Below, piece by piece: positions 1-64,000 of a stretch of DNA of 64,000 nucleotides; the first letter of the stretch is position 1; each line of letters starts with the position of its first letter. Source of the DNA: Vreelandella nanhaiensis. Lineage in GTDB: Bacteria > Pseudomonadota > Gammaproteobacteria > Pseudomonadales > Halomonadaceae. Both the position numbers and the translations under genes were made by a program. The DNA lies in the NCBI RefSeq assembly GCF_003990185.1, contig NZ_RZHF01000015.1, forward strand, positions 136 through 64,135, written 5' to 3'. Under the pieces are notes generated by a model. It was not told where the DNA came from and did no database searches. It saw only the letters and a program-made list of their open reading frames with translations.

Positions 1-32
1 CTGCCGGCTTGGCAAGGCCTTTTTGAAATTTA

Positions 33-49
33 GCTGAAAAAGTTTCAGC
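33..49. other. Short inverted repeat upstream of pyrB
   Basis: A perfect 7-bp inverted repeat (GCTGAAA, 3-nt spacer, TTTCAGC) lies in the first 50 bases. It could be the end of a hairpin from a gene left of the window or part of the pyrB leader. No T-tract follows on the plus strand, and I see no leader peptide or pyrimidine attenuator before pyrB. Confidence 0.3.
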
Positions 50-147
50 CGGCTCCGATTTAGTAGCTTAAAGCGCTTCGACGCCACCTTGTTGGCGGTT
101 ACACTTAGCGCCATGCGAGCCCCCGCCCACTTATTATGAGGTCCATG

Positions 148-1173
148 ATGAGCCAGCACCTGTTAACTGTCGATTCATTAAACCGCGATAGCGTTGACCA
201 CCTTTTACGCGTGGCAGCGCGTATGGAACCCATAGCCAGCCGTCGCCAAGTAACACGGGTGCTGGAAGGCGCGGTGCTAGGCAATCTCTTTTTCGAAGCC
301 AGTACCCGTACCCGGGTAAGTTTTCATACAGCGTTTTGTCGATTGGGCGGCAGCGTATGTGACACGACAGGCTTTACCTTCTCTTCCATGGCGAAAGGCG
401 AGTCGCTTTACGATACTAGCCGAGTAATGAGCGGCTACTGTGATGCCATCGTAATGCGTCACCCTGAGCAAGGATCGGTTGCCGAGTTTGCCGCCGCCAC
501 CAATGTGCCGGTAATTAACGGTGGCGACGGCCCAGGTGAACATCCAAGCCAGGCGCTGCTGGATCTCTACACTATCGACAAGGAGTTCCAACGGTTAGGC
601 AAGTCGCTTGGCGGAGCGCATATTTTGTTGACCGGCGATCTCAAGTACGGGCGAACCGTACACTCCCTGATCAAGCTGCTCTCTTTATACGACCCGTTGC
701 GTATTACCCTGGTGTCGCCGTCGGGGCTTGAAATGCCGACATCCTTGATCGATCTGGTCACAGCCCGCGGTCATCAGGTAGAAGTACGCGATCACCTGGC
801 CACTGACTTCAGTGATCTGGACGTGGTGTACACCACGCGGATTCAGAAAGAGCGCTTTACCGAAGAGATGAATGAGAGCTTCAAGGGCATCTCGGATGAC
901 TTCATGGTCAACAAGGCATTTTTGGATCAGCGCTGCAGCGATTCGACCATTGTCATGCACCCGTTACCGCGCGACAGTCGCCCCGGTGCCAATGATTTGA
1001 ACGTGGATCTTAATGGCGACCCGCGCCTGGCGATATTCCGCCAGACCGATAACGGCATCCCCATGCGCATGGCCATTTTTGCCACGCTGTTGAAAGTCGA
1101 CGACCTGATCGAGAAGGACCTTCGTCCGGTGCGTTGGTTCGTGCCCAGCCAGCTTGGCACGCTGGACCGTTAA
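148..1173 (+). CDS. pyrB: Aspartate carbamoyltransferase catalytic chain
   Basis: Catalyses carbamoyl phosphate plus aspartate to N-carbamoyl-aspartate, the committed step of pyrimidine synthesis in the cytoplasm. The protein (341 aa) has the carbamoyl-phosphate loop STRTR at residues 52-56, the KGES loop with its active-site lysine near 83, HPSQALLD from 132, and HPLPR at 271-275, all hallmarks of the carbamoyltransferase family. ATGs at 136, 145 and 148 are possible; 148 is preferred because an AGG lies 6 nt upstream. It is somewhat longer than the E. coli chain (311 aa). No pyrI regulatory chain, pyrR or pyrC lies beside it. It converges on ruvX with only a 3-bp gap, so no separate terminator fits between them. 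Confidence 0.95.
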   Translation: MSQHLLTVDSLNRDSVDHLLRVAARMEPIASRRQVTRVLEGAVLGNLFFEASTRTRVSFHTAFCRLGGSVCDTTGFTFSSMAKGESLYDTSRVMSGYCDAIVMRHPEQGSVAEFAAATNVPVINGGDGPGEHPSQALLDLYTIDKEFQRLGKSLGGAHILLTGDLKYGRTVHSLIKLLSLYDPLRITLVSPSGLEMPTSLIDLVTARGHQVEVRDHLATDFSDLDVVYTTRIQKERFTEEMNESFKGISDDFMVNKAFLDQRCSDSTIVMHPLPRDSRPGANDLNVDLNGDPRLAIFRQTDNGIPMRMAIFATLLKVDDLIEKDLRPVRWFVPSQLGTLDR

Positions 1174-1176
1174 GGC

Positions 1177-1632
1177 TTAATAGATAGCGCGCCCATCAGG
1201 AAGACCTTCTTGGTGGGCAAACCAGCCCTCCAGAATCAGCACGGCGGCAATACCATCCACGCTCTCCTGGCGGTAGTTGCCCCGGTGCCCGGCTTCTCTG
1301 GCGATCAGCTTGGCCTCCCGGGTAGAGCCACGCTCATCAACCATCACACACGGTTTGCCGTAGCGTCCGTGCAAGCGGTTACCAAACTTGCGCGCACGCT
1401 TGCTCATGTCCGATTCACTGCCATCCATATTAAGCGGTAACCCCACGACCAGCAGGTCAGGCTGCCACTCTTTAAGGAGCTGCTCTACCTTATTCCAGTC
1501 AGGGATACCATCACGCGCGGTCAGTGGCGCAAGCTCCCGGGCACTTTTGAGCAGCTCGTTGCCTACGGCGACGCCAATGCGCCGCGTGCCGTAATCAAAG
1601 GCAAGAATTAACCGTTGGCCTGTTTCTGCCAT
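1177..1632 (-). CDS. ruvX: RuvX/YqgF, RNase H-fold resolvase-like protein (16S rRNA maturation)
   Basis: The 151-aa product has an RNase H-like fold with FDYGTRRIGVA at residues 12-22, VVGLPLNMDG from 62 and VDERGST from 98. Candidate acidic catalytic residues are Asp13, Glu100 and Asp126. Family members act as nucleases in 16S rRNA 5'-end processing and resemble Holliday-junction resolvases. Its ATG shares one base with the yqgE stop (TGATG), so the two are translationally coupled. Order gshB-yqgE-ruvX is conserved in many gammaproteobacteria. Confidence 0.93.
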   Translation of the reverse strand: MAETGQRLILAFDYGTRRIGVAVGNELLKSARELAPLTARDGIPDWNKVEQLLKEWQPDLLVVGLPLNMDGSESDMSKRARKFGNRLHGRYGKPCVMVDERGSTREAKLIAREAGHRGNYRQESVDGIAAVLILEGWFAHQEGLPDGRAIY

Positions 1633-2189
1633 CAGGCGTGCCCTGCATCTCGGGTCATCAGATTGAGATCAACCCCGAGCAGCCCGGCCGCTGCTGTAAG
1701 GCGCTCAGCGGGAGGCGTGCTAAACAGCACCTTGGCTTGACCTTCAACCGTAAGCCAGGTGTTCTCTTTGAGCTCATCTTCCAACTGGCCCACTTCCCAG
1801 CCCGCACAGCCCAGGCAGATCAGAAAGTGCTCAGGTCCCTCCCCGTTAGCCAACGCCTGGAGGATATCCATGGACGTGGTCAGCGCGATGTCGTCTTCTA
1901 CCTGAATGCTGGAGTCCCACGCCTGACTGTCGCCCAAGTGAAGAATAAAGCCGCGGTCCTTGTGCATTGGCCCGCCGTAATAGACGGGCGCATTACGATG
2001 GGGGCTCTCTTCACCGCCCAGTTCAAGCTGGTCAAACAGCGCGTCCAGGGTAATATCCAGCGGGCGATTGGTAATCACACCCATACAGCCATTATGGTCA
2101 TGCTCGCAAAGATAGATCAGGCTGCCCTCAAAATTCGGGTCATCCAGATGCGGCATCGCCATTAAAAAGTGGTGCTTCAGACTTTGCAT
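1632..2189 (-). CDS. yqgE: YqgE/AlgH family protein (UPF0301)
   Basis: The 185-aa protein matches the UPF0301/AlgH family along its length: it opens with HHFLMAMPHLDDPNF, has VITNRPLDITLDALF near residues 40-54, VYYGGPMHKDRGFILH near 69-84, and a C-terminal CLGCAGWEVGQLEDE segment. The biochemical role is not established. AlgH was named for an effect on alginate in Pseudomonas, which need not apply here. It lies between gshB and ruvX on the same strand and overlaps ruvX by one base, so it is probably in the same operon. Confidence 0.92.
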   Translation of the reverse strand: MQSLKHHFLMAMPHLDDPNFEGSLIYLCEHDHNGCMGVITNRPLDITLDALFDQLELGGEESPHRNAPVYYGGPMHKDRGFILHLGDSQAWDSSIQVEDDIALTTSMDILQALANGEGPEHFLICLGCAGWEVGQLEDELKENTWLTVEGQAKVLFSTPPAERLTAAAGLLGVDLNLMTRDAGHA

Positions 2190-2243
2190 GCGTCTCCTAC
2201 GGTCTGCCAGCCCTGCCAGCAGACCTTCTATATCAGTAGTTAA

Positions 2244-3215
2244 TCAGGCGTTCTGGGCAGCGCTCAGGCGGCGCTCAATCGCATCCAGCAGCAATCCGGC
2301 AATATCGGTGCCACGCTGATCATCAATTTCACGCACGCAGGTAGGGCTCGTCACGTTAATTTCGGTGATGTAGTCACCGATTACGTCCAGCCCGACAAAC
2401 ATCAGCCCCTTTTCGCGAATCATTGGCTGGACCTGCTCAATCAGCCAGTAATCGCGCTTGGTAAGCTCACGTGCTACCCCGCGGCCCCCAGCAGCCAGAT
2501 TACCGCGCGTCTCACCCGCCGAGGGGATACGCGCAAGTCCGAAAGGCACCGGCTCCCCATCGACCAGCAGAATACGCGTGTCGCCATCCTTGATTTCGGG
2601 CAGGTAACGCTGAACCATGATCTGGCGCTGACCACGCAGTGTCAGTTGCTCGATGACCGCACCGATATTGCGACCGTCAGGACCGATATGAAAAATACCG
2701 GTGCCACCCATGCCATCCAGCGGCTTGAAGATCACATCGCCATGCTCTGCGTGGAAAGCGCGCAGCACGTCATCACGGCTCGCCACCAGCGTGGGTGTAC
2801 AGCACTCAGGGAACTGCTGGGCAAACAGCTTTTCGTTACACTGCAAAAGTGCGGCGGTCGGGTTCACCACCAGCACGCCTTCGCGCTCGGCAAAGCCTAA
2901 AAGGTGTACCGCATTGGTGAAATCGGCATCCACCGGCGGATCCTTGCGCATCAGCACCACGTCCAGCTCGGCAAGCGGGCGGTTAGATGCCTCGCCCAGG
3001 TCGTACCAGTGGTCAGGGTTACGATGGACCGTCAGCGGCCGTATGCGCGCATGGGCCTGCCCCGCGTTCAAGAAAAGATCCTCCTGCTCCATATAGTGCA
3101 GGGTATAGCCGCGCTCCTGCGCCGCCCATAGCATGGCAAGAGTGGTATCTTTCTTGTAGGCGATGTCACTGATGGGGTCCATCACGACGCCGAGATGCAG
3201 ATTTGATTGACTCAT
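2244..3215 (-). CDS. gshB: Glutathione synthetase
   Basis: ATP-grasp ligase joining gamma-glutamylcysteine and glycine to make glutathione. The chosen start (MSQSNLHLGVVMDPI) gives 323 aa, close to E. coli GshB (316 aa); an upstream extension to 3278 is open but unlike the family. RKDPP at residues 90-94, the glycine-rich ATP loop KPLDGMGGTGIF at 164-175, and a C-terminal GDYITEINVTSPTCVREI segment that supplies metal and substrate ligands are all present. It is followed by yqgE and ruvX on the same strand. No strong ribosome binding site is visible, so the start is inferred from family alignment. Confidence 0.93.
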   Translation of the reverse strand: MSQSNLHLGVVMDPISDIAYKKDTTLAMLWAAQERGYTLHYMEQEDLFLNAGQAHARIRPLTVHRNPDHWYDLGEASNRPLAELDVVLMRKDPPVDADFTNAVHLLGFAEREGVLVVNPTAALLQCNEKLFAQQFPECCTPTLVASRDDVLRAFHAEHGDVIFKPLDGMGGTGIFHIGPDGRNIGAVIEQLTLRGQRQIMVQRYLPEIKDGDTRILLVDGEPVPFGLARIPSAGETRGNLAAGGRGVARELTKRDYWLIEQVQPMIREKGLMFVGLDVIGDYITEINVTSPTCVREIDDQRGTDIAGLLLDAIERRLSAAQNA

Positions 3216-3290
3216 CGGGGCACAATCCATACATGAACAATAGACAAGCAGTATGCCGTACTGCCTGCCCAGCTCCAACCGTTGGTACTT

Positions 3291-3983
3291 TTACGGGGCA
3301 AGTGCGCCGGGAACAAGCCGAATCGCATCAGGCTCCAGCGTAATCAACTGCTGCTTGTAGAGTCGCCCAATAGCTTGTTTGAACGCACTTTTACTGACAC
3401 CCAGGCGCGCCTTGATATCGTGTGCCGAGCTCTTGTCACCCAGCGGCAGATAGCCACCACTTTCACGCAGCGCCTTGAGTATCTTGTCGCCCACTACATC
3501 CAGACGCGCAGCACCCGGCGGCAACAGCGAAATATCCACGCGTCCATCGTCACGGCGTTGCTTTACGTAGCCGGTCAACGCCTGACCACGGCGTAGCGGC
3601 TGGCTAATATCATCCTGATAGATCAGCCCCCAGTAGCGATGGTTGACCACCACTTTCATGCCCAGGTCAGTACGATCGGCGACCACGACGGCTACTTCAT
3701 CGCCCTGCTCAAGCGCCCAGGCATCATCGGTTAAAAAACGATCGAGACGCATGGTGGCGACTGGCCGCCCTTGGTCATCTTCATACAGCATCACCAGCAC
3801 CCGCTTGCCTGGGTCTGGGCGAAAGCGCTGCTCGCTATAGGGTAGCAAAACGTCCTTGGGCTGCCCCCAGCGCAGGAAGGCGCCCGTGTTGTTCACGGCC
3901 GTAACGGTCAGGTATGCCACTTCGCCTATTCGGGCAGTTACGTCGCTTGCAGCGCGAGGAGGGTTCGTTGATTCACGGACCAT
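3291..3983 (-). CDS. CvfB/YitL-like S1-domain RNA-binding protein
   Basis: The 230-aa product looks like the CvfB family: tandem S1-like beta-barrel segments (IGEVAYLTVTAVNNTGAFLRWG near the N-terminus, further barrels around residues 60-150) and a C-terminal winged-helix-like part (KARLGVSKSAFKQAIGRLYKQ). CvfB proteins bind RNA and affect regulation in Gram-positives; the role in proteobacteria is unclear. The start at 3983 is preferred over 4013 because AAGGA sits 8 nt upstream. It lies upstream of gshB on the same strand with a gap of about 75 bp. Confidence 0.8.
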   Translation of the reverse strand: MVRESTNPPRAASDVTARIGEVAYLTVTAVNNTGAFLRWGQPKDVLLPYSEQRFRPDPGKRVLVMLYEDDQGRPVATMRLDRFLTDDAWALEQGDEVAVVVADRTDLGMKVVVNHRYWGLIYQDDISQPLRRGQALTGYVKQRRDDGRVDISLLPPGAARLDVVGDKILKALRESGGYLPLGDKSSAHDIKARLGVSKSAFKQAIGRLYKQQLITLEPDAIRLVPGALAP

Positions 3984-4164
3984 GGATGCCGTCCTTAAAA
4001 AATGAACCTGCATTATGGCGCCTGGATGTCATAGGGCAAAGCGCTAGCAGCGTTTTAGCCGCATGCCGTGATGGACGCCGGTTAATTTAAACACTTGTCT
4101 TAAGCAGGCTTATGACAACCTGCTACGCTCAAAACATCAGCGAAATTGGGTTTCGGGGTGGCGC

Positions 4165-5793
4165 ATGGAAGGTTTTACATTCGTCGACATGGTGGTATTG
4201 ATCGTTTATATCAGTTTGATCGCCTGGATCGGCTCACGATTCGGCAAGGATCAATATAGTCCCGAGGACTACTTTCTAGGCGGTCGCAAAATTCCCGGCT
4301 GGGCCATTGGCCTCTCTGTCATGGCTACCCAGGCAAGCGCCATCACCTTCATCGGCGCGCCCGGCTGGGGCTTTGAGGGCGGGCTTGAACGGCTAGTCAC
4401 GTTCATCAACGTGCCGCTGGCGATGATCGTCCTGATCATGGTCTTCGTGCCGGTATTTCACCGGGCAGGTATTTACAGCATTTATGAGCTTCTTGAGCGG
4501 CGCTTTGGCCCGGCAACACGCACATTAAGTGCTCTGCTGTTTCTGATCGCCCGCGGGCTTGCCACCGGTGTAGTGTTATATGCGCCCGCGCTGGTGCTCG
4601 CCGTGGTCACCGGCTGGAGCGTTAACCTGACCATCATCATCATGGCGGTACTGGCCATCAGCTACACAGTGCTGGGCGGCATGAGTGCGGTCATCTGGAC
4701 CGATGTCATACAGATGTTTGTGCTATGGCTAGGCGCGCTACTGAGTATCTTCTTTCTGATTACCAGCCTGCCCGGCGGCTGGAGCGACGTGTTCACGTTC
4801 GGTGCGCAGAGCGGTATGTTTAACGCCATAGACCTATCGCTTGACCCGAGCGTGACCTACTCGCTATGGGCGGGCCTATTGGGCGGCTTTTTTCTGCATG
4901 TGGCGTACTTCGGCACCGACCAGAGCCAGATTCAACGCGTGCTCTCAAGCCCTTCGGTACTCGATGCCCAACGCTCGCTGCTGATTGGCGGCTACCTGCT
5001 GATTCCCCAGATGCTGCTGTTTCTGTTTATCGGCGTCATCCTGGCCACCTATTACCAACAGCATGGTCTCACCCCGCCTGAAGACTTAAACGAGCTGCTT
5101 CCCCGCTATGTGGTAAACGCCTTTCCTTCGGGCATGGCGGGTCTAGTCATCGCAGGCGTGTTTGCCGCCGCCATGTCGAGCCTTGATTCGGCGCTCAACT
5201 CGCTGTCGGCGGTAACCGTGCGCGACTTCTACAGCCGCTATATCAAGCCAGACGCCAGCGATGCGCACTACCTGAAAGCCTCTCGGCTGGCGACGATCTT
5301 CTGGGGGCTTTACGCCACTCTGTTCGCGTTCTTTGCGGGTAATTTGGGGCCGGTAATTGAAGCGGTCAACCAGATTGGCTCCTGGTTTTACGGCGCGCTG
5401 CTCGGCACCTTCCTGCTGGCGATTTTTAGCCATCGCTCCAACGCGCGGGGGGCAGTAGCCGGATTGATAGCAGGAATGCTGGCTGTCTGGTTGGTTTCCA
5501 GCCTGATGGATATCTCATGGCTCTATAACAACACCATCGGCGTGGTGGTCTCGGTGTCGATTGGGTATCTAGTCAGCCTGACAACCAGCGCTCCACGCCC
5601 TGAGCAGCTATCCGATGTCATCATAGAGGAAACGGCACCCGACATGCAGGCCATACTTGCGTCCCGGGGAGCCAGCGCCCCCGAAGTAGGCCATGAAGCA
5701 CGTCTGACCCGGCGCCGCTGTATCGGCCTGCTCCTCTGGTTTGGATTAATGCTGGGGTTGCTGGCACTACTGCAGGGCTGGGCCAATGGCTGA
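4165..5793 (+). CDS. Sodium/solute symporter (SSS family)
   Basis: A 542-aa inner-membrane transporter of the SSS superfamily with about 13 predicted membrane spans. Family features include the N-terminal DYFLGGRKIPGWAIGLSVMATQASAITFIGAPGWGF segment near residues 36-70 (first core helix with the sodium-site serine and threonine residues) and AAAMSSLDSALNSLSAV near 335, which forms part of the second sodium site. The substrate cannot be told from sequence. GGGGTGG lies just upstream of the ATG. The last 8 bp overlap the next gene, so the two are likely co-expressed. A sodium-driven carrier fits a halophile. Confidence 0.88.
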   Translation: MEGFTFVDMVVLIVYISLIAWIGSRFGKDQYSPEDYFLGGRKIPGWAIGLSVMATQASAITFIGAPGWGFEGGLERLVTFINVPLAMIVLIMVFVPVFHRAGIYSIYELLERRFGPATRTLSALLFLIARGLATGVVLYAPALVLAVVTGWSVNLTIIIMAVLAISYTVLGGMSAVIWTDVIQMFVLWLGALLSIFFLITSLPGGWSDVFTFGAQSGMFNAIDLSLDPSVTYSLWAGLLGGFFLHVAYFGTDQSQIQRVLSSPSVLDAQRSLLIGGYLLIPQMLLFLFIGVILATYYQQHGLTPPEDLNELLPRYVVNAFPSGMAGLVIAGVFAAAMSSLDSALNSLSAVTVRDFYSRYIKPDASDAHYLKASRLATIFWGLYATLFAFFAGNLGPVIEAVNQIGSWFYGALLGTFLLAIFSHRSNARGAVAGLIAGMLAVWLVSSLMDISWLYNNTIGVVVSVSIGYLVSLTTSAPRPEQLSDVIIEETAPDMQAILASRGASAPEVGHEARLTRRRCIGLLLWFGLMLGLLALLQGWANG

Positions 5794-6355
5794 GCGTCTC
5801 ACCCTTGCCCGGCAGCTTAACGAAAAAGCCGCCAGACAGCGGCTTGGCCGCCTGGGCGCACATACGCTTGAACCTGCCTGGGTAGCCCTGTGGGCAGCGC
5901 CTCTAGGACTGCCCGGCAAACCGCCGGGCGCCTGGCTGCTGGGTGCCGAAGAAATGCGACGGGCGCTGCTATTAACCGGCACCGAGCTGCCCGCGCAGGC
6001 CGAACGGCCCGGCCCAGGCATTCAGTTAACAGGCGCCACGCCACCCGCTTACGAAGCCATCAGACGCCTATGGCTATGGGAAAGAATAGCGACGCCACGT
6101 CTGTGGCGCATTCAAGCGCTGGATATCCCGCCCACGCCCGTATGGCTGCCCTGCTGGCTTGGCTACCGCGCCGGGCGCCAGCACCAGCTGACGGTAATCA
6201 GCGGCCTGTCGGGTGAGGTGCTTTCCATGCTCAAGGCCTTAATACTTGGTGGGCTGGCAGACGCTTATCGCCATGCTCAGACGCCTGGCGAAAAGGCCTG
6301 CAGCCCATCAGATATTATTCAGGAAGAGAGGAAATCTATCGGCACCCGAGTCTAG
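5786..6355 (+). CDS. Uncharacterised protein coupled to the SSS symporter
   Basis: I do not recognise this 189-aa protein. Its ATG overlaps the symporter stop by 8 bp (ATGGCTGA), typical of translational coupling, and the frame is open to a TAG at 6353-6355. The sequence is rich in Leu, Ala, Arg, Pro and Trp. It has no signal peptide and no clear membrane helix. The middle has a Trp-rich stretch (RRLWLWERIATPRLWRIQ, near residues 93-110) and then PVWLPCWLGYRAGRQHQLTVISGLSG, which reads like a beta-hairpin with a turn. It may assist or regulate the transporter, but that rests only on position. Confidence 0.65.
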   Translation: MAERLTLARQLNEKAARQRLGRLGAHTLEPAWVALWAAPLGLPGKPPGAWLLGAEEMRRALLLTGTELPAQAERPGPGIQLTGATPPAYEAIRRLWLWERIATPRLWRIQALDIPPTPVWLPCWLGYRAGRQHQLTVISGLSGEVLSMLKALILGGLADAYRHAQTPGEKACSPSDIIQEERKSIGTRV

Positions 6356-6378
6356 CCTTCGCCTGAGTTAGTAAGTGC

Positions 6379-7098
6379 TCACAAATCGCCGAAATAGTGC
6401 TGTAGAAGAGTTAGCGCCACGACCGGTGCCGTTTCGGTGCGTAGAACGCGCGGCCCCAAGGTCAGCGGTGTGAAGCCAGCCGCCTGGGCAGCGCCAATGT
6501 CCGCTTCGGTCAGCCCACCTTCGGGGCCGATCAGAAGCGCCGCTGAGGCGGGGCGCTCGGGTTGATCAAACGTATTACCGGTCGCCAGATGCAACATCAA
6601 ACGAAGCGGCTCCTGACGGTCGCTCAACCATTCAGCAAGCCCTACCGGCGGATGCACTACCGGCACCACCGCTCGGCCGCTTTGCTCGCAGGCACTGGCC
6701 GCCACGGCCTGCCAATGTGCAAGCTTCTTGGCTTCGCGGTCCCCTTTCAGGCGTACATCACCACGCTCGGTGTACAGCGGTGTAATGGCGGCAACTCCCA
6801 GCTCGACGGCCTTTTGGATGGCATAATCCATCCGATCGCCCTTGGAAATCGCCTGGCCCAGATGCACGGCAAAGGGCGATTCACTCGCCCCCGGCCATAC
6901 CGCATCCACCGTGGCCGTGGTGTGTTTGCGGCCCACCTCCGCCAAGTGGACGCCCGCCTCCTGGCCCTGCCCATCGAACAGCACCAGCGGCGCCCCCTCG
7001 CCCATGCGCAGCACGCGGGTTACGTGGCGCGCCGGGCCTTCTGGCAATACCACCACCTCACCGATTGTGAACGGTGCCGGCACATACAGGCGAGGCAT
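6379..7098 (-). CDS. rsmE: 16S rRNA (uridine(1498)-N(3))-methyltransferase
   Basis: SPOUT-class methyltransferase using SAM to methylate U1498 of 16S rRNA. The N-terminal PUA-like part (HVTRVLRMGEG) and the C-terminal knot are present: LLIGPEGG near residues 189-196 and LGPRVLRTETA at 214-224, the family SAM-binding signature. Starting at MPRLYVPAPFT (7098) aligns with the E. coli start and gives 239 aa (E. coli 243). An ATG at 7134, 2 nt after the secB stop, would add 12 residues and cannot be excluded. Downstream of secB on the same strand. Confidence 0.92.
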   Translation of the reverse strand: MPRLYVPAPFTIGEVVVLPEGPARHVTRVLRMGEGAPLVLFDGQGQEAGVHLAEVGRKHTTATVDAVWPGASESPFAVHLGQAISKGDRMDYAIQKAVELGVAAITPLYTERGDVRLKGDREAKKLAHWQAVAASACEQSGRAVVPVVHPPVGLAEWLSDRQEPLRLMLHLATGNTFDQPERPASAALLIGPEGGLTEADIGAAQAAGFTPLTLGPRVLRTETAPVVALTLLQHYFGDL

Positions 7099-7136
7099 CT
7101 TACCGTGCAGGGCGTACCACTCCTCGGCCTGCATGC

Positions 7137-7643
7137 TTAGTGAGTACTTGCTTCGGCTTGTTGCTGCGCTTCACGCTGCTTGCGCTGGGCGTACATGGCT
7201 TCGAAGTTCACTGGCGCCAGCATCAACGGCGGGAAGCCGCCACGGTTGACTAGGTTGTCCACACACTCACGCGCGTAGGGGAACAGCAGGTTGGGGCAGA
7301 ACGCACCCAGAGTCTGTTCCAGCTGTGCACCTTCGATACCCGAAATACGGAACAGGCCCGCCTGCTCGACTTCAGCCAGAAACGACGTAGTGCCGGTTTC
7401 GCTGTCGTTGACCTGCGCAGTTACCTTAACGACCACTTCATACTGGTCGTCAGCAATCTTGGTGCTGGTCGTGTTGAGGTCCAGGTTGACCTTGGGCTTG
7501 AATGCCTGCTTGAAAACAGACGGCGAGTTAGGCGCCTCAAACGAGATATCCTTTACATAGATACGCTGCAAAGAGAACTTCAGCTGGGGCTTGTCACCGG
7601 ACGCTGCTGCGCCCGCCTGCGGGGTATTGTTATCTTCCGCCAT
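7137..7643 (-). CDS. secB: Protein-export chaperone SecB
   Basis: Tetrameric cytoplasmic chaperone that holds preproteins unfolded for delivery to SecA. The 168-aa protein has the family core: FSLQRIYVKDISFEAPNSP, the beta-sheet block with EVVVKVTAQV, EVEQAGLFRISG, and LLFPYARECVDNLVNRGGFPPLMLAPVNF near the C-terminus. The start at 7643 is set by a strong GAGGAG 6 nt upstream; the in-frame ATG at 7664 has none. It follows the rhodanese gene, the common neighbour of secB in gammaproteobacteria. Confidence 0.95.
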   Translation of the reverse strand: MAEDNNTPQAGAAASGDKPQLKFSLQRIYVKDISFEAPNSPSVFKQAFKPKVNLDLNTTSTKIADDQYEVVVKVTAQVNDSETGTTSFLAEVEQAGLFRISGIEGAQLEQTLGAFCPNLLFPYARECVDNLVNRGGFPPLMLAPVNFEAMYAQRKQREAQQQAEASTH

Positions 7644-7689
7644 GGAAAACTCCTCGTTGTTCATTCAATAAATTAAGGCGCAGTTGCGC

Positions 7690-8112
7690 TTACTTTTTAA
7701 CCACCGGGAGGCTATCCGCCTGCCACTGCGCCATGCCGCCTTTCAGTTTGGAAACACGCTCAAACCCTGCCTTGGCAAGTTTGGCCTGAACCACACCGGC
7801 GCCCTGGCCGTGCTTGCAGACTACAATGATCGGCTGACCTTTCACTTTGTTCAGCTCGTTCATGCGGCTGTCAATATTGCTTTGCGGGATGTTGCGCGCC
7901 CCGGCAATATGCCCAGCCTTGAAGTCTTTGCTCTCACGAATATCCAGGATGACCGCGTCTTCGCGGTTAATAAGCTGGGTAGCCTGTGTTGAGGTCACAG
8001 CGTTGGTGGAGGCGCTGCGCGTTTCATAAATAAGCCACGCTACCAGCACCAGCAAAAACGCCCCGACTAACAGGGGGTGGTTCTGTACGAATTCGAACAG
8101 CTGATCGATCAT
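7690..8112 (-). CDS. Membrane-anchored rhodanese-like protein (YibN type)
   Basis: A 140-aa protein with one N-terminal membrane helix (about residues 14-29, LLVGAFLLVLVAWLIY) and a rhodanese domain. The active-site loop reads CKHGQGAG with the sulfur-accepting Cys at residue 99; the LDIRESKDFKAGHIAGARNIP motif precedes it. Probable role is sulfurtransfer at the inner membrane; the physiological partner is unknown. An ATG at 8112 is chosen; a GTG at 8121 is also possible. Located upstream of secB on the same strand as in E. coli yibN-grxC-secB, but grxC is absent here. Confidence 0.88.
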   Translation of the reverse strand: MIDQLFEFVQNHPLLVGAFLLVLVAWLIYETRSASTNAVTSTQATQLINREDAVILDIRESKDFKAGHIAGARNIPQSNIDSRMNELNKVKGQPIIVVCKHGQGAGVVQAKLAKAGFERVSKLKGGMAQWQADSLPVVKK

Positions 8113-8383
8113 CGCGAACACAATCTCTTGGTATATGCAGAAAAAAGCGGCAAGCCGCCATCAAAACGCGACAAGTATACACGTCACAAGGCGCCCCGCG
8201 CAGGCCTTGGTCATGACGCCCGGCAGTTGCCTACGTTATGATGCCCCAAGCGTGTGCCAGTCGCGACCCCTAAGGCATTGTCTGAAAGAGATGAGCAGCA
8301 CACTCGGGCTTTTCAAATGACGCTTTAGACGCCAGCACGCTTTCGTTTTACGCCGCTTGTTTATTCAACCTAACGAGGTTTTT

Positions 8384-9946
8384 ATGGCTACTTCTACCCC
8401 GCGCCCCGTCGCGCTGATCATTCTTGACGGTTACGGCCACAATCCTGATCACGCCCATAATGCCGTGGCCTGTGCCAATACACCCGTGATGGATGATTTA
8501 TGGGCCAGCCGGCCGCACACCTTTGTACATACCGATGGCCGCCACGTGGGCCTGCCGGATGGCCAGATGGGCAACTCGGAAGTTGGCCACATGAACCTCG
8601 GCGCAGGGCGCATTGTTTACCAGGACTTCACGCGGATCACTAAGGCGATTGAAGATGGCGACCTGGACATAAATGAAAACCTTACCCAGCCCATTGATGA
8701 AGCTGTTGCCAACGGGCGTGCCGTTCACCTGCTAGGGCTGCTTTCCCCTGGCGGCGTGCACAGCCACGAAGATCATTTTATCGCCATGGCAGAGCTGGCG
8801 GCGCGGCGCGGCGCCCAGCGTATTTTTATTCACGCTTTCCTTGATGGCCGGGACATGCCGCCGCAAAGCGCACTGGCCTCCATCGAGCGCGCCAATGCCC
8901 GTTTATCTGAGCTGGTAGGCGCTGACAATGGCTTTGTCGCATCCGTTATCGGCCGTTTCTACGCCATGGACCGTGACAACCGCTGGGAGCGCGTTGAAAA
9001 AGCTTACCGCCTGCTCACCGACGGTCAGGCCGAGGTGTATGCGACCAGCGCTGAGTCGGCCCTTCGCGATGCCTACGAGCGTGGAGAGACCGACGAGTTC
9101 GTAGCCCCCAGCTGCGTGTTGCTTAATGACAAATGCGTTACGTTGCAAGACGGTGACGCAGCCTTCTTCATGAACTTCCGTGCCGACCGAGCCCGCGAGC
9201 TTACCCGCGCCTTCGTTGAGCCCGGCTTCAGCGGCTTTTCGCGCATGGCATGCCCGACGCTTGCAGGAAAAGGCCTGGTGATGCTTACCCAGTATGCTGC
9301 CGACATTCCAGCGCCTGCCGCTTTCCCTCCGTTTGATCTAAGCGACACCCTGGGCGAAGTGGTGGCCAAGCGCGGGCTTAAACAGCTGCGCATTGCGGAA
9401 ACCGAAAAATACCCTCACGTGACTTTCTTCTTCTCTGGTGGCCGCGAGGCGGAGTTCGACGGCGAGACGCGCATCCTGCTGCCCTCGCCGCAGGAAGTGC
9501 GCACCTACGATGAAAAGCCCGAGATGAGCGCCTACGAGATTACCGAGAAACTGGTTGAGGCCATTGATGCCGGGCAGTTTGATCTGATCGTGTGCAATTA
9601 CGCCAACGGCGATATGGTCGGCCATACCGGTGATTTTGACGCGGCGGTAAAGGCCATTGAAACCGTGGATATCTGCGTTGGCCGGGTGGTAGAGGCCATT
9701 GAGCGTGCCGGTGGCGCCTGTTTGATCACCGCCGACCACGGCAACGCCGAACAGATGGTGCACCCCGAAACCGGCGCCCCGCAAACGGCTCACACCACCT
9801 TCGTGGTCCCGCTGGTTTACGTTGGGGAGCGCGCAGGATCGTTAGAAGAAGGCCGCCTGTGCGACTTGGCACCCACGCTTCTCACCATGATGAACCAACC
9901 CGTTCCCGAGGTCATGACCGGGAAGTCGCTGATTCGCTTCAACTGA
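8384..9946 (+). CDS. gpmI: 2,3-bisphosphoglycerate-independent phosphoglycerate mutase
   Basis: Interconverts 3- and 2-phosphoglycerate in glycolysis and gluconeogenesis using two manganese ions and a phosphoserine intermediate. The 520-aa protein (E. coli 514) has LIILDGYG with metal-binding Asp15, and [13 protein letters not shown] with the catalytic serine at residue 65; the second metal cluster is seen as [11 protein letters not shown] near the C-terminus. The start at 8384 follows ACGAGG at a 5-nt spacing. The stop shares one base with the envC start (TGATG), giving the conserved gpmI-envC-ctpA order. Confidence 0.97.
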
Positions 9947-11088
9947 TGTCAGGGCGACTGGCACTGGCGCTCGGCGCGCTACTGGCCTTACTCGGCTCGT
10001 CTGCAAGCCTTGCCCAACCCGATGAAAGCGCCGCCCGAGCACAGCTGGACGCACTGGGCCAGGAGATCGAGTCGCTTTCCGAGCGCCTAAGCGCCACGGG
10101 CCAGGCGCGCGACAGTGCCGAGCGTGAACTGCGCAGTGTGGAAACCGAGCTGGCCCAAACGCATCAGCACCTGGACGCCCTGCAGGCCGAACGGCGACAG
10201 GTGGACGATGAAATGTCCCAGCTACGCCAGCATCGCGACCGCCTGGAAGTCGAGCGCGCCAGCCAGTACGCGGCGCTAGGCCAGCAGCTGGCCGCGCTTT
10301 ACCGGCTGGGGCCCACACCCCAGCTCAAGCTGCTGCTCAACCAGGGTGACCCTGCCGAGCTTGACCGCATGCAGGCCTATTTGAACCGGTTTACCCAGGC
10401 ACGCAACCGACGCCTTGCCGATATTGCTCGCCTGGATACTGCCCTTGCCGATACCGAGCAGGCGCTTGATGAGCGTCAGGCGCGTCTGGCGAGTCTGGCT
10501 GACGAACTGGACACCCAGCGCGCCCGCTTGGTAGCGCGTACCGCCGAGCGGCGCAGCGTTGTGGAAACCCTGGATGATCGCTATGGCAGCGAAGCCGACC
10601 GCCTGGCGGATCTTAATGACAACCGCGAGCAGGCCGAGCGCAAGCTGCGTGAAATTCAGGCGGAGCTGGCGCGCCTTGATTCGCCTACGCTCACCACTAA
10701 TATCGTGCGTACGCAGGGAGATCTACCATGGCCGGTGCAGGGTGATATCACATCGTCATTTAACCGTCGAGATGGGGTTCACTATAATGGTATTGTCATT
10801 CAGGCAGGTGCCGGCACCCAGGTTAGCGCCGTGCACTCTGGCCGGGTGGTGTTTGCCGACTGGATGCGGGGGTTTGGCAACCTTTTGATTATTGATCACG
10901 GCGACCAGATCATGACCCTCTATGCGCACTTGCAACAGTTCAGCGTCCGACCCGGTCAGCAGGTCAATCGGGGAGATGAAATCGGCCGTGTGGGAGACAG
11001 CGGTGGACAATCTCGCGCCGCGCTCTATTTTGAAGTACGTCAGCGTGGTGAACCCATCAACCCTCAGCGTTGGATTGCGCGCCGCTGA
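9946..11088 (+). CDS. envC: Murein hydrolase activator EnvC
   Basis: A 380-aa periplasmic divisome protein that activates AmiA/AmiB-type amidases at the septum. It has a Sec signal (about residues 1-23, ending SLAQ), a long coiled coil (about 28-240) and a C-terminal LytM/M23 domain. The domain is degenerate: the usual HxxxD reads HYNGIV and the LHFE motif reads LYFEVR. It therefore probably lacks its own peptidase activity, as in E. coli EnvC. The ATG overlaps the gpmI stop by one base. ctpA follows after 75 bp. Confidence 0.92.
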   Translation: MSGRLALALGALLALLGSSASLAQPDESAARAQLDALGQEIESLSERLSATGQARDSAERELRSVETELAQTHQHLDALQAERRQVDDEMSQLRQHRDRLEVERASQYAALGQQLAALYRLGPTPQLKLLLNQGDPAELDRMQAYLNRFTQARNRRLADIARLDTALADTEQALDERQARLASLADELDTQRARLVARTAERRSVVETLDDRYGSEADRLADLNDNREQAERKLREIQAELARLDSPTLTTNIVRTQGDLPWPVQGDITSSFNRRDGVHYNGIVIQAGAGTQVSAVHSGRVVFADWMRGFGNLLIIDHGDQIMTLYAHLQQFSVRPGQQVNRGDEIGRVGDSGGQSRAALYFEVRQRGEPINPQRWIARR

Positions 11089-11163
11089 CGGGATAAGCTG
11101 AACCATATTAACAGCCAACTTAGGGTAGCGCCTTACGCCTACCTATCGCCTTGCGGAGTCTGC

Positions 11164-12468
11164 ATGACGCCATTTGTTACCGACGTATCGGCCCCTGCCA
11201 AGCGCTTCTTGGCTGCCCTGCTTCCTCTTGCGTTTCTGTCGGTCCCGTTACCGCTGCTTGCCCAGCCAGCAAGCCAGGGGCCTGCTGACGACCTGCCGCT
11301 TGAAGAGATCCAGACCTTTGCCGAAGTATTTGAGCGGATCAAGCGGGGTTATGTAGAAGAGGTAGACGACCGTACCCTGTTGCGTAACGCCATGCGCGGC
11401 ATGCTCAACGAGCTGGACCCCCACTCTGCCTACCTGGATGAAGAGGAGTACCAGAGCCTGCACGAATCCACCCAGGGTGAGTTTGGCGGCATCGGTATCG
11501 AAGTGGGCATGGAAAATGGGCAGCTCGTGGTGGTCACGCCTATTGACGATACGCCGGCTTCCCGGGCAGGGCTACTTTCCCGGGACGTGATCATCACCAT
11601 TGACGGCACGCCCACCGACAACATGTCACTGCAGGAAGCCGTTACCATGATGCGCGGTGAGCCGGGAAGCCAGCTGCGTATCTCGGTGCTGCGCAAAGGA
11701 GAAGAAACCCCGCGCAGCTTTACGCTGACCCGCGAGGTAATTCGCAGCGAAAGCGTCAAGCATGAGCTGCTGGAACCCGGCTACGGCTACCTTCGCATCA
11801 GCCAATTCCAGTCGCGAACGCCTGAGCAGGCACGCCAGGCCATCGAGCGTATGAAGCGCGATGCCCCGCTGGAAGGCCTGATTCTGGATCTGCGTAACAA
11901 CCCCGGCGGCGTGTTGCAGGCAGCGGCGGGCGTGGCCGACCTGTTTCTGGATAGCGGCCTGATCGTGTACACCGAAGGGCGCCTTGCCGACACGGCAATG
12001 TCATTCTCGGCATCAACAGACACTCCGGCAAGCGATGTGCCGCTGGTGGTGCTGATCAATAGCGGCAGCGCCTCGGCCGCTGAGATTGTTGCTGGTGCTC
12101 TACAGGATCAGCGACGCGGGGTCATCATGGGTACAGACAGCTTCGGCAAGGGCTCGGTCCAGCAGATCATGCCGCTGGGCAACGGAGAAGGTCTAAAACT
12201 GACCACAGCGCTTTACTACACACCCAACGGGCGCTCCATTCAGGCCCAGGGCATCGAGCCGGATGTGGAAGTCGTCCGCGGCCGCCTGGAGCTTGCGGAA
12301 AGCCGCCTGGAACTTCGCGAATCCGACCTTGACGGCCATTTGAATGCCCAGCAGCCAACCAATCAGGCGCGCCAATCGGCCTCTGAGCGGCTGCGTGACG
12401 ACTACCAGATGAGTGAAGCGCTTAATCTTCTCAAGGCCCTTAATGTCGTGGATCGCCGCCGCCGTTAG
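11164..12468 (+). CDS. ctpA: C-terminal processing protease, S41 family
   Basis: A 434-aa periplasmic serine protease with N-terminal signal sequence (about residues 1-33), a PDZ domain (about 105-180) and an S41 catalytic domain. The likely nucleophile is Ser304 in NSGSASAAEI and the general base Lys329 in DSFGKGSVQ, 25 residues apart as in characterised CtpA proteins. In Pseudomonas CtpA degrades cell-wall hydrolases with a lipoprotein adaptor; a similar role fits the adjacent envC. Its last 4 bp overlap the end of ubiI on the other strand. Confidence 0.93.
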   Translation: MTPFVTDVSAPAKRFLAALLPLAFLSVPLPLLAQPASQGPADDLPLEEIQTFAEVFERIKRGYVEEVDDRTLLRNAMRGMLNELDPHSAYLDEEEYQSLHESTQGEFGGIGIEVGMENGQLVVVTPIDDTPASRAGLLSRDVIITIDGTPTDNMSLQEAVTMMRGEPGSQLRISVLRKGEETPRSFTLTREVIRSESVKHELLEPGYGYLRISQFQSRTPEQARQAIERMKRDAPLEGLILDLRNNPGGVLQAAAGVADLFLDSGLIVYTEGRLADTAMSFSASTDTPASDVPLVVLINSGSASAAEIVAGALQDQRRGVIMGTDSFGKGSVQQIMPLGNGEGLKLTTALYYTPNGRSIQAQGIEPDVEVVRGRLELAESRLELRESDLDGHLNAQQPTNQARQSASERLRDDYQMSEALNLLKALNVVDRRRR

Positions 12469-13718
12469 CGGCAATTAAGCGGCAGGCGCCCCCGTTCGCC
12501 GATCGCCTGCCGCATGACCATACGCTTTACGGGGCTTAGCTGATTCATCCCGCTCATGCCGAGATTGCGCGCCAGCGTAAAGAGTGGCATTTGTGTGCCA
12601 AACAGCTCCCTAAACCCCTTCATCAGCCCTAGCATGGCGCTGTTATCCAGCCGTCTCCGACGCTCATAGCGGTTGAGCGTGCTGAGCTCACCCCAAGGCG
12701 CGCCACGTTTCCAGGCGTTGATGACTTCCTCGGCCAGCACGGCCGCATCCATCAATCCCAAATTCACGCCCTGCCCGGCCAACGGATGTATGCTATGTGC
12801 CGCGTCGCCTATCAGCGCCAGATGTGGCTGCACGTACTGCCTGGCATGGCGCTGTATCAGTGAAAAGCGATAAGCGCGATCACAGGCGACCACCTCGCCC
12901 AGCCGATAGCCAAATGCCTTGCCAAGCGCTTCACCCAATGCATCAGGCGTCAGATTAACCAGCGTGCTCGCATGTTCAGGCGTGGTCGACCAGACAATCG
13001 AGCAATAGCGCTCATCACCATCAACCGTCAGCGGTAAAAAAGCCAGTGGCCCGCCCTCCATAAACGCCTGTCGCGCGGTACTACCGTGCCCTTGGGTGCA
13101 CTTTACCGTGGTGACGACGGCCTCCTGGCCCATATCATCAATCACCACGTCTATTTCCGCCATTTCACGCAGCGTTGAGCGCGCGCCGTCGGCTGCAACC
13201 AGCAGCGACGCATTCAGCTTGCGACCATCGCCAAGTTCAAGCCAGCGCCCAGAGGCAGAGGTTTGCAGCGCCTGCAGCGTGGCGCCAAAAAAGCATGTCA
13301 CCTTGGGGTGGTCCATCACCAATGCATTTAGCGCCGCTTGAGTAATATCGTTTTCCACAATATGGCCAAGCGCCGGCACTCCGGCCTCATCGGCAGAAAA
13401 ATTGATCTCGCCGCTGCCTTCGGCATCCCACACCTGCATATAGCGATACGGTGTTACCCGGGCACGCGCCATGGCAGGCCACGCTCCTAAGTGCGTCAAC
13501 AGCCGCTGGGACACCGGCGTCAGTGCGCTAACCCGAACCCCCGGCAGCTTGCCGGCAATGCCTTGCCAACGCAGCGATTCAGCTCGGGCCTCCACCAATG
13601 CGACCTGCATGCCTGCCTGGGCCAAGAGGGCTACCAGGGTCGTTCCCACCACACCGCCCCCTACCACAACAGCGTCAAACCGTTGGGCAGGAGCCGTTTT
13701 TTTTGCAAGCGTATCCAT
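12465..13718 (-). CDS. ubiI: FAD-dependent 2-polyprenylphenol hydroxylase (UbiI/VisC)
   Basis: A 417-aa flavin monooxygenase for ring hydroxylation (C5 in E. coli) in ubiquinone synthesis. FAD motifs: GGGVVG at residues 20-25, AADGARS near 175-181, and GDAAHSIHPLAGQG at 304-317. The GDAAH form of the last motif is typical of UbiI, whereas the upstream paralogue has GNAAH as in UbiH. AGGA lies 5 nt before the ATG. Order pepP-ubiH-ubiI matches E. coli. Confidence 0.9.
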   Translation of the reverse strand: MDTLAKKTAPAQRFDAVVVGGGVVGTTLVALLAQAGMQVALVEARAESLRWQGIAGKLPGVRVSALTPVSQRLLTHLGAWPAMARARVTPYRYMQVWDAEGSGEINFSADEAGVPALGHIVENDITQAALNALVMDHPKVTCFFGATLQALQTSASGRWLELGDGRKLNASLLVAADGARSTLREMAEIDVVIDDMGQEAVVTTVKCTQGHGSTARQAFMEGGPLAFLPLTVDGDERYCSIVWSTTPEHASTLVNLTPDALGEALGKAFGYRLGEVVACDRAYRFSLIQRHARQYVQPHLALIGDAAHSIHPLAGQGVNLGLMDAAVLAEEVINAWKRGAPWGELSTLNRYERRRRLDNSAMLGLMKGFRELFGTQMPLFTLARNLGMSGMNQLSPVKRMVMRQAIGERGRLPLNCR

Positions 13719-13747
13719 AGCGTTCCTGTGTGATGTGGTTGGGTTAT

Positions 13748-14977
13748 CTAACGCTCAAGGCCCATTGCCCGACGCGCCAAGCCGCGACGCAGCGGCCCGA
13801 TCAGGTTAAGGCCGATCAGCCCTGCCGCTCGGGCATGGGGCAGCAGCGGCAGTGAGTGGCCAAACAGCCGCACCAGCCCATCGCTAAAACGAATCACGTT
13901 GCCACGATCGCGAGCCCGTTTTTTCTCAAAAGCCAGCAGCGTGGCCATCTCGCCTAGTGGACGCTTTGCCTGTTCGCCCTGCTCAAGCGCTTCAACCAGG
14001 TCCATGATACCGCGCAGCGCCAGGTTAAAACCTTGTCCGGCCACTGGATGCAGCGCGTGGGCCGCATTGCCCAGCACCGCTAACCCGGGGCGTACCGGCT
14101 CATCGGCAGTTACCAACGAAAGTGGATAGCTATAGCGCTTGCCCATCCGGGTAAAACGCCCCACGCGGTCCCCAAAGGCCACCTGCAACTGAGCGAGAAA
14201 CTCACGCTCCGGTAGCGCCATCCTCGCTTTCTCGTGGCCACTTGGATGTGTCCAGATCAACTCCATAGCCTGACCCGATAGTGGCAACAGCGCCACGGGG
14301 CCTTCTTGGGTAAAGCGCTCGTAGGCAATGCCTTGATGGGGCTGGCTGACCCCTACGTGGGCAATCAGCGCGGTCTGCTCGTAGGAGTTGCGGCGGCTAT
14401 GGATGCCTAACTGCTCTTTAAGCCCCGAGCGGCCGCCATCCGCAAGCACGGTTAATGCCGCATGCAGTTCGCTACCGTCAGAAAGACGCAGGTAATGGCC
14501 GCTGGCTTCCGGCGACAGTCGCTCCACCTTGGCCGGGCAGTGCCACTCGATGGGCAACGCTTTCAAGTGGCGATGAAGCACCCGCCCCATCCAGGCGTTG
14601 GGGATCACATGGCCTAGCGCGTCGACACCCATTTCCGAAGCACTTAGCCGAGTGCTCCCCAGGCGCCCGCGCTCGCTGATATGAATATGCTGGATGGGAG
14701 TGGCCTCCGTCTGCATGGCCTCCCAGACACCCAACTGACGAAAACGCTGGGCAGACCCTTCAGCGATCGCACTTGCCCGGGCATCAAAGCTTGGCTGCCA
14801 GCTCTCTTCAAGGGGGGCTTCATTAATGGATGATGCTTCAATAATCGCCACTTTCCACCCATAGCGCTCAATAAGCGGTGCCAGCGCGCAGCCTAAGCTG
14901 GCGCCCACTAACCCGCCTCCTACGATGACAATATCGTGAGTGGTTGCTTGTGTTGGCGTATGCTTGGCCTGCGACAT
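13748..14977 (-). CDS. ubiH: 2-polyprenyl-6-methoxyphenol hydroxylase UbiH
   Basis: A 409-aa FAD monooxygenase of the ubiquinone pathway. It has GGGLVG at residues 20-25 and a late LGNAAHALHPVAGQG motif, the asparagine variant seen in E. coli UbiH. The start is set by AGGAG 6 nt before the ATG at 14977; the ATG at 14983 directly abuts the same AGGAG and is too close. It is followed by ubiI after 29 bp on the same strand. A perfect 12-bp palindrome lies in its upstream region. Confidence 0.9.
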   Translation of the reverse strand: MSQAKHTPTQATTHDIVIVGGGLVGASLGCALAPLIERYGWKVAIIEASSINEAPLEESWQPSFDARASAIAEGSAQRFRQLGVWEAMQTEATPIQHIHISERGRLGSTRLSASEMGVDALGHVIPNAWMGRVLHRHLKALPIEWHCPAKVERLSPEASGHYLRLSDGSELHAALTVLADGGRSGLKEQLGIHSRRNSYEQTALIAHVGVSQPHQGIAYERFTQEGPVALLPLSGQAMELIWTHPSGHEKARMALPEREFLAQLQVAFGDRVGRFTRMGKRYSYPLSLVTADEPVRPGLAVLGNAAHALHPVAGQGFNLALRGIMDLVEALEQGEQAKRPLGEMATLLAFEKKRARDRGNVIRFSDGLVRLFGHSLPLLPHARAAGLIGLNLIGPLRRGLARRAMGLER

Positions 14978-15022
14978 TGGCATCTCCTGCTACCTGGCTT
15001 AGCGCCATATCATAACGGTGTA

Positions 15023-15034
15023 ATGTAATTACAT
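15023..15034. promoter_or_regulatory. 12-bp palindrome upstream of ubiH
   Basis: ATGTAATTACAT is a perfect palindrome in the pepP-ubiH gap. On the minus strand a TATGAT hexamer follows it, which could be a -10 element for ubiH-ubiI; the palindrome then lies near the -35 position. This suggests an operator, but no regulator is identified. Confidence 0.35.
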
Positions 15035-15065
15035 ATTTATTTTTCAGGCTTAATAAATGTGGTTA

Positions 15066-16403
15066 CTATTTAGCCATTAACGTTTCAATTTCAGCTACCT
15101 GCTTGGGTGCATCGGCGGTCAGATTTTCATGCCCTTCAGATGTCACCAACAGATTATCTTCGATTCGGATTCCTATTCCGCGGTAAGCAGCGGGAATATC
15201 GCCTTCATCGGGGATATAAAGCCCGGGCTCGATGGTCAAGACCATACCCGGTTCAAGCGGGCGAGGCGTCTGCTCGTCAAGGCGGTAGGTGCCCACATCA
15301 TGAACATCCAGCCCCAGCCAGTGGGAGGTCGAGTGCAGATAAAAACGCCGGTAGCTTTCATCATCGATTCGCGCTTGAACATCACCTTCAAGTAGCCCCA
15401 GCGCAATCAACCCGGCGGTTAGATCTTTCACCACGTTCTGATGAATATCGACAAGGGTGGCGCCGGGCTTGACTGCGCTGACCGCTCGCTCCTGAGCATC
15501 AAGCACCACTTGATAAAGCGCACGCTGAGCGTCGCTGAACTGGCCTCCGACCGGGAAGGTACGCGTAATATCACCAGCATAGAGATCGAACTCCGCCCCA
15601 GCATCAATCAATACCAGCGACTCGCTGCTCAACGCAGCACCGTTCTCGATATAGTGTAATACGCAGGCGTTCGCGCCGCTGCCCACAATGGTGCTGTAGG
15701 CCGGGCCACTGCCACCCTGCCAAACAAATTCGTGTTCAAGCTCGGCCTGCAGGTGATACTCATAAAGTCCCGGGCGCGATGCTTGCATGGCACGCACATG
15801 GGCACGTGCAGAAATCGCTGCCGCATGGCGAAGCAGGGCAATTTCCGCTTCACTCTTGATCAGCCGCATGGCATGAATCAGTGCGCTGACGTCCAGCCAC
15901 CCTTTAAGTGGCGCTCGCCCCCGGCGTAGCCCGGCTTGCGCAGCAGAGAAGGCCTCTTCGGCAACCCCTTGGGCTTCCGGATTAGCCAGTGGCACATAAA
16001 GGAGCTCACGCCCTTCAAGAAGCATCGGTAATTGCTCATCACGGTCGGCGTTTTCAAACGCTTGATCGATTCCATGTTCGCGCTCAATGCCTTGCGCGCC
16101 CAGGCGACGCCCCGTCCAGGCTTCCATTGTAGGGTCACGGTCCTGACAGAACACGACGCTTTCACCCGTATCGCGATCCGGCAGGAGAACCAGTAAAGCA
16201 TCGGGCTCGGTAATACCTGTCAGATAATAGAAGTCGCTGTTCTGGCGAAACGCGTACTCGCTATCGTGAGAACGTGTCACCAGAGAGGCGCTGGGCAGCA
16301 CCACTGCTGCGTTGGGGGGTAACTGCGCCATTAGCGCCTCGCGACGCGTGCGGTACTCTTCCATGCCGATGGCCGGCGGTCTTGGCAATAGCTCAGGCAA
16401 CAT
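15066..16403 (-). CDS. pepP: Xaa-Pro aminopeptidase
   Basis: A 445-aa cytoplasmic metallopeptidase removing N-terminal residues before proline (E. coli PepP 441 aa). The N-terminal part has VTRSHDSEYAFRQNSDFYYLTG. The C-terminal pita-bread domain has the dinuclear metal ligands: two Asp in LIDAGAEFDLYAGDITRTFP, His in SHWLGLDVHDVG, Glu in TIEPGLYIP and Glu in GIRIEDNLL. CGGAG lies 5 nt before the ATG. Upstream is ygfB and downstream ubiH-ubiI, the conserved order. Confidence 0.95.
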   Translation of the reverse strand: MLPELLPRPPAIGMEEYRTRREALMAQLPPNAAVVLPSASLVTRSHDSEYAFRQNSDFYYLTGITEPDALLVLLPDRDTGESVVFCQDRDPTMEAWTGRRLGAQGIEREHGIDQAFENADRDEQLPMLLEGRELLYVPLANPEAQGVAEEAFSAAQAGLRRGRAPLKGWLDVSALIHAMRLIKSEAEIALLRHAAAISARAHVRAMQASRPGLYEYHLQAELEHEFVWQGGSGPAYSTIVGSGANACVLHYIENGAALSSESLVLIDAGAEFDLYAGDITRTFPVGGQFSDAQRALYQVVLDAQERAVSAVKPGATLVDIHQNVVKDLTAGLIALGLLEGDVQARIDDESYRRFYLHSTSHWLGLDVHDVGTYRLDEQTPRPLEPGMVLTIEPGLYIPDEGDIPAAYRGIGIRIEDNLLVTSEGHENLTADAPKQVAEIETLMAK

Positions 16404-16418
16404 ACAGACTCCGAAAAA

Positions 16419-16997
16419 TTAGTGAACGGGAGCGTCGGCTTGCTCGACCTGGGGCTTGCCAGGGTGCTGCTCGGTATACAGCAGCATGGCCGCCATCCGC
16501 GCATGTTCGGTCAGGGCAAACAGATCGTTTTCGTTTTCCGGGCTGTCATCAATATCGGTATCGATCCGGCTCAGCCCTTCCAGGTCGTCAATGGCTTCGC
16601 GCAGCGCCTGCGACCAGCGCTCACGCAGCTCGTTATCCGCCACCTCCTCGACAACCTCGATGAAGCCCAGCGTCCACTCCTTGAGGCCCTGAGCCTGTTC
16701 GCCCAGCGAAAACAACTCATCCGGCAGTAGCGGCGCATAGTTCAAATCGCTGGCGCTCAGCGCTTCAAGAGTCTGTTTACGCCAGCCCAGAATACGTTCG
16801 GCATTAGCCTCGTCGCGGGGTTGCTCGACGCCCAGGCTTATGCAGACTTCTTCAAGCCAGGCTTCGGCACTAACATCGCGCAGCGCTAAAAGCGCGCATA
16901 GTCGACCATCTAGAAAAGCGGGCGACTGCATGCTTCCATGAAGTAGAAAAACGTCGGCAACGTCAGAAAAATCCTGCCGCTCATCGATCAATGACAT
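16419..16997 (-). CDS. ygfB: YgfB family protein (UPF0149)
   Basis: A 192-aa acidic cytoplasmic protein, the same length as E. coli YgfB, ending in a comparable EHARMAAMLLYTEQHPGKPQ segment before a polar tail. The family is of uncertain function; in Pseudomonas aeruginosa it has been linked to regulation of amidase and beta-lactam response. It sits first in the ygfB-pepP-ubiH-ubiI group and is divergent from zapA. Confidence 0.9.
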   Translation of the reverse strand: MSLIDERQDFSDVADVFLLHGSMQSPAFLDGRLCALLALRDVSAEAWLEEVCISLGVEQPRDEANAERILGWRKQTLEALSASDLNYAPLLPDELFSLGEQAQGLKEWTLGFIEVVEEVADNELRERWSQALREAIDDLEGLSRIDTDIDDSPENENDLFALTEHARMAAMLLYTEQHPGKPQVEQADAPVH

Positions 16998-17054
16998 AGT
17001 GATAACTCGCTATATAAAGGGGTGATACGTTAATACGCCGCAGGCACATGCGCG

Positions 17055-17084
17055 TTGACCCCGTGCAAGCGCCTCTCTTATAGT
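17055..17084 (+). promoter_or_regulatory. Putative sigma-70 promoter for zapA
   Basis: TTGACC at 17055-17060 and TATAGT at 17079-17084 are separated by 18 bp, predicting a start near 17091, about 65 bp before the zapA ATG. Confidence 0.6.
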
Positions 17085-17156
17085 GAACGACGATAGTTTT
17101 CCTATGTCATGATGTTAACGCATTGGGCCCCTCGCTGGCCCGCCCCGGAGCTTTTA

Positions 17157-17456
17157 ATGAGTAACGCCAAGCGGCCAACGAAAGAAATTACCCTTCTCGG
17201 GCGCAGCTACATGATCGCCTGTGATACCGGGGAAGAAGCCAAGCTTGAGCGGGCAGCACGCTACCTTGACCGCGCCATGAACGGCATTAATGCCCAAAGC
17301 GGCACCTTGGGCAGCGAGCGTGTCACCCTGATGGCGGCGCTGAATATCACTCATGAACTGCTTGAAGCGCTCGATGAACACCGTGCAAGCGAAGCTAGCT
17401 TGAATCGCCTGAACGACCGTCTTGAGCGGGCGCTAGCCAAAACGCGCCAATCTTAG
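17157..17456 (+). CDS. zapA: Cell division protein ZapA
   Basis: A 99-aa cytoplasmic protein that cross-links FtsZ filaments at the division ring. It has the N-terminal head EITLLGRSYMIACDTGEEAKLERAARYLDRAMN and a C-terminal helix suited to a coiled coil (about 65-95). The ATG at 17157 follows CGGAG by 6 nt; the open frame back to 17109 is not needed. It precedes ssrS and ygfA, an arrangement conserved in many gammaproteobacteria. Confidence 0.92.
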   Translation: MSNAKRPTKEITLLGRSYMIACDTGEEAKLERAARYLDRAMNGINAQSGTLGSERVTLMAALNITHELLEALDEHRASEASLNRLNDRLERALAKTRQS

Positions 17457-17476
17457 TTAACCTTTTACTCAACACT

Positions 17477-17504
17477 TTGGCATAGCCGCTGGCTCTGTTA
17501 GGAT
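17477..17504 (+). promoter_or_regulatory. Promoter of 6S RNA
   Basis: TTGGCA at 17477-17482 and TAGGAT at 17499-17504, with a 16-bp spacer, place transcription start at about 17511, which matches the predicted 5' end of the 6S RNA. Confidence 0.65.
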
Positions 17505-17510
17505 AGCGGG

Positions 17511-17691
17511 GTTCTCTGGGGTGTACGCCAGTCGTTATAGTCCCTCGAGCCTATGCGCAGTACCCAGGGGGCCAAATGCTAGCCAGACCCGTGTGCATGT
17601 CCGTGCGTCGGAAAGCCTGACGGTTTGGCTGCGGCCACCCACTCTGAACCAGTAGGTTCAGGGCCAGAATGACAGCGGCACTCTGGGGAAC
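17511..17691 (+). ncRNA. ssrS: 6S RNA
   Basis: The stretch between zapA and ygfA has no convincing ORF but shows the 6S layout. The 5' end (GTTCTCTGGGGTGT) and the 3' end (CGGCACTCTGGGGAAC) form the closing stem region, and both carry CTCTGGGG, as 6S termini typically do. Internally AGTCCCTCGAGCC and CTGAACCAGTAGGTTCAG (a strong hairpin) resemble the AGUCCCCUGAGCC and CUUGAACCAAGGGUUCAAG elements of E. coli 6S. The RNA mimics an open promoter and binds the sigma-70 RNA polymerase holoenzyme. Synteny zapA-ssrS-ygfA supports the call; exact ends are estimated. Confidence 0.88.
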
Positions 17692-17700
17692 ACTTTATTT

Positions 17701-18333
17701 ATGGAAAGCCTGCACGACCCTGAAGCCAAACGCGCTCTGCGTCGCCAACTGCGCCGTAAACGCTCTATACTTTCAAGGCATGAGCAGCGCCAAGCCGCGC
17801 TCAATCTTTGCCAGCAGCTCAAACGTCTCCCCGAAGTTCAGCGCGCCCGACGTATCAGCTTGTATCTGCCGGTCAACGGTGAAATCGACCCCACGCCTCT
17901 TTTACCCTGGTTTCAAAAGCGTAATGTTGATGTTTACCTGCCCGTGCTGCGCCCGTTAAGCGCTAACTCGCTCTGGTTTGTTGCCTACCACGCCCACACA
18001 CCCATGGTGAAAAACCGCTTTGGCATCCTTGAGCCTGACACCCGGTTTGCCGCTCACCGCCGCAACCGCTTGCCTGCCTGGGCGCTGGATACGCTGATCG
18101 TACCGCTGGTGGGCTTTGATGCCCAGGCAAACCGCATGGGTATGGGCGGCGGCTTTTATGACCGAAGCCTGGCCTTTATACGCCGAGGAGGCCCGGCACC
18201 TGCTTTGATTGGTGTGGCTCACGCCTGTCAGCAGGTGGACACCCTGCCCGTGGAACCCTGGGACGTGCCGCTGACCGCCGTCGCGAGCGACAGGGCCGTG
18301 GTGCGAGCAGACAAAAAAAAGAGCCGGCCCTGA
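17701..18333 (+). CDS. ygfA: 5-formyltetrahydrofolate cyclo-ligase
   Basis: A 210-aa enzyme converting 5-formyl-THF to 5,10-methenyl-THF with ATP. It has the N-terminal KRALRRQLRRKRSILSRHEQ nucleotide-binding basic region and the family signature RMGMGGGFYDRSL in the second half. It begins about 10 nt after the 6S RNA, so it is probably co-transcribed with and processed from ssrS. The last codons (ADKKKSRP) are encoded by an A-tract and one arm of a hairpin that forms an intrinsic terminator for the opposite strand; the stop codon lies in the hairpin loop. Confidence 0.92.
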   Translation: MESLHDPEAKRALRRQLRRKRSILSRHEQRQAALNLCQQLKRLPEVQRARRISLYLPVNGEIDPTPLLPWFQKRNVDVYLPVLRPLSANSLWFVAYHAHTPMVKNRFGILEPDTRFAAHRRNRLPAWALDTLIVPLVGFDAQANRMGMGGGFYDRSLAFIRRGGPAPALIGVAHACQQVDTLPVEPWDVPLTAVASDRAVVRADKKKSRP

Positions 18334-18345
18334 TGGGGTCGGCTC
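18313..18345 (-). terminator. Intrinsic terminator of the 32-aa peptide gene, embedded in the end of ygfA
   Basis: On the minus strand a 10-bp stem (arms at 18336-18345 and 18321-18330, one G-T pair) with a short loop is followed directly by eight T residues (18320-18313). This is a canonical terminator for transcription coming from the small ORF at 18390-18488. It overlaps the ygfA coding end and stop codon. Confidence 0.85.
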
Positions 18346-18389
18346 GTATCGCCTTGCGGTAAGTAGCCGCGATGCCCGTAACGTTTCGA

Positions 18390-18488
18390 TTAACTTCCCG
18401 ATAACGCCTGGGCATAGCCAGTGGCAAGTACGCCTAATAAAAACACCACTGTTAATGCCATTACCATATCAGGCTTTTTCCGCCGCAT
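18390..18488 (-). CDS. Small single-span membrane peptide, 32 aa, uncharacterised
   Basis: An unrecognised ORF with its own complete expression signals. The product starts MRRKKPDMVM, continues with a hydrophobic span (ALTVVFLLGVLATGYA, residues 11-26) and ends QALSGS. The positive N-terminus predicts insertion with the N-terminus in the cytoplasm. GGAGAG sits 5 nt before the ATG. A promoter (TTCACT, 16 bp, TATAGT) lies upstream, a hairpin is in the leader, and an intrinsic terminator follows 45 bp after the stop. It resembles small inner-membrane proteins that modulate larger membrane complexes, but no function can be assigned. A signal peptide cleaved at YAQA is an alternative reading, though it would leave almost no mature protein. 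Confidence 0.7.
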   Translation of the reverse strand: MRRKKPDMVMALTVVFLLGVLATGYAQALSGS

Positions 18489-18522
18489 GCCGACTCTCCA
18501 ACACCTTGCGCCTTTGCACTGA

Positions 18523-18553
18523 TGCATCACCTTCATCTAGAGAGGATGATGCA
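18523..18553 (-). promoter_or_regulatory. Leader hairpin of the small peptide gene
   Basis: TGCATCA at 18523-18529 and TGATGCA at 18547-18553 form a perfect 7-bp inverted repeat around a 17-nt loop in the predicted 5' untranslated region, about 35 nt before the start codon. It might affect translation or RNA stability. Confidence 0.4.
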
Positions 18554-18572
18554 CCTCATTAATTCGCAGACG

Positions 18573-18600
18573 ACTATAGGACTTTAAGGCTATCAGTGAA
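18573..18600 (-). promoter_or_regulatory. Putative promoter of the small peptide gene
   Basis: Read on the minus strand, TTCACT (18600-18595) and TATAGT (18578-18573) are separated by 16 bp, predicting a transcript start near 18566 and a leader of about 78 nt. The remaining sequence to the ilvA stop at 18710 is AT-rich and shows no ORF. Confidence 0.55.
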
Positions 18601-18709
18601 AACTGCTAAACAGATGTTTTTTGGGCCTATTTAAACGTTTAACAATTTTTAAAGGCCTGCATGTCTTTCACTGAGGCATTAGTAAGCACTCATTAATCTC
18701 TTTGAGCAA

Positions 18710-20224
18710 TTAAGCCATGAACAGCTGGTAAGCCGGGTTATCGCTTTCATGCCAATAACGGTAGCCAATGGCGTTCAGATAATCGGCTACATGGGTCTGG
18801 TCGCCGCTAGGTACCTGCATACCCACCAAGACGCGCCCGTAGGCAGCCCCATGGTTGCGATAATGGAACAGAGAAATATTCCAGTCATGGGGCAATTGAG
18901 TCAGAAAGTTCATCAGCGCCCCTGGCCGTTCAGGAAACTCAAAACGATAAAGTGCCTCTTCGAAACGCTCACTGGGTCGCCCACCGCTCAAGTGGCGAAT
19001 ATGCAGCTTGGCAAGCTCATTATCGGTCAGATCTTCAACCTGATACCCACCGTCACGCAGCTTTTCGATCACGGCCTGACGATCTTCGCCCCCTGGTTTT
19101 ACCTGCACGCCAACAAAGATATGCGCCTCCGTGCTGTCCGCGTAGCGGTAGCTGAACTCGGTGACCATGCGCTTGCCAAGCGTTCGGCAAAACTTTTTGA
19201 AGCTACCGGGCTTTTCGGCAATAGTGACGGCTAGAATGGCTTCGCGCTGCTCGCCAAGCTCGGTGCGCTCGGCAATATGCTGTAAACGGTCAAAATTGGT
19301 GTTGGCGCCTGAGTTGATGCAGAGTAGCGTTTCACCCTCGACGCCGGTTTGCTGCACATACTTTTTCAACCCGGCAAGCGAGAGAGCACCCGAGGTTTCG
19401 GCCACTGCCCGGGTATCTTCAAAGATGTCCTTGACGGCCGCGCACATCTCATCGGTATTGACCGTGATTACCTCGTCCACCAGATCCTTCACCAACATGA
19501 ACGGCACCTCACCAATCTGGGCGACCGCGACACCTTCGGCAAATACGCCGACCTGCTCCAGAACCACACGCTCATTGGCTTCAAGGGCTGCCTTGAGACA
19601 AGCACTATCCTCGGCTTCAACGCCAATGATACGGATATCAGGGCGCAGATACTTGACATAAGCCGCTACGCCCGCAATCAGCCCGCCACCACCTACCGGC
19701 ACGAAAATGGCGTCTAGCCGTCCGCTGTGCTGGCGTAGAATTTCTACCCCAATCGTGCCCTGGCCCGCGATTACGTCAATATCGTCAAAGGGTGGGATAT
19801 AGGTATAGCCATGTTCTTCCATCAGTTCATGCGCATGCTCGGCGGCGGCGGCAAACGCATCGCCTTTAAGCACTACTTTAGCCCCGCGCGCGCGCACCGC
19901 CTGCACCTTGATATCCGGCGTAATACGCGGCATGACGATTACCGCTTTTACGCCCATCAATTTGGCCGCCATGGCAAGCCCTTGGGCATGATTACCCGCC
20001 GAGGCGGCAATTACGCCCTTGGCTTTCTGCTCCTCAGTAAGCTGGGCCATCTTGTTGTACGCGCCGCGTATCTTGAAGGAGAACACGGGCTGCAGATCTT
20101 CACGCTTAATCAAAATCTGATTGTTAAAGCGACGCGACAAAAAGGGAGCGGGAGAAATCGGGGTCTCACAGGCGGCTTCATAAACGTTGGCCTGGAGAAT
20201 CTTTTTGACGGTAGCTTCAAGCAT
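18710..20224 (-). CDS. ilvA: Threonine ammonia-lyase, biosynthetic
   Basis: PLP enzyme making 2-oxobutanoate from threonine, first step of isoleucine synthesis. The 504-aa protein (E. coli 514) has the PLP lysine at residue 51 in FSFKIRGAYNKM, the phosphate-binding VGGGGLIAG loop, and a C-terminal regulatory half with two ACT-like domains (ILAVTIAEKPGSFKKFC and FEFPERPGALMNFL). This indicates the isoleucine-inhibited anabolic form. ATG 20224 is preferred over a TTG at 20236. It stands alone, with no ilv neighbours. Confidence 0.94.
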   Translation of the reverse strand: MLEATVKKILQANVYEAACETPISPAPFLSRRFNNQILIKREDLQPVFSFKIRGAYNKMAQLTEEQKAKGVIAASAGNHAQGLAMAAKLMGVKAVIVMPRITPDIKVQAVRARGAKVVLKGDAFAAAAEHAHELMEEHGYTYIPPFDDIDVIAGQGTIGVEILRQHSGRLDAIFVPVGGGGLIAGVAAYVKYLRPDIRIIGVEAEDSACLKAALEANERVVLEQVGVFAEGVAVAQIGEVPFMLVKDLVDEVITVNTDEMCAAVKDIFEDTRAVAETSGALSLAGLKKYVQQTGVEGETLLCINSGANTNFDRLQHIAERTELGEQREAILAVTIAEKPGSFKKFCRTLGKRMVTEFSYRYADSTEAHIFVGVQVKPGGEDRQAVIEKLRDGGYQVEDLTDNELAKLHIRHLSGGRPSERFEEALYRFEFPERPGALMNFLTQLPHDWNISLFHYRNHGAAYGRVLVGMQVPSGDQTHVADYLNAIGYRYWHESDNPAYQLFMA

Positions 20225-20309
20225 GCGGGTATCCAAAACGTGTGGTTAAGACGCGAACAAAGCCTGTATTGGTAGCAGATTACGCCTACCGACGTCTACC
20301 GTGTTTCCA

Positions 20310-20338
20310 TCGGCAGGCGCCGCTTTGCCCGGTATACT
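20310..20338 (+). promoter_or_regulatory. Putative rpiA promoter
   Basis: A near-consensus TATACT at 20333-20338 lies 17 bp after TCGGCA (20310-20315), about 40 bp before the rpiA start. Confidence 0.5.
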
Positions 20339-20376
20339 AACGCCATAACTCCACGCTTACCCATAAAGGTTTCCCC

Positions 20377-21051
20377 ATGACGCAAGATGAACTCAAGGCC
20401 GCCGTGGCCGATGCGGCTATCAAAGAGATCGAATCAAAACTTGAGAAAGACACCGTACTGGGTATCGGCACCGGTTCAACGGCCAACCTGTTTATTGACC
20501 GCTTAGAGCCGCTGCGCGACCGCTTCAAGGGTGCGGTGGCAAGCTCGGAAGCCAGCGCCAAGCGTCTGGAGGGCCTGGGTATTGAGGTATTCGAGCTCAA
20601 CAGCGTGGGCACGGTGCCTTTCTACATCGATGGCGCAGACGAAGTGAATACTCACTTACATATGATAAAGGGCGGTGGTGCTGCGCTTACCCGTGAGAAA
20701 ATTGTCGCTGCGTGCGCCGAGCGTTTCATCTGTATTGCCGATGGCTCAAAGCACGTCACCACGCTGGGTGAGTTTCCCCTGCCGGTCGAGGTCATTCCCA
20801 TGGCGCGCTCCTATGTGGCGCGTGAACTGGTGAAAATGGGTGCTGATCCGGTTTATCGCCAAGGCGTAGTAACCGACAACGGCAATCATATTATCGATTG
20901 CTATGACTTCATGATCACCGATCCGGTGGCCATGGAAGCTCGAATTAATGCCATTGTCGGCGTGGTGACCAACGGTCTTTTTGCCGCACGCGGCGCGGAT
21001 ATATTGCTGCTAGGTAAAGAGAATGGCGTCGAACGTGTGGCCCTGCGCTAA
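20377..21051 (+). CDS. rpiA: Ribose-5-phosphate isomerase A
   Basis: Interconverts ribose-5-phosphate and ribulose-5-phosphate in the pentose phosphate pathway. The 224-aa protein (E. coli 219) opens [14 protein letters not shown] and has the [11 protein letters not shown] phosphate loop, the [10 protein letters not shown] segment with the active-site aspartates, and [14 protein letters not shown]. It is divergent from ilvA and overlaps the end of waaA on the opposite strand by 4 bp. Confidence 0.96.
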
Positions 21052-22337
21052 GCGTTGAGCAGTGCCTCAAGGCCATCAAGGGTGCGGCCTAGTGCCCCTT
21101 GGTGTGCCTTGATTACGGCAATCCCAGCAAGCCCCTCTTCTACCCCCCGTTCCGGGTCATCAAAACGGGCGCCAAGGGCATGAACGAGCGCATCGGTACT
21201 CTCTACCAGCGTTAGCGCCCCAGCAGTTTGTAGTGGTTCAACCACGTCAGCAAAATTTTCGACAAAGGGGCCGCTGAGTACGGGTTTACCAAGGGCCGCC
21301 GGTTCAAGCACATTGTGCCCGCCTAACGGCACTAGGCTACCGCCTACGAAGGCTACGTGGCCAGCGCCATACAGTATACCAAGCTCTCCCAGCGTATCGC
21401 CTAGATAGACCTGGGTCGCTTGCGTGACGGGCTCTCCTTGGCTGCGTCGGCTGCTCACCCATCCCTGCGCCTGGCAAAGGGCGGCTACCTCGTCAAAGCG
21501 TTGAGGGTGGCGTGGTGCGATAATCAACAGCGCATCCGGATAGCGGCAAAGCAACTGGCGATGAGCTTCAAGCAACAGGACTTCTTCGCCATCCCGTGTT
21601 GAGCCCGCCACCCATATGGGTCGATCGCCCCAAGCCTCCCGCAAATGCCCACTTTCAGAAAATGTACCCTGTGTGCTTGCAAACTCGAACTTCAGCGACC
21701 CGACTACAGCGGTTTTTTCCGGCGCGCAGCCAAGTGCTACAAACCGCTCGGCATCGGCTTGCGATTTGGCCGCCAGCCAATTGACGTTGGCAAGCGCGTC
21801 AGCCATTAGCGGGGCGATTTTCTGATAGCGACTGAACGCCCTGGGCGATAGCCGCCCGTTAACCACGGCAACCGGGATATCAAAGCGCCTGCAAGCGTGA
21901 AGCACGTTGGGCCAAAGCTCGGTTTCAAACATGATCGCAAGCGCGGGTTTTACACGACGCACAAAACGCCTGGCCGCACCGGGAAAATCCAGGGGTAAAA
22001 AGCAGTGGGCAATTCGCGCCTGATGGAAGGGCTGCTGCTTAATCAGCGCCTGAGCCTGCTGGGCGCCTGTGGCAGTCATGGTGGTAAGCAGTAGGCTGTG
22101 GTGAGAGTAACGCGCCAACAGCGCCTCAATCAGTGGGCGAGCGGCATGCACCTCGCCTACCGAGGCACAGTGCAGCCAGAGGCGCGGTCTGGCAGGCAGC
22201 TCCCCCAGGCGCGTCCCTAACCGCTGCCATCGTGAGTAAGTGGGCACTTGCTCACGCCAGATGCGCCAGCCAATCAACGGTACAAGCGCATAGAGCGCCG
22301 CCGAATAGCCAAGCCGCGGCCAACTGATTCGCCCCAT
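21048..22337 (-). CDS. waaA: 3-deoxy-D-manno-octulosonic acid transferase
   Basis: Adds Kdo from CMP-Kdo to lipid A precursor at the inner membrane, cytoplasmic face. The 429-aa GT30 protein has an N-terminal membrane-anchoring segment (about residues 8-24), [13 protein letters not shown] with the catalytic base Glu62, the FETELWPN motif and [12 protein letters not shown]. The start shares one base with the hldE stop (TAATG). The adjacent kdkA gene suggests that Kdo is phosphorylated here, as in organisms with a single Kdo, but whether this WaaA adds one or two Kdo units cannot be told. Confidence 0.94.
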
Positions 22338-23767
22338 TAGCCTTCGCGGTCCAGAATGGAGCTGATCATGGCGGTCGTGGAGACGCCATCTTCAAAGCCC
22401 AGCACCTTGACCTCGCCGCCGTTGGCTCGTACGGCCTCGCCCCCGGCGATATCGTCAGGATGGTAATCGCCTCCTTTGACCAGGATATCCGGCAGCACAG
22501 CTTCAATCAGCGCCTGGGGTGTGTCATCACTAAACGGCACCACCCAGTCTACCGCACCCAAGCCTGCCAGCACCTGCATGCGCCGGTTAAGCGGGTTAAT
22601 GGGCCGCTTGGGCCCTTTCAGGCGGCCGATCGATGCATCGTCATTAACCGCCACGATCAGGCGGTCGCCGAGACGCTTGGCCTGTTCCAGGTAAGCCACG
22701 TGCCCGGCATGCAGGATATCAAAGCAGCCGTTGGTCATGACCACCCGCTCGCCACGCAGCTGGGCGGCGCGCACTGCGTCAACCAGCAGCGCCTGCTCAA
22801 TCACGCCGAACTCGGCGAGTTTGTCGCCATGCAGTGCGGTGTACAGCTCGGCCACTGACAATGTGGCGGTACCCGGCTTGGCGACCACCAGCCCAGCCCC
22901 CAGGTTAGCTAGCATCATGGCTTCCGGCAGCGCGTGACCTGCGGCCAGCGCCAAGCCCATCAAACCGATGACCGTATCACCGGCCCCGGTGACATCGAAA
23001 ACTTCCTGGGCGCGCGTGGGCAGATGGATGGGTGGCTGGCCTGCGCAAATTAGGGTCATGCCTTTTTCACTACGTGTGATTAGAAGCGCTTCCAGCTCAA
23101 GCTCGGCGCGCAGCGCTTCACCGCGTTTGGCAAGCTCAGCATCGCTCGCACAATGGCCCACTACGGCTTCAAATTCGGTAAGGTTGGGGGTAATCAGGTT
23201 TGCCCCCCGGTATTTGGTGAAGTCCTGCCCTTTAGGGTCAATAAGAACGCGTTTACCGTGAGCGCGTGCCTGAGCAATCAGCCGTTCAACCTGATTGAGC
23301 GTGCCTTTACCGTAGTCGGAAAGGATGACGATATCGCAGTCGACCAAGGCCTTTTCTACCTGACCCACCAAGCCGGAGGTGTCTACCTTATCCAGGTGCT
23401 GCTCAAAATCCAGACGCAGTAACTGCTGGTTACGGCTCATGACGCGCAGCTTGGTTATCGTAGGTATATCGGCGCTGCGCTGAAAGTAAGTACTTACATC
23501 AGCGGTATGCAGACAAGCCTCCAGCAGGTTGGCATTTTCGTCGTCACCAACCACGCCTGCCAGGGCCGCATGCCCGCCCAGTGAAGCGACATTAAGTGCC
23601 ACGTTGGCTGCGCCGCCCGGGCGGTCGTCCGCCTCTTCTACCCGCACGACCGGTACTGGCGCTTCCGGTGAAATACGCGACGTTCCGCCGTGCCAGTAAC
23701 GGTCCAGCATAACGTCGCCTACGACCAATACATGGGCATGTTCAAGAGCGGTTAAATCAACTTTCAT
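22337..23767 (-). CDS. hldE: Bifunctional heptose 7-phosphate kinase / heptose 1-phosphate adenylyltransferase
   Basis: Makes ADP-D-glycero-D-manno-heptose for the LPS core together with GmhB and HldD, both in this window. The 476-aa protein has an N-terminal ribokinase-type kinase ([23 protein letters not shown], and TGAGD at about 260-264) and a C-terminal cytidylyltransferase-like domain with [10 protein letters not shown] (HAGH at 353-356). The start at 23767 aligns exactly with E. coli HldE. It overlaps the upstream glycosyltransferase by 11 bp and waaA by one base. Confidence 0.96.
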
Positions 23768-24842
23768 GACGAGATCCTGAGGCAGTATGGGCAAGTAGCG
23801 TGTCGAGCTGGGCGATGACAGTATCGGTTTTGATCAGCGCCATGGCATCCTGATGGCGCACCCGCTGACCCCAGGGCACCTCTTCCACCGATTTATGCAA
23901 ATAAGCGCGTACCGCTTCGGGGTAGGCATTCACCGCGAAATCACGCCAGCAATAGGGGGCGGCGCGCTGGGGGTTGGTCGTGGCGTATAGCCCAAGTGTC
24001 GGCGTGCCCATGGCGTTGGCCATATGTGCCGGGCCAGTATCCGGCGCAATCACTGCGCGGGCCTGGCCAATCAACGCCAGCACACCCTTGAGCGAGGTAC
24101 CGCCAATTGCATTGATCACGCTGTCCGGCTGGCACAGGTTTTCGATCTGCTCGCCCATCTCGCGCTCAAGGGAGCTGCCCCCGCCGGTGAGTACGCTTTT
24201 CAGACCGTGGTGCACCCAGGCGTGTTCAATAACGCTGGCGTAACCCTCGACCGACCAGTTGCGAAAGTTGCGCAGGCGCGTATTGCTGCATGGGTTGATC
24301 ACCAGATAAGGCGTCTCGCCGCTGATGGCTCGCGCCTCATCAAGGGCAGTTTGCGGCACTGGCATATCCCACTCCAGGCGGGTATCGCCAACCCCCAATA
24401 GGCGGGCAAAATCCATGAAGGATTCCAGAACATGGGCCTGGGCGTGGGGTGCCAGCTGGTACTGGGTAAACCAGTGCTGGGCATCCTTGGCGCGGGCTTT
24501 ATCATAGCCTATGCGCACGTCTGCCTTGAGACCCAGAGAAAGCACGCTGGCGCGAATTGCCTGCTGCATGTGCAAGAGCACGTCAAAACGCGTGTCGGAA
24601 AGTTCACGCCACAGGGCACGCATACCGGCAAAACCGGTCGATTTGTCATACACAACAAACTCGACCCCGGAAAGCCCCGCCAGTAGACTGTGCTCCCCTT
24701 TGCCGATAATCCAGGTAATGCGCGCTTGTGGCCACTGACGTTGTAGGGCGCGTACCGTCGGCACAAGATTGCACACATCTCCTAGAGCGGAGAGGCGCAA
24801 AATGGCAATGTGATTGGGTTCAGCAGGCAACGAGGGCTTCAT
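23757..24842 (-). CDS. Glycosyltransferase family 9 (heptosyltransferase-like)
   Basis: A 361-aa GT9 protein with the N-terminal [20 protein letters not shown] Rossmann segment and a C-terminal nucleotide-sugar site [28 protein letters not shown]. It probably adds a heptose or related sugar to the LPS inner core. It is not clearly WaaC or WaaF; it resembles the extra GT9 enzymes of marine gammaproteobacteria. Its ATG (CAT at 24840-24842) overlaps the kdkA ATG on the other strand within one CATG. It precedes hldE and waaA on the same strand. Confidence 0.85.
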
Positions 24843-25587
24843 GCGCTTAACGGCACTCCGACAGAAAAATAGTCTGATTTTACATGATGCAGACAGTTTA
24901 AGTGACGCGTCGGGAACACACCAACTATCGCACCCGATTGAGTCTGAACTATTTAGTGCTGATTACTGGCGTCGCGAGGGCCTTGTGGTAGGTGAAGCGC
25001 CAGGTCGGGGCAGCAGTCTTTTCCTGCAGGCAACACCTACTCAACAGTGGGTATTGCGTCCCTATCGGCGCGGCGGCCTGATGGCGAAGCTCAGCGAAAA
25101 GCGCTATTGGTGGACGGGCGCCGAGCGTACCCGCGCCTTTCAGGAACTGCGTTTAACCGCAGCGCTTTTTGAAAAAGGTCTGCCGGTCCCAGCACCGGTT
25201 GCCTGCTGCGTGACGCGCTATGGCATGACCTATGAGGCGGCGCTTCTTACCGTGCGCATCCCCGGTGCCCGGGCGCTGGCAAGCCTGCTCGCCGCTGGCG
25301 AAGCAGACGATGCGCTGCTGCGCCAGGTCGGCACCATGATTAAACGTTTTCATGAGGCCGGTCTTGATCATGTCGATCTCAATGCCCGCAATATTTTAAT
25401 CGATCCCAGCGCCACGCCTTGGCTGATTGACCTTGACCGCTGCCGGCTACGCGAACCGGGTAAGTGGCAGTCCAATAACCTTAAGCGTCTTTCCCGCTCG
25501 GTAGCCAAGTTCAGCGCCCCTAGCCGGGTCGCCACCGTCATGGACTGTATTCACGCGGGCTATCATCAGGACTACGCCCCCCGGTAG
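24841..25587 (+). CDS. kdkA: 3-deoxy-D-manno-octulosonic acid kinase
   Basis: Phosphorylates Kdo of the LPS inner core, giving a negative charge in place of a second Kdo. The 248-aa protein has a kinase fold: WVLRPYRRGGLMAK near residues 70-83, and the catalytic loop HVDLNARNIL at 177-186 followed by LIDLDRC around 195-201. This matches the KdkA/InaA-type kinases. GAGGG lies 5 nt before the chosen ATG. Its 3' end overlaps the GT4 gene on the other strand by 16 bp. Confidence 0.85.
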   Translation: MRLTALRQKNSLILHDADSLSDASGTHQLSHPIESELFSADYWRREGLVVGEAPGRGSSLFLQATPTQQWVLRPYRRGGLMAKLSEKRYWWTGAERTRAFQELRLTAALFEKGLPVPAPVACCVTRYGMTYEAALLTVRIPGARALASLLAAGEADDALLRQVGTMIKRFHEAGLDHVDLNARNILIDPSATPWLIDLDRCRLREPGKWQSNNLKRLSRSVAKFSAPSRVATVMDCIHAGYHQDYAPR

Positions 25588-26687
25588 AGCTCAATCAAGC
25601 GTTTTACATGCTGCTTGTTGCTGAAGTATTGCTCAACCCGCGCCCTGGCGGCCCGGCCCATTGCCTCACGCCTGGCATCATCGCGCACCATGGCGTCTAT
25701 CGCTGCGGCCCAGGCGCTGATGTCACGAGGTCCCACCAGCACGCCGGAAGTGCTATCAACCAGCTCCGGGAGCGAACCGGTATTGGAGCCGATAATCGGC
25801 ATGCCGCAGGCCATGGACTCGATAATCGTCAGGCCAAAGGCTTCGTTTTCCGAGGGAATGCATACCATATCCAGCACGGGCAGAATCTCGGTCAGATCGT
25901 TGCGGTGGCCTAGAAAGGTGATTTTCTCGGCAAGCGACGTGCCCGCAATCATTGCCTGTAGCTCGGTGTAGAAGTTTTCTGTACCGCCGGAGGCGTAGTC
26001 CGTTCCGCCGATGGAGAGCGCATAGAAATCAAGCGCGGGGTCAAGCTCAAGCAGCGCCTTGATCCATATATCCTGACCCTTGCCCGGCGTTACGCGCCCC
26101 GGTAGCCCTATCACCACCGCCCCTTTGGGCACGCCTAACACTTCACGCTTGGCCCGGATCGCTTCAGTATCATGGCACGGCCGATACGTATTGATATTTA
26201 CCCCATGGGGTAGGCAGATAACGTTTTCACGGGGTACGGGCAGGTTGCTGATATTACGTTGGTGGGTAGCCTGGCTGATCGACAGAACGCGATCCACCTT
26301 TTTATAGGCAAACCGGTGGTAGGGGTTTTTCTTGGGCCGGCGCCCACCAACATGATCGGTATACAGTACGTTGAGATCCGGCATCAGGCACTTCAATAGA
26401 GCACTTAGCCTTAAATCGCTCGATTTATGGCAATGAGCGACCTTCACGTTCTGCTCGATCAGCCAGCGGCGAATGCCCAATAAGTTAGTTAATGCTGCCG
26501 GGTTGCTCTTAAAGGCCTTGTACACCACACCATTGCGCTGCATGTACGTTTCTACCTTGGTATTTTCAAGGCAGATACCAATAACCTCCCAGCCCTCCCC
26601 TTTTAAGTCCTCGATGACTCGGTCGACATAGAGTTCCATGCCTCCTTTGCCGTCCGACATACACAGCTGCAGCACTTTATCCGCCAT
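25572..26687 (-). CDS. Glycosyltransferase family 4
   Basis: A 371-aa GT-B enzyme. The N-terminal half opens with KVLQLCMSDGKGGMELYVDRV, and the C-terminal half has the donor-site GRVTPGKGQDIWIKAL and the retaining-GT4 ENEAFGLTIIESMACGMPIIGSNTGSLPE segment with its two glutamates. It likely adds a sugar to the LPS core; donor and acceptor are unknown. The start at 26687 is taken because GGTGG lies 7 nt upstream; ATGs at 26702 and 26708 are alternatives. Divergent from the next GT9 gene. Confidence 0.85.
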   Translation of the reverse strand: MADKVLQLCMSDGKGGMELYVDRVIEDLKGEGWEVIGICLENTKVETYMQRNGVVYKAFKSNPAALTNLLGIRRWLIEQNVKVAHCHKSSDLRLSALLKCLMPDLNVLYTDHVGGRRPKKNPYHRFAYKKVDRVLSISQATHQRNISNLPVPRENVICLPHGVNINTYRPCHDTEAIRAKREVLGVPKGAVVIGLPGRVTPGKGQDIWIKALLELDPALDFYALSIGGTDYASGGTENFYTELQAMIAGTSLAEKITFLGHRNDLTEILPVLDMVCIPSENEAFGLTIIESMACGMPIIGSNTGSLPELVDSTSGVLVGPRDISAWAAAIDAMVRDDARREAMGRAARARVEQYFSNKQHVKRLIELYRGA

Positions 26688-26768
26688 CCCGACACCACCC
26701 ATACGCACCGTTAAACAATGAATACAATCTCTTGTAGTATACAGGCTGCAATTAACAGGGCTTTAACC

Positions 26769-27806
26769 ATGGCGAAGAAACTGCTCGTTGTCCGCAACGA
26801 CAAAATTGGCGACTTTATGCTGGCCTGGCCAGCATTGGCGTGCTTGAAGAGCACATCGCCTGCACCCCACATCACGGTACTGGTTCCCGCCTATACCGCG
26901 CCATTGGCAAGCACCTGTCCCTGGGTTGATGACGTCATGATCGATCCCGGCAACCAAGCGGGTAAATCGGCCCAGAAAGCTCTGATGGAAAGCGTCAAAT
27001 CTGCCCGGTTTGATGCTCTGCTGACCCTGTTCTCAACACCACGTATTGGCTGGCTAGGCTGGCGAGCAGGCATTCCTCTGCGCGTCGCACCGGCCACCAA
27101 ATGGGCACAGGTGTTCTACAACGCACGGATACGCCAGCGGCGCTCTCGATCAGAAAAGCCCGAGTATCAATATAACGTTGATCTCGCCTGTGAACTGCTT
27201 GCCCGCCTGTCGCTTACCTTGAGCGCGCTGCCTGCCCCGCCCTTTTGGCCCATGGATAATATTCAAAGAAGCGAGCAGCGCAAACTACTGGCAAACTGCA
27301 TTGAACCGCACCCCGCCGCCCGGCTGGTGGTAGTGCACCCCGGTAGTGGTGGCTCGGCGGTGAATCTTTCGATTGATCAGTATGCAGCGTTGATAGGTAA
27401 TATTGACCGGCAGTTGAATGGAGTATTTGCCGACTGGCTAATTAGCGCAGGCCCCGGTGAAGAATCGGCCGCCCAGGCGCTGGTTGAACAACTAACCGGT
27501 ATGGATATTGCAGCCAGACGCCTGCCAGCCAGCACCAGCGTGGCCGAGTTCGCCCAGCTACTGGCCGGCGCCGATATGCTGATCGCCGGCTCGACCGGCC
27601 CGCTGCATATTGCCGGGTGCCTGAACATTGCCACCGCCGGGTTCTATCCCGCCAAACGCTCGGCAACGCCGCTTCGCTGGCAAACCTGCAACAGCGCTGA
27701 TAGGCGTCTGGCATTCAGCCCGCCCGCCTCGGCGGATCAGCAGGATATGTCTGCTATTGATATCGAGACGGCGGCCCAGCAGATTTCAGCGCTTCTTAGC
27801 CGCTGA
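26769..27806 (+). CDS. Glycosyltransferase family 9
   Basis: A 345-aa GT9 protein starting MAKKLLVVRNDKIGDFMLAWPAL, with VVVHPGSGGSAVNLS in the middle and the donor site ADMLIAGSTGPLHIAGCLNIATAGFYP near the C-terminus. Probably an LPS core transferase related to heptosyltransferases; the sugar is not known. The start at 26769 (CAGGG 8 nt upstream) is preferred to 26718, which precedes a likely promoter region. The last 21 bp overlap the 3' end of the GT2 gene on the other strand. Confidence 0.85.
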   Translation: MAKKLLVVRNDKIGDFMLAWPALACLKSTSPAPHITVLVPAYTAPLASTCPWVDDVMIDPGNQAGKSAQKALMESVKSARFDALLTLFSTPRIGWLGWRAGIPLRVAPATKWAQVFYNARIRQRRSRSEKPEYQYNVDLACELLARLSLTLSALPAPPFWPMDNIQRSEQRKLLANCIEPHPAARLVVVHPGSGGSAVNLSIDQYAALIGNIDRQLNGVFADWLISAGPGEESAAQALVEQLTGMDIAARRLPASTSVAEFAQLLAGADMLIAGSTGPLHIAGCLNIATAGFYPAKRSATPLRWQTCNSADRRLAFSPPASADQQDMSAIDIETAAQQISALLSR

Positions 27807-28550
27807 CGTGCGCGTACGTATCCAGAGATCGGCATACTTGTTGAAGGTTGAATGCGCGGACAGCAAGGCCAGCAGAAAGCCCTGCTTGCCATCTTTAAAG
27901 CCCGCCTTGAGCACGTACATTTTTAAAAAGCAGGCGATTCCATGGGTGACACCGCTTCCCAGCGTGGCGGTTTTGCCCTGCGCGGCCCGTTGCTCCGACC
28001 ACGCCTGGGCATAGTGCGCGGACTTTTCCAGATAGTGGCGCAGGTCGCGGTAGGTATAGTGAAGCAGATCGCCGGAGAGACGTTTGACGTTCATGCCCTC
28101 GGGTACTACCAGCTTTTCGTGTACTAGCGCGGCGTTATAAGCCGTCTGGGCATTAGGGTAGAGGCGCAACACCCGGTCGGGGTACCAGCCGGAATGACGG
28201 ATAAAGCGCCCAAAACACCATGAAAGGCGGCTGGCGCTGTAGATGGCTGGCGCTTGCTGAATGGCCTCCAGGATGCTGTCGCGCAGCTCAGGGGTGACCC
28301 GCTCATCGGCATCTACCATCAATATCCACTCGTGGCTTGCCCGCGCTTGCGCCCGCTGGCGCTGAATGCCAAAGCCTTGCCAGTCCGTGTTAACGCTTAC
28401 GTTATCGGTATACTCGCGAGCAATGGCGCAGGTGTTATCCTGGCTCCCTGCATCCAGCACCACGATTTCATCTGCCCAGGTAAGTGTATCCAGGCACTCA
28501 CGCAAGTGGTGTGCTTCATTTTTCACGATCAAAACGGCAGAAATTGGCAC
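27786..28550 (-). CDS. Glycosyltransferase family 2 (WaaE/KdtX-like)
   Basis: A 254-aa GT-A enzyme starting with GTG (AAGG 6 nt upstream). It has SAVLIVKNEAHHLRECLDTL, EIVVLDAGSQDNT, and the metal-binding MVDADERV, then a VHEKL segment. This layout matches the WaaE/KdtX group that adds a hexose to inner-core heptose. The C-terminal half is basic and hydrophobic and may sit at the membrane. Position among LPS core genes supports this role; the sugar cannot be stated. Confidence 0.82.
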   Translation of the reverse strand: MPISAVLIVKNEAHHLRECLDTLTWADEIVVLDAGSQDNTCAIAREYTDNVSVNTDWQGFGIQRQRAQARASHEWILMVDADERVTPELRDSILEAIQQAPAIYSASRLSWCFGRFIRHSGWYPDRVLRLYPNAQTAYNAALVHEKLVVPEGMNVKRLSGDLLHYTYRDLRHYLEKSAHYAQAWSEQRAAQGKTATLGSGVTHGIACFLKMYVLKAGFKDGKQGFLLALLSAHSTFNKYADLWIRTRTSAAKKR

Positions 28551-28710
28551 AGATCACCTTCGCCAGAAGAGTTGGTAGGTGGGTATGAAAGCGTATTTTA
28601 TCATCAGGCATCAAGATTCATGCTAGCACGCCCTGACGATGAATCGCCCCTTGCGCTGGCAACATTTGGTAAGCTAAGCGCTTTCATCGCACTACCTATA
28701 GGGATACGGC

Positions 28711-30363
28711 ATGCCCGCATTTACATCCTTCAAGCTTACGCCCTGGCTGCCTTTGGTGATTCTTGGCCTTAGCCTAGGTTATGCCACTACCGTGCTGACT
28801 CGCCTGCCTTGGTGGACGCTTCTGTTTATCGCGGCGGTGTGGATTGGCGTGGGCGTCAAACTCGCCTGGGGCCGTCCACTGAATGCTCGCTATCGTAGGA
28901 TATGGCCCTGGTCACTGGTGCCGCTAAGCCTTGCGGGTGTATATGTCTATTTAGCGGACAGCTTTGGTAACGTTGATCTCGGCGCGGTATTTTTCCACCT
29001 GCAGGCAGGCATGACAGAACACGGCGGCGCAGGCAAAATGGTTTCAGCCGTGGTGTATATCGCGGTTGTGGCCGCTATTTTATGGTCGGTGACCTGGCTC
29101 TCACGACACGACCAGCGCTGGCGCCTAGCCGAGCGCTACTTTGCGATTCTCCTGTTGGCGACCAACCCGCTGCTTTACGGCTTGGGCCAGCGTAGTGTGG
29201 CCCTTGTGGCTGACGACGGCGAGTGGCTTAACCGCCGCTACGTGCCGCCGCTCATTGAGGAGCCGCAGCAGACGCCCAACCTTCTGATCATGTACCTGGA
29301 AAGTTTGGAGCGGACTTACGGGAACGATATTTTTGGCGACGCTTACGCTGATTTAAACGTACTTGGCGAGCAAGGCCTGGTGCTTGAAGGCATTCGGCAG
29401 ATGGACAATACCGGCTGGACCATGGCCGGCATGATCGCCAGCCAGTGTGGCGTTCCCCTGATGCCCGCCGGGCTTTTACACGATACGCAGTTCGAGCCGC
29501 TTCAAAAGGTAGTACCCGGTGTTGATTGTCTGGGCGATATTCTTGCAGCCCAAGGCTACCGGCTTAGCTATCTGGGTGGTGCCAGCACGCAGTTTGCGGG
29601 CAAGGGACTTTTCTATCGCGGCCATCAGTTCAATACGGTCAAGGGTAAGGAAGACTTTGTTCCCGACATGGAGGACCCCGAGTACCTGAATAGCTGGGGG
29701 CTTTACGATGATACGCTTTACGACCTGACCGTTGATGAGATTCGCCGTTTGGACGAGGAAGATAATGGCCCCTGGGCGGTGGTTAATCTTAACCTGGCGG
29801 GGCATGCTCCTAGCGGTTTTCCCTCGCAAACCTGTCAGGACCGTCAAGGGCCATTCGACGGCCAGAACATTCTTTACTCGGTAGAATGTTCGGCTCATGA
29901 AGCCAGAATGCTTATCGAGCGGCTACAGCGTGAAGGTCTTCTGGACAATACGCTGGTTGTCGTCCTTAGTGACCATCTCACCATGCGGGTTTCGGTCTGG
30001 GACCAGCTAACCGCGCTGGACCGCGACAATACGCTGATCATTCTGGGCGATCATATTGCCCCGCAGCGCATCCGCCGGGATGCCACCATGCTGGATGTTT
30101 TCCCCACTATCCTGGAGGCTATGGGCTTTACGCTTAACGAACATCGTGCCGGGCTGGGTGCCTCGCTTCTTAGCGAGAAACCCACGCTGGTAGAAATTCA
30201 CGGTATCGAGGTACTCAACGAGCGCTTGCGTGAGGAAACCGCCCTGCAGCACCGTTTATGGGAAGGCCTTGCGCCCCAACGCCGAGCATTGGAGGAGAAC
30301 CCGGTTACGCAGGTTACCGAAACGCCGGCCGATCAGGCCGACGAGGTTCACATCATACGTTGA
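28711..30363 (+). CDS. LTA synthase/OpgB-type membrane phosphotransferase (alkaline-phosphatase fold)
   Basis: A 550-aa inner-membrane protein with about five N-terminal spans (residues 10-160) and a periplasmic sulfatase-like domain. Metal and catalytic elements include NLLIMYLESLE near 190-200 (Glu197), the probable nucleophile Thr237 in NTGWTMAGM, and VVLSDHLTM near 415-425. Such enzymes transfer phosphoglycerol or phosphoethanolamine from phospholipid to glycans or LPS. The location inside the LPS island suggests decoration of the core or of periplasmic glucan. AGGGA lies 6 nt before the ATG. The end overlaps waaF by 11 bp on the other strand. Confidence 0.82.
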   Translation: MPAFTSFKLTPWLPLVILGLSLGYATTVLTRLPWWTLLFIAAVWIGVGVKLAWGRPLNARYRRIWPWSLVPLSLAGVYVYLADSFGNVDLGAVFFHLQAGMTEHGGAGKMVSAVVYIAVVAAILWSVTWLSRHDQRWRLAERYFAILLLATNPLLYGLGQRSVALVADDGEWLNRRYVPPLIEEPQQTPNLLIMYLESLERTYGNDIFGDAYADLNVLGEQGLVLEGIRQMDNTGWTMAGMIASQCGVPLMPAGLLHDTQFEPLQKVVPGVDCLGDILAAQGYRLSYLGGASTQFAGKGLFYRGHQFNTVKGKEDFVPDMEDPEYLNSWGLYDDTLYDLTVDEIRRLDEEDNGPWAVVNLNLAGHAPSGFPSQTCQDRQGPFDGQNILYSVECSAHEARMLIERLQREGLLDNTLVVVLSDHLTMRVSVWDQLTALDRDNTLIILGDHIAPQRIRRDATMLDVFPTILEAMGFTLNEHRAGLGASLLSEKPTLVEIHGIEVLNERLREETALQHRLWEGLAPQRRALEENPVTQVTETPADQADEVHIIR

Positions 30364-31399
30364 TAATAACGCCACTTGCGCGCTGCTGGTCGGCGCGCAT
30401 GGCCTGATAGACCTGCTCGACGCCTAGCTGATTCAAGCAGTTGGTATGCCCAAGCGGGCAGGTGCGTGAAAAGCACGGCGAGCAGGAAAGCCCTAAATAA
30501 TGAATCACCGCATTATCGGTCAAGGGCGGCGTATAGGCCGGTGATGAAGAGCCGTAAAGCGCATGGATACGCACGCCGACCGCTGCGGCCACATGCATTA
30601 GGCCCGAATCGTTGGTCACTACCTGGCGGCAGTCGGCAAGCAAGTCTACCGCATCGGCCAACTGGGTTTTGCCGCACAGATTATGCGCATGGGGCAACCC
30701 CTTCACTATGACCTTCCCTGCTTCATGGTCCTTTGGTCCACCTAGTACCCGCACTTCAAAACCATCGTCAATCAATCGCCTGGCCAAATCGTGAAAATAG
30801 CCCAGCGGCCATTGCTTGGCCGGGCCATATTCGGCGCCCGGCATCATGCCAATCGCCGGGCGCGACGATAACGCGTGGGCCAGGCGCAAGTTCACCAGGT
30901 TATCCCGGTCAATGGTCAGGCGAGGTTTGGGTATTTCAAAGCCCCCGCTTATGGCCTCATTCTGGGGTAGCCCAAGCGATACAAAACGCTTTACGGTTTG
31001 GTCCAGCACCTGCTTATCGAGCTTGCGGCGTTCCTTGAGTAACCCATAACGATGCTCACCTAAGAACCCCACTCGCTCAGGAATACGGGCCATAAACGGC
31101 ACCAGCGCTGCTTTCCAAGAACGTGGCAACACGATGGCGCGATCAAAGCGCCCCTTCAGGCGCCCTGCAAGCTCACGGCGGTTAACCAATCCAAACTCGC
31201 CGTGGCCTACCGCCAAAGGCAGCACTTCATCGACCTCCGGCATACGCTCCAGAATGGGCTGAGACCAGGCGGGTGCTACCACACCGATGGTCGCCTCAGG
31301 GTCGCGGGCCTTGAGCGTCATGAAAAGGCTTTGGGCCATCACCATATCGCCCACCCAGGAAGGGCCAACCACCAGCAAACGCTTGGCTGAACTAGCCAT
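30353..31399 (-). CDS. waaF: ADP-heptose--LPS heptosyltransferase II
   Basis: Adds the second heptose to the LPS inner core. The 348-aa GT9 protein begins with [23 protein letters not shown], has [15 protein letters not shown] in the centre and [27 protein letters not shown] in the donor site, all typical WaaF signatures. Its start overlaps the hldD stop by 8 bp. A gene clearly identifiable as waaC is not present in the window; one of the other two GT9 genes may fill that role. Confidence 0.93.
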
Positions 31400-32348
31400 T
31401 CAGCCACTCCAGATAGGCGGTCACGCCCTGTGCTACGGTCTTGAACTCAACGTCACACCCGGCATCACGTAGGTTGCTGATATCGGCGCGGGTATAGCTC
31501 TGGTAGCGGCCCTTCAGCTCTTCGGGAAAGTCGATATAGTCGATCTGCCCTTTGCCGTAAAAGTTGATTACCGCTTCGCCGATTGCCTTGAAGGGTTCTG
31601 CCCGGCCGGTACCCAGGTTGAAGATACCTGACGCCTGAGGGTTATCCAGAAACCACAGGTTGACGTCCACCACATCACCCACGTATACAAAGTCACGGCT
31701 CTGCATGCCCGCTTCATAGCCGCCATAGGCGCCAAACAGCTTTAGCGTTTCGCCGTTACGGATCTGCAAATGGTTATGGTAGGCAACGCTTGCCATCTTG
31801 CCCTTATGCTGCTCGCGGGGGCCGTACACGTTGAAATAGCGAAACCCTACAACCTGCGTAGTCAGCTTGTCCCAGCGCGAGCGCACGTGCTGGTCAAACA
31901 GCAGCTTGGAGTAACCGTAGACGTTAAGCGGCTTCTCGTACTCGGGGGCTTCCTTGAACACTTCGCTGCCACCGTAGGTCGCGGCCGAGGAAGCGTACAG
32001 AAACGGAATGCCGAACTTCTCGCAGTAGTTGAGTAGTACCTTGGAGTACTCAAAGTTGTTTTCCATCATGTAGTGGCCGTCCCACTCCGTGGTATCGGAG
32101 CAGGCGCCTTCATGGAAAATCGCCTCAATTCTGGGCAGGTCCACGGTTTCGCCGCGCAGTGCCGCCTTTACTCGGGAAAGAAAGTCGTCCTTGTCCAGAT
32201 AATCGGCCAGCGTGCAGTCCGCCAGATTGATGAACTTGGTGCCATCACGCAGGTCGTCGACCACCATGACGTCGTGGCGACCACGGCCATTGAGTGCTTT
32301 TACAATGTTGGCTCCAATGAAGCCGGCACCGCCTGTTACAACGATCAT
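31392..32348 (-). CDS. hldD: ADP-L-glycero-D-manno-heptose 6-epimerase
   Basis: Final step of ADP-heptose synthesis. A 318-aa short-chain dehydrogenase/epimerase with the NADP-binding [11 protein letters not shown] at residues 6-16, the SSAATYGG segment near 120-127 and the catalytic YxxxK as Tyr144-Lys148 in YGYSK. It forms an operon with waaF and supplies its donor. It is divergent from glyQ. Confidence 0.95.
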
Positions 32349-32474
32349 TTCGTTCTCCTTCCCAAAAGCTGCTGTGTTGGCTTACGTGCCTATTCGCATA
32401 CGTGCCTATAACCCATCTGCCTGGGATTGTATACTTGACGGCTTATGAATTCATGGCCAACGGTGCTTTCTGCG

Positions 32475-33434
32475 ATGAGTATCTCGACAAACCAATCGAC
32501 ACCTGATGTGTCGACCTTTCAAGGCTTGATCCTTGCTCTGCAACAGTACTGGGCAGAGCAAGGTTGCGTTATTCTTCAGCCCCTCGATATGGAAGTCGGT
32601 GCGGGCACCTTCCACCCCGCTACGTTCCTGCGCTCAATTGGCCCGGAAAGCTGGAACGCCGCCTACGTCCAGCCCTCCCGCCGCCCAACCGACGGCCGTT
32701 ACGGCGAGAACCCCAACCGCCTGCAGCACTACTACCAGTTCCAGACGGTAATGAAGCCCTCGCCCAGCAATCTGCAGGATCTCTACCTGGGCTCGCTGAA
32801 GCGGCTGGGCCTGGACCCACTGGTTCACGATATCCGCTTTGTCGAAGACAACTGGGAATCGCCGACCCTGGGCGCCTGGGGCCTTGGCTGGGAAGTATGG
32901 CTCAATGGCATGGAAGTTACCCAGTTTACCTACTTCCAGCAGGCTGGCGGCATCGAGTGCTATCCGGTGACCGGCGAGCTGACCTACGGTCTTGAGCGTA
33001 TCGCCATGTACCTGCAGAACGTCGACAGCGTTTATGACCTGATCTGGGCCATTGCCCCGGACGGTAGCAAGGTCACCTATGGCGATGTTTACCTGCAAAA
33101 CGAGCGCGAGCAGTCAGCCTATAATTTTGAGCATGCCGATGTCGATCAGCTGTTTGCGGCGTTCGACCATCAAGAGCGCGAGTGCGCCAAGCTACTGGCC
33201 GCCAATCTGCCACTGCCCGCCTATGAGCAGGTACTCAAGGCTTCACATACCTTCAACCTGCTGGATGCCCGCCACGCCATTTCAGTGACCGAACGCCAGC
33301 GCTTTATTCTGCGCGTGCGCACCATGGCACGGGATGTTGCCCACGCTTATTTTGAGTCACGTAAAGCAGAAGGTTTCCCAATGGCCCCTGAAGCCCTTCG
33401 CCGTGAACTGTTAGCCGACCAGGGAGACGTATAA
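32475..33434 (+). CDS. glyQ: Glycine--tRNA ligase alpha subunit
   Basis: Catalytic subunit of the bacterial alpha2beta2 glycyl-tRNA synthetase. The 319-aa protein has [62 protein letters not shown] and [12 protein letters not shown], characteristic of class II GlyQ. The start at 32475 fits the family better than the ATG at 32445. A TATACT hexamer at 32430-32435 would start transcription around 32442, which also disfavours the longer form. The TAA stop shares one base with the glyS ATG. Confidence 0.95.
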
Positions 33435-35500
33435 TGGCTGTTGATACGCTTTTACTAGAACTAGGCGCGGAAGAGCTCCCACCCACGGCACTGGACGCGT
33501 TGTCTGATGCGTTTGCAGCCGGTATCGAAAAAGGCCTGCTAGAAGCGGAGATTTCCTTTCAAAGCGTCACTGCCTATGCCACACCGCGTCGTCTGGCCGT
33601 TCAGGTCACTGAGCTTGCAGATAAACAGCCCGATCGTGAAGTAGAGCGCCGGGGTCCGGCGCTTGCTGCCGCGTTCAAGGACGGCACACCAACGAAAGCC
33701 GCCGAAGGCTTTGCCCGTTCCTGCGGGGTCAGCGTAGATGAGCTGATTCATCTGGAAACCGACAAGGGCACCTGGCTAGGTTTTCGTGAACAGCAGCAGG
33801 GAGACGATGTTCAAGCGCTGCTGCCCGAGATTTTACGCAAGGCGATTAACGGCCTTCCGGTACCTAAGAACATGCGTTGGGGCGCCTCGCGGGTCGAATT
33901 CTCCCGTCCGGTGCACTGGCTGGTAGCGCTTTATGGCTCTGAGGTGATTGCCGCCGAAGCGCTGGGTTTGCAGGCCAGCCGTACGACTTACGGGCATCGC
34001 TTCCATGCGCCCAATGCCATCCAGCTTGAGCACGCCGACAGTTACCTTGCCGAGCTTGAGAGCGCCTACGTACTGGCAGACCGGACAATGCGCCGTGAGC
34101 GTATTCGCGAGCAGGTACTGGCCGAAGCTGAAGTGCAGGACGCCAATGCAGTGATCGATGAAGACCTGCTGGTTGAAGTGAGCGGCCTGGTTGAATGGCC
34201 TGTGGCACTGACGGGCAGCTTCGACGAGCGCTTTCTGGAAGTACCAGCCGAGTGTTTGATTTCCTCCATGAAGGCTAACCAGAAGTACTTTCACCTGTTG
34301 GATAACCAGGGCAAGCTCAAGCCGCTGTTTATCACTATCTCAAACATCGACAGCACTGATCCGCAGCAGGTGATTTTAGGTAACGAGAAGGTCATTCGTC
34401 CACGCCTGGCCGATGCAGCCTTCTTCTACGACACTGACCGTAAACGCAGTCTCGCCTCGCGCATTCCGCAGCTGGAAAGCGTGGTGTTCCAGCAGCAACT
34501 GGGCACGCTGGCCGATAAGGCGCGCCGCAGTACGTTGATTGCTACTTTCATCGCCGAGAAGATCAATGGCGATGTGGCCAATGCACAGCGCGCTGTGGCA
34601 CTTGCCAAGTGTGACCTGGTCACCGAAATGGTGCTCGAATTCCCTGAACTTCAGGGCACCATGGGCCGCTACTACGCCGAGCAAGACGGTGAGCCTGCCG
34701 AAGTTGCCCAGGCACTTGAAGAGCAGTACCTGCCACGCTTTGCAAGCGACGCCATTCCGCAAAGCTTGACTGGCCAGGCGCTGGCTCTGGCAGACCGTCT
34801 GGACACGCTGGTAGGTATTTTTGGTATCGGCCAACGGCCTACCGGCGCCAAGGACCCCTTCGCCCTGCGCCGTGCTTCTATCGGTGTTTTAAACATTCTG
34901 GTGAAGGGTGACCTTGACCTGGACCTGCGCGAGCTGTTGAGCGTAGCCGCCGAGCAGCATCAGGGCCTGCCTAAAACGGATGGACTGGTAAACGATGTAT
35001 TGACCTACATGCTGGATCGCTTCCGCGCCTGGGGCCAGGAAGAAGGCATCAGCGCCGAGATGTATCTGGCCGTTCGTGCTCGTCCGGTTACTAATCCACT
35101 CGATTTTGCCCGCCGCCTGCGCGCCGTCAAGGCCTTCGCCCAGCGTGAGGAAGCAGCTGCTCTGGCTGCGGCCAACAAGCGTGTCTCCAACATTCTTAGC
35201 AAGCAGGCGCATGACGGCAGCACCCAGGTGGATAAACAACTTCTACAGGAAGATGCCGAGCGGACACTCTTTGAAGCGGTCACCCAGAGCCAGGCAAGCG
35301 TTACACCTCTATTTGAGGCAGGTGACTACCAGCAGGCGCTGGATACACTAGCTACCTTGCGTGAGCCAGTTGATGCCTTCTTTGATAACGTTATGGTAAT
35401 GGCCGATGACGAAGCGGTCCGTCGTAACCGCCTCGCTCTGCTGGCAAGCCTTCAAGCGCTCTTCCTCAAGGTCGCTGATATTTCGTTACTCCCGCAATAA
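33434..35500 (+). CDS. glyS: Glycine--tRNA ligase beta subunit
   Basis: The 688-aa beta subunit (E. coli 689) contributes tRNA recognition. It opens with DTLLLELGAEELPPTALDAL and has the HD-like and anticodon-binding C-terminal regions (GRYYAEQDGEP, FALRRASIGVL, FDNVMVMADDEAVRRNRLALL). The start overlaps the glyQ stop (TAATG), so the two are translated together. A strong intrinsic terminator follows. Confidence 0.96.
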   Translation: MAVDTLLLELGAEELPPTALDALSDAFAAGIEKGLLEAEISFQSVTAYATPRRLAVQVTELADKQPDREVERRGPALAAAFKDGTPTKAAEGFARSCGVSVDELIHLETDKGTWLGFREQQQGDDVQALLPEILRKAINGLPVPKNMRWGASRVEFSRPVHWLVALYGSEVIAAEALGLQASRTTYGHRFHAPNAIQLEHADSYLAELESAYVLADRTMRRERIREQVLAEAEVQDANAVIDEDLLVEVSGLVEWPVALTGSFDERFLEVPAECLISSMKANQKYFHLLDNQGKLKPLFITISNIDSTDPQQVILGNEKVIRPRLADAAFFYDTDRKRSLASRIPQLESVVFQQQLGTLADKARRSTLIATFIAEKINGDVANAQRAVALAKCDLVTEMVLEFPELQGTMGRYYAEQDGEPAEVAQALEEQYLPRFASDAIPQSLTGQALALADRLDTLVGIFGIGQRPTGAKDPFALRRASIGVLNILVKGDLDLDLRELLSVAAEQHQGLPKTDGLVNDVLTYMLDRFRAWGQEEGISAEMYLAVRARPVTNPLDFARRLRAVKAFAQREEAAALAAANKRVSNILSKQAHDGSTQVDKQLLQEDAERTLFEAVTQSQASVTPLFEAGDYQQALDTLATLREPVDAFFDNVMVMADDEAVRRNRLALLASLQALFLKVADISLLPQ

Positions 35501-35518
35501 ATTCCACCCTTCCTCTTC

Positions 35519-35547
35519 AACCGATGGCGATCGCCATCGGTTTTTTT
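35519..35547 (+). terminator. Intrinsic terminator after glyS
   Basis: A 24-bp perfect palindrome (35519-35542, arms AACCGATGGCGA and its complement) ends in a run of seven or more T residues. It immediately precedes the first parS site. Confidence 0.85.
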
Positions 35548-35562
35548 GTTTCACGTGAAACA
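35547..35562. other. parS site 1
   Basis: TGTTTCACGTGAAACA, the perfect 16-bp palindrome bound by ParB in chromosome segregation. It abuts the glyS terminator in intergenic DNA. Confidence 0.93.
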
Positions 35563-35723
35563 TCGGGCGGCGTAAAGCACATTCAACAATTCATATTTTG
35601 TGCAAACGCGCGCCCTACTTGTGGCCATGTTTAACACCTCAGCATTTTAAGACTCACGATAAAAGAGTCTCTTAACGCGATACCCCCTTCATCCATTAGG
35701 CATGCTATTAGATCGGTTTTCTT

Positions 35724-35739
35724 TGTTTCACGTGAAACA
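35724..35739. other. parS site 2
   Basis: Second perfect TGTTTCACGTGAAACA, 177 bp from site 1, in the same 355-bp glyS-kinase gap. The rest of that gap is AT-rich and holds no convincing ORF. Confidence 0.93.
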
Positions 35740-35803
35740 TAGGAGTAAAATAATCGATATTTTATATAATCAAATATTTTTTAATCGTAAGTCGTTTTTG
35801 TCG

Positions 35804-35829
35804 ATTCAAGTATGTATTGTCACTTGAAT
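35804..35829. promoter_or_regulatory. Inverted repeat before the kinase-like gene
   Basis: ATTCAAGT and ACTTGAAT form a perfect 8-bp inverted repeat with a 10-bp spacer, ending 27 bp before the ATG at 35856. The geometry suits a dimeric repressor or activator; no regulator is known. Confidence 0.4.
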
Positions 35830-35855
35830 AAAAGCCGTGAGGACATCAATCAGCC

Positions 35856-36644
35856 ATGTACGATATGTTTTTACTCGATACTCTCCCTCGGCAGCAGGCA
35901 ACTATGGAGCCGCATACGCTTAATGGAGAAAAGGTATGGTTGAAGCGCGCCGCCAAGCGCAACTCCCGTTTAGCCTATGCGCCTTTGAAACTGCTGGCGG
36001 CCTGGCTAAAACTGGACGCACTTAAACCCGTCCTCAACACAGGCGGCGAACAGAGCATTATTACTGAAGCCACACGCATTGAAACACTGCGCAGTGCTGG
36101 TATTACCGTGCCAACGATTTTGGCCAAGACGCCGCAGGCGTTGCTTCTAGCCGATGTAGGCACTCCGGATGAGCCTGCCGAGACCCTGCTCGACAAGCTT
36201 AAAAGGTTGAATAGCCCTGAGCAGGTCGACCAAACGTTGGCACGCAGCATTGAAGCGCTTAACAGCGTTCACAGCCGCAACTGCTATTTAAGTGAAGCCT
36301 TTGCCCGTAATATTCTGGTCACTAACGAGAAGACCGTCTTTATTGATTTTGAGACCGACCCAGGTCAGGTTCACGCGCCTGTGGATTGTATGGTGCGTGA
36401 TTGGTACTGCTTTATTTTTTCCCTGTATGGCAAACTATATAAATCGCCCATGCAGTGTGAGCGCTTGGCACCAGCGCTATTGGAAGGCTTGCGCAATGCT
36501 AATCAGGAAGTACGCGAACGTTTTTGCGAAATACTGCCTAAGCTACTTCGCCTACAGCGGTTTCCCTTTAAACACCTGGGCAGCGATGGACGTAAAATAA
36601 GTGTTACCTTGCAAGCGCTCGCGGTTCTTAACCAGCGACTTTAA
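35856..36644 (+). CDS. Kinase-fold protein related to BUD32/lipopolysaccharide kinases
   Basis: A 262-aa cytoplasmic protein with a diverged protein-kinase fold. Lys30 in GEKVWLKRAAKR could be the ATP-anchoring lysine, Glu71 or Glu76 the helix C glutamate, and FARNIL with Asn152 followed by VFIDFE (Asp164) the loop and metal aspartate. The usual HxD catalytic aspartate is not obvious: the region reads VHSRNCYLSEAFARN. It lies between glyS and gmhB, where pseudomonads carry a similar gene, and the heptose neighbour hints at an LPS sugar substrate. GAGGA is 12 nt before the ATG, a long spacing. Confidence 0.75.
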   Translation: MYDMFLLDTLPRQQATMEPHTLNGEKVWLKRAAKRNSRLAYAPLKLLAAWLKLDALKPVLNTGGEQSIITEATRIETLRSAGITVPTILAKTPQALLLADVGTPDEPAETLLDKLKRLNSPEQVDQTLARSIEALNSVHSRNCYLSEAFARNILVTNEKTVFIDFETDPGQVHAPVDCMVRDWYCFIFSLYGKLYKSPMQCERLAPALLEGLRNANQEVRERFCEILPKLLRLQRFPFKHLGSDGRKISVTLQALAVLNQRL

Positions 36645-36655
36645 ATGAGATTTCA

Positions 36656-37219
36656 ATGCCGATAGTCCCTCAACAGCTGGTGATTCTTGATCGTGATGGT
36701 GTCATCAACCAAGATTCGGATGCTTACATCAAGTCACTTGAAGAGTGGATCCCCTACCCTTCTGCCATTGAGGCTATTGCCCGCCTTTCTCAGGCGGGCT
36801 TTACGGTGGCTGTGGCAACCAACCAGTCAGGTATTGCCCGTGGCTACTATGATGAAGCGGTACTTGCCGCTATGCACGCCCGCTTAAACACGCTGGTGGA
36901 AGCCGCTGGCGGCCATATTGCTCACATTGCTTATTGCCCCCATGGGCCTGATGATACGTGCAGCTGTCGAAAACCATTGCCTGGCTTACTGATTGAGATT
37001 CAAAAGCAGTTAGGCCTTTCTACGCTAGCGGGAAGCTGGATGGTGGGTGACAGTCTACGTGATCTACAAGCAGGTGAAGCCTGTGGCTGCCGGGTTGTGC
37101 TGGTTAAAACCGGCAAGGGTGATAAAACAAATGAAAAAGGCATAGGCTTAAGCAATGCGCTGATTCATACCGATTTGGCCGAATTCGCGGATGAACTTTT
37201 AAAGCTAAGAGCCTATTAA
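36656..37219 (+). CDS. gmhB: D-glycero-beta-D-manno-heptose-1,7-bisphosphate 7-phosphatase
   Basis: HAD-family phosphatase acting between the two HldE reactions in heptose synthesis. The 187-aa protein has VILDRDGVIN (nucleophile Asp12, acid Asp14), ATNQSGIARGYY, a zinc-binding CPHGPDDTCSCRKP loop and MVGDSLRDLQAG with the metal aspartate, all expected for GmhB. It follows the kinase-like gene by 11 bp. It completes the heptose set with hldE and hldD. Confidence 0.94.
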   Translation: MPIVPQQLVILDRDGVINQDSDAYIKSLEEWIPYPSAIEAIARLSQAGFTVAVATNQSGIARGYYDEAVLAAMHARLNTLVEAAGGHIAHIAYCPHGPDDTCSCRKPLPGLLIEIQKQLGLSTLAGSWMVGDSLRDLQAGEACGCRVVLVKTGKGDKTNEKGIGLSNALIHTDLAEFADELLKLRAY

Positions 37220-37260
37220 TCCCCACCTGTCACTTCGATTCCCAGGTTTATTCAAGCAAA

Positions 37261-37295
37261 AAAATGCCGCTGGCTTCCCAGCGGCATTTTGTTTT
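37261..37295. terminator. Bidirectional terminator between gmhB and gyrB
   Basis: A 13-bp perfect stem (AAAATGCCGCTGG and its complement, 37261-37273 and 37278-37290) with a CTTC loop is flanked by A- and T-runs on both sides, so it can stop transcripts from both converging genes. Confidence 0.88.
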
Positions 37296-37299
37296 TGGA

Positions 37300-37315
37300 T
37301 GTTTCACGTGAAACA
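37300..37315. other. parS site 3
   Basis: Perfect TGTTTCACGTGAAACA directly beside the bidirectional terminator and 13 bp from the gyrB stop. Confidence 0.93.
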
Positions 37316-37328
37316 GTAACCAGAGTTT

Positions 37329-39788
<2,460 letters not shown>

Positions 39789-40892
39789 CTACCCATCCTG
39801 CACCAACTGGCTAAGCCCCTGTTCGCCATGTTTCACGTGAAACATGCTTACGGCCGTTTCAGATTGCCACATATTCTGCAATGCGGCGGGTTCGACGCTG
39901 GTAATAAATGCTTGGCACTGCATCTTTTCAAGCAGCTGGCAAAAGCGCTGTCGATGCTGCGCGTCCAGTTCAGCGGGCAGATCATCGATTAAATAGATAC
40001 AGTGCCGCTGTGCTGTTCTTTCCAGAAACCGCCCTTGGGCAAGCTTTAAGGCGCTTACCACCAGCTTTTGCTGGCCTCTGGAAAGTACTTCTACTGCGGG
40101 TTGTTTATTAAGCCTGATGCGCAGATCGGCACGTTGAGGCCCCAATTGAGTAAAGCCCATTTGCTGATCTGTCGCTCGACTATCTTGGAGCACTTCACCA
40201 AGGCTACGCTGCTTATCCCATCCGCGGGCGTAGCCAAGCTTCAATCCCGGCAAAGGAAGTAGTACTTCAAGCGTTTCTTCAAATACAGGAAGAAACTCGC
40301 TGAACCACTCCATTCGAAGCCTATCGACCACGTCGCCCCATAGCGCCAGTTCCTGCTCCCAGGCAGTCATTTCCTGTGGATCTATTCTACCACGCCTGAG
40401 AAGCGCGTTCCGATGTTTCACTGCGCGCCGGGTACGCTTCCAAGCTTCCAGGAAGTCATGTTTCACGTGAAACACTCCCCAGTCAAAAAACTCACGCCTT
40501 CCTGCCGGCGAGCCTTCCAGAAGTCTGAAAGCATCGGGGTTAATCAACTGCAGCGGCATGGACTCAACCAATTCGGCCAGGCGTACATCCTTATCCCCGC
40601 GTAAACGCAACTCCAGCTCGCGCTGAGCCCTTAACCGGCGTACTCCTATGGAAACCTCCGGCTCCCCTTCCAGGCGCCCGTAAAGCGTCATATGTGGCAA
40701 ATCAGCCTGAATGGCATGCTTTAACTGACGGGTACGAAACGAGCGCCCCATGCCCAGAATATGTATGCCTTCCAGCAGGCTGGTTTTACCACTACCATTG
40801 CGCCCACTAATCACATTAATACCAGGAGACGGTTGCATATCAAGTGGCGCCAAGTTCCGCAAACCCTGGAAGTTAAGCTGTTTCAGACTCAT
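39789..40892 (-). CDS. recF: DNA replication and repair protein RecF
   Basis: SMC-like ATPase that loads RecA at gaps with RecO and RecR. The 367-aa protein has the Walker A loop GRNGSGKTS at residues 30-38, the signature LSRGQQKLVVSALKLAQG and Walker B YLIDDLPAELD. Two perfect parS sites lie in its frame: one encodes VFHVKH at about 140-145, the other MFHVKH at 350-355 close to the C-terminus. A strong hairpin separates it from dnaN. Confidence 0.96.
   Translation of the reverse strand: MSLKQLNFQGLRNLAPLDMQPSPGINVISGRNGSGKTSLLEGIHILGMGRSFRTRQLKHAIQADLPHMTLYGRLEGEPEVSIGVRRLRAQRELELRLRGDKDVRLAELVESMPLQLINPDAFRLLEGSPAGRREFFDWGVFHVKHDFLEAWKRTRRAVKHRNALLRRGRIDPQEMTAWEQELALWGDVVDRLRMEWFSEFLPVFEETLEVLLPLPGLKLGYARGWDKQRSLGEVLQDSRATDQQMGFTQLGPQRADLRIRLNKQPAVEVLSRGQQKLVVSALKLAQGRFLERTAQRHCIYLIDDLPAELDAQHRQRFCQLLEKMQCQAFITSVEPAALQNMWQSETAVSMFHVKHGEQGLSQLVQDG
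39829..39844. other. parS site 4, inside recF
   Basis: Perfect TGTTTCACGTGAAACA within the last 20 codons of recF. It encodes M-F-H-V-K-H. Confidence 0.93.
40459..40474. other. parS site 5, inside recF
   Basis: Perfect TGTTTCACGTGAAACA in the middle of recF, encoding V-F-H-V-K-H in a segment that is otherwise conserved (RRxFxDWG then FH). Confidence 0.93.
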
Positions 40893-40931
40893 ATAAACGC
40901 TCGGGTTAAAGGCGCAGCCAAACCATAAGAG

Positions 40932-40962
40932 AAAGCGGCGCTTCTGCTGCCAGAAGCGCCGC
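40932..40962 (-). terminator. Hairpin between dnaN and recF
   Basis: A perfect 12-bp GC-rich stem (40935-40946 and 40951-40962) with a 4-nt loop, followed on the minus strand by TTTCTCTT. It could be a partial terminator or processing site lowering recF and gyrB expression relative to dnaN. Confidence 0.6.
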
Positions 40963-40989
40963 CCTGTTCGGCATTAATCCAATGATCTA

Positions 40990-42093
40990 TTACAGGCGCA
41001 TGGGCATAACAACGTAAAGCGCATCGCCGCCGCCCGGCTCTTCAAGCAGCGCACTGCTATTGGGGTCGGCCAACGTCATCTGTACTCGGTCTTCGTTTAA
41101 TACCGAGAGCACATCCACCAGATAGCCCACGTTAAAGCCGACTTCCATCGCAGAGCCGTTGTACTCAACGGCAATGTTCTCTTCAGCCTCTTCCTGCTCG
41201 GGGTTATTGGCCATTACCTTGAGATTTCCTTCCTCCAGGTAGAGCCTCACACCACGATATTTCTCGTTAGATAGAATCGCCGTACGCGAGAGCACCTGAC
41301 GCAGCTCGGCTCGCTCGGCAATCAGTACCTTATCGCCATTACGCGGCACAACGCGCTCATAATCGGGGAACTTTCCGTCGATCAGCTTGGAGGTAAAAGT
41401 AAAGTCGCCTGTATGCGCCCTCACATGGGTTGAACCCAACGTCAGGCTGACCGGCTCATCACTGTCATCAAGTAGCCTTGAAAGCTCTAGAATCCCCTTG
41501 CGCGGTACAATCAGCTTTTGCGACTGGCTAACGGCCACCTCTACCGGGCGTGAACACATCGCCAGGCGATGCCCGTCGGTGGCCACCGTCCGCAACAGAT
41601 TACTTTGAATTTCCAGCAGCATGCCATTGAGGTAATAACGGACATCCTGCTGAGCCATGGCAAACGAGGTGGCTTCAATCAGGTGTTTTAACGTCCCCCG
41701 CGGAACGCTTAGCTCCTGACTACCGTCGCCATCTTCAATATTGGGAAATTCGGCGACCGGCAGGGTGGAAAGCGTAAACCGTGAACGGCCGCTGCGTAGT
41801 ACCGCGCGTCCATCCTCTACCGCCAGCTGAATCTCAGATTGATCGGGCAGTGATTTACAAATATCCATCAGCTTGCGCGCAGGCACAGTGGCAGCGCCGG
41901 GCTGGTCAACCTGGCTTGCCACTGTTCGCCCAATAAGCTCGACTTCAAGGTCAGTACCGGTCAATGCAACCTGGTCACCTTCCACTTGTATCAGTACGTT
42001 TGAGAGTACAGGCAGCGTTTGGCGCCGCTCTACCACGCCCGCCACCAGAGTCAGCGGGCGTAGTAACGCTTCTCGGGAAATTGAAAATTTCAT
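40990..42093 (-). CDS. dnaN: DNA polymerase III subunit beta (sliding clamp)
   Basis: A 367-aa clamp protein (E. coli 366). It starts MKFSISREALLRPL and has the three repeated clamp domains, with FTLSTLPVAEFP, RYYLNGMLLEI and a C-terminal YVVMPMRL typical of beta clamps. CGGAG 6 nt before the ATG at 42093 sets the start; the ATG at 42099 is too close to it. Follows dnaA by 57 bp. Confidence 0.97.
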   Translation of the reverse strand: MKFSISREALLRPLTLVAGVVERRQTLPVLSNVLIQVEGDQVALTGTDLEVELIGRTVASQVDQPGAATVPARKLMDICKSLPDQSEIQLAVEDGRAVLRSGRSRFTLSTLPVAEFPNIEDGDGSQELSVPRGTLKHLIEATSFAMAQQDVRYYLNGMLLEIQSNLLRTVATDGHRLAMCSRPVEVAVSQSQKLIVPRKGILELSRLLDDSDEPVSLTLGSTHVRAHTGDFTFTSKLIDGKFPDYERVVPRNGDKVLIAERAELRQVLSRTAILSNEKYRGVRLYLEEGNLKVMANNPEQEEAEENIAVEYNGSAMEVGFNVGYLVDVLSVLNEDRVQMTLADPNSSALLEEPGGGDALYVVMPMRL

Positions 42094-42150
42094 CAACACT
42101 CCGGTTTATATCCTGAAAACCTGCCGCTGGCAGGCCTATCCCTTGGATGG

Positions 42151-43614
42151 TTAGCTTGTTAATAGGCGCAGCAGATTTTTATAATCTTCGCGAATATCCG
42201 CGCTTTCCTCTTGCAGGGCTTTTACCTTGCGGCAGGCATGCAACACTGTTGTGTGATCACGACCGCCAAATGCATCGCCGATTTCCGGCAAACTGTGGTT
42301 GGTCAGTTCCTTGGCCAAGGCCATGGCCACCTGCCGAGGACGCGCCACTGAACGTGAGCGCCGCTTCGATAGTAAATCCGCGACCTTAATCTTGTAATAC
42401 TCGGCTACCGTGCGCTGAATATTATCCACACCCACCTGCTTGTCTTGAAGGGCAAGCAGGTCCTTTAACGACTCACGGATAAAGTCCTGGTTAATAGGCT
42501 TACCCATAAAGTGCGAGTCGGCAATGACCTTCTTCAGAGCGCCTTCGAGTTCACGCACGTTGGAGCGGATTTTCTGAGCAATAAAGAAAGCAGCATCATG
42601 GGGCAGATCGACCTTGGCCTGGTCGGCTTTCTTCATCAAGATGGCCACTCGGGTCTCAAGCTCCGGCGGCTCGATCGCCACCGTCAAACCCCATCCAAAG
42701 CGCGACTTCAGGCGCTCCTCGACACCACTGATCTCCTTTGGATAACGATCAGAGGTAAGGATCATCTGCTGGCCACCTTCCAATAATGCATTGAACGTGT
42801 GGAAAAACTCTTCTTGAGAGCGCTCCTTGCCAGCAAAAAACTGAATATCATCAATAAGTAAAGCATCAACGCTTCGATAGAAGCGCTTGAAATCGTTGAT
42901 CGCGTTAAGCTGAAGCGCCTTGACCATATCCGCAACAAAACGCTCTGAATGCAGGTAAACCACCCGGGCATTTTCCCGGCGGCCAGCCAGCGCATTACCC
43001 ACCGCATGCATTAAGTGCGTTTTACCCAGACCTACCCCGCCGTAGAGAAACAAGGGGTTATAGGCACCGCCCGGGTTCTCCGAGACCTGCCGAGAAGCCG
43101 CCCGGGCCAGTTGGTTGGATTTACCTTCAACAAAGGTATCAAACGTAAAATTCGGATTAAGTCCACTGCCGTGCTTGAGGCTACCTTCGACTTGCACCTG
43201 ACGCTCATTGGTACGCCGACGTGGCGCTTCTTCACGCTCACGCAGCTGGTCGATCTCACGCTCATCGGCAATATCTCCACGCGGAGGTGTATGCACAGAA
43301 GGCGCAGAGGTGGCGGCGGAAACCGGATTGCCCAAATCACGTGGTTGAGGCGCAGGTGCCGCCGGGCGGCGGCTACCAACGGTCAGACTTACCTTGGGTG
43401 GTTTAGACGGCGCAAGCTCACGAATCAGCTCACTGATCCGCTTGGCGTACTTGTCACTCACCCAGTCGCGCACAAAGCGGTTAGGCGCCAGTAAGCGCAG
43501 CTCATTGGACTCTCCTTCTTCTGCCTGCAAGGGACGTATCCAGGTATTGAATTGTTGTGAATTCAATTCGTCCTGCAGGTAGTCCAGGCACTGTTGCCAA
43601 AGCGCGAGTGACAC
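42151..43614 (-). CDS. dnaA: Chromosomal replication initiator protein DnaA
   Basis: AAA+ initiator, 487 aa, GTG start with GGTGAG upstream. Domain I ([25 protein letters not shown]) is at the N-terminus, a low-complexity linker at about 80-150, then domain III with Walker A GGVGLGKT at 192-199 and Walker [14 protein letters not shown]. Domain IV has the box-binding helix-turn-helix [15 protein letters not shown]. The promoter region contains a DnaA box overlapping the predicted -35, so autoregulation is likely. Confidence 0.98.
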
Positions 43615-43645
43615 TCATCTCACCATCAGTTGAAAACGGCCGACC

Positions 43646-43676
43646 ATTGTAGCGCTCTAGAGCTTGGTTATCCACA
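43646..43676 (-). promoter_or_regulatory. Putative dnaA promoter overlapped by a DnaA box
   Basis: On the minus strand TACAAT (43651-43646) is a good -10. The consensus DnaA box TTATCCACA (plus strand 43668-43676) covers the -35 position, which would let DnaA repress its own gene. Confidence 0.55.
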
Positions 43677-43940
43677 TGGGTTTGGCTATCAATTTGTGCC
43701 TGTGGACAACTTCCCATGAGCACGTGGGACAACCTTCTGAAGACATGGGGACAGACCCATTTTTGGGGTTTTTTCATATTGCTACTCACACCAAACTAAC
43801 AGCTTATCGGCCGTTTATTCTATACTTATGCACACTGTTTTTATAATTTTAGCAATTTGATAAACATAAGAAATAACTACTTATCCACAAATAGTATCCC
43901 CACTATTAATAACAACATCATTTAAATACCTTAACTAGTA
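43668..43940. other. Candidate oriC: DnaA boxes and AT-rich stretch in the dnaA-rpmH gap
   Basis: The 534-bp gap has three boxes matching TTATNCACA (43668-43676, 43826-43834, 43881-43889) and one near match (TGTGGACAA, 43701-43709). Sequence from about 43835 to 43940 is strongly AT-rich and could serve as the unwinding element. Genes diverge from this gap, with dnaA-dnaN-recF-gyrB to the left and rpmH-rnpA-yidC-mnmE to the right. The arrangement matches Pseudomonas origins. Confidence 0.7.
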
Positions 43941-44024
43941 ATAGTAGTTGTCTAAGCCATGAACGATGAAATATAACCGGGCCGATGCCCATTGCCTTTT
44001 TGTTGGTTTTTATGCAAGGAAAAA

Positions 44025-44053
44025 TTGCACCCGACGCGGGAAGTCTCTACAAT
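44025..44053 (+). promoter_or_regulatory. rpmH promoter
   Basis: TTGCAC (44025-44030), 17 bp, TACAAT (44048-44053): a strong sigma-70 promoter about 95 bp before the rpmH start. Confidence 0.75.
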
Positions 44054-44148
44054 TTCCGGTCTTGAATTGAAACTCCCCGGCTAGTTTCCTCACTGGACCG
44101 GGTCTTTTGGATTCACATCCGTCCTAAACCACGTGGGAATTACGAGTT

Positions 44149-44283
44149 ATGAAACGCACTTTTCAACCCAGCGTTCTCAAACGCAAGCGCACGCATGGCT
44201 TCCGTGCTCGCATGGCAACCAAAAACGGCCGTGCCGTTATCTCGCGCCGCCGTGCGAAAGGCCGCAAGCGTCTGAGCGCCTGA
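44149..44283 (+). CDS. rpmH: 50S ribosomal protein L34
   Basis: A 44-aa highly basic ribosomal protein. The translation begins [20 protein letters not shown] and ends [12 protein letters not shown], the standard L34 sequence. It lies between the candidate origin and rnpA, as in almost all bacteria. A good promoter lies upstream. Confidence 0.98.
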
Positions 44284-44296
44284 TTTCAGATTGCGT

Positions 44297-44698
44297 GTGC
44301 CGTCTCAAGGCTTTCCCCGGTGTTTACGTCTTTTAAACGCCGGGGATTTTAGTCACGTGTTTGAACAGGCCGACCTCAAAGTGCATGGTAAAGGTATGAT
44401 GGCGCTAGCGCGCATGAGTACCCGGGGCTATCCCCGCATTGGACTGGTGGTCAGCAAGAAAAATGTAAAGCGCGCTGTAGATCGCAACCGCTTTAAGCGT
44501 CTTGTCCGAGAATCCGCCAGGCTTCGGCAGCATCACCTTCCCTCTATGGATATTGTGATACTAGCCAAGCGCGGTGTGCAGGATATCGATAACGAAACGC
44601 TTAACCGCCAGCTACATGGCATGTGGAAACGCCTTCAGCGTGACGCCCAGACGGTATCAGTTGCACCGCCGCTTGATGGCGTAACACGTGACACTTGA
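44297..44698 (+). CDS. rnpA: Ribonuclease P protein component
   Basis: Protein cofactor of RNase P for tRNA 5' maturation. The 133-aa product has FPRCLRLLNAGDFSHVFEQ and the RNA-binding signature KKNVKRAVDRNRFKRLVRES. A GTG at 44297 places FP at residues 6-7 exactly as in E. coli RnpA; a TTG at 44291 is the alternative. It starts 13 bp after rpmH. The usual next gene, yidD, is not present. Confidence 0.94.
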   Translation: MPSQGFPRCLRLLNAGDFSHVFEQADLKVHGKGMMALARMSTRGYPRIGLVVSKKNVKRAVDRNRFKRLVRESARLRQHHLPSMDIVILAKRGVQDIDNETLNRQLHGMWKRLQRDAQTVSVAPPLDGVTRDT

Positions 44699-44723
44699 CG
44701 ACACATCTCGCCGCTCGACCTCG

Positions 44724-44744
44724 GCCTGCCGCTTGGCAGGCTTT
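44724..44744 (+). terminator. Hairpin between rnpA and yidC
   Basis: GCCTGCC, GCTT loop, GGCAGGC followed by TTTCG. A weak terminator or RNA-processing hairpin in the 115-bp gap where yidD would be expected. Confidence 0.45.
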
Positions 44745-44813
44745 CGTGTGTCATGGGTCGAGTAAATGACACTGCGCCATTAGCATGTTCATCACCCAGC
44801 GGGCAGAACCCTC

Positions 44814-46502
44814 ATGGACGTAAAAAGACTTCTATTACTGATTCCACTGGCAGTACTTGCCTATCTACTGGTTATTCAGTGGAATCAGGATTATGGGCCG
44901 ACAGATTACGACTCGACGCCTGAAATTACCCAAAGCAGTAGCAATGCACCCTTAGCCAATGCAGAAAGCGGTAACGACCTGGCGGTTCCGTCAACGTCTG
45001 CACCGAACAATGCAGTGGGCGAAGGACTGGCTGGCGACACGGAAAGCGAAACCTCAAGCCGTGACTTTATCGCGGTTACCACCAATGTACTCGACGTGCG
45101 CATTGATCCGCACGGCGGTGACATCGTTTATGCCGCCCTGCCCCAGCACAAGATGACGCTGGATACTGAGCGAAACTACGTGTTGCTCTCAGACAACGCC
45201 ACGCGCAGCTACGTGGCACGCTCTGGCTTACAGCTGGACGGACAGGCAAGCCGCATCGCCTTCACCCCAGAAAGCAATGCCTACAGCCTTGCCGATGACC
45301 AAGATCAGCTGAATGTTGACCTGCGTGCCGACGTTAATGGTGTTGAGGTGATCAAGCGTCTGACGTTTGAGCGTGACAACTACGCCGTCGACGTCAATTA
45401 CTATATTGCCAATAATACCGATGCGCCGGTAAGCGCTCGCTTTATTGGTCAGTTGGCACGTGATAACAGCCCCGACCCTTCAAGCGGCGTTGCCTTGGGC
45501 ATGAACTCCTATATTGGGGCGGCCTACTCCACGCCTGACGCACGTTATGAAAAGATCGATTTCGAAGATATTCGAAACCGCAACTTTGAAAACCGTGAAG
45601 CGCAAGGCGGCTGGATTGCGATTATTCAGCACTACTTCGTATCCGCCTGGGCGCCGTCCCAAGACCAGCAAAACCTTTACTACGTCACCACTGATTCAAG
45701 TGGCCGTAACGTTGTCGCTTTTGCTGGCCCTACCAGCAATATCGCGGCGGAAGGGGAAGCAACGCTTGGCGCAACGCTCTATATGGGCCCCAAGGTTCAG
45801 GATTACCTTGAACAGGTAGCCCCTAACCTGCGCCTGACCGTTGACTATGGCTGGCTGTGGTTTATTGCCAACCCGCTGTTCTGGCTGCTGGATAAGATCC
45901 ACGACATCGTGGGTAACTGGGGCTGGTCGATCGTTCTGCTGACGGTAGTGGTTAAACTGGTGCTCTTCCCGCTGTCTGCCAAGGCTTACAAGTCCATGGC
46001 ACGCATGCGCAAGTTGGGCCCGGAAATGCAGCGTCTTAAAGAGATGTATGGCGATGATCGTCAGAAAATGTCTCAAGAGATGATGAAGTTCTACCAGAAG
46101 GAGAAGATCAATCCTTTGGGTGGCTGCTTACCGATTGTGATCCAGATGCCGGTCTTTATCGCGCTGTACTGGATGCTGCTGGAATCCGTTGAGCTGCGCC
46201 ACGCGCCGTTTATCTTCTGGATTCAGGATCTATCGATCAAAGATCCGTACTTCATCCTGCCGATTCTGATGGGTGTATCCATGTTTGTTCAGCAAATGCT
46301 GAACCCGACACCGCCGGACCCCATGCAGGCGAAGATCATGAAGATGCTGCCGATCATCTTCACCTTCTTCTTCCTGTGGTTCCCGGCTGGCCTGGTTATC
46401 TACTGGGTGGTCAACAACATCATCTCGGTGGCGCAGCAGTACTTTATTACCAAGCGTATCGAGAAAGACCCGAGCGTCGGCAAGGGATTACGAACCAAGT
46501 AA
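44814..46502 (+). CDS. yidC: Membrane protein insertase YidC
   Basis: A 562-aa insertase (E. coli 548). It has the N-terminal anchor ([23 protein letters not shown]), a large periplasmic domain (about 60-340) starting after an acidic low-complexity stretch, and the five-helix insertase core with [64 protein letters not shown] and the final [16 protein letters not shown]. The positively charged groove arginine lies in the first core helices region. A terminator follows. Confidence 0.97.
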
Positions 46503-46519
46503 TCCTCCGCTTACGCAAT

Positions 46520-46554
46520 CAGACCCCCGCCTTCGTGCGGGGGTCTGGCGTTTT
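46520..46554 (+). terminator. Intrinsic terminator after yidC
   Basis: An 11-bp GC-rich perfect stem (CAGACCCCCGC and complement, 46520-46530 and 46537-46547), 6-nt loop, then GCGTTTT. Confidence 0.75.
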
Positions 46555-46600
46555 AAAGACGACAAATTCACAATGCATGTATCTATCAACGAGGCGCGTC

Positions 46601-47971
46601 ATGGCTGAACGACTTTATACTCAGGATACAATTACCGCGCTGGCCACACCGCCCGGCCGTGGCGGCGTGGGCATCATTCGTGTCTCAGGGCCTGCCTGCC
46701 GCGCTATCGCTGAGGCCGTACTTGGCCATTGCCCAGCACCTCGCCATGCTCACCACGGCCCTTTCAAGGGCGCTGACGGCATTATTGATGAAGGCATAGC
46801 CCTGCTGTTCAACGGCCCCCATTCGTTTACCGGCGAAGACGTGCTGGAATTACAGGGCCACGGCGGCCCAATCATCATGGACATGCTGCTGGAACGCTGT
46901 GTGGCCCTAGGGGCACGGCTCGCCCGCCCCGGCGAGTTCTCCGAGCGTGCCTTTCTCAACGACAAGCTCGATCTTGCTCAGGCCGAGGCGATTGCCGATC
47001 TGATCGACGCGACCTCGCGCTCGGCGGCGGAAAACGCCGTGCGCTCGCTTCAGGGCGAGTTCTCAAGTCGTGTATCGGCACTGGTCACAAGGCTTATTGA
47101 ACTGCGTGTGTATGTCGAAGCCGCAATCGACTTCCCGGAAGAGGAGATTGACTTTCTCGCCGATGGTCATGTGGCAAAGCACCTGACGGGCGTTCAACAG
47201 GCGCTTAGTGAGGTACGCAAGGCAGCGGGCCAAGGCGCGCTTTTGCGTGAAGGCATGAGCGTGGTGATTGCCGGACGCCCCAATGCGGGTAAATCAAGCC
47301 TCTTGAATGCTCTTACCGAGCAGGATACGGCCATCGTGACCGATATCGCCGGCACCACCCGGGACGTACTGCGAGAGTACATCCATATTGATGGAATGCC
47401 GCTGCATATCATCGATACGGCAGGCCTTCGTGATACGCCAGATGCCGTAGAGAAGATTGGCGTTGCCCGCGCCTGGGATGAAATCGAAAAGGCTGACCGT
47501 GTGCTGCTCTTGGTCGATGCGTCCACTACAGAAGCAACGGATCCGATGGCGATTTGGCCCGAGTTTGTAGCGAGGCTTCCTGACCAGAGCCGATTGACAC
47601 TGGTGCGCAACAAGATCGATACCAGTGACGAACCCGCCGGAATTGATTTATCCACAACCACCCCGACACTGCGTCTGTCAGCCAAGACCGGTGCCGGTGT
47701 GGATAACTTAAAAAGCCACCTGAAGAGCGTAATGGGCTTTGCCGCCACTACCGAGGGCCGCTTCTCCGCTAGGCGACGCCACCTGGATGCGCTTGACCGT
47801 GCTATGGCAGCACTTGAAGCAGGACGCGCCCAGTTGGATGGCTATGGTGCTGGCGAGCTCTTGGCTGAAGACCTGCGCGATGCCCAGCAGGCGCTCGGCG
47901 AGATCACCGGAGAATTCAGCGCTGATGATCTGCTCGGCGAGATTTTCGGCAGCTTCTGTATTGGGAAGTAG
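46601..47971 (+). CDS. mnmE: tRNA uridine-5-carboxymethylaminomethyl modification GTPase
   Basis: GTPase acting with MnmG to modify wobble uridine 34. The 456-aa protein begins [30 protein letters not shown] (folate-binding TrmE-N domain), has the P-loop GRPNAGKS at 225-232, the DIAGTTRD switch and DTAGLRDT, and ends in the invariant CIGK. GAGG lies 8 nt before ATG 46601; the frame is open further upstream inside yidC but that part is not MnmE-like. Its partner mnmG is about 15.7 kb downstream. Confidence 0.97.
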
Positions 47972-47986
47972 AACCTGCAAGGGGCG

Positions 47987-49096
47987 TTATTCGCCCCATA
48001 CGTCTCGGGCAACTTGAACGACCAGCTCAAGTTTGGCCTGCTGCTGCGCCTCAGTCAGCGAGTTGCCCTCTTCCGTCGAGGCAAAGCCGCACTGGGTACT
48101 TAAGCAAAGCTGCTCTAGCGGCACAAAGCGGGCCGCTTCAAAAATGCGCGTCTTGATCGTATCAGGGTCTTCAAGCTCACCGGTTTTGGTGGTCACGAGA
48201 CCAAGCACCACTTTCTGATGGCCAGGTTTGATAAAGCGCAGCGGCTCGAAGTCACCGGCGCGGTCGGAGTCATATTCCAGGAAGAAAGCGTCGATATTGA
48301 TTGAACCAAACAGTAGCTCAGCAACCGGCTCGTAGCCGCCTTCGGAGATCCATGTGGAACGGAAGTTGCCACGACATACGTGCATACCCACCACTAGGTC
48401 ATGCGGCTTGTCCTCAAGCGCTTGGTTGATAACCTGGGCGTACACGTGGGCCAGATGGTCTGGGTCCTCTCCGCGTTCAACCACCAAGGCGCGCTGCTCT
48501 TGCGAGCACAAATAAGCCCACACGGTATCGTCAAGCTGCAGATAGCGACAGCCAGCGGCATAAAACGCACTGATCGCTTCTTTGTAGACGTTCGCCAAGT
48601 CGGCGAAGAAGTCATTGATATTCGGATAAGCCTCTTTACTGACCACGCCACGGCCACCTCGAAAATGCAATACGCTAGGGCTCGGAATGGTCATCTTGGG
48701 CATGGCGCCTTCGGCAACGCTGGCAAGAAATTTAAAGTCCTCAAGCATTGGATGATTGCCGAATCCTAACTTACCCGTCACACGTACGTTTCGAGATTTG
48801 GTTTGCACGCCGGTAAATTGAATACCCTGCTCGGCATCGTAGCCTTCGACGCCTTTAAGACCTTCAAAAAAATCAAAATGCCACCAGGCGCGGCGAAACT
48901 CACCGTCAGTCACCACTTTCAGGCCACACTGGCACTGGCTTTTCACCGCATGGGCAATGGCGTCATCCTCGACACGACGCAGACCACGGGCATCCAGCTC
49001 ACCGGTTTGATGCGCCAAGCGAGCGTTTTTGATAGACGTGGGGCGCAGAAGACTGCCTACCACATCGGCGGGGAAAGGGGCAAGGTTGAGGCTCAT
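47987..49096 (-). CDS. Cobalamin-independent methionine synthase-like methyltransferase (MetE C-terminal domain, YxjG-type)
   Basis: A 369-aa single-domain homologue of the catalytic C-terminal half of MetE. It has GSLLRPTSIKNAR, VVTDGEFRRAWWHFDFFEGL and the zinc-ligand motifs His239 and Cys241 in GMHVCRGN and Cys336 in STQCGFAS. YxjG-like proteins may transfer methyl groups to homocysteine or related thiols; the methyl donor for this short form is not settled. Upstream DNA contains inverted repeats that could be operator sites. It converges on mnmE with a 15-bp gap. Confidence 0.85.
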   Translation of the reverse strand: MSLNLAPFPADVVGSLLRPTSIKNARLAHQTGELDARGLRRVEDDAIAHAVKSQCQCGLKVVTDGEFRRAWWHFDFFEGLKGVEGYDAEQGIQFTGVQTKSRNVRVTGKLGFGNHPMLEDFKFLASVAEGAMPKMTIPSPSVLHFRGGRGVVSKEAYPNINDFFADLANVYKEAISAFYAAGCRYLQLDDTVWAYLCSQEQRALVVERGEDPDHLAHVYAQVINQALEDKPHDLVVGMHVCRGNFRSTWISEGGYEPVAELLFGSINIDAFFLEYDSDRAGDFEPLRFIKPGHQKVVLGLVTTKTGELEDPDTIKTRIFEAARFVPLEQLCLSTQCGFASTEEGNSLTEAQQQAKLELVVQVARDVWGE

Positions 49097-49160
49097 TTAG
49101 CATCTCCACCGGTAGATTGAGCGTATCGTTTTATCGCCCTATCCTCCTCCATACCCAAGA

Positions 49161-49235
49161 TGCATTAAAGTGATCATTTCTTGAGTGTGTATGAACGATT
49201 TTAATGCAGAGTGGCCACTTAATATCGCTAGCGAT
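49161..49235. promoter_or_regulatory. Inverted repeats upstream of the MetE-like gene
   Basis: TGCATTAAA at 49161-49169 and TTTAATGCA at 49200-49208 form a perfect 9-bp inverted repeat 30 bp apart; ATCGCTAGCGAT at 49224-49235 is a perfect 12-bp palindrome. They lie in the 208-bp gap before the MetE-like gene, which has no ORF, and could bind a regulator of that gene. Confidence 0.4.
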
Positions 49236-49304
49236 TAATCAATTTATTGCTGGTCGTGGTGTATGAGTCCCACGCTGCGAGCATGGCATTGCTAAAGGTC
49301 CTGG

Positions 49305-50150
49305 CTACTCCTCCACCCACCACTGCGCCACATGGCGGCTTTTCTCGCCAAGGCAAGGGGTTATTTCGGCCATGGCCGCTGCTAGGCGCTCACCAAGCCC
49401 CCAAGGCGGATTGATCACCAGCATACCGCTGCCGTACATGCCGTGGGTCTGCTCACCGGGCGCACGCAGCAAAAGCTCGCTACGCCATATTTTGCGCACC
49501 CCGCTTGCCTTTAATGTGTCCAGAAGCGTGTGGTGATGGCCGGCGGGCAGCAGCGGGTACCAGATCAACACTATGCCATGGCGTGCTTTCTCCAAGGTAT
49601 AAGCGGCGGTATCGGCCACTTCCTGATACTCCGCCTTGCGCTCAAAGCTTGGGTCAATCAATACACAAAGCCGTGGCGTTGCCACCGGCAGCATAGCGGC
49701 CAAGCCTGCCAGCCCATCGCCATAGATACGCTGAGCCTGAGGCGGAAGCGTCTGGGCATTCAAATGCTGATGTTCACCCGGGTGAAGCTCAAACAGGCGT
49801 AGCCGGTCATGCTCGCGCAACGGCTGGCTTAACCACCAGGGCGAACCTGGATAGAGCGTCAATTCCTGCGCTTCGGGCTGCGCGGCCGTAACGGCATTTA
49901 GCCAGCCGTTAAGCAGCGGGTCGGAGAGCTGTTCACGCGTCTGCCAGAGGGGCCAGATACCCTCACGATACTCCTGGAGACGCTGGGTCTCTTTGGTCGC
50001 CAATGGATATAGGCCTCTCCCTGCATGCGTGTCTATATATGTAATGGCCGTTTTTTTACGTAATAAGTAATCCGTAACAGCGTAAAGTGTCAGATGCTTG
50101 TGTACATCGGCAAAATTACCGGCATGGTAGGCGTGTTGATAAGACAGCAT
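49305..50150 (-). CDS. rlmJ: 23S rRNA (adenine(2030)-N(6))-methyltransferase
   Basis: SAM-dependent methyltransferase of 23S rRNA A2030, 281 aa (E. coli 280). It opens MLSYQHAYHAGNFADVHKHL as in YhiR/RlmJ, has YIDTHAGRGLY (SAM motif I), TLYPGSPWW and GMLVINPPWGL. The catalytic motif IV reads DPSFE at 166-170, whereas the E. coli enzyme has DPPYE. The gene stands between the MetE-like gene and an OmpA-type lipoprotein gene, all on the minus strand. Confidence 0.92.
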   Translation of the reverse strand: MLSYQHAYHAGNFADVHKHLTLYAVTDYLLRKKTAITYIDTHAGRGLYPLATKETQRLQEYREGIWPLWQTREQLSDPLLNGWLNAVTAAQPEAQELTLYPGSPWWLSQPLREHDRLRLFELHPGEHQHLNAQTLPPQAQRIYGDGLAGLAAMLPVATPRLCVLIDPSFERKAEYQEVADTAAYTLEKARHGIVLIWYPLLPAGHHHTLLDTLKASGVRKIWRSELLLRAPGEQTHGMYGSGMLVINPPWGLGERLAAAMAEITPCLGEKSRHVAQWWVEE

Positions 50151-50173
50151 GGTTGCTCGTAAACAGGTAAACG

Positions 50174-50205
50174 AAAAAAGCCCGCTATAAGAGCATAGCG
50201 GGCTT
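50174..50205 (-). terminator. Intrinsic terminator after the OmpA-type lipoprotein gene
   Basis: An 11-bp perfect stem (AAGCCCGCTAT at 50178-50188 and its complement at 50195-50205) with a 6-nt loop is followed on the minus strand by a T-run. Confidence 0.82.
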
Positions 50206-50234
50206 CGAACGGCAATGCGCGGCTAGTGGAAAAC

Positions 50235-50909
50235 TTAGCGTTGACCATTACCGGTAGGTGTCAGGGTGATTTCTACCCGACGGTTCTGCGCACGGCCTTG
50301 GTCAGTATTATTGCTGGCGACCGGCTGGTTGGCACCATAACCCATGGTATTAAGGCGTGAAGACGCTACGCCGTTCTGGCTTAAGTAGCTGCCGACCGCT
50401 TGTGCGCGCCGCTCGGAAAGGCGCTGATTATAGCTGGCATCGCCGGTGCTATCAGTATGGCCAGCGATATTGACCCGCGTATCGGTATACTGGTTAAGGA
50501 TGCTGGCCACTTCATTGAGTGCACTGCGCGCATCGCCGGTCAGGTCAGACGAGTCAAAACCGAAAGTGACGCTGCTGGGCATATTCAGCACGATATCATC
50601 GCCACGACGATCGATTTCAATACGCGAGCCCTGCAGGTTTTGACGAAGCTCCTGCTCCTGGCGATCCATATAAGCACCAATCCCCGCACCGGCGGCAGCA
50701 CCAACGGCGGCGCCAATTAAGGCACGATCACGACGGCTGGTGCTTCCGCTACCAGAAAGCGCACCCGCCGCAGCACCTACCGCAGCGCCAATCCCTGTTC
50801 CCATACCGGTCGATGAACGTTGTGTCTGGCCACCGTAAGGATCGGAGGTCGCACAACCCGCCACCAAAATGGCGGCGGCTAACGGGGTCAGTAGTCGAGA
50901 AATACGCAT
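50235..50909 (-). CDS. OmpA family outer-membrane lipoprotein with glycine-zipper domain (YiaD-like)
   Basis: A 224-aa lipoprotein. The signal ends in the lipobox VAGC (Cys near residue 18), followed by a glycine-zipper stretch (GTGIGAAVGAAAGALSG and AAVGAAAGAGIGAYMDRQ, about 36-82), then an OmpA peptidoglycan-binding domain with NIAGHTDSTGDASYNQRLSERRAQAVGSYL and GYGANQPVASN. It probably links the outer membrane to peptidoglycan. AGGAG lies 6 nt before ATG 50909. A strong terminator follows. Confidence 0.9.
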   Translation of the reverse strand: MRISRLLTPLAAAILVAGCATSDPYGGQTQRSSTGMGTGIGAAVGAAAGALSGSGSTSRRDRALIGAAVGAAAGAGIGAYMDRQEQELRQNLQGSRIEIDRRGDDIVLNMPSSVTFGFDSSDLTGDARSALNEVASILNQYTDTRVNIAGHTDSTGDASYNQRLSERRAQAVGSYLSQNGVASSRLNTMGYGANQPVASNNTDQGRAQNRRVEITLTPTGNGQR

Positions 50910-50940
50910 CACTCACTCCTTGTTTGTCAAAGCGCTTGAA

Positions 50941-52110
50941 TTACTCGTCGCTGATCATGGCCAGCAACTCATTCAAGAATAATAGACCTTGAGGCGAGGC
51001 ACGCAGCTTTTCAGGCATTTCCATCAAAAGTCCTTTTTTTAAAGCGCTTTGTAAACGAGCCAACAGCACCTCTTCCGCCTGTCCGGTATGTGCAGACCAG
51101 GTCGAAAGCTTTACACCTTCGGTCAAGCGCAGCGCATTCATGGCAAATTCGAGCGGCAGTTCATCGATACTGATGGGCTGCTTACCGGCTAGAAAGCCTC
51201 GCGGATCATCAGCACGCCGTAGATAAGCCTCGGGCTGGCGTGTTTTCCAGCGTCGCTCGATATGCCACTGCCCGTCAGAATCAATCGCCGTCAACTTGCC
51301 ATGAGCACCGGCACCAATGCCCAGATAATCGCCAAACTGCCAGTAGTTGAGATTGTGGCGGCTCTGCGTGCCAGGCTTGGCGTAGGCGGAAATCTCATAG
51401 CGCGTAAAACCGGCCTGCTCGAGACGCTGATGGCCCATTTCCTGGATATCCCAAAGCGCTTCTTCTTTCGGCAACACCGGCGGCTGTGAATGAAACGCCG
51501 TATTGGGTTCAAGGGTCAGTTGATACCAGGAGAGATGATCAGGCTTAAGGGCAAGCGCCTGATCGATATCAGCCAAGGCAAGCTCAGGCGTCTGGTCAGG
51601 CAGGCCATGCATCAAATCAATATTAATATTGTCAAAACCGGCCGCACGCGCTTGACCCACGGCACTGATCGCCTCGCCGGCACCATGAATGCGACCCAGC
51701 GCTTCAAGCTGAGCGGGCTGAAAGCTTTGTGTACCTAGCGATAAACGATTGATGCCTGCTTCCCGATAGCCAATGAAACGCTCCTGCTCGGTGGTGCCTG
51801 GGTTCGCTTCCAAAGTAATTTCTATCGCGGAGGAAAATGCCAGCCGCCGCTGTATTTCTTTAAAGAGGCGCTGATAGAACGCCGGTGAAAGCAGGCTTGG
51901 CGTACCGCCACCAATAAAGATAGTGTGTATTTCGCGCCCGGCGGCAAGCGCAAAATCACCATCGAGGTCTTTCAATAGTGCATCGAGATAGGCCGCTTCA
52001 GGCAGCGTTTGCGATTGAGGCTCGTGGGAGTTGAAATCGCAATAAGGGCACTTACGAACACACCAGGGGGTGTGGATGTACAGCGACAAAGGTGGCAATG
52101 GCTTAGCCAT
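50941..52110 (-). CDS. hemW: Radical SAM heme chaperone HemW
   Basis: A 389-aa radical SAM protein formerly called oxygen-independent coproporphyrinogen oxidase-like. The cluster motif CxxxCxxC is Cys17, Cys21, Cys24 in PWCVRKCPYCDFNSHE, followed by FIGGGTPSLL. HemW proteins bind heme and deliver it to respiratory enzymes, and they lack HemN activity. It overlaps rdgB by 8 bp, the usual rdgB-hemW pairing of gammaproteobacteria. Confidence 0.94.
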   Translation of the reverse strand: MAKPLPPLSLYIHTPWCVRKCPYCDFNSHEPQSQTLPEAAYLDALLKDLDGDFALAAGREIHTIFIGGGTPSLLSPAFYQRLFKEIQRRLAFSSAIEITLEANPGTTEQERFIGYREAGINRLSLGTQSFQPAQLEALGRIHGAGEAISAVGQARAAGFDNINIDLMHGLPDQTPELALADIDQALALKPDHLSWYQLTLEPNTAFHSQPPVLPKEEALWDIQEMGHQRLEQAGFTRYEISAYAKPGTQSRHNLNYWQFGDYLGIGAGAHGKLTAIDSDGQWHIERRWKTRQPEAYLRRADDPRGFLAGKQPISIDELPLEFAMNALRLTEGVKLSTWSAHTGQAEEVLLARLQSALKKGLLMEMPEKLRASPQGLLFLNELLAMISDE

Positions 52111-52711
52111 GTGCCACCTTGAGCATGTCTACCAACCCCTGTAGCGCCCGGCCGCGATGGCTTAGTCGATTTTTCATTTCACTGGGCAGTTCGGCTACGC
52201 TCATACCCTGCTCAGGCAGCCAGAAAAGCGGGTCATAGCCAAAGCCTTGTTCACCGCGCGGATGAGCAAGCAGCTCGCCTTCCCAGCTGCGCTGGACAAT
52301 GATGGGTACCGGATCAGCCGGATGGCGTAAGTACACCAGCACGCACCAGTAACGCCCGGTGCGCTGGCCTTCCGCGCAGTCGCTAAGGGCTGCCAAAAGC
52401 TTTTCATTATTGCGCTGATCACTTTTCGGCTCACCAGCATAGCGCGCCGAGTAAATACCCGGTTGGCCTGCTAAAGCATCTACTTCCAACCCGGAATCGT
52501 CCGCCAGTGCGGGCAACCCGCTAACACGGCTCGCCTCACGTGCTTTTAACAGCGCATTTTCGACAAAGGTCAGCCCTGTTTCTTCAACATCGTGTACGCC
52601 AAAATCTGCTTGGGGACGGACATCAAACCCCAATGGGGCCAGCAACTGATTGAACTCTCTTAACTTTCCTGCATTACCGCTCGCTAGAACCAAGGTATTC
52701 ATTATGGTCAT
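52103..52711 (-). CDS. rdgB: XTP/dITP diphosphatase (RdgB/HAM1)
   Basis: Housecleaning enzyme that hydrolyses dITP, XTP and related non-canonical nucleotides. The 202-aa protein has LASGNAGKLREFNQLL at the N-terminus, ADDSGLEVDALAGQPGIYSARYAG in the centre and GFGYDPLFWLPEQG with SHRGRAL near the end, all family signatures. GGAG lies 8 nt before the ATG at 52711, which is therefore preferred to 52702. Overlaps hemW. Confidence 0.95.
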   Translation of the reverse strand: MTIMNTLVLASGNAGKLREFNQLLAPLGFDVRPQADFGVHDVEETGLTFVENALLKAREASRVSGLPALADDSGLEVDALAGQPGIYSARYAGEPKSDQRNNEKLLAALSDCAEGQRTGRYWCVLVYLRHPADPVPIIVQRSWEGELLAHPRGEQGFGYDPLFWLPEQGMSVAELPSEMKNRLSHRGRALQGLVDMLKVAHG

Positions 52712-52991
52712 CGCATTTTCTCCAAACGTCAGTGAGTCAGTCTACGCCCAACAAAATCGTTCTATATCTAACAAATTGTTACTAAATGTGTAAATTTTTT
52801 GGTCAAATTTTCATCAATTATAAAAATAAAATATCATTTAAAAACAGTATCTTATAATAAATATTAGATTTGCATAAATATTAGGACTATCTGATGTTAA
52901 AAATAAGTTGGTAACAAAACTTTACGAAATGGATCTTATAGGTAACACTAGTGCCGCTGTTAGCTAACTCCTTCTTACCAGAGGCCTTACC

Positions 52992-53678
52992 ATGAAAAAG
53001 GAACACTCCACCGACTCGGTGTATATTCTTACTGAGCAGAGTCCTCAATCTCAGCTATTTGCTGAATACTTAAATAAGCATACCGGCTTTCAAGTAAGTA
53101 TCCACTCACGTCATTCTTCCCTGCCTACGGATACATCAGAAAAGCTTTTGCTTCTTATTGATAGTGATCATATCAGTATTGATGCTCTGCCCGAGTGGCA
53201 GGATCAATTACCCGAAGCGTTAGCAAATGCAACGCTTGCTGCGTTTAATATTCGCAATATGAACCATGCGTTAGAAGCGCTTTCCTGCGCTCATTTAAAA
53301 GGCATTTTTTATCGCGAGCAGAGCTTGGATATTATTTGCAAAGGAATTCACGCCTTATTAGACGGGGAACTGTGGATGTCGCGTGAATTAATGGCTAGGC
53401 TGATTCTTTTTTATCGCAAATCACAAACCAACGCCTTTAGACCCACCTGCGGGCTAACAAATCGCGAAATTGAAATTATTTCATTATTGAAAGCAGGTTC
53501 TTCCAATCAGCAAATTGCTGAGCGGTTATTTGTCAGCGAGCATACAGTTAAGTCACATCTCTATAATATATTTAGAAAAATAAACGTACATAACCGCATA
53601 CAAGCTTTGAATTGGATCCATCAAAATCTTGGTCCTATTCTACCCGCTATTGATAAGCCACGTGGCCTAAAGAACTAA
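52992..53678 (+). CDS. csgD: LuxR-family transcriptional regulator, CsgD-like
   Basis: A 228-aa protein with a receiver-like N-terminal half (residues 10-125) and a LuxR-type helix-turn-helix at about 150-207 (LTNREIEIISLLKAGSSNQQIAERLFVSEHTVKSHLYNIF). It resembles E. coli CsgD in length, layout and the GVFY/GIFYREQ segment before the linker, and the next gene is csgE. CsgD activates curli and biofilm genes. Base composition is clearly more AT-rich than the neighbours, and the 280-bp upstream gap is very AT-rich, suggesting acquisition by transfer and possible silencing by an H-NS-like protein. Confidence 0.8.
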   Translation: MKKEHSTDSVYILTEQSPQSQLFAEYLNKHTGFQVSIHSRHSSLPTDTSEKLLLLIDSDHISIDALPEWQDQLPEALANATLAAFNIRNMNHALEALSCAHLKGIFYREQSLDIICKGIHALLDGELWMSRELMARLILFYRKSQTNAFRPTCGLTNREIEIISLLKAGSSNQQIAERLFVSEHTVKSHLYNIFRKINVHNRIQALNWIHQNLGPILPAIDKPRGLKN

Positions 53679-53704
53679 TAATACCACTGGTGTGAGGTTA
53701 TATC

Positions 53705-54247
53705 GTGAGGCGATTACTTCGATGTCTAACTCCACTCTATATTTTTTTTCTGTCTACATTATCGTCATTACTGGCCAGTGAAGCGCAATCGCTGGCCAAT
53801 GCAACACCATTAAAGGAACAAAAGGAAATCGATTCGATTAATCAACTATCGAGCTCTGATGATTCTAAAGTGGGGAGTGCTAAAAGTACTAACAGTGCTA
53901 ACAGCGAACTAAGCGGGATCATGGTAGACCGTACCAGTACCATGGCGGGCAAGACATTTTACCGAGCATTTAGCCAGCACGCCATGGGCAACACGATTAT
54001 TGGCAATGCCGCCATCACGATACAAGAGCAGCCTGATGCGCGTTGGGGTAGCCAGATATGGGTGATGGATGAAAGCCAAATATATTTTCGCACGCAGCTT
54101 TCTCCCAGGGTTAGTGAAGCTGAACGCGCGGCAGAAGAAGCGGTACAAATAGTCGAAGAAGCATTGCTACGCCAACAAATAGTGTCAGCGCCAAACTCCG
54201 ATAAAGACTTGGGAGGAGATACCTTAATGACTCCTAAGAAGCAATGA
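53705..54247 (+). CDS. csgE: Curli production assembly/transport protein CsgE
   Basis: A 180-aa exported protein: signal peptide (about residues 1-25), a Ser/Asn-rich low-complexity linker (about 30-70), then a CsgE domain. The domain shares GIMVDRTSTMAGKTFYRAFSQ, ITIQEQPDARWGSQIWV and EEALLRQQI with E. coli CsgE (LTDHTVSSIGHDFYRAF, NERPSARWGSWI, EEALNRRQI). CsgE caps the CsgG secretion pore for curli subunits. The linker makes it longer than E. coli CsgE (129 aa). No csgA, csgB, csgF or csgG lies in the window. It starts 26 bp after csgD. Confidence 0.85.
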   Translation: MRRLLRCLTPLYIFFLSTLSSLLASEAQSLANATPLKEQKEIDSINQLSSSDDSKVGSAKSTNSANSELSGIMVDRTSTMAGKTFYRAFSQHAMGNTIIGNAAITIQEQPDARWGSQIWVMDESQIYFRTQLSPRVSEAERAAEEAVQIVEEALLRQQIVSAPNSDKDLGGDTLMTPKKQ

Positions 54248-54339
54248 TAATGTAGCCAGCATACCCCTAGCATTTTGGCCTACGTTAATGGCAAATCTAT
54301 ACGGTCAGCCAAGGCCAATAAGTTATACGCCCTTTAAGG

Positions 54340-54376
54340 TTTCACCAAGCCGCACCTTTTAGGGCGGTTTTTTATA
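54340..54376 (+). terminator. Terminator downstream of csgE
   Basis: AAGCCGC, a short ACC/GG inner pair, and GCGGTT followed by TTTTT form a plausible intrinsic terminator about 100 bp after csgE. The 312-bp csgE-hemL gap has no gene. Confidence 0.55.
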
Positions 54377-54434
54377 CCTGCTATTTAGGCAGTCAACGAT
54401 TCCCCATGGTTAACGCCCCGTACTAAAAGGGAAA

Positions 54435-54476
54435 CCGATGGCAAATTCAGCGATCAGAGCCATCGGATGGGGGTTT
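54435..54476. repeat. Hairpin in the csgE-hemL gap
   Basis: CCGATGGC at 54435-54442 and GCCATCGG at 54459-54466 form an 8-bp perfect stem with a 16-nt loop, followed by GGGGGTTTTT. The CCGATGGC arm also occurs in the terminator after glyS. Confidence 0.45.
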
Positions 54477-54510
54477 TTATCGGCATGGTGGCGCCCTTGC
54501 TAACCACAAC

Positions 54511-54535
54511 AGCCGCTCGGTATGAACGGCTTTTT
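54511..54535 (+). terminator. Hairpin with T-run before the hemL 3' end
   Basis: AGCCG at 54511-54515 pairs with CGGCT at 54527-54531 and is followed by TTTTT. A weak plus-strand terminator preventing read-through into the antisense of hemL. Confidence 0.4.
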
Positions 54536-54559
54536 GAGTGCAGCAAAATTTATGTTCTG

Positions 54560-55840
54560 TTACATGACGTTAAAGGCTTTTTCCGCCGCGTCCAGCGTGA
54601 ACTGAATATCCTCCGGCGTGTGGGCACTCGACATAAAACCTGCTTCAAACGCAGAAGGGGCCAGGTACACCCCGTGGTCCAGCATTGCTCCGAAGAAGCG
54701 ACGGAAGGCTTCAGGGTCACAGGCCGTTGCCTGAGCAAAGTTGTCTACTCGACTTTGTGACGTGAAGAAGATACCGAACATGCCTCCGGCCGACTGCGTC
54801 ATCATGGGCACACCAGCCGCGTTGGCACGCTCCTGCAAGCCATTACACAGCGTTTCAACACGCTGAGAAAGCGCATCATGAAAGCCCGGTACTTGAAGCT
54901 TGGTCAAAAGCGCGATACCTGCAGCCATGGCCAGCGGGTTACCCGAAAGCGTGCCCGCCTGATAGACCGGTCCCATGGGAGAAATGTTCTGCATGATGTC
55001 TCGCTTACCACCAAACGCTCCCACCGGCATGCCGCCACCCACAATTTTACCCAGGCAAGTTAAATCCGGAGTGATATGGTAATGCGCCTGGGCGCCGCCC
55101 AGCGCCACACGAAACCCGGTCATGACTTCGTCAAAAATTAGGATACTGCCGTGTTCGTTACACACCCGGCGCAGCGTCTCCAGAAAGCCCGGCTGCGGCG
55201 GAATACAGTTCATGTTACCTGCCACAGGTTCAACAATGATGCAGGCAATTTGATCGCCAATTTCCGCGAAGCACTCCTCAACGCCCTCAATATCGTTATA
55301 AGAGAGCGTAATAGTGTGCTCGGCAAGCGAGGCGGGGACGCCCGGCGAACTGGGCTCGCCGTGAGTCAGCGCGCCAGAGCCTGCTTTCACCAGCAGCGAA
55401 TCGGAATGGCCGTGGTAGTTGCCCTCAAACTTGACGATCTTATCGCGCCCAGTAGTCCCCCGCGCCAGACGAATCGCGGACATCGTAGCCTCGGTACCCG
55501 AGCTTGTCATGCGCACCATTTCCATGGAAGGGATCATGTCGCAGATCAGATCGGCCATGGTGGTTTCCACGGCCGTGGGGGTACCAAAGGAGAGTCCGTT
55601 ATCCAGACGCGCACGCACGGCAGCCAATACATCCTGGTCGGCATGGCCGGTAATCATCGGTCCCCAGGAACCCACATAATCCACGTAGCGGTTGCCTTCC
55701 ACGTCAAACAGGTAGGCTCCCTGAGCGCGCTCCATAAACACCGGCGGACGATGCAGACCTTTAAAAGCGCGGACCGGCGAATTTACGCCACCCGGAATAT
55801 GGCGACTGGCAAGATCAAACAGTTCTGCAGATGTGGTCAT
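54560..55840 (-). CDS. hemL: Glutamate-1-semialdehyde 2,1-aminomutase
   Basis: PLP enzyme making 5-aminolevulinate in the C5 heme pathway. 426 aa, the same length as the E. coli enzyme, with [47 protein letters not shown] and the PLP lysine at residue 265 in [16 protein letters not shown]. It is the last gene of a minus-strand run with clcA, hemJ and thiD; the gap to thiD is 36 bp. Confidence 0.97.
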
Positions 55841-55876
55841 GGCGTCCTCAATATCAATGGCCTTGCGCTAATGAGA

Positions 55877-56686
55877 TCAAAAGCGAACCGGTCGTGGCAA
55901 GCGATTAGGCAAACACTGGCCACTTGGAGGTTGGTACCCGTGAGACAGGCTTTCCCAGGTAAAGTGCTGCGCCTGCTCACAGGCAGTGGGTAAGCGTTCC
56001 CCAACTGCCAGGCGCGCTGCAATAGCAGAGGCTAACGTGCAGCCCGAGCCGTGAAACTGTTCAGGCAAACGTGGCCACTGCCACTGGCGTGTCGTATCGG
56101 GTGAATGCAGCGTGTGTACCACCTGCTGCTCATTACCTGGCACCGGCTCGTCGGTCGCGGTTACTAAAACAGCCTGACAGCCTTGGGATAAAAGCGCGAC
56201 GGCGCGCGCTGTATCATCCAGAGGCGCGGTTATCTCAGGCGTTAGCTGGGCGAGTTCAAACCGGTTGGGCGTTAAGATATCCACAAGGGGTAGTAAGCGT
56301 TCCCCATAGAGCTTTTGCAGTTGAGTTGTGGATAATTCAGCACCGCCCCCGGCTTTAAGCACCGGGTCGGCCACCACGGGAATACCCGGAAAGCGGCGAA
56401 TAATCTGCTCGGTCGCTCTTAACGTCGCTTCATCCGCCAGCAAGCCTACCTTGATTGCGGCAATTTGCATCTCGCTTAACGCTTCGGCCATCTGTCGCAT
56501 CAGACTAGGATCAGCAGGGACGACGCGCGTCACATTGTGGCAGTTTTGTACCGTTAACGCTGTTGGAATAGTGACCGCCCAGCCGCCGCAGGCGGCGATC
56601 GTTTCACTATCCGCGACCAAGCCCGCCCCGCCGGTCGGGTCGTGGCCAGCCAGCACTAGAACAACAGGAGCAAGAGGTTGGCGCAT
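55877..56686 (-). CDS. thiD: Hydroxymethylpyrimidine/phosphomethylpyrimidine kinase
   Basis: Two-step kinase of thiamine pyrimidine synthesis, ribokinase fold, 269 aa. It has VLVLAGHDPTGGAGLVADSETIAACGGWAVTIPTALTVQN at the N-terminus, VVADPVLKAGGG, DILTPNRFELAQLT and the C-terminal GSGCTLASAIAARLA anion-hole motif. Its ATG shares one base with the hemJ stop (TAATG). No thiE lies beside it and no TPP riboswitch is visible upstream, as expected for an internal operon gene. Confidence 0.93.
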   Translation of the reverse strand: MRQPLAPVVLVLAGHDPTGGAGLVADSETIAACGGWAVTIPTALTVQNCHNVTRVVPADPSLMRQMAEALSEMQIAAIKVGLLADEATLRATEQIIRRFPGIPVVADPVLKAGGGAELSTTQLQKLYGERLLPLVDILTPNRFELAQLTPEITAPLDDTARAVALLSQGCQAVLVTATDEPVPGNEQQVVHTLHSPDTTRQWQWPRLPEQFHGSGCTLASAIAARLAVGERLPTACEQAQHFTWESLSHGYQPPSGQCLPNRLPRPVRF

Positions 56687-57117
56687 TAAAAAGGCTTCAC
56701 AACGGCGAGGAGCACGATCACCACCAAGGCAACCACCGGCGCTTCATTAAACCAGCGGAAGAACGTATGGCTTTTCGTGCAGCGGTCCTGGGCAAACTGC
56801 TTTAAATAGATCAGGCAAACGTGGTGATAGGCAATCAACAGGACAACAAAGGTAAGCTTGACGTGCATCCATCCCTGGCTAAACCAGCCGGGCACCAAGT
56901 ACAGCATCGCGCCGCCAAAGATCAGCACCAGAATCATCGAGGGCGTCATGATACCGCGATACAGCTTGCGCTCCATGGTCTTGAAATACGCCATCGACTG
57001 ATCGTCGTTCTTATCCCGCGCCATGGCGTGATACACGTAAAGCCGCGGCAAATAAAACAGCGCGGCAAACCAGGTCACCATAGCCATCAAATGCAAGGCC
57101 TTTAACCATATGTACAT
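56686..57117 (-). CDS. hemJ: Protoporphyrinogen oxidase HemJ (UPF0093)
   Basis: A 143-aa inner-membrane protein with four hydrophobic spans. It has HLMAMVTWFAALFYLPRLYVYHA near the N-terminus with His9, and LTFVVLLIAYHHVCLIYLKQF later. HemJ oxidises protoporphyrinogen IX in bacteria without HemG or HemY. Its location near hemL fits heme synthesis. It lies 14 bp after the clcA stop and overlaps thiD by one base. Confidence 0.92.
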   Translation of the reverse strand: MYIWLKALHLMAMVTWFAALFYLPRLYVYHAMARDKNDDQSMAYFKTMERKLYRGIMTPSMILVLIFGGAMLYLVPGWFSQGWMHVKLTFVVLLIAYHHVCLIYLKQFAQDRCTKSHTFFRWFNEAPVVALVVIVLLAVVKPF

Positions 57118-57131
57118 TGTCTCTCCTTAAC

Positions 57132-58922
57132 TTACACGGCTGAATCATTATCTTTTGGGTCGGCGTAATAATAGTAACGCTCAATGGCGCCGCGAGTGAT
57201 GATACCTGAAATTCGCTGCTGCTTTGGCCGATAGCCGTGCACAACGTAAAGTGCATCCAGGGCATCATCTTGAAGCTTCAGGAACGCCTCGGAAAGCGTT
57301 GCCTGTAAGCCGATGGGCGCCAGCTCAAGGCGCTGGCCGGGAATTTCCAGTAAATCCACTTGCTCATGCTCGGGTGGCGCCTTGTCTTCTAACGCTTCAT
57401 CATGCTCCAAGAGCCAGCGTGCAAGTGTTGCACCCTTCAAGGCCAGCACGGTCTTTTCTTCGCTTGAACGCTCAATAATTAGCCATACCGGGTTAGACTC
57501 AAGAAGCCGCCGGGCCTGATCAACCGTTATCAGGCGCTCGGTGCGCACCAGGCTACGCTCCATCACCGCTGGCACCGATACGCGAGAAAGCGCCTGCATC
57601 AAAGGCTGCTGAAGTGGGTGCAAACCATAGCGCACGGCACTGATAAAAAAGCCTTCGCAGCCGGTGAGCTGGCGCGCAGTCAAGCAGGCCACCACAACCG
57701 CAAGCATCCCCGGCAGCATGATACTGGGTGTGTGAGTCAGCTCCATCAGGGCCATCAGGGCCGCCAATGGGGCCTGCAGAACGGCCCCCATCATCGCGGC
57801 CATACCCAACATGGCGAAAATGCTAGGGTCGGCCGCCTTGTCAGGCCACAGCCAACCACCCAGCATGCCAATCAGCGCCCCGGTAGCTGCACCTACCACC
57901 AGTACGGGGCCGATAATACCGATGGGTATGCCTCCGGATACGGTCAGCGCGGTGATCAGTAATTTGGCAATCATCAGCGCCAGCAGCACCTTGATCTCCA
58001 ATTGATCATTCAAGACACCCGCCACACTGTCGTAGCCGATACCCTGAACCTGGGGAAACCACCAGGCCACAACGCCGGTTGCCACACCCACAGCACTCAG
58101 ACGAAGCCATAAAGGCCATTGCTGTAGGTGTGTGTTACGCGAAATATGAATGAAAAGCCCAGCCAGCAGACCCACTATCAGGCCCAGAATGACCACCCAA
58201 GGCAGGTTCATCAACGAGCCAAGGGCGACCTCGGGGATGCGAAATGCGGGCTCATTACCGTACACTACCTGGGCGACCATTGCCGCCATGGTAGATGCCA
58301 GAATGACCGGCATGAAGCTCATTAGGGTGTACTCCATCATGACCACTTCCATGGCAAAGATGACCCCGGCAATGGGAGTATTGAATGATGCGGAAATACC
58401 CGCCGCCGTACCGCAGGCCACCAACACGCGCAAGCTATTGTTAGGTAGGCGGAGCTTGACCCCCAACCCGCTTGACGCGGCAGCGCCTAGATGAATAGCA
58501 GGGCCTTCCCGACCGGCAGAAAGCCCACCAAGTACTGACACCACACCCACCCACCACTGATTCAACCAGTTACGTAGCGGAAAACGCCCCTGATGATAGG
58601 AAAGCCGCTCAATGACATGCCCAACGCCCAGTTTATGGGCAGAAGCTTTCTGACGATAAAGCAGCACGCCAATTAAACTGACGGCAACAAGCGGTAGCAA
58701 CGAACGCAGCCCGGGAGGCAGCCCCTCAAACGCTTCCGGATTACCTTCCGGCATGTAAAGCACAGCACCAGCTTCCAGTAACAGCCGAAAGGCGACCATC
58801 ACCGCTCCGGTAATCACCCCGGATACCAGCCCCAGCACACAAAGCTGCGGCAGAGCATCAACATTGGCCAATTGGCGCCGAAAACTCTCAAGGGTGAAAT
58901 CAGACCGAGAAAAACGCGCCAC
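57132..58922 (-). CDS. CLC family chloride channel/antiporter with CBS domains
   Basis: A 596-aa membrane protein with the CLC fold (about residues 20-430) and a C-terminal pair of CBS-like domains. The gating glutamate motif GREGP is present in GLSAGREGPAIHLGAA, and SGGIPIGIIGPVLVVGAATG matches the third anion motif. The first motif, GSGIP in E. coli ClcA, reads GVGHV here, so the pore serine is missing. A GTG at 58922 with AGGA 8 nt upstream is preferred; an ATG at 59024 would add 34 non-CLC residues. First gene of a run with hemJ, thiD and hemL. Confidence 0.86.
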   Translation of the reverse strand: MARFSRSDFTLESFRRQLANVDALPQLCVLGLVSGVITGAVMVAFRLLLEAGAVLYMPEGNPEAFEGLPPGLRSLLPLVAVSLIGVLLYRQKASAHKLGVGHVIERLSYHQGRFPLRNWLNQWWVGVVSVLGGLSAGREGPAIHLGAAASSGLGVKLRLPNNSLRVLVACGTAAGISASFNTPIAGVIFAMEVVMMEYTLMSFMPVILASTMAAMVAQVVYGNEPAFRIPEVALGSLMNLPWVVILGLIVGLLAGLFIHISRNTHLQQWPLWLRLSAVGVATGVVAWWFPQVQGIGYDSVAGVLNDQLEIKVLLALMIAKLLITALTVSGGIPIGIIGPVLVVGAATGALIGMLGGWLWPDKAADPSIFAMLGMAAMMGAVLQAPLAALMALMELTHTPSIMLPGMLAVVVACLTARQLTGCEGFFISAVRYGLHPLQQPLMQALSRVSVPAVMERSLVRTERLITVDQARRLLESNPVWLIIERSSEEKTVLALKGATLARWLLEHDEALEDKAPPEHEQVDLLEIPGQRLELAPIGLQATLSEAFLKLQDDALDALYVVHGYRPKQQRISGIITRGAIERYYYYADPKDNDSAV

Positions 58923-58958
58923 GAAGACCGTCCTTTGCTCTTGTGTTGTAGTCCTCTT

Positions 58959-58979
58959 GTGTATCATACACCGATACAC
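58959..58979. promoter_or_regulatory. Inverted repeat in the clcA-argC divergent gap
   Basis: GTGTATC and GATACAC form a perfect 7-bp inverted repeat with a 7-bp spacer between the divergent clcA and argC genes. It could be an operator for either gene. Confidence 0.4.
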
Positions 58980-59056
58980 TTCGACAGCCTGCGGCAACCT
59001 GTTTAGGCTGTTAATTATTAACATGTCCCAAAGGCGATACTCGCAAGGAGTGGTTT

Positions 59057-60091
59057 GTGATTAAGGTCGGCATTGTTGGCGGTACCGGTTACACCGGCGT
59101 TGAGCTACTCCGGTTACTTGCCCAGCACCCCAACGTCCATGTTGAAACAATTACCTCGCGTTCGGAAGCGGGCGTCAAAGTATGCGATATGTACCCCAAC
59201 CTGCGTGGCCACTATGATACGTTGGCCTTCAGTGAGCCCGATGCAAAACAGCTTGGCGCCCTGGATGCGGTCTTTTTCGCCACGCCCCACGGGGTTGCCC
59301 ACGCCCTGGCTGGCGAGCTTCTAGCGAATGGCACGCGCATTATCGATCTTTCGGCCGACTTTCGCCTGCGCGATGCCAAGGTATGGAGCGAGTGGTACGG
59401 CCAGGCCCACGGCGCCCCCGAACTTTTGGAAGAAGCCGTTTACGGCTTGCCTGAAATGCACCGTGAGAAAATCAAAACCGCACGGCTGATCGCTGTTCCC
59501 GGCTGCTACCCGACCGCCGTTCAGCTGGGTTATCTGCCGCTGCTGGAGGCGGGCTTGATTGATCCACAACAGCTGATTGCCGACTGTAAGTCCGGCGTCA
59601 CGGGTGCCGGCCGCGGTGCCAAAGTGCCTTCTCTGCTGGCGGAAGCCAGTGAGTCATTCAAAGCCTATGGCGCCTCGGGTCATCGTCATTTACCCGAAAT
59701 TCGCCAGGGGCTTAATGACATGCAGACAAGCCCGGTGGGCCTAACCTTTGTGCCCCACCTGACACCCATGATTCGCGGGATTCACGCCACGCTTTATAGC
59801 CAGCTCACCGCCCGCGCGGAAGATCTTCAAGCGCTATTTGAGCAGCGCTATGCCCATGAGCCGTTTGTGGATGTCATGCCCGCGGGAAGCCACCCCGAAA
59901 CGCGCAGCGTAAAAGGCATCAATACGTGCCGCCTGGCCGTACACCGTCCGGAAGGCAGCAATACGGTAGTGGTACTGTCGGTCATCGATAATCTGGTGAA
60001 AGGCGCCTCAGGCCAGGCCATTCAGAACCTGAACCTGATGTTTGGCTTTGATGAAACCATGGGCCTCACCGCCCCGGCGCTCATGCCTTAA
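59057..60091 (+). CDS. argC: N-acetyl-gamma-glutamyl-phosphate reductase
   Basis: Third step of arginine synthesis, NADPH-dependent. The 344-aa protein has [17 protein letters not shown] at residues 5-21, the catalytic Cys150 in [13 protein letters not shown], and [13 protein letters not shown]. The start is GTG, fixed by AGGAG 6 nt upstream. A perfect 10-bp hairpin follows the gene. erpA comes next, an order also seen in pseudomonads. Confidence 0.96.
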
Positions 60092-60123
60092 GCGCTAATA
60101 TCTTAAAAGCTTAGCCACCCTTG

Positions 60124-60150
60124 CAGAGGGCAACGTCAAATTGCCCTCTG
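60124..60150 (+). terminator. Hairpin after argC
   Basis: CAGAGGGCAA (60124-60133), 7-nt loop, TTGCCCTCTG (60141-60150): perfect 10-bp stem with no following T-run. Likely an RNA 3'-end hairpin or weak terminator. Confidence 0.55.
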
Positions 60151-60171
60151 TTGGATGCGTCAATACAATAG

Positions 60172-60201
60172 TTGACCCTTTTGCTCGGAATTACCCATAA
60201 T
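60172..60201 (+). promoter_or_regulatory. Putative erpA promoter
   Basis: TTGACC (60172-60177), 18-bp spacer, CATAAT (60196-60201); predicted start near 60208. A direct repeat AATTACCC overlaps the -10 region and could be a regulatory site. Confidence 0.5.
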
Positions 60202-60249
60202 TACCCCCCAATGCCGATTATTCGTTCTTAAAGCTCGCGGGAGGTACCC

Positions 60250-60603
60250 ATGAGCGGTGCAGAAGCTTTTGTTCCAACCCCTTTAATGCTCTCCGATAGT
60301 GCGCGCAAACGTATCAGCGCACTGATGGATGAAGAGAATAACCCCGCACTGAAGCTTCGTGTCTACGTCACTGGCGGCGGCTGCTCGGGTTTTCAGTACG
60401 GTTTTGACTTTGCCGATAGTGTCGCCGAAGACGATACGGTGATTGAGTTCGGCAACGCCACGCTGGTGGTTGACCCGCTCTCTTACCAGTATCTGGTCGG
60501 CTCCACGGTCGATTACGAAGAAGGCCTTGCTGGCGCGCGTTTTCGTGTTCAAAACCCTAATGCCACCACCACTTGCGGTTGTGGCGCTTCCTTTATGGTC
60601 TAG
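60250..60603 (+). CDS. erpA: Iron-sulfur cluster insertion protein ErpA
   Basis: A-type carrier that delivers Fe-S clusters to apoproteins. 117 aa (E. coli 114), with the three cluster cysteines: Cys45 in [11 protein letters not shown] and Cys109 and Cys111 in TTCGCGASF. Short acidic N-terminal extension before [11 protein letters not shown]. It stands alone between argC and the amino-acid ABC transporter. Confidence 0.96.
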
Positions 60604-60707
60604 GGCTGTTAACCCTTGTAGCGTTAATAACACGTGTTCCCCGTGACTTGACGCCTTGCCGGTTTCTCGCCAAGGTTGATAGGTCAATAATCGTTCATGC
60701 GGCGTTC

Positions 60708-60729
60708 TAAAGAGATTATCGCCTCTTTA
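60708..60729. promoter_or_regulatory. Inverted repeat before the ABC transporter operon
   Basis: TAAAGAG and CTCTTTA form a perfect 7-bp inverted repeat with an 8-bp spacer, 35 bp before the start of the binding-protein gene. It could be a leader hairpin or an operator. Confidence 0.4.
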
Positions 60730-60764
60730 AAACGCTTCAGAGCTAATAAAATACGGGAAAACTA

Positions 60765-61562
60765 ATGAAAGCCACAGTCACTAAAATAGTAACAAAAACA
60801 GCTATCGCGTCCGCTATTGCCCTGAGTCTTGGCAGTGCCACTGTTGCCATGGCCCAAACATCGACTGTTAACGTCGCCACCGACCCAAGCTTTGTACCCT
60901 TTGAAATGATGGATCCAGAAACCGGTGAGATGGTCGGTTTCGATATGGATATCATCAATGAAATCGCCGAACGAGCCGGCTTCGACGTCAACCTGACTAC
61001 CATGGAATTTTCCGGCATCATTCCGGCGGTTCAAACCGGTAGCCAGGAAATTGCCATTGCCGGCATCACGATTACCGATGAGCGCGCACAGATTGTTGAT
61101 TTCTCGGATCCGTACTATGACTCAGGTCTGCAAATTATTGTTCGCGCCGATAATGAAGACGTTTCTTCTCTCGAAGATCTTCAGGGCTTAACGATTGGCA
61201 CCAAGATCGGCTCTACCAGTTATGACTTTCTCCAGCAGGAATTAGGTAGCGATGCAGACATCACTCCTTATCCAGGCACGGCGGATATGTACATGGCGCT
61301 GATGGGTCGTAACGTCGATGCAGTGCTTTACGACTCCCCCAACGTCGCCTACTTCACCCAGACCCGCGGAGAGGGCCGTACGAAAGTGGTTGGCCCTTTG
61401 TATGAAGGCCAGCAGTACGGCATCGTTTTTCATAAGGGCAGCGAGTGGGTTGAGCCTGCCAATGAAGCACTCGCGGCCATGCGTGAAGACGGCACCTACG
61501 ACGAGATCTACGCAAAATGGTTTGGTGAAGCGCCCAGCGAAGTGTCGCCCAGCGAAGAGTAA
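60765..61562 (+). CDS. Polar amino-acid ABC transporter substrate-binding protein
   Basis: A 265-aa periplasmic binding protein with a Sec signal (about residues 1-30, ending VAMA-Q). The mature part has the family 3 solute-binding layout: [67 protein letters not shown] and a closing [11 protein letters not shown]. This resembles glutamine- or arginine-type binding proteins; the ligand cannot be fixed from sequence. First gene of a three-gene operon. Confidence 0.9.
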
Positions 61563-61604
61563 ATAGGCCTACAGGCTTACTCTCACCACTCTCTACTTGG
61601 CACA

Positions 61605-61630
61605 GGGCCGGGCGGCCATTCCCCCGGCCC
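61605..61630 (+). repeat. Intercistronic hairpin after the binding-protein gene
   Basis: GGGCCGGG (61605-61612) and CCCGGCCC (61623-61630) form a perfect 8-bp GC stem without a T-tract. Such hairpins often stabilise the upstream binding-protein mRNA so that it is made in excess over the permease. Confidence 0.6.
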
Positions 61631-61671
61631 TTCGTCGTTATAACGTCGCTTTTCCCTCCTGGAGATAACGC

Positions 61672-62343
61672 GTGGACTTCGATTTTCAGTTTGATTGGTC
61701 GGCCGCAATCGCGTCGATCCCCTATCTGCTACCGGGCATTCCCTGGACGCTGTTGATTTCGTTTGGTGGTCTGGCGTTTGGCTTCTTTATCGGTATTTTC
61801 TTTGGCCTGTTGCGCATCAGTCCGATCCGCTGGTTACGCTGGGTTGCCGTCGTCTATATAGAAATATTTCGCGGTACGCCTATTCTCGTGCAAGTGCTAT
61901 TTATCTTCTATGGTCTGCCCCAACTGCTAGGTAGTCCCATTAATGCCTTGGTGGCGGGTATCGCCGCAATTGCCGTCAACTCGGGTGCGTACATTTCCGA
62001 AATTGTTCGTGGCGGCGTGCAATCAATCGAGCGTGGCCAGCGCGAAGCGTCGCTTTCCCTCGGGCTTTCGCGTGTTCAGGCGTTTCGCTACGTGATCTGG
62101 CCCCAGGCCTTTCGTCGGATGATTCCACCGCTGGGTAATCAGGGCATTATCAGTATTAAAGACACCTCTTTGTTTTCCGTGATTGGCGTGGGTGAGCTGG
62201 TGCGCCAGGGGCAGATTTACATCGCCACCACGTTTACCGCCCTTGAGGTCTATTTCATGGTGGCGCTGATGTACCTGGCGATCACCTGGACCCTTTCCAT
62301 TCTTCTGCGCCAGCTTGAGCGCAGAGGCATTGCCGGCCAATAA
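61672..62343 (+). CDS. Amino-acid ABC transporter permease
   Basis: A 223-aa inner-membrane permease with about five spans, GTG start preceded by GGAG at a 7-nt spacing. It has [22 protein letters not shown] and the EAA loop [34 protein letters not shown] that contacts the ATPase, typical of the HisMQ/GlnP group. The single permease probably forms a homodimer. Confidence 0.92.
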
Positions 62344-62354
62344 GGACACGTACA

Positions 62355-63125
62355 ATGACCGATACTGTGTCACCTACAACGCCGCCTATTGTGCGTATGC
62401 AGAAGCTCAACAAGCACTTTGGCAGCCTGCATGTACTCGATGATATCGACCTTGAGATTGTGCCAGGCGAAGTCGTCGTGATTATCGGTGCCAGCGGCTC
62501 GGGTAAATCGACCCTGATTCGCTGCATCAACGGCCTGGAAGAGTTTCAGTCGGGCACGCTGGCCGTTGATGGCAATACCCTGAAACCCGATGGCAAGAGC
62601 AGCAAGGCGCTGCAGACTATCCGTACCGAAGTCGGCATGGTATTCCAGCAGTTCAACCTGTTTCCCCATCTCAGCGTTATCGACAACATTACCTTGGCCC
62701 CCATGAAAGTACGTGGCTGGAACCGGGAAGATGCGGTCGCCACGGCTAAACGTCTGCTTGATCGGGTAGGCATTGCCGACCAGGCCAACAAGTACCCAAG
62801 CCAGCTCTCCGGTGGCCAGCAGCAGCGGGTGGCACTGGCACGCGCTTTGGCCATGGAGCCACGTTTGATGCTGTTTGACGAGCCTACCTCGGCCCTGGAC
62901 CCGGAGATGATAGGTGAAGTGCTGGATGCAATGCGTGAGCTTGCCAAAGAAGGCATGACTATGGTGATCGTTACCCATGAAATGGGCTTTGCCCGTGAAG
63001 TGGCTGACCGCGTTATCTTTATTCACAAGGGGGTAATTGCCGAACAGGGAACGCCTGAACAGATTTTTAGCACGCCTCAAAATGAGCAAACCCGTTCATT
63101 TCTGGCCCGCGTGTTAAAGCATTAA
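62355..63125 (+). CDS. Amino-acid ABC transporter ATP-binding protein
   Basis: A 256-aa ATPase of the polar amino-acid importer group. Walker A GASGSGKS at 45-52, Q-loop FQQFNLFPH near 97-105, signature LSGGQQQR at 151-158, Walker [14 protein letters not shown] at 171-183 and the switch histidine in [10 protein letters not shown]. It starts 11 bp after the permease and is followed by a strong terminator. Confidence 0.95.
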
Positions 63126-63157
63126 TCGATAAAAACGCTCGCTTTACCCTGAATTTT

Positions 63158-63189
63158 AATGGCCTGTCCTTGTGACAGGCCATTTTTTT
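63158..63189 (+). terminator. Intrinsic terminator after the ABC transporter operon
   Basis: An 11-bp perfect stem (AATGGCCTGTC and complement, 63158-63168 and 63174-63184) with a 5-nt loop, running into a T-tract. Confidence 0.88.
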
Positions 63190-63192
63190 GCC

Positions 63193-63591
63193 TGTGGATA
63201 ATGTTTTTTGATTTTTCTTCTTCACCAGGCCCTACCCCCCATTAACAGGACCTTCAAGACAATAAGAAATTGACGGACTGACTTGTTCACAGGTGCGGTA
63301 ACAAACCCGGTATGGGAAGGTGGATAAGCGGTTATTTTTGAGTGGTGTGGGTAAGTCGCTTTTTCATCCACAGGGGCCACACCGCTTCTGCGCAGGCACT
63401 ACGCTGCTTAATCACATAAATGTGAACAATTTAAACAGCTGAAATTTATGCTAATAATCGTGTTATGCACAGAAACTGTCCACACTAGTAGTTACAACAT
63501 TAACAGAACTTCTCTTATTTTATTTTTATGTTGTTATTAATAGAGACAGATAGATGAATTGAGGTGTGGAAAAACCTGACGGTTACCCACA
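63193..63591. other. Candidate second oriC: DnaA-box cluster upstream of mnmG
   Basis: The 554-bp gap before mnmG has two perfect TTATNCACA boxes (TGTGGATAA at 63193-63201, TTATGCACA at 63463-63471). It also has at least seven one-mismatch or near boxes, at 63283, 63319, 63346, 63364, 63421, 63565 and 63583. An AT-rich run lies at about 63490-63545. No ORF is visible in the gap. Boxes occur in both orientations, as in the E. coli and Vibrio origins next to mnmG (gidA). Confidence 0.65.
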
Positions 63592-63679
63592 GGGGGTTTA
63601 TACTGGCGGGCTTATTGAATCTGGGGCCTATCCATCGGCTCCCATCATCCGTGCCAATTGGCACAAGAAGAGGTGTCTC

Positions 63680-64000
63680 TTGAATTACCCCGACCGCTTT
63701 GACGTGATTGTCATCGGCGGTGGCCATGCGGGAACTGAAGCCGCATTGGCCTCTGCTCGTATGGGCTGTCAAACCCTGCTGCTCACCCATAACATCGAGA
63801 CGTTAGGCCAGATGTCGTGCAATCCGGCCATCGGTGGCATTGGCAAAAGTCATCTGGTTAAGGAAATCGATGCACTGGGTGGCGCAATGGGGCTTGCCAC
63901 TGATTTGGGCGGCATTCAGTTTCGTGTGCTAAATGCTCGTAAGGGTCCTGCAGTACGTGCTACACGTGCCCAGGCCGACCGGATCCGCTATAAAGCGGCA
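63680..64000 (+). CDS. mnmG: tRNA uridine-5-carboxymethylaminomethyl modification enzyme MnmG, 5' part
   Basis: The window ends inside this gene; the first 107 codons are seen. The translation after the start reads [28 protein letters not shown], with the FAD-binding [10 protein letters not shown], then [35 protein letters not shown] and [13 protein letters not shown], nearly identical to E. coli MnmG. The start is TTG, placed by AGAGG 6 nt upstream. It works with MnmE on wobble uridine 34. It is normally followed by rsmG, parA and parB, which would encode the ParB acting on the parS sites here. Confidence 0.95.

Follow-up and report, generated by a model that had tools for sequence, protein, structure and literature searches.

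Families of small membrane proteins with a single span are not rare. CydX, CcoM, AcrZ, KdpF and MgrB are subunits or regulators of 30-50 residues with one membrane helix, conserved and often left without annotation, and CydX, AcrZ and KdpF adjust the activity or assembly of their larger membrane complexes. The gene described here originates from a 64,000-nucleotide stretch of Vreelandella nanhaiensis DNA (the window, i.e. the whole stretch that was analyzed) and encodes a protein of the same general plan. It differs from them in having no sequence match in the PDB, in a K-P-D cap at the N-terminus and in the absence of membrane-complex genes alongside it at the loci examined. Accounts of CydX and AcrZ as single-span small membrane proteins are found in the consulted sections of PMC4325964 and PMC7267776, and of CcoM and MgrB in those of PMC10433244 and PMC12501420, respectively.

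The neighborhood of the small gene is that of the zapB-zapA-ssrS-ygfA-EVE array of beta- and gammaproteobacteria, in which ilvA and rpiA are frequent neighbors, as given in the consulted sections of PMC7641849. Those sections do not mention a small membrane protein, and the word 'transmembrane' is absent from the main text. By proteogenomics, 16 novel small proteins were reported for P. stutzeri (Stutzerimonas), membrane fractions not being analyzed (PMC10433244, sections consulted). The present family has members in Stutzerimonas, the study organism of that work; the strings MKRKPD and KPD are absent from its main text, and the family may sit in the supplementary tables. The small protein is likewise not mentioned in the consulted sections of PMC9788540, PMC8545117, PMC12501420 and PMC10903887. 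In our literature search no title or opening of an abstract described it, and the only match to the peptide string was one unrelated insect paper. What we present is a widespread family of small membrane proteins for which no description was found in the literature searched, and whose members may well stand in databases as hypothetical proteins.

Architecture of the locus

The small gene lies on the minus strand in a compact unit that runs from 18602 to 18313 and comprises a promoter, a leader hairpin, a ribosome binding site, an ORF of 32 codons and a terminator (Table 1); the encoded peptide is MRRKKPDMVMALTVVFLLGVLATGYAQALSGS. Its upstream neighbor ilvA presumably encodes threonine dehydratase. 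For ygfA, a P. aeruginosa relative of the window gene matches the Pfam family 5-FTHF_cyc-lig. In the window the 3' end of the unit overlaps ygfA by 21 bases (18313-18333), and the T run together with part of the terminator stem coincides with the last codons of ygfA. The 6S RNA is the only Rfam family to reach its gathering score in the window; a search of 18290-18720 (E≤1) yielded one weak match: SpF22 (0.041) falls far short of its gathering score and is located upstream of the predicted transcript start.

Table 1. Features of the small gene and its surroundings, in window coordinates.
Feature	Position	Strand	Basis
-35 element TTTTCA (TTGTCA in most relatives)	18597..18602	-	scan and genus alignment
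-10 element TATAGT	18573..18578	-	scan and genus alignment
Transcript start, predicted	near 18566	-	inferred
Leader hairpin, 11-pair stem with covariation	18521..18555	-	folding and covariation
Ribosome binding site TTGGAGAG	18494..18501	-	sequence; GGAG kept in genus
ORF, 32 codons and stop, small single-pass membrane protein, N-terminal K-P-D motif	18390..18488	-	
Terminator stem-loop, 6+3 pairs	18321..18345	-	folding and genus alignment
Terminator T run, eight T	18313..18320	-	overlaps 3' end of ygfA CDS
ygfA, 5-formyltetrahydrofolate cyclo-ligase, tail-to-tail neighbor	17701..18333	+	named by resemblance
ilvA, same-strand upstream neighbor of the small gene	18710..20236	-	
6S RNA (Rfam RF00013), 5' of ygfA, context only	17510..17693	+	Rfam

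The promoter scan gave two candidates for the -35 element, TTCACT with a 16-base spacer, which a preliminary description of this DNA had proposed, and TTTTCA with an 18-base spacer. As the aligned genus loci (25 of 48) place the conserved hexamer, TTGTCA, on the window TTTTCA with its 18-base spacer, TTCACT was ruled out. The -10 element of the same description was confirmed: TATAGT is found at most 200 nt upstream of the ORF in 75 of 75 scored genus loci, and in 63 of these the best-scoring -35 element is TTGTCA at a spacing of 17 or 18, the other 12 having weaker hexamers. Conservation also extends beyond the paired stem: positions 18556-18565, which separate the -10 element from the hairpin, read GAATTAATG in the window and GAAATTAATG in many of its relatives, and may serve as an operator or as a signal at the 5' end of the RNA.

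The leader hairpin, originally described as a perfect stem of 7 bp, is present but extends over 11 pairs, and folding of the 61-nt leader gave a z of -3.8. Within the covariation set, 19 of the 25 species in the genus alignment, 92.3% of the cells are paired as opposed to 84.1% in shuffles, 7 of the 11 pairs are changed on both sides (4.4 in shuffles, with 7 reached in 23 of 500), and 20 cells carry a change on both sides, compared with 6.6. As these shuffles ignore relatedness, sliding the partner strand of the stem is the better control; it lowers pairing to 18-50%, in a comparison that favors the unslid version by taking the structure from one alignment row. The leader hairpin covaries, and the leader stem is under selection as well as the peptide.

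The ORF begins with the ATG at 18488, preceded by TTGGAGA at 18501-18495, and the ribosome binding site recognized in the preliminary description is well supported by the genus, where GGAG occurs in the 16 nt before the start codon at 75 of 75 loci. A longer frame of 48 residues starting from 18536 was ruled out, its upstream stretch varying by indels in relatives.

The terminator, earlier considered a textbook case, is present. A strict terminator scan found nothing at the locus, but folding revealed the stem, with its pairs arranged around one mismatch, and the eight T that follow. By eye, 24 of the 25 aligned genus species (all but L013) show a stem accompanied by a T-rich run, with altered bases on both arms; in several relatives the shared stem shows, again by eye, an A run before and a T run after it. 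Such a bidirectional-looking terminator may serve both ygfA and the small gene, and alone could hold the two genes tail to tail. Between ilvA and the promoter of the small gene the scan, which also missed the real terminator, found no intrinsic terminator, and transcription of ilvA may read through into the small gene. The proposed self-contained unit holds in that the gene has its own promoter and terminator, but is qualified by this possible read-through and by the overlap of stem and T run with the end of ygfA.

Two further observations concern the surroundings. A palindrome similar to GTRAGYRCTYACTNAC, which resembles the site of SlmA (nucleoid occlusion), is found just after ilvA (18678-18697), where by eye it is kept in the genus alignment, and recurs at 6367-6386, 7136-7155, 20640-20659, 22232-22255 and 23482-23501. 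At up to 3 mismatches the window contains 30 matches, many of them one site counted on both strands, against 10.1 expected, and none of 100 shuffles reaches 30; in the whole genome there are 12 matches at up to 1 mismatch, four of them on the contig of the window, versus 0 for the backwards pattern. A DnaA-like P-loop motif (GVGLGKTH) was seen at 43041 on the minus strand, with several TTATCCACA sites between 42422 and 47698; judged by these motifs, the window probably spans the replication origin, at about 25 kb from the small gene. Contig 1 of several genomes of the family carries the small gene at around 22-28 kb.

Purifying selection on the ORF

Across 68 distinct genus sequences the ORF shows a pN/pS of 0.124 (pS 0.63, pN 0.078), while the other five frames yield 1.4, 3.0, 1.6, 0.25 and 4.1, four of them exceeding 1. 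The single low value belongs to an antisense frame and is expected, because the third codon positions of both frames coincide there. A first genus estimate from the 48 best-scoring of 76 loci had been 0.10, and adding the other 28 raised it to 0.12. For Pseudomonas and Stutzerimonas, a core of 22 codons (66 distinct sequences from the best 80 of at least 508 loci) gave 0.122, with the other five frames of the same loci ranging from 0.31 to 10.9 and four of the five exceeding 1. The expectation that the ORF would be intact in relatives was borne out: the 32-codon frame is open in 76 of 76 genus genomes, without stops or frameshifts, in 75 by pattern and in one (L232, left out of the pN/pS and promoter counts) by hand. 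The ORF is under strong purifying selection that acts on codons, and the small gene is a genuine, conserved gene of the chromosome with a promoter and a terminator to itself.

Motif and predicted structure of the peptide

The members follow a common plan, with a K/R-K-P-D cap at the N-terminus, one hydrophobic helix with conserved positions and a variable tail. Lengths range from 29 to 64 aa in the order-level set, with some longer frames beyond the order. In the 43 segments left by clustering at 70% identity, a set that includes the mis-anchored L110 and leaves L109 (no anchor) and L114 (too short) outside, the P and D of the motif are each kept in 42, the K or R before the P in 39, the helix G and the T/S in 41 each, the L in 32, the V in 30 and the F in only 19. 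Conservation tracks the periodicity of a helix (100-degree moment, p=0.017 by permutation, a modest value from one test), and the conserved L, F, G, V and T/S share one face. AlphaFold2 models one helix for residues 8-31 with a mean pLDDT of 90, a helix being its answer for almost any sequence of such kind, and hydropathy rises to 2.1 over 19 residues. The peptide thus shows one hydrophobic helix flanked by charges, the structure of a single-pass small membrane protein.

The window peptide has no match in Pfam or NCBIfam (up to E 10) or in PHROGs (up to E 1). The other 29 profile members produced nothing in these three libraries besides scattered weak matches, the best being 0.014, 0.0071 and 0.0051, respectively. 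A search of the PDB up to E 10 returned four sequences, PsbI as the best at 0.7 and PsbL for the rest, with CydX, CcoM, AcrZ and KdpF absent. With no significant match in Pfam, NCBIfam, PHROGs or the PDB, the initial view still stands: the gene looks expressed, and its product is a membrane peptide with one span that belongs to no recognized family.

Distribution of the family

A first search of the genus found the small gene in 37 of 37 genomes, its own included, and at the family level 246 of 250 genomes match the window peptide alone. Among the four misses, G082 has a short member, MQKKPDVMVLLVLVFVAGLVVTSLI (L114, 25 aa), that the profile located between ygfA and ilvA. In G069 and G175, whose loci are L112 and L113, only about 30 and 73 bases separate the end of the ilvA profile match from that of ygfA; the small gene is deleted there, and the window peptide has no match elsewhere in these two genomes. 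The fourth miss is a 77% complete genome without an ilvA match beside ygfA. As two family genomes are without it, the small gene is not essential everywhere.

A seven-member profile detected the family in 201 of 390 order genomes at E≤0.1, covering 86 of 142 genera, and in 139 of the 390 below E 1e-5. At the level of the class, a 30-member profile matched 49 of 369 genomes at E≤0.01, and 37 below 1e-3 by hand count; in three of these 37 (G685, G928 and G942) the match begins at profile position 6 or 8 and leaves K-P-D uncovered, and in the G942 locus L109 K-P-D is absent. A reversed-profile control matched 3 of the 369 class genomes, with a best E of 0.0023, and since it gave none below 0.002 most of the class matches below 1e-3 are credible. 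A spread beyond the class was not accepted: among 249 phylum genomes there were two outside matches (E 1.3e-4 and 5.9e-4), which begin only past the K-P-D positions, and we do not trust them. With a 49-aa Stutzerimonas member as the query at least 508 encoding stretches were found, the best 80 of which are from Pseudomonas and Stutzerimonas, including P. aeruginosa PA7, P. putida strains and P. avellanae. No plasmid copy of the PA7 member was detected in 72,556 plasmid records (tblastn, E≤0.01). As shown by these searches, the family is widespread in Gammaproteobacteria, Pseudomonas included.

Gene neighborhood

In the genus, ygfA stands tail to tail with the small gene at 47 of 48 loci (L013 is without ygfA within 1.5 kb), and ilvA is present at 48 of 48. 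We further studied 26 loci of the order outside the family, chosen as search matches and spread over families, so that only their neighbors are a result: ygfA is tail to tail at all 26, with 1-1.8 kb between in L054 and L076, and a same-strand upstream ilvA lies within the stretch examined at 16. For the best 80 of at least 508 loci from Pseudomonas and Stutzerimonas, ygfA is found tail to tail at 80 and ilvA at 0 within the stretch examined. Homologs, synteny with ygfA and ilvA, and an excess of synonymous changes, the checks suggested in the preliminary description, were each looked for and found.

Outside the order, 11 of 26 class loci have ygfA tail to tail. Other loci have ksgA in this orientation (L098 by eye; L105, L107 and L110 by Pfam RrnaAD), have the small gene downstream of a glycerate-kinase-like gene that shares its strand (L097, L101 and L102; Pfam DUF4147 and MOFRL), or have a transaldolase nearby (L099, L103 and L104; Pfam TAL_FSA), and an EVE gene is near L091. 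Inspection of ten class loci with flanks of up to 5 kb showed ygfA only at L211, where it was already known. The loci linked to ksgA and to the glycerate-kinase-like gene suggest sub-families.

In P. aeruginosa PA7 (L187, 2358-3794) the small gene, encoded on the opposite strand, separates ygfA from the EVE gene, which is divergent on its far side. Unlike in the published array, ygfA and EVE are thus not simply consecutive, and this arrangement qualifies the published view of them as one operon. In every ygfA-linked locus examined the small gene is on the strand opposite to ygfA. The neighbors at the loci examined were ygfA, ilvA, zapA or EVE, and at these loci the small gene is not encoded with membrane-complex genes. 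The suggested tie to 6S RNA or to stationary phase is not supported, as the gene sits elsewhere in other lineages and on the opposite strand wherever it is ygfA-linked. Its position apart from 6S and ygfA in several lineages argues against a functional link, provided that the distant proteins are true relatives. We propose that the small gene stands by ygfA and 6S RNA through inherited gene order and a terminator that in several relatives looks two-way, not through shared function.

Predicted function and alternative readings

For the function of the peptide, we see about an even chance, as judged from sequence, that it crosses the inner membrane once and modulates a larger membrane complex by binding to it. 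According to the positive-inside rule, lysines and arginines would keep the N-terminus cytoplasmic and the variable tail would face the periplasm, while the conserved face of the helix would pack on a larger integral membrane protein or complex, and this docking would adjust the activity or assembly of the predicted partner. Some small subunits of respiratory or transport complexes are encoded apart from their complex. The leader hairpin would most likely shield the short mRNA or tune its translation.

The main alternative, which we consider unlikely, is that the helix is a signal peptide cut after Y-A-Q-A, which in the window peptide is followed by L-S-G-S, with a short product that is periplasmic or released, or is the membrane fragment itself. 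The positive N-terminus and a hydrophobic core of about 16 residues are in line with export, as are small residues of the kind that signal peptidase I prefers at -3/-1, which at the best position occur in 29 of 42 segments (L110 left out), including 9 with strict AxA. Nevertheless, the would-be signal part is conserved and the would-be mature part variable or missing, contrary to what ordinary exported proteins show; an acidic residue stands directly ahead of the hydrophobic core, which is unusual for a signal peptide, and the conservation is periodic along the helix.

The preliminary description also considered a regulatory RNA that in addition encodes a peptide, and the hairpin leader leaves room for this, although selection acts on the peptide. 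That the transcript is mainly a regulatory RNA, acting through the covarying hairpin or the 3' overlap with ygfA and yielding the peptide as a second product, seems rather unlikely to us. The covariation of the stem in 19 species and the 21 shared bases would suit such a role, but against it stand the selection on codons, the lack of an Rfam family that fits the transcript, the retention of the gene where the neighbor is not ygfA, and the 121 nt before the PA7 member, which fold like shuffles (z -0.8) and yet the peptide is kept. Decidedly improbable, in our estimate, are processed micro-peptides throughout the Gammaproteobacteria, in which signal peptidase I would cut at an A-x-A-like site and the conserved K-P-D membrane fragment, not the tail, would be active.

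A small hydrophobic peptide with a structured leader, its own promoter and its own terminator also recalls a type I toxin under the control of an antisense RNA, which read-through from ygfA could supply, and tandem, diverged copies exist in two order loci (L061, 3001-3416, and L071, 2977-3324). Type I toxins are usually patchy in their spread and multicopy, whereas nearly all family genomes have this gene, as a single match in every matching genome except G158 with 3, and it is under strong purifying selection; moreover, a scan of 17800-19100 found no promoter-like site on the plus strand. We regard a toxin as very improbable; neither it nor the RNA-only reading agrees well with the spread or with the codon evidence. 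A chance ORF downstream of ilvA, conceivable for a short frame of 32 codons into which ilvA possibly reads through, is ruled out by coding conservation, in addition to homologs across genus, family and order, the covariation of the leader and the conserved promoter, and the preliminary description was right in calling chance unlikely.

Implications

A deeply conserved gene, present also in P. aeruginosa, thus lies outside the family libraries searched. In Pseudomonas, the zapA-6S-ygfA-EVE array is to be read differently, with a gene on the opposite strand between ygfA and EVE. As for the predicted membrane protein itself, its retention in nearly all of the family under strong selection suggests a basic role in the membrane.
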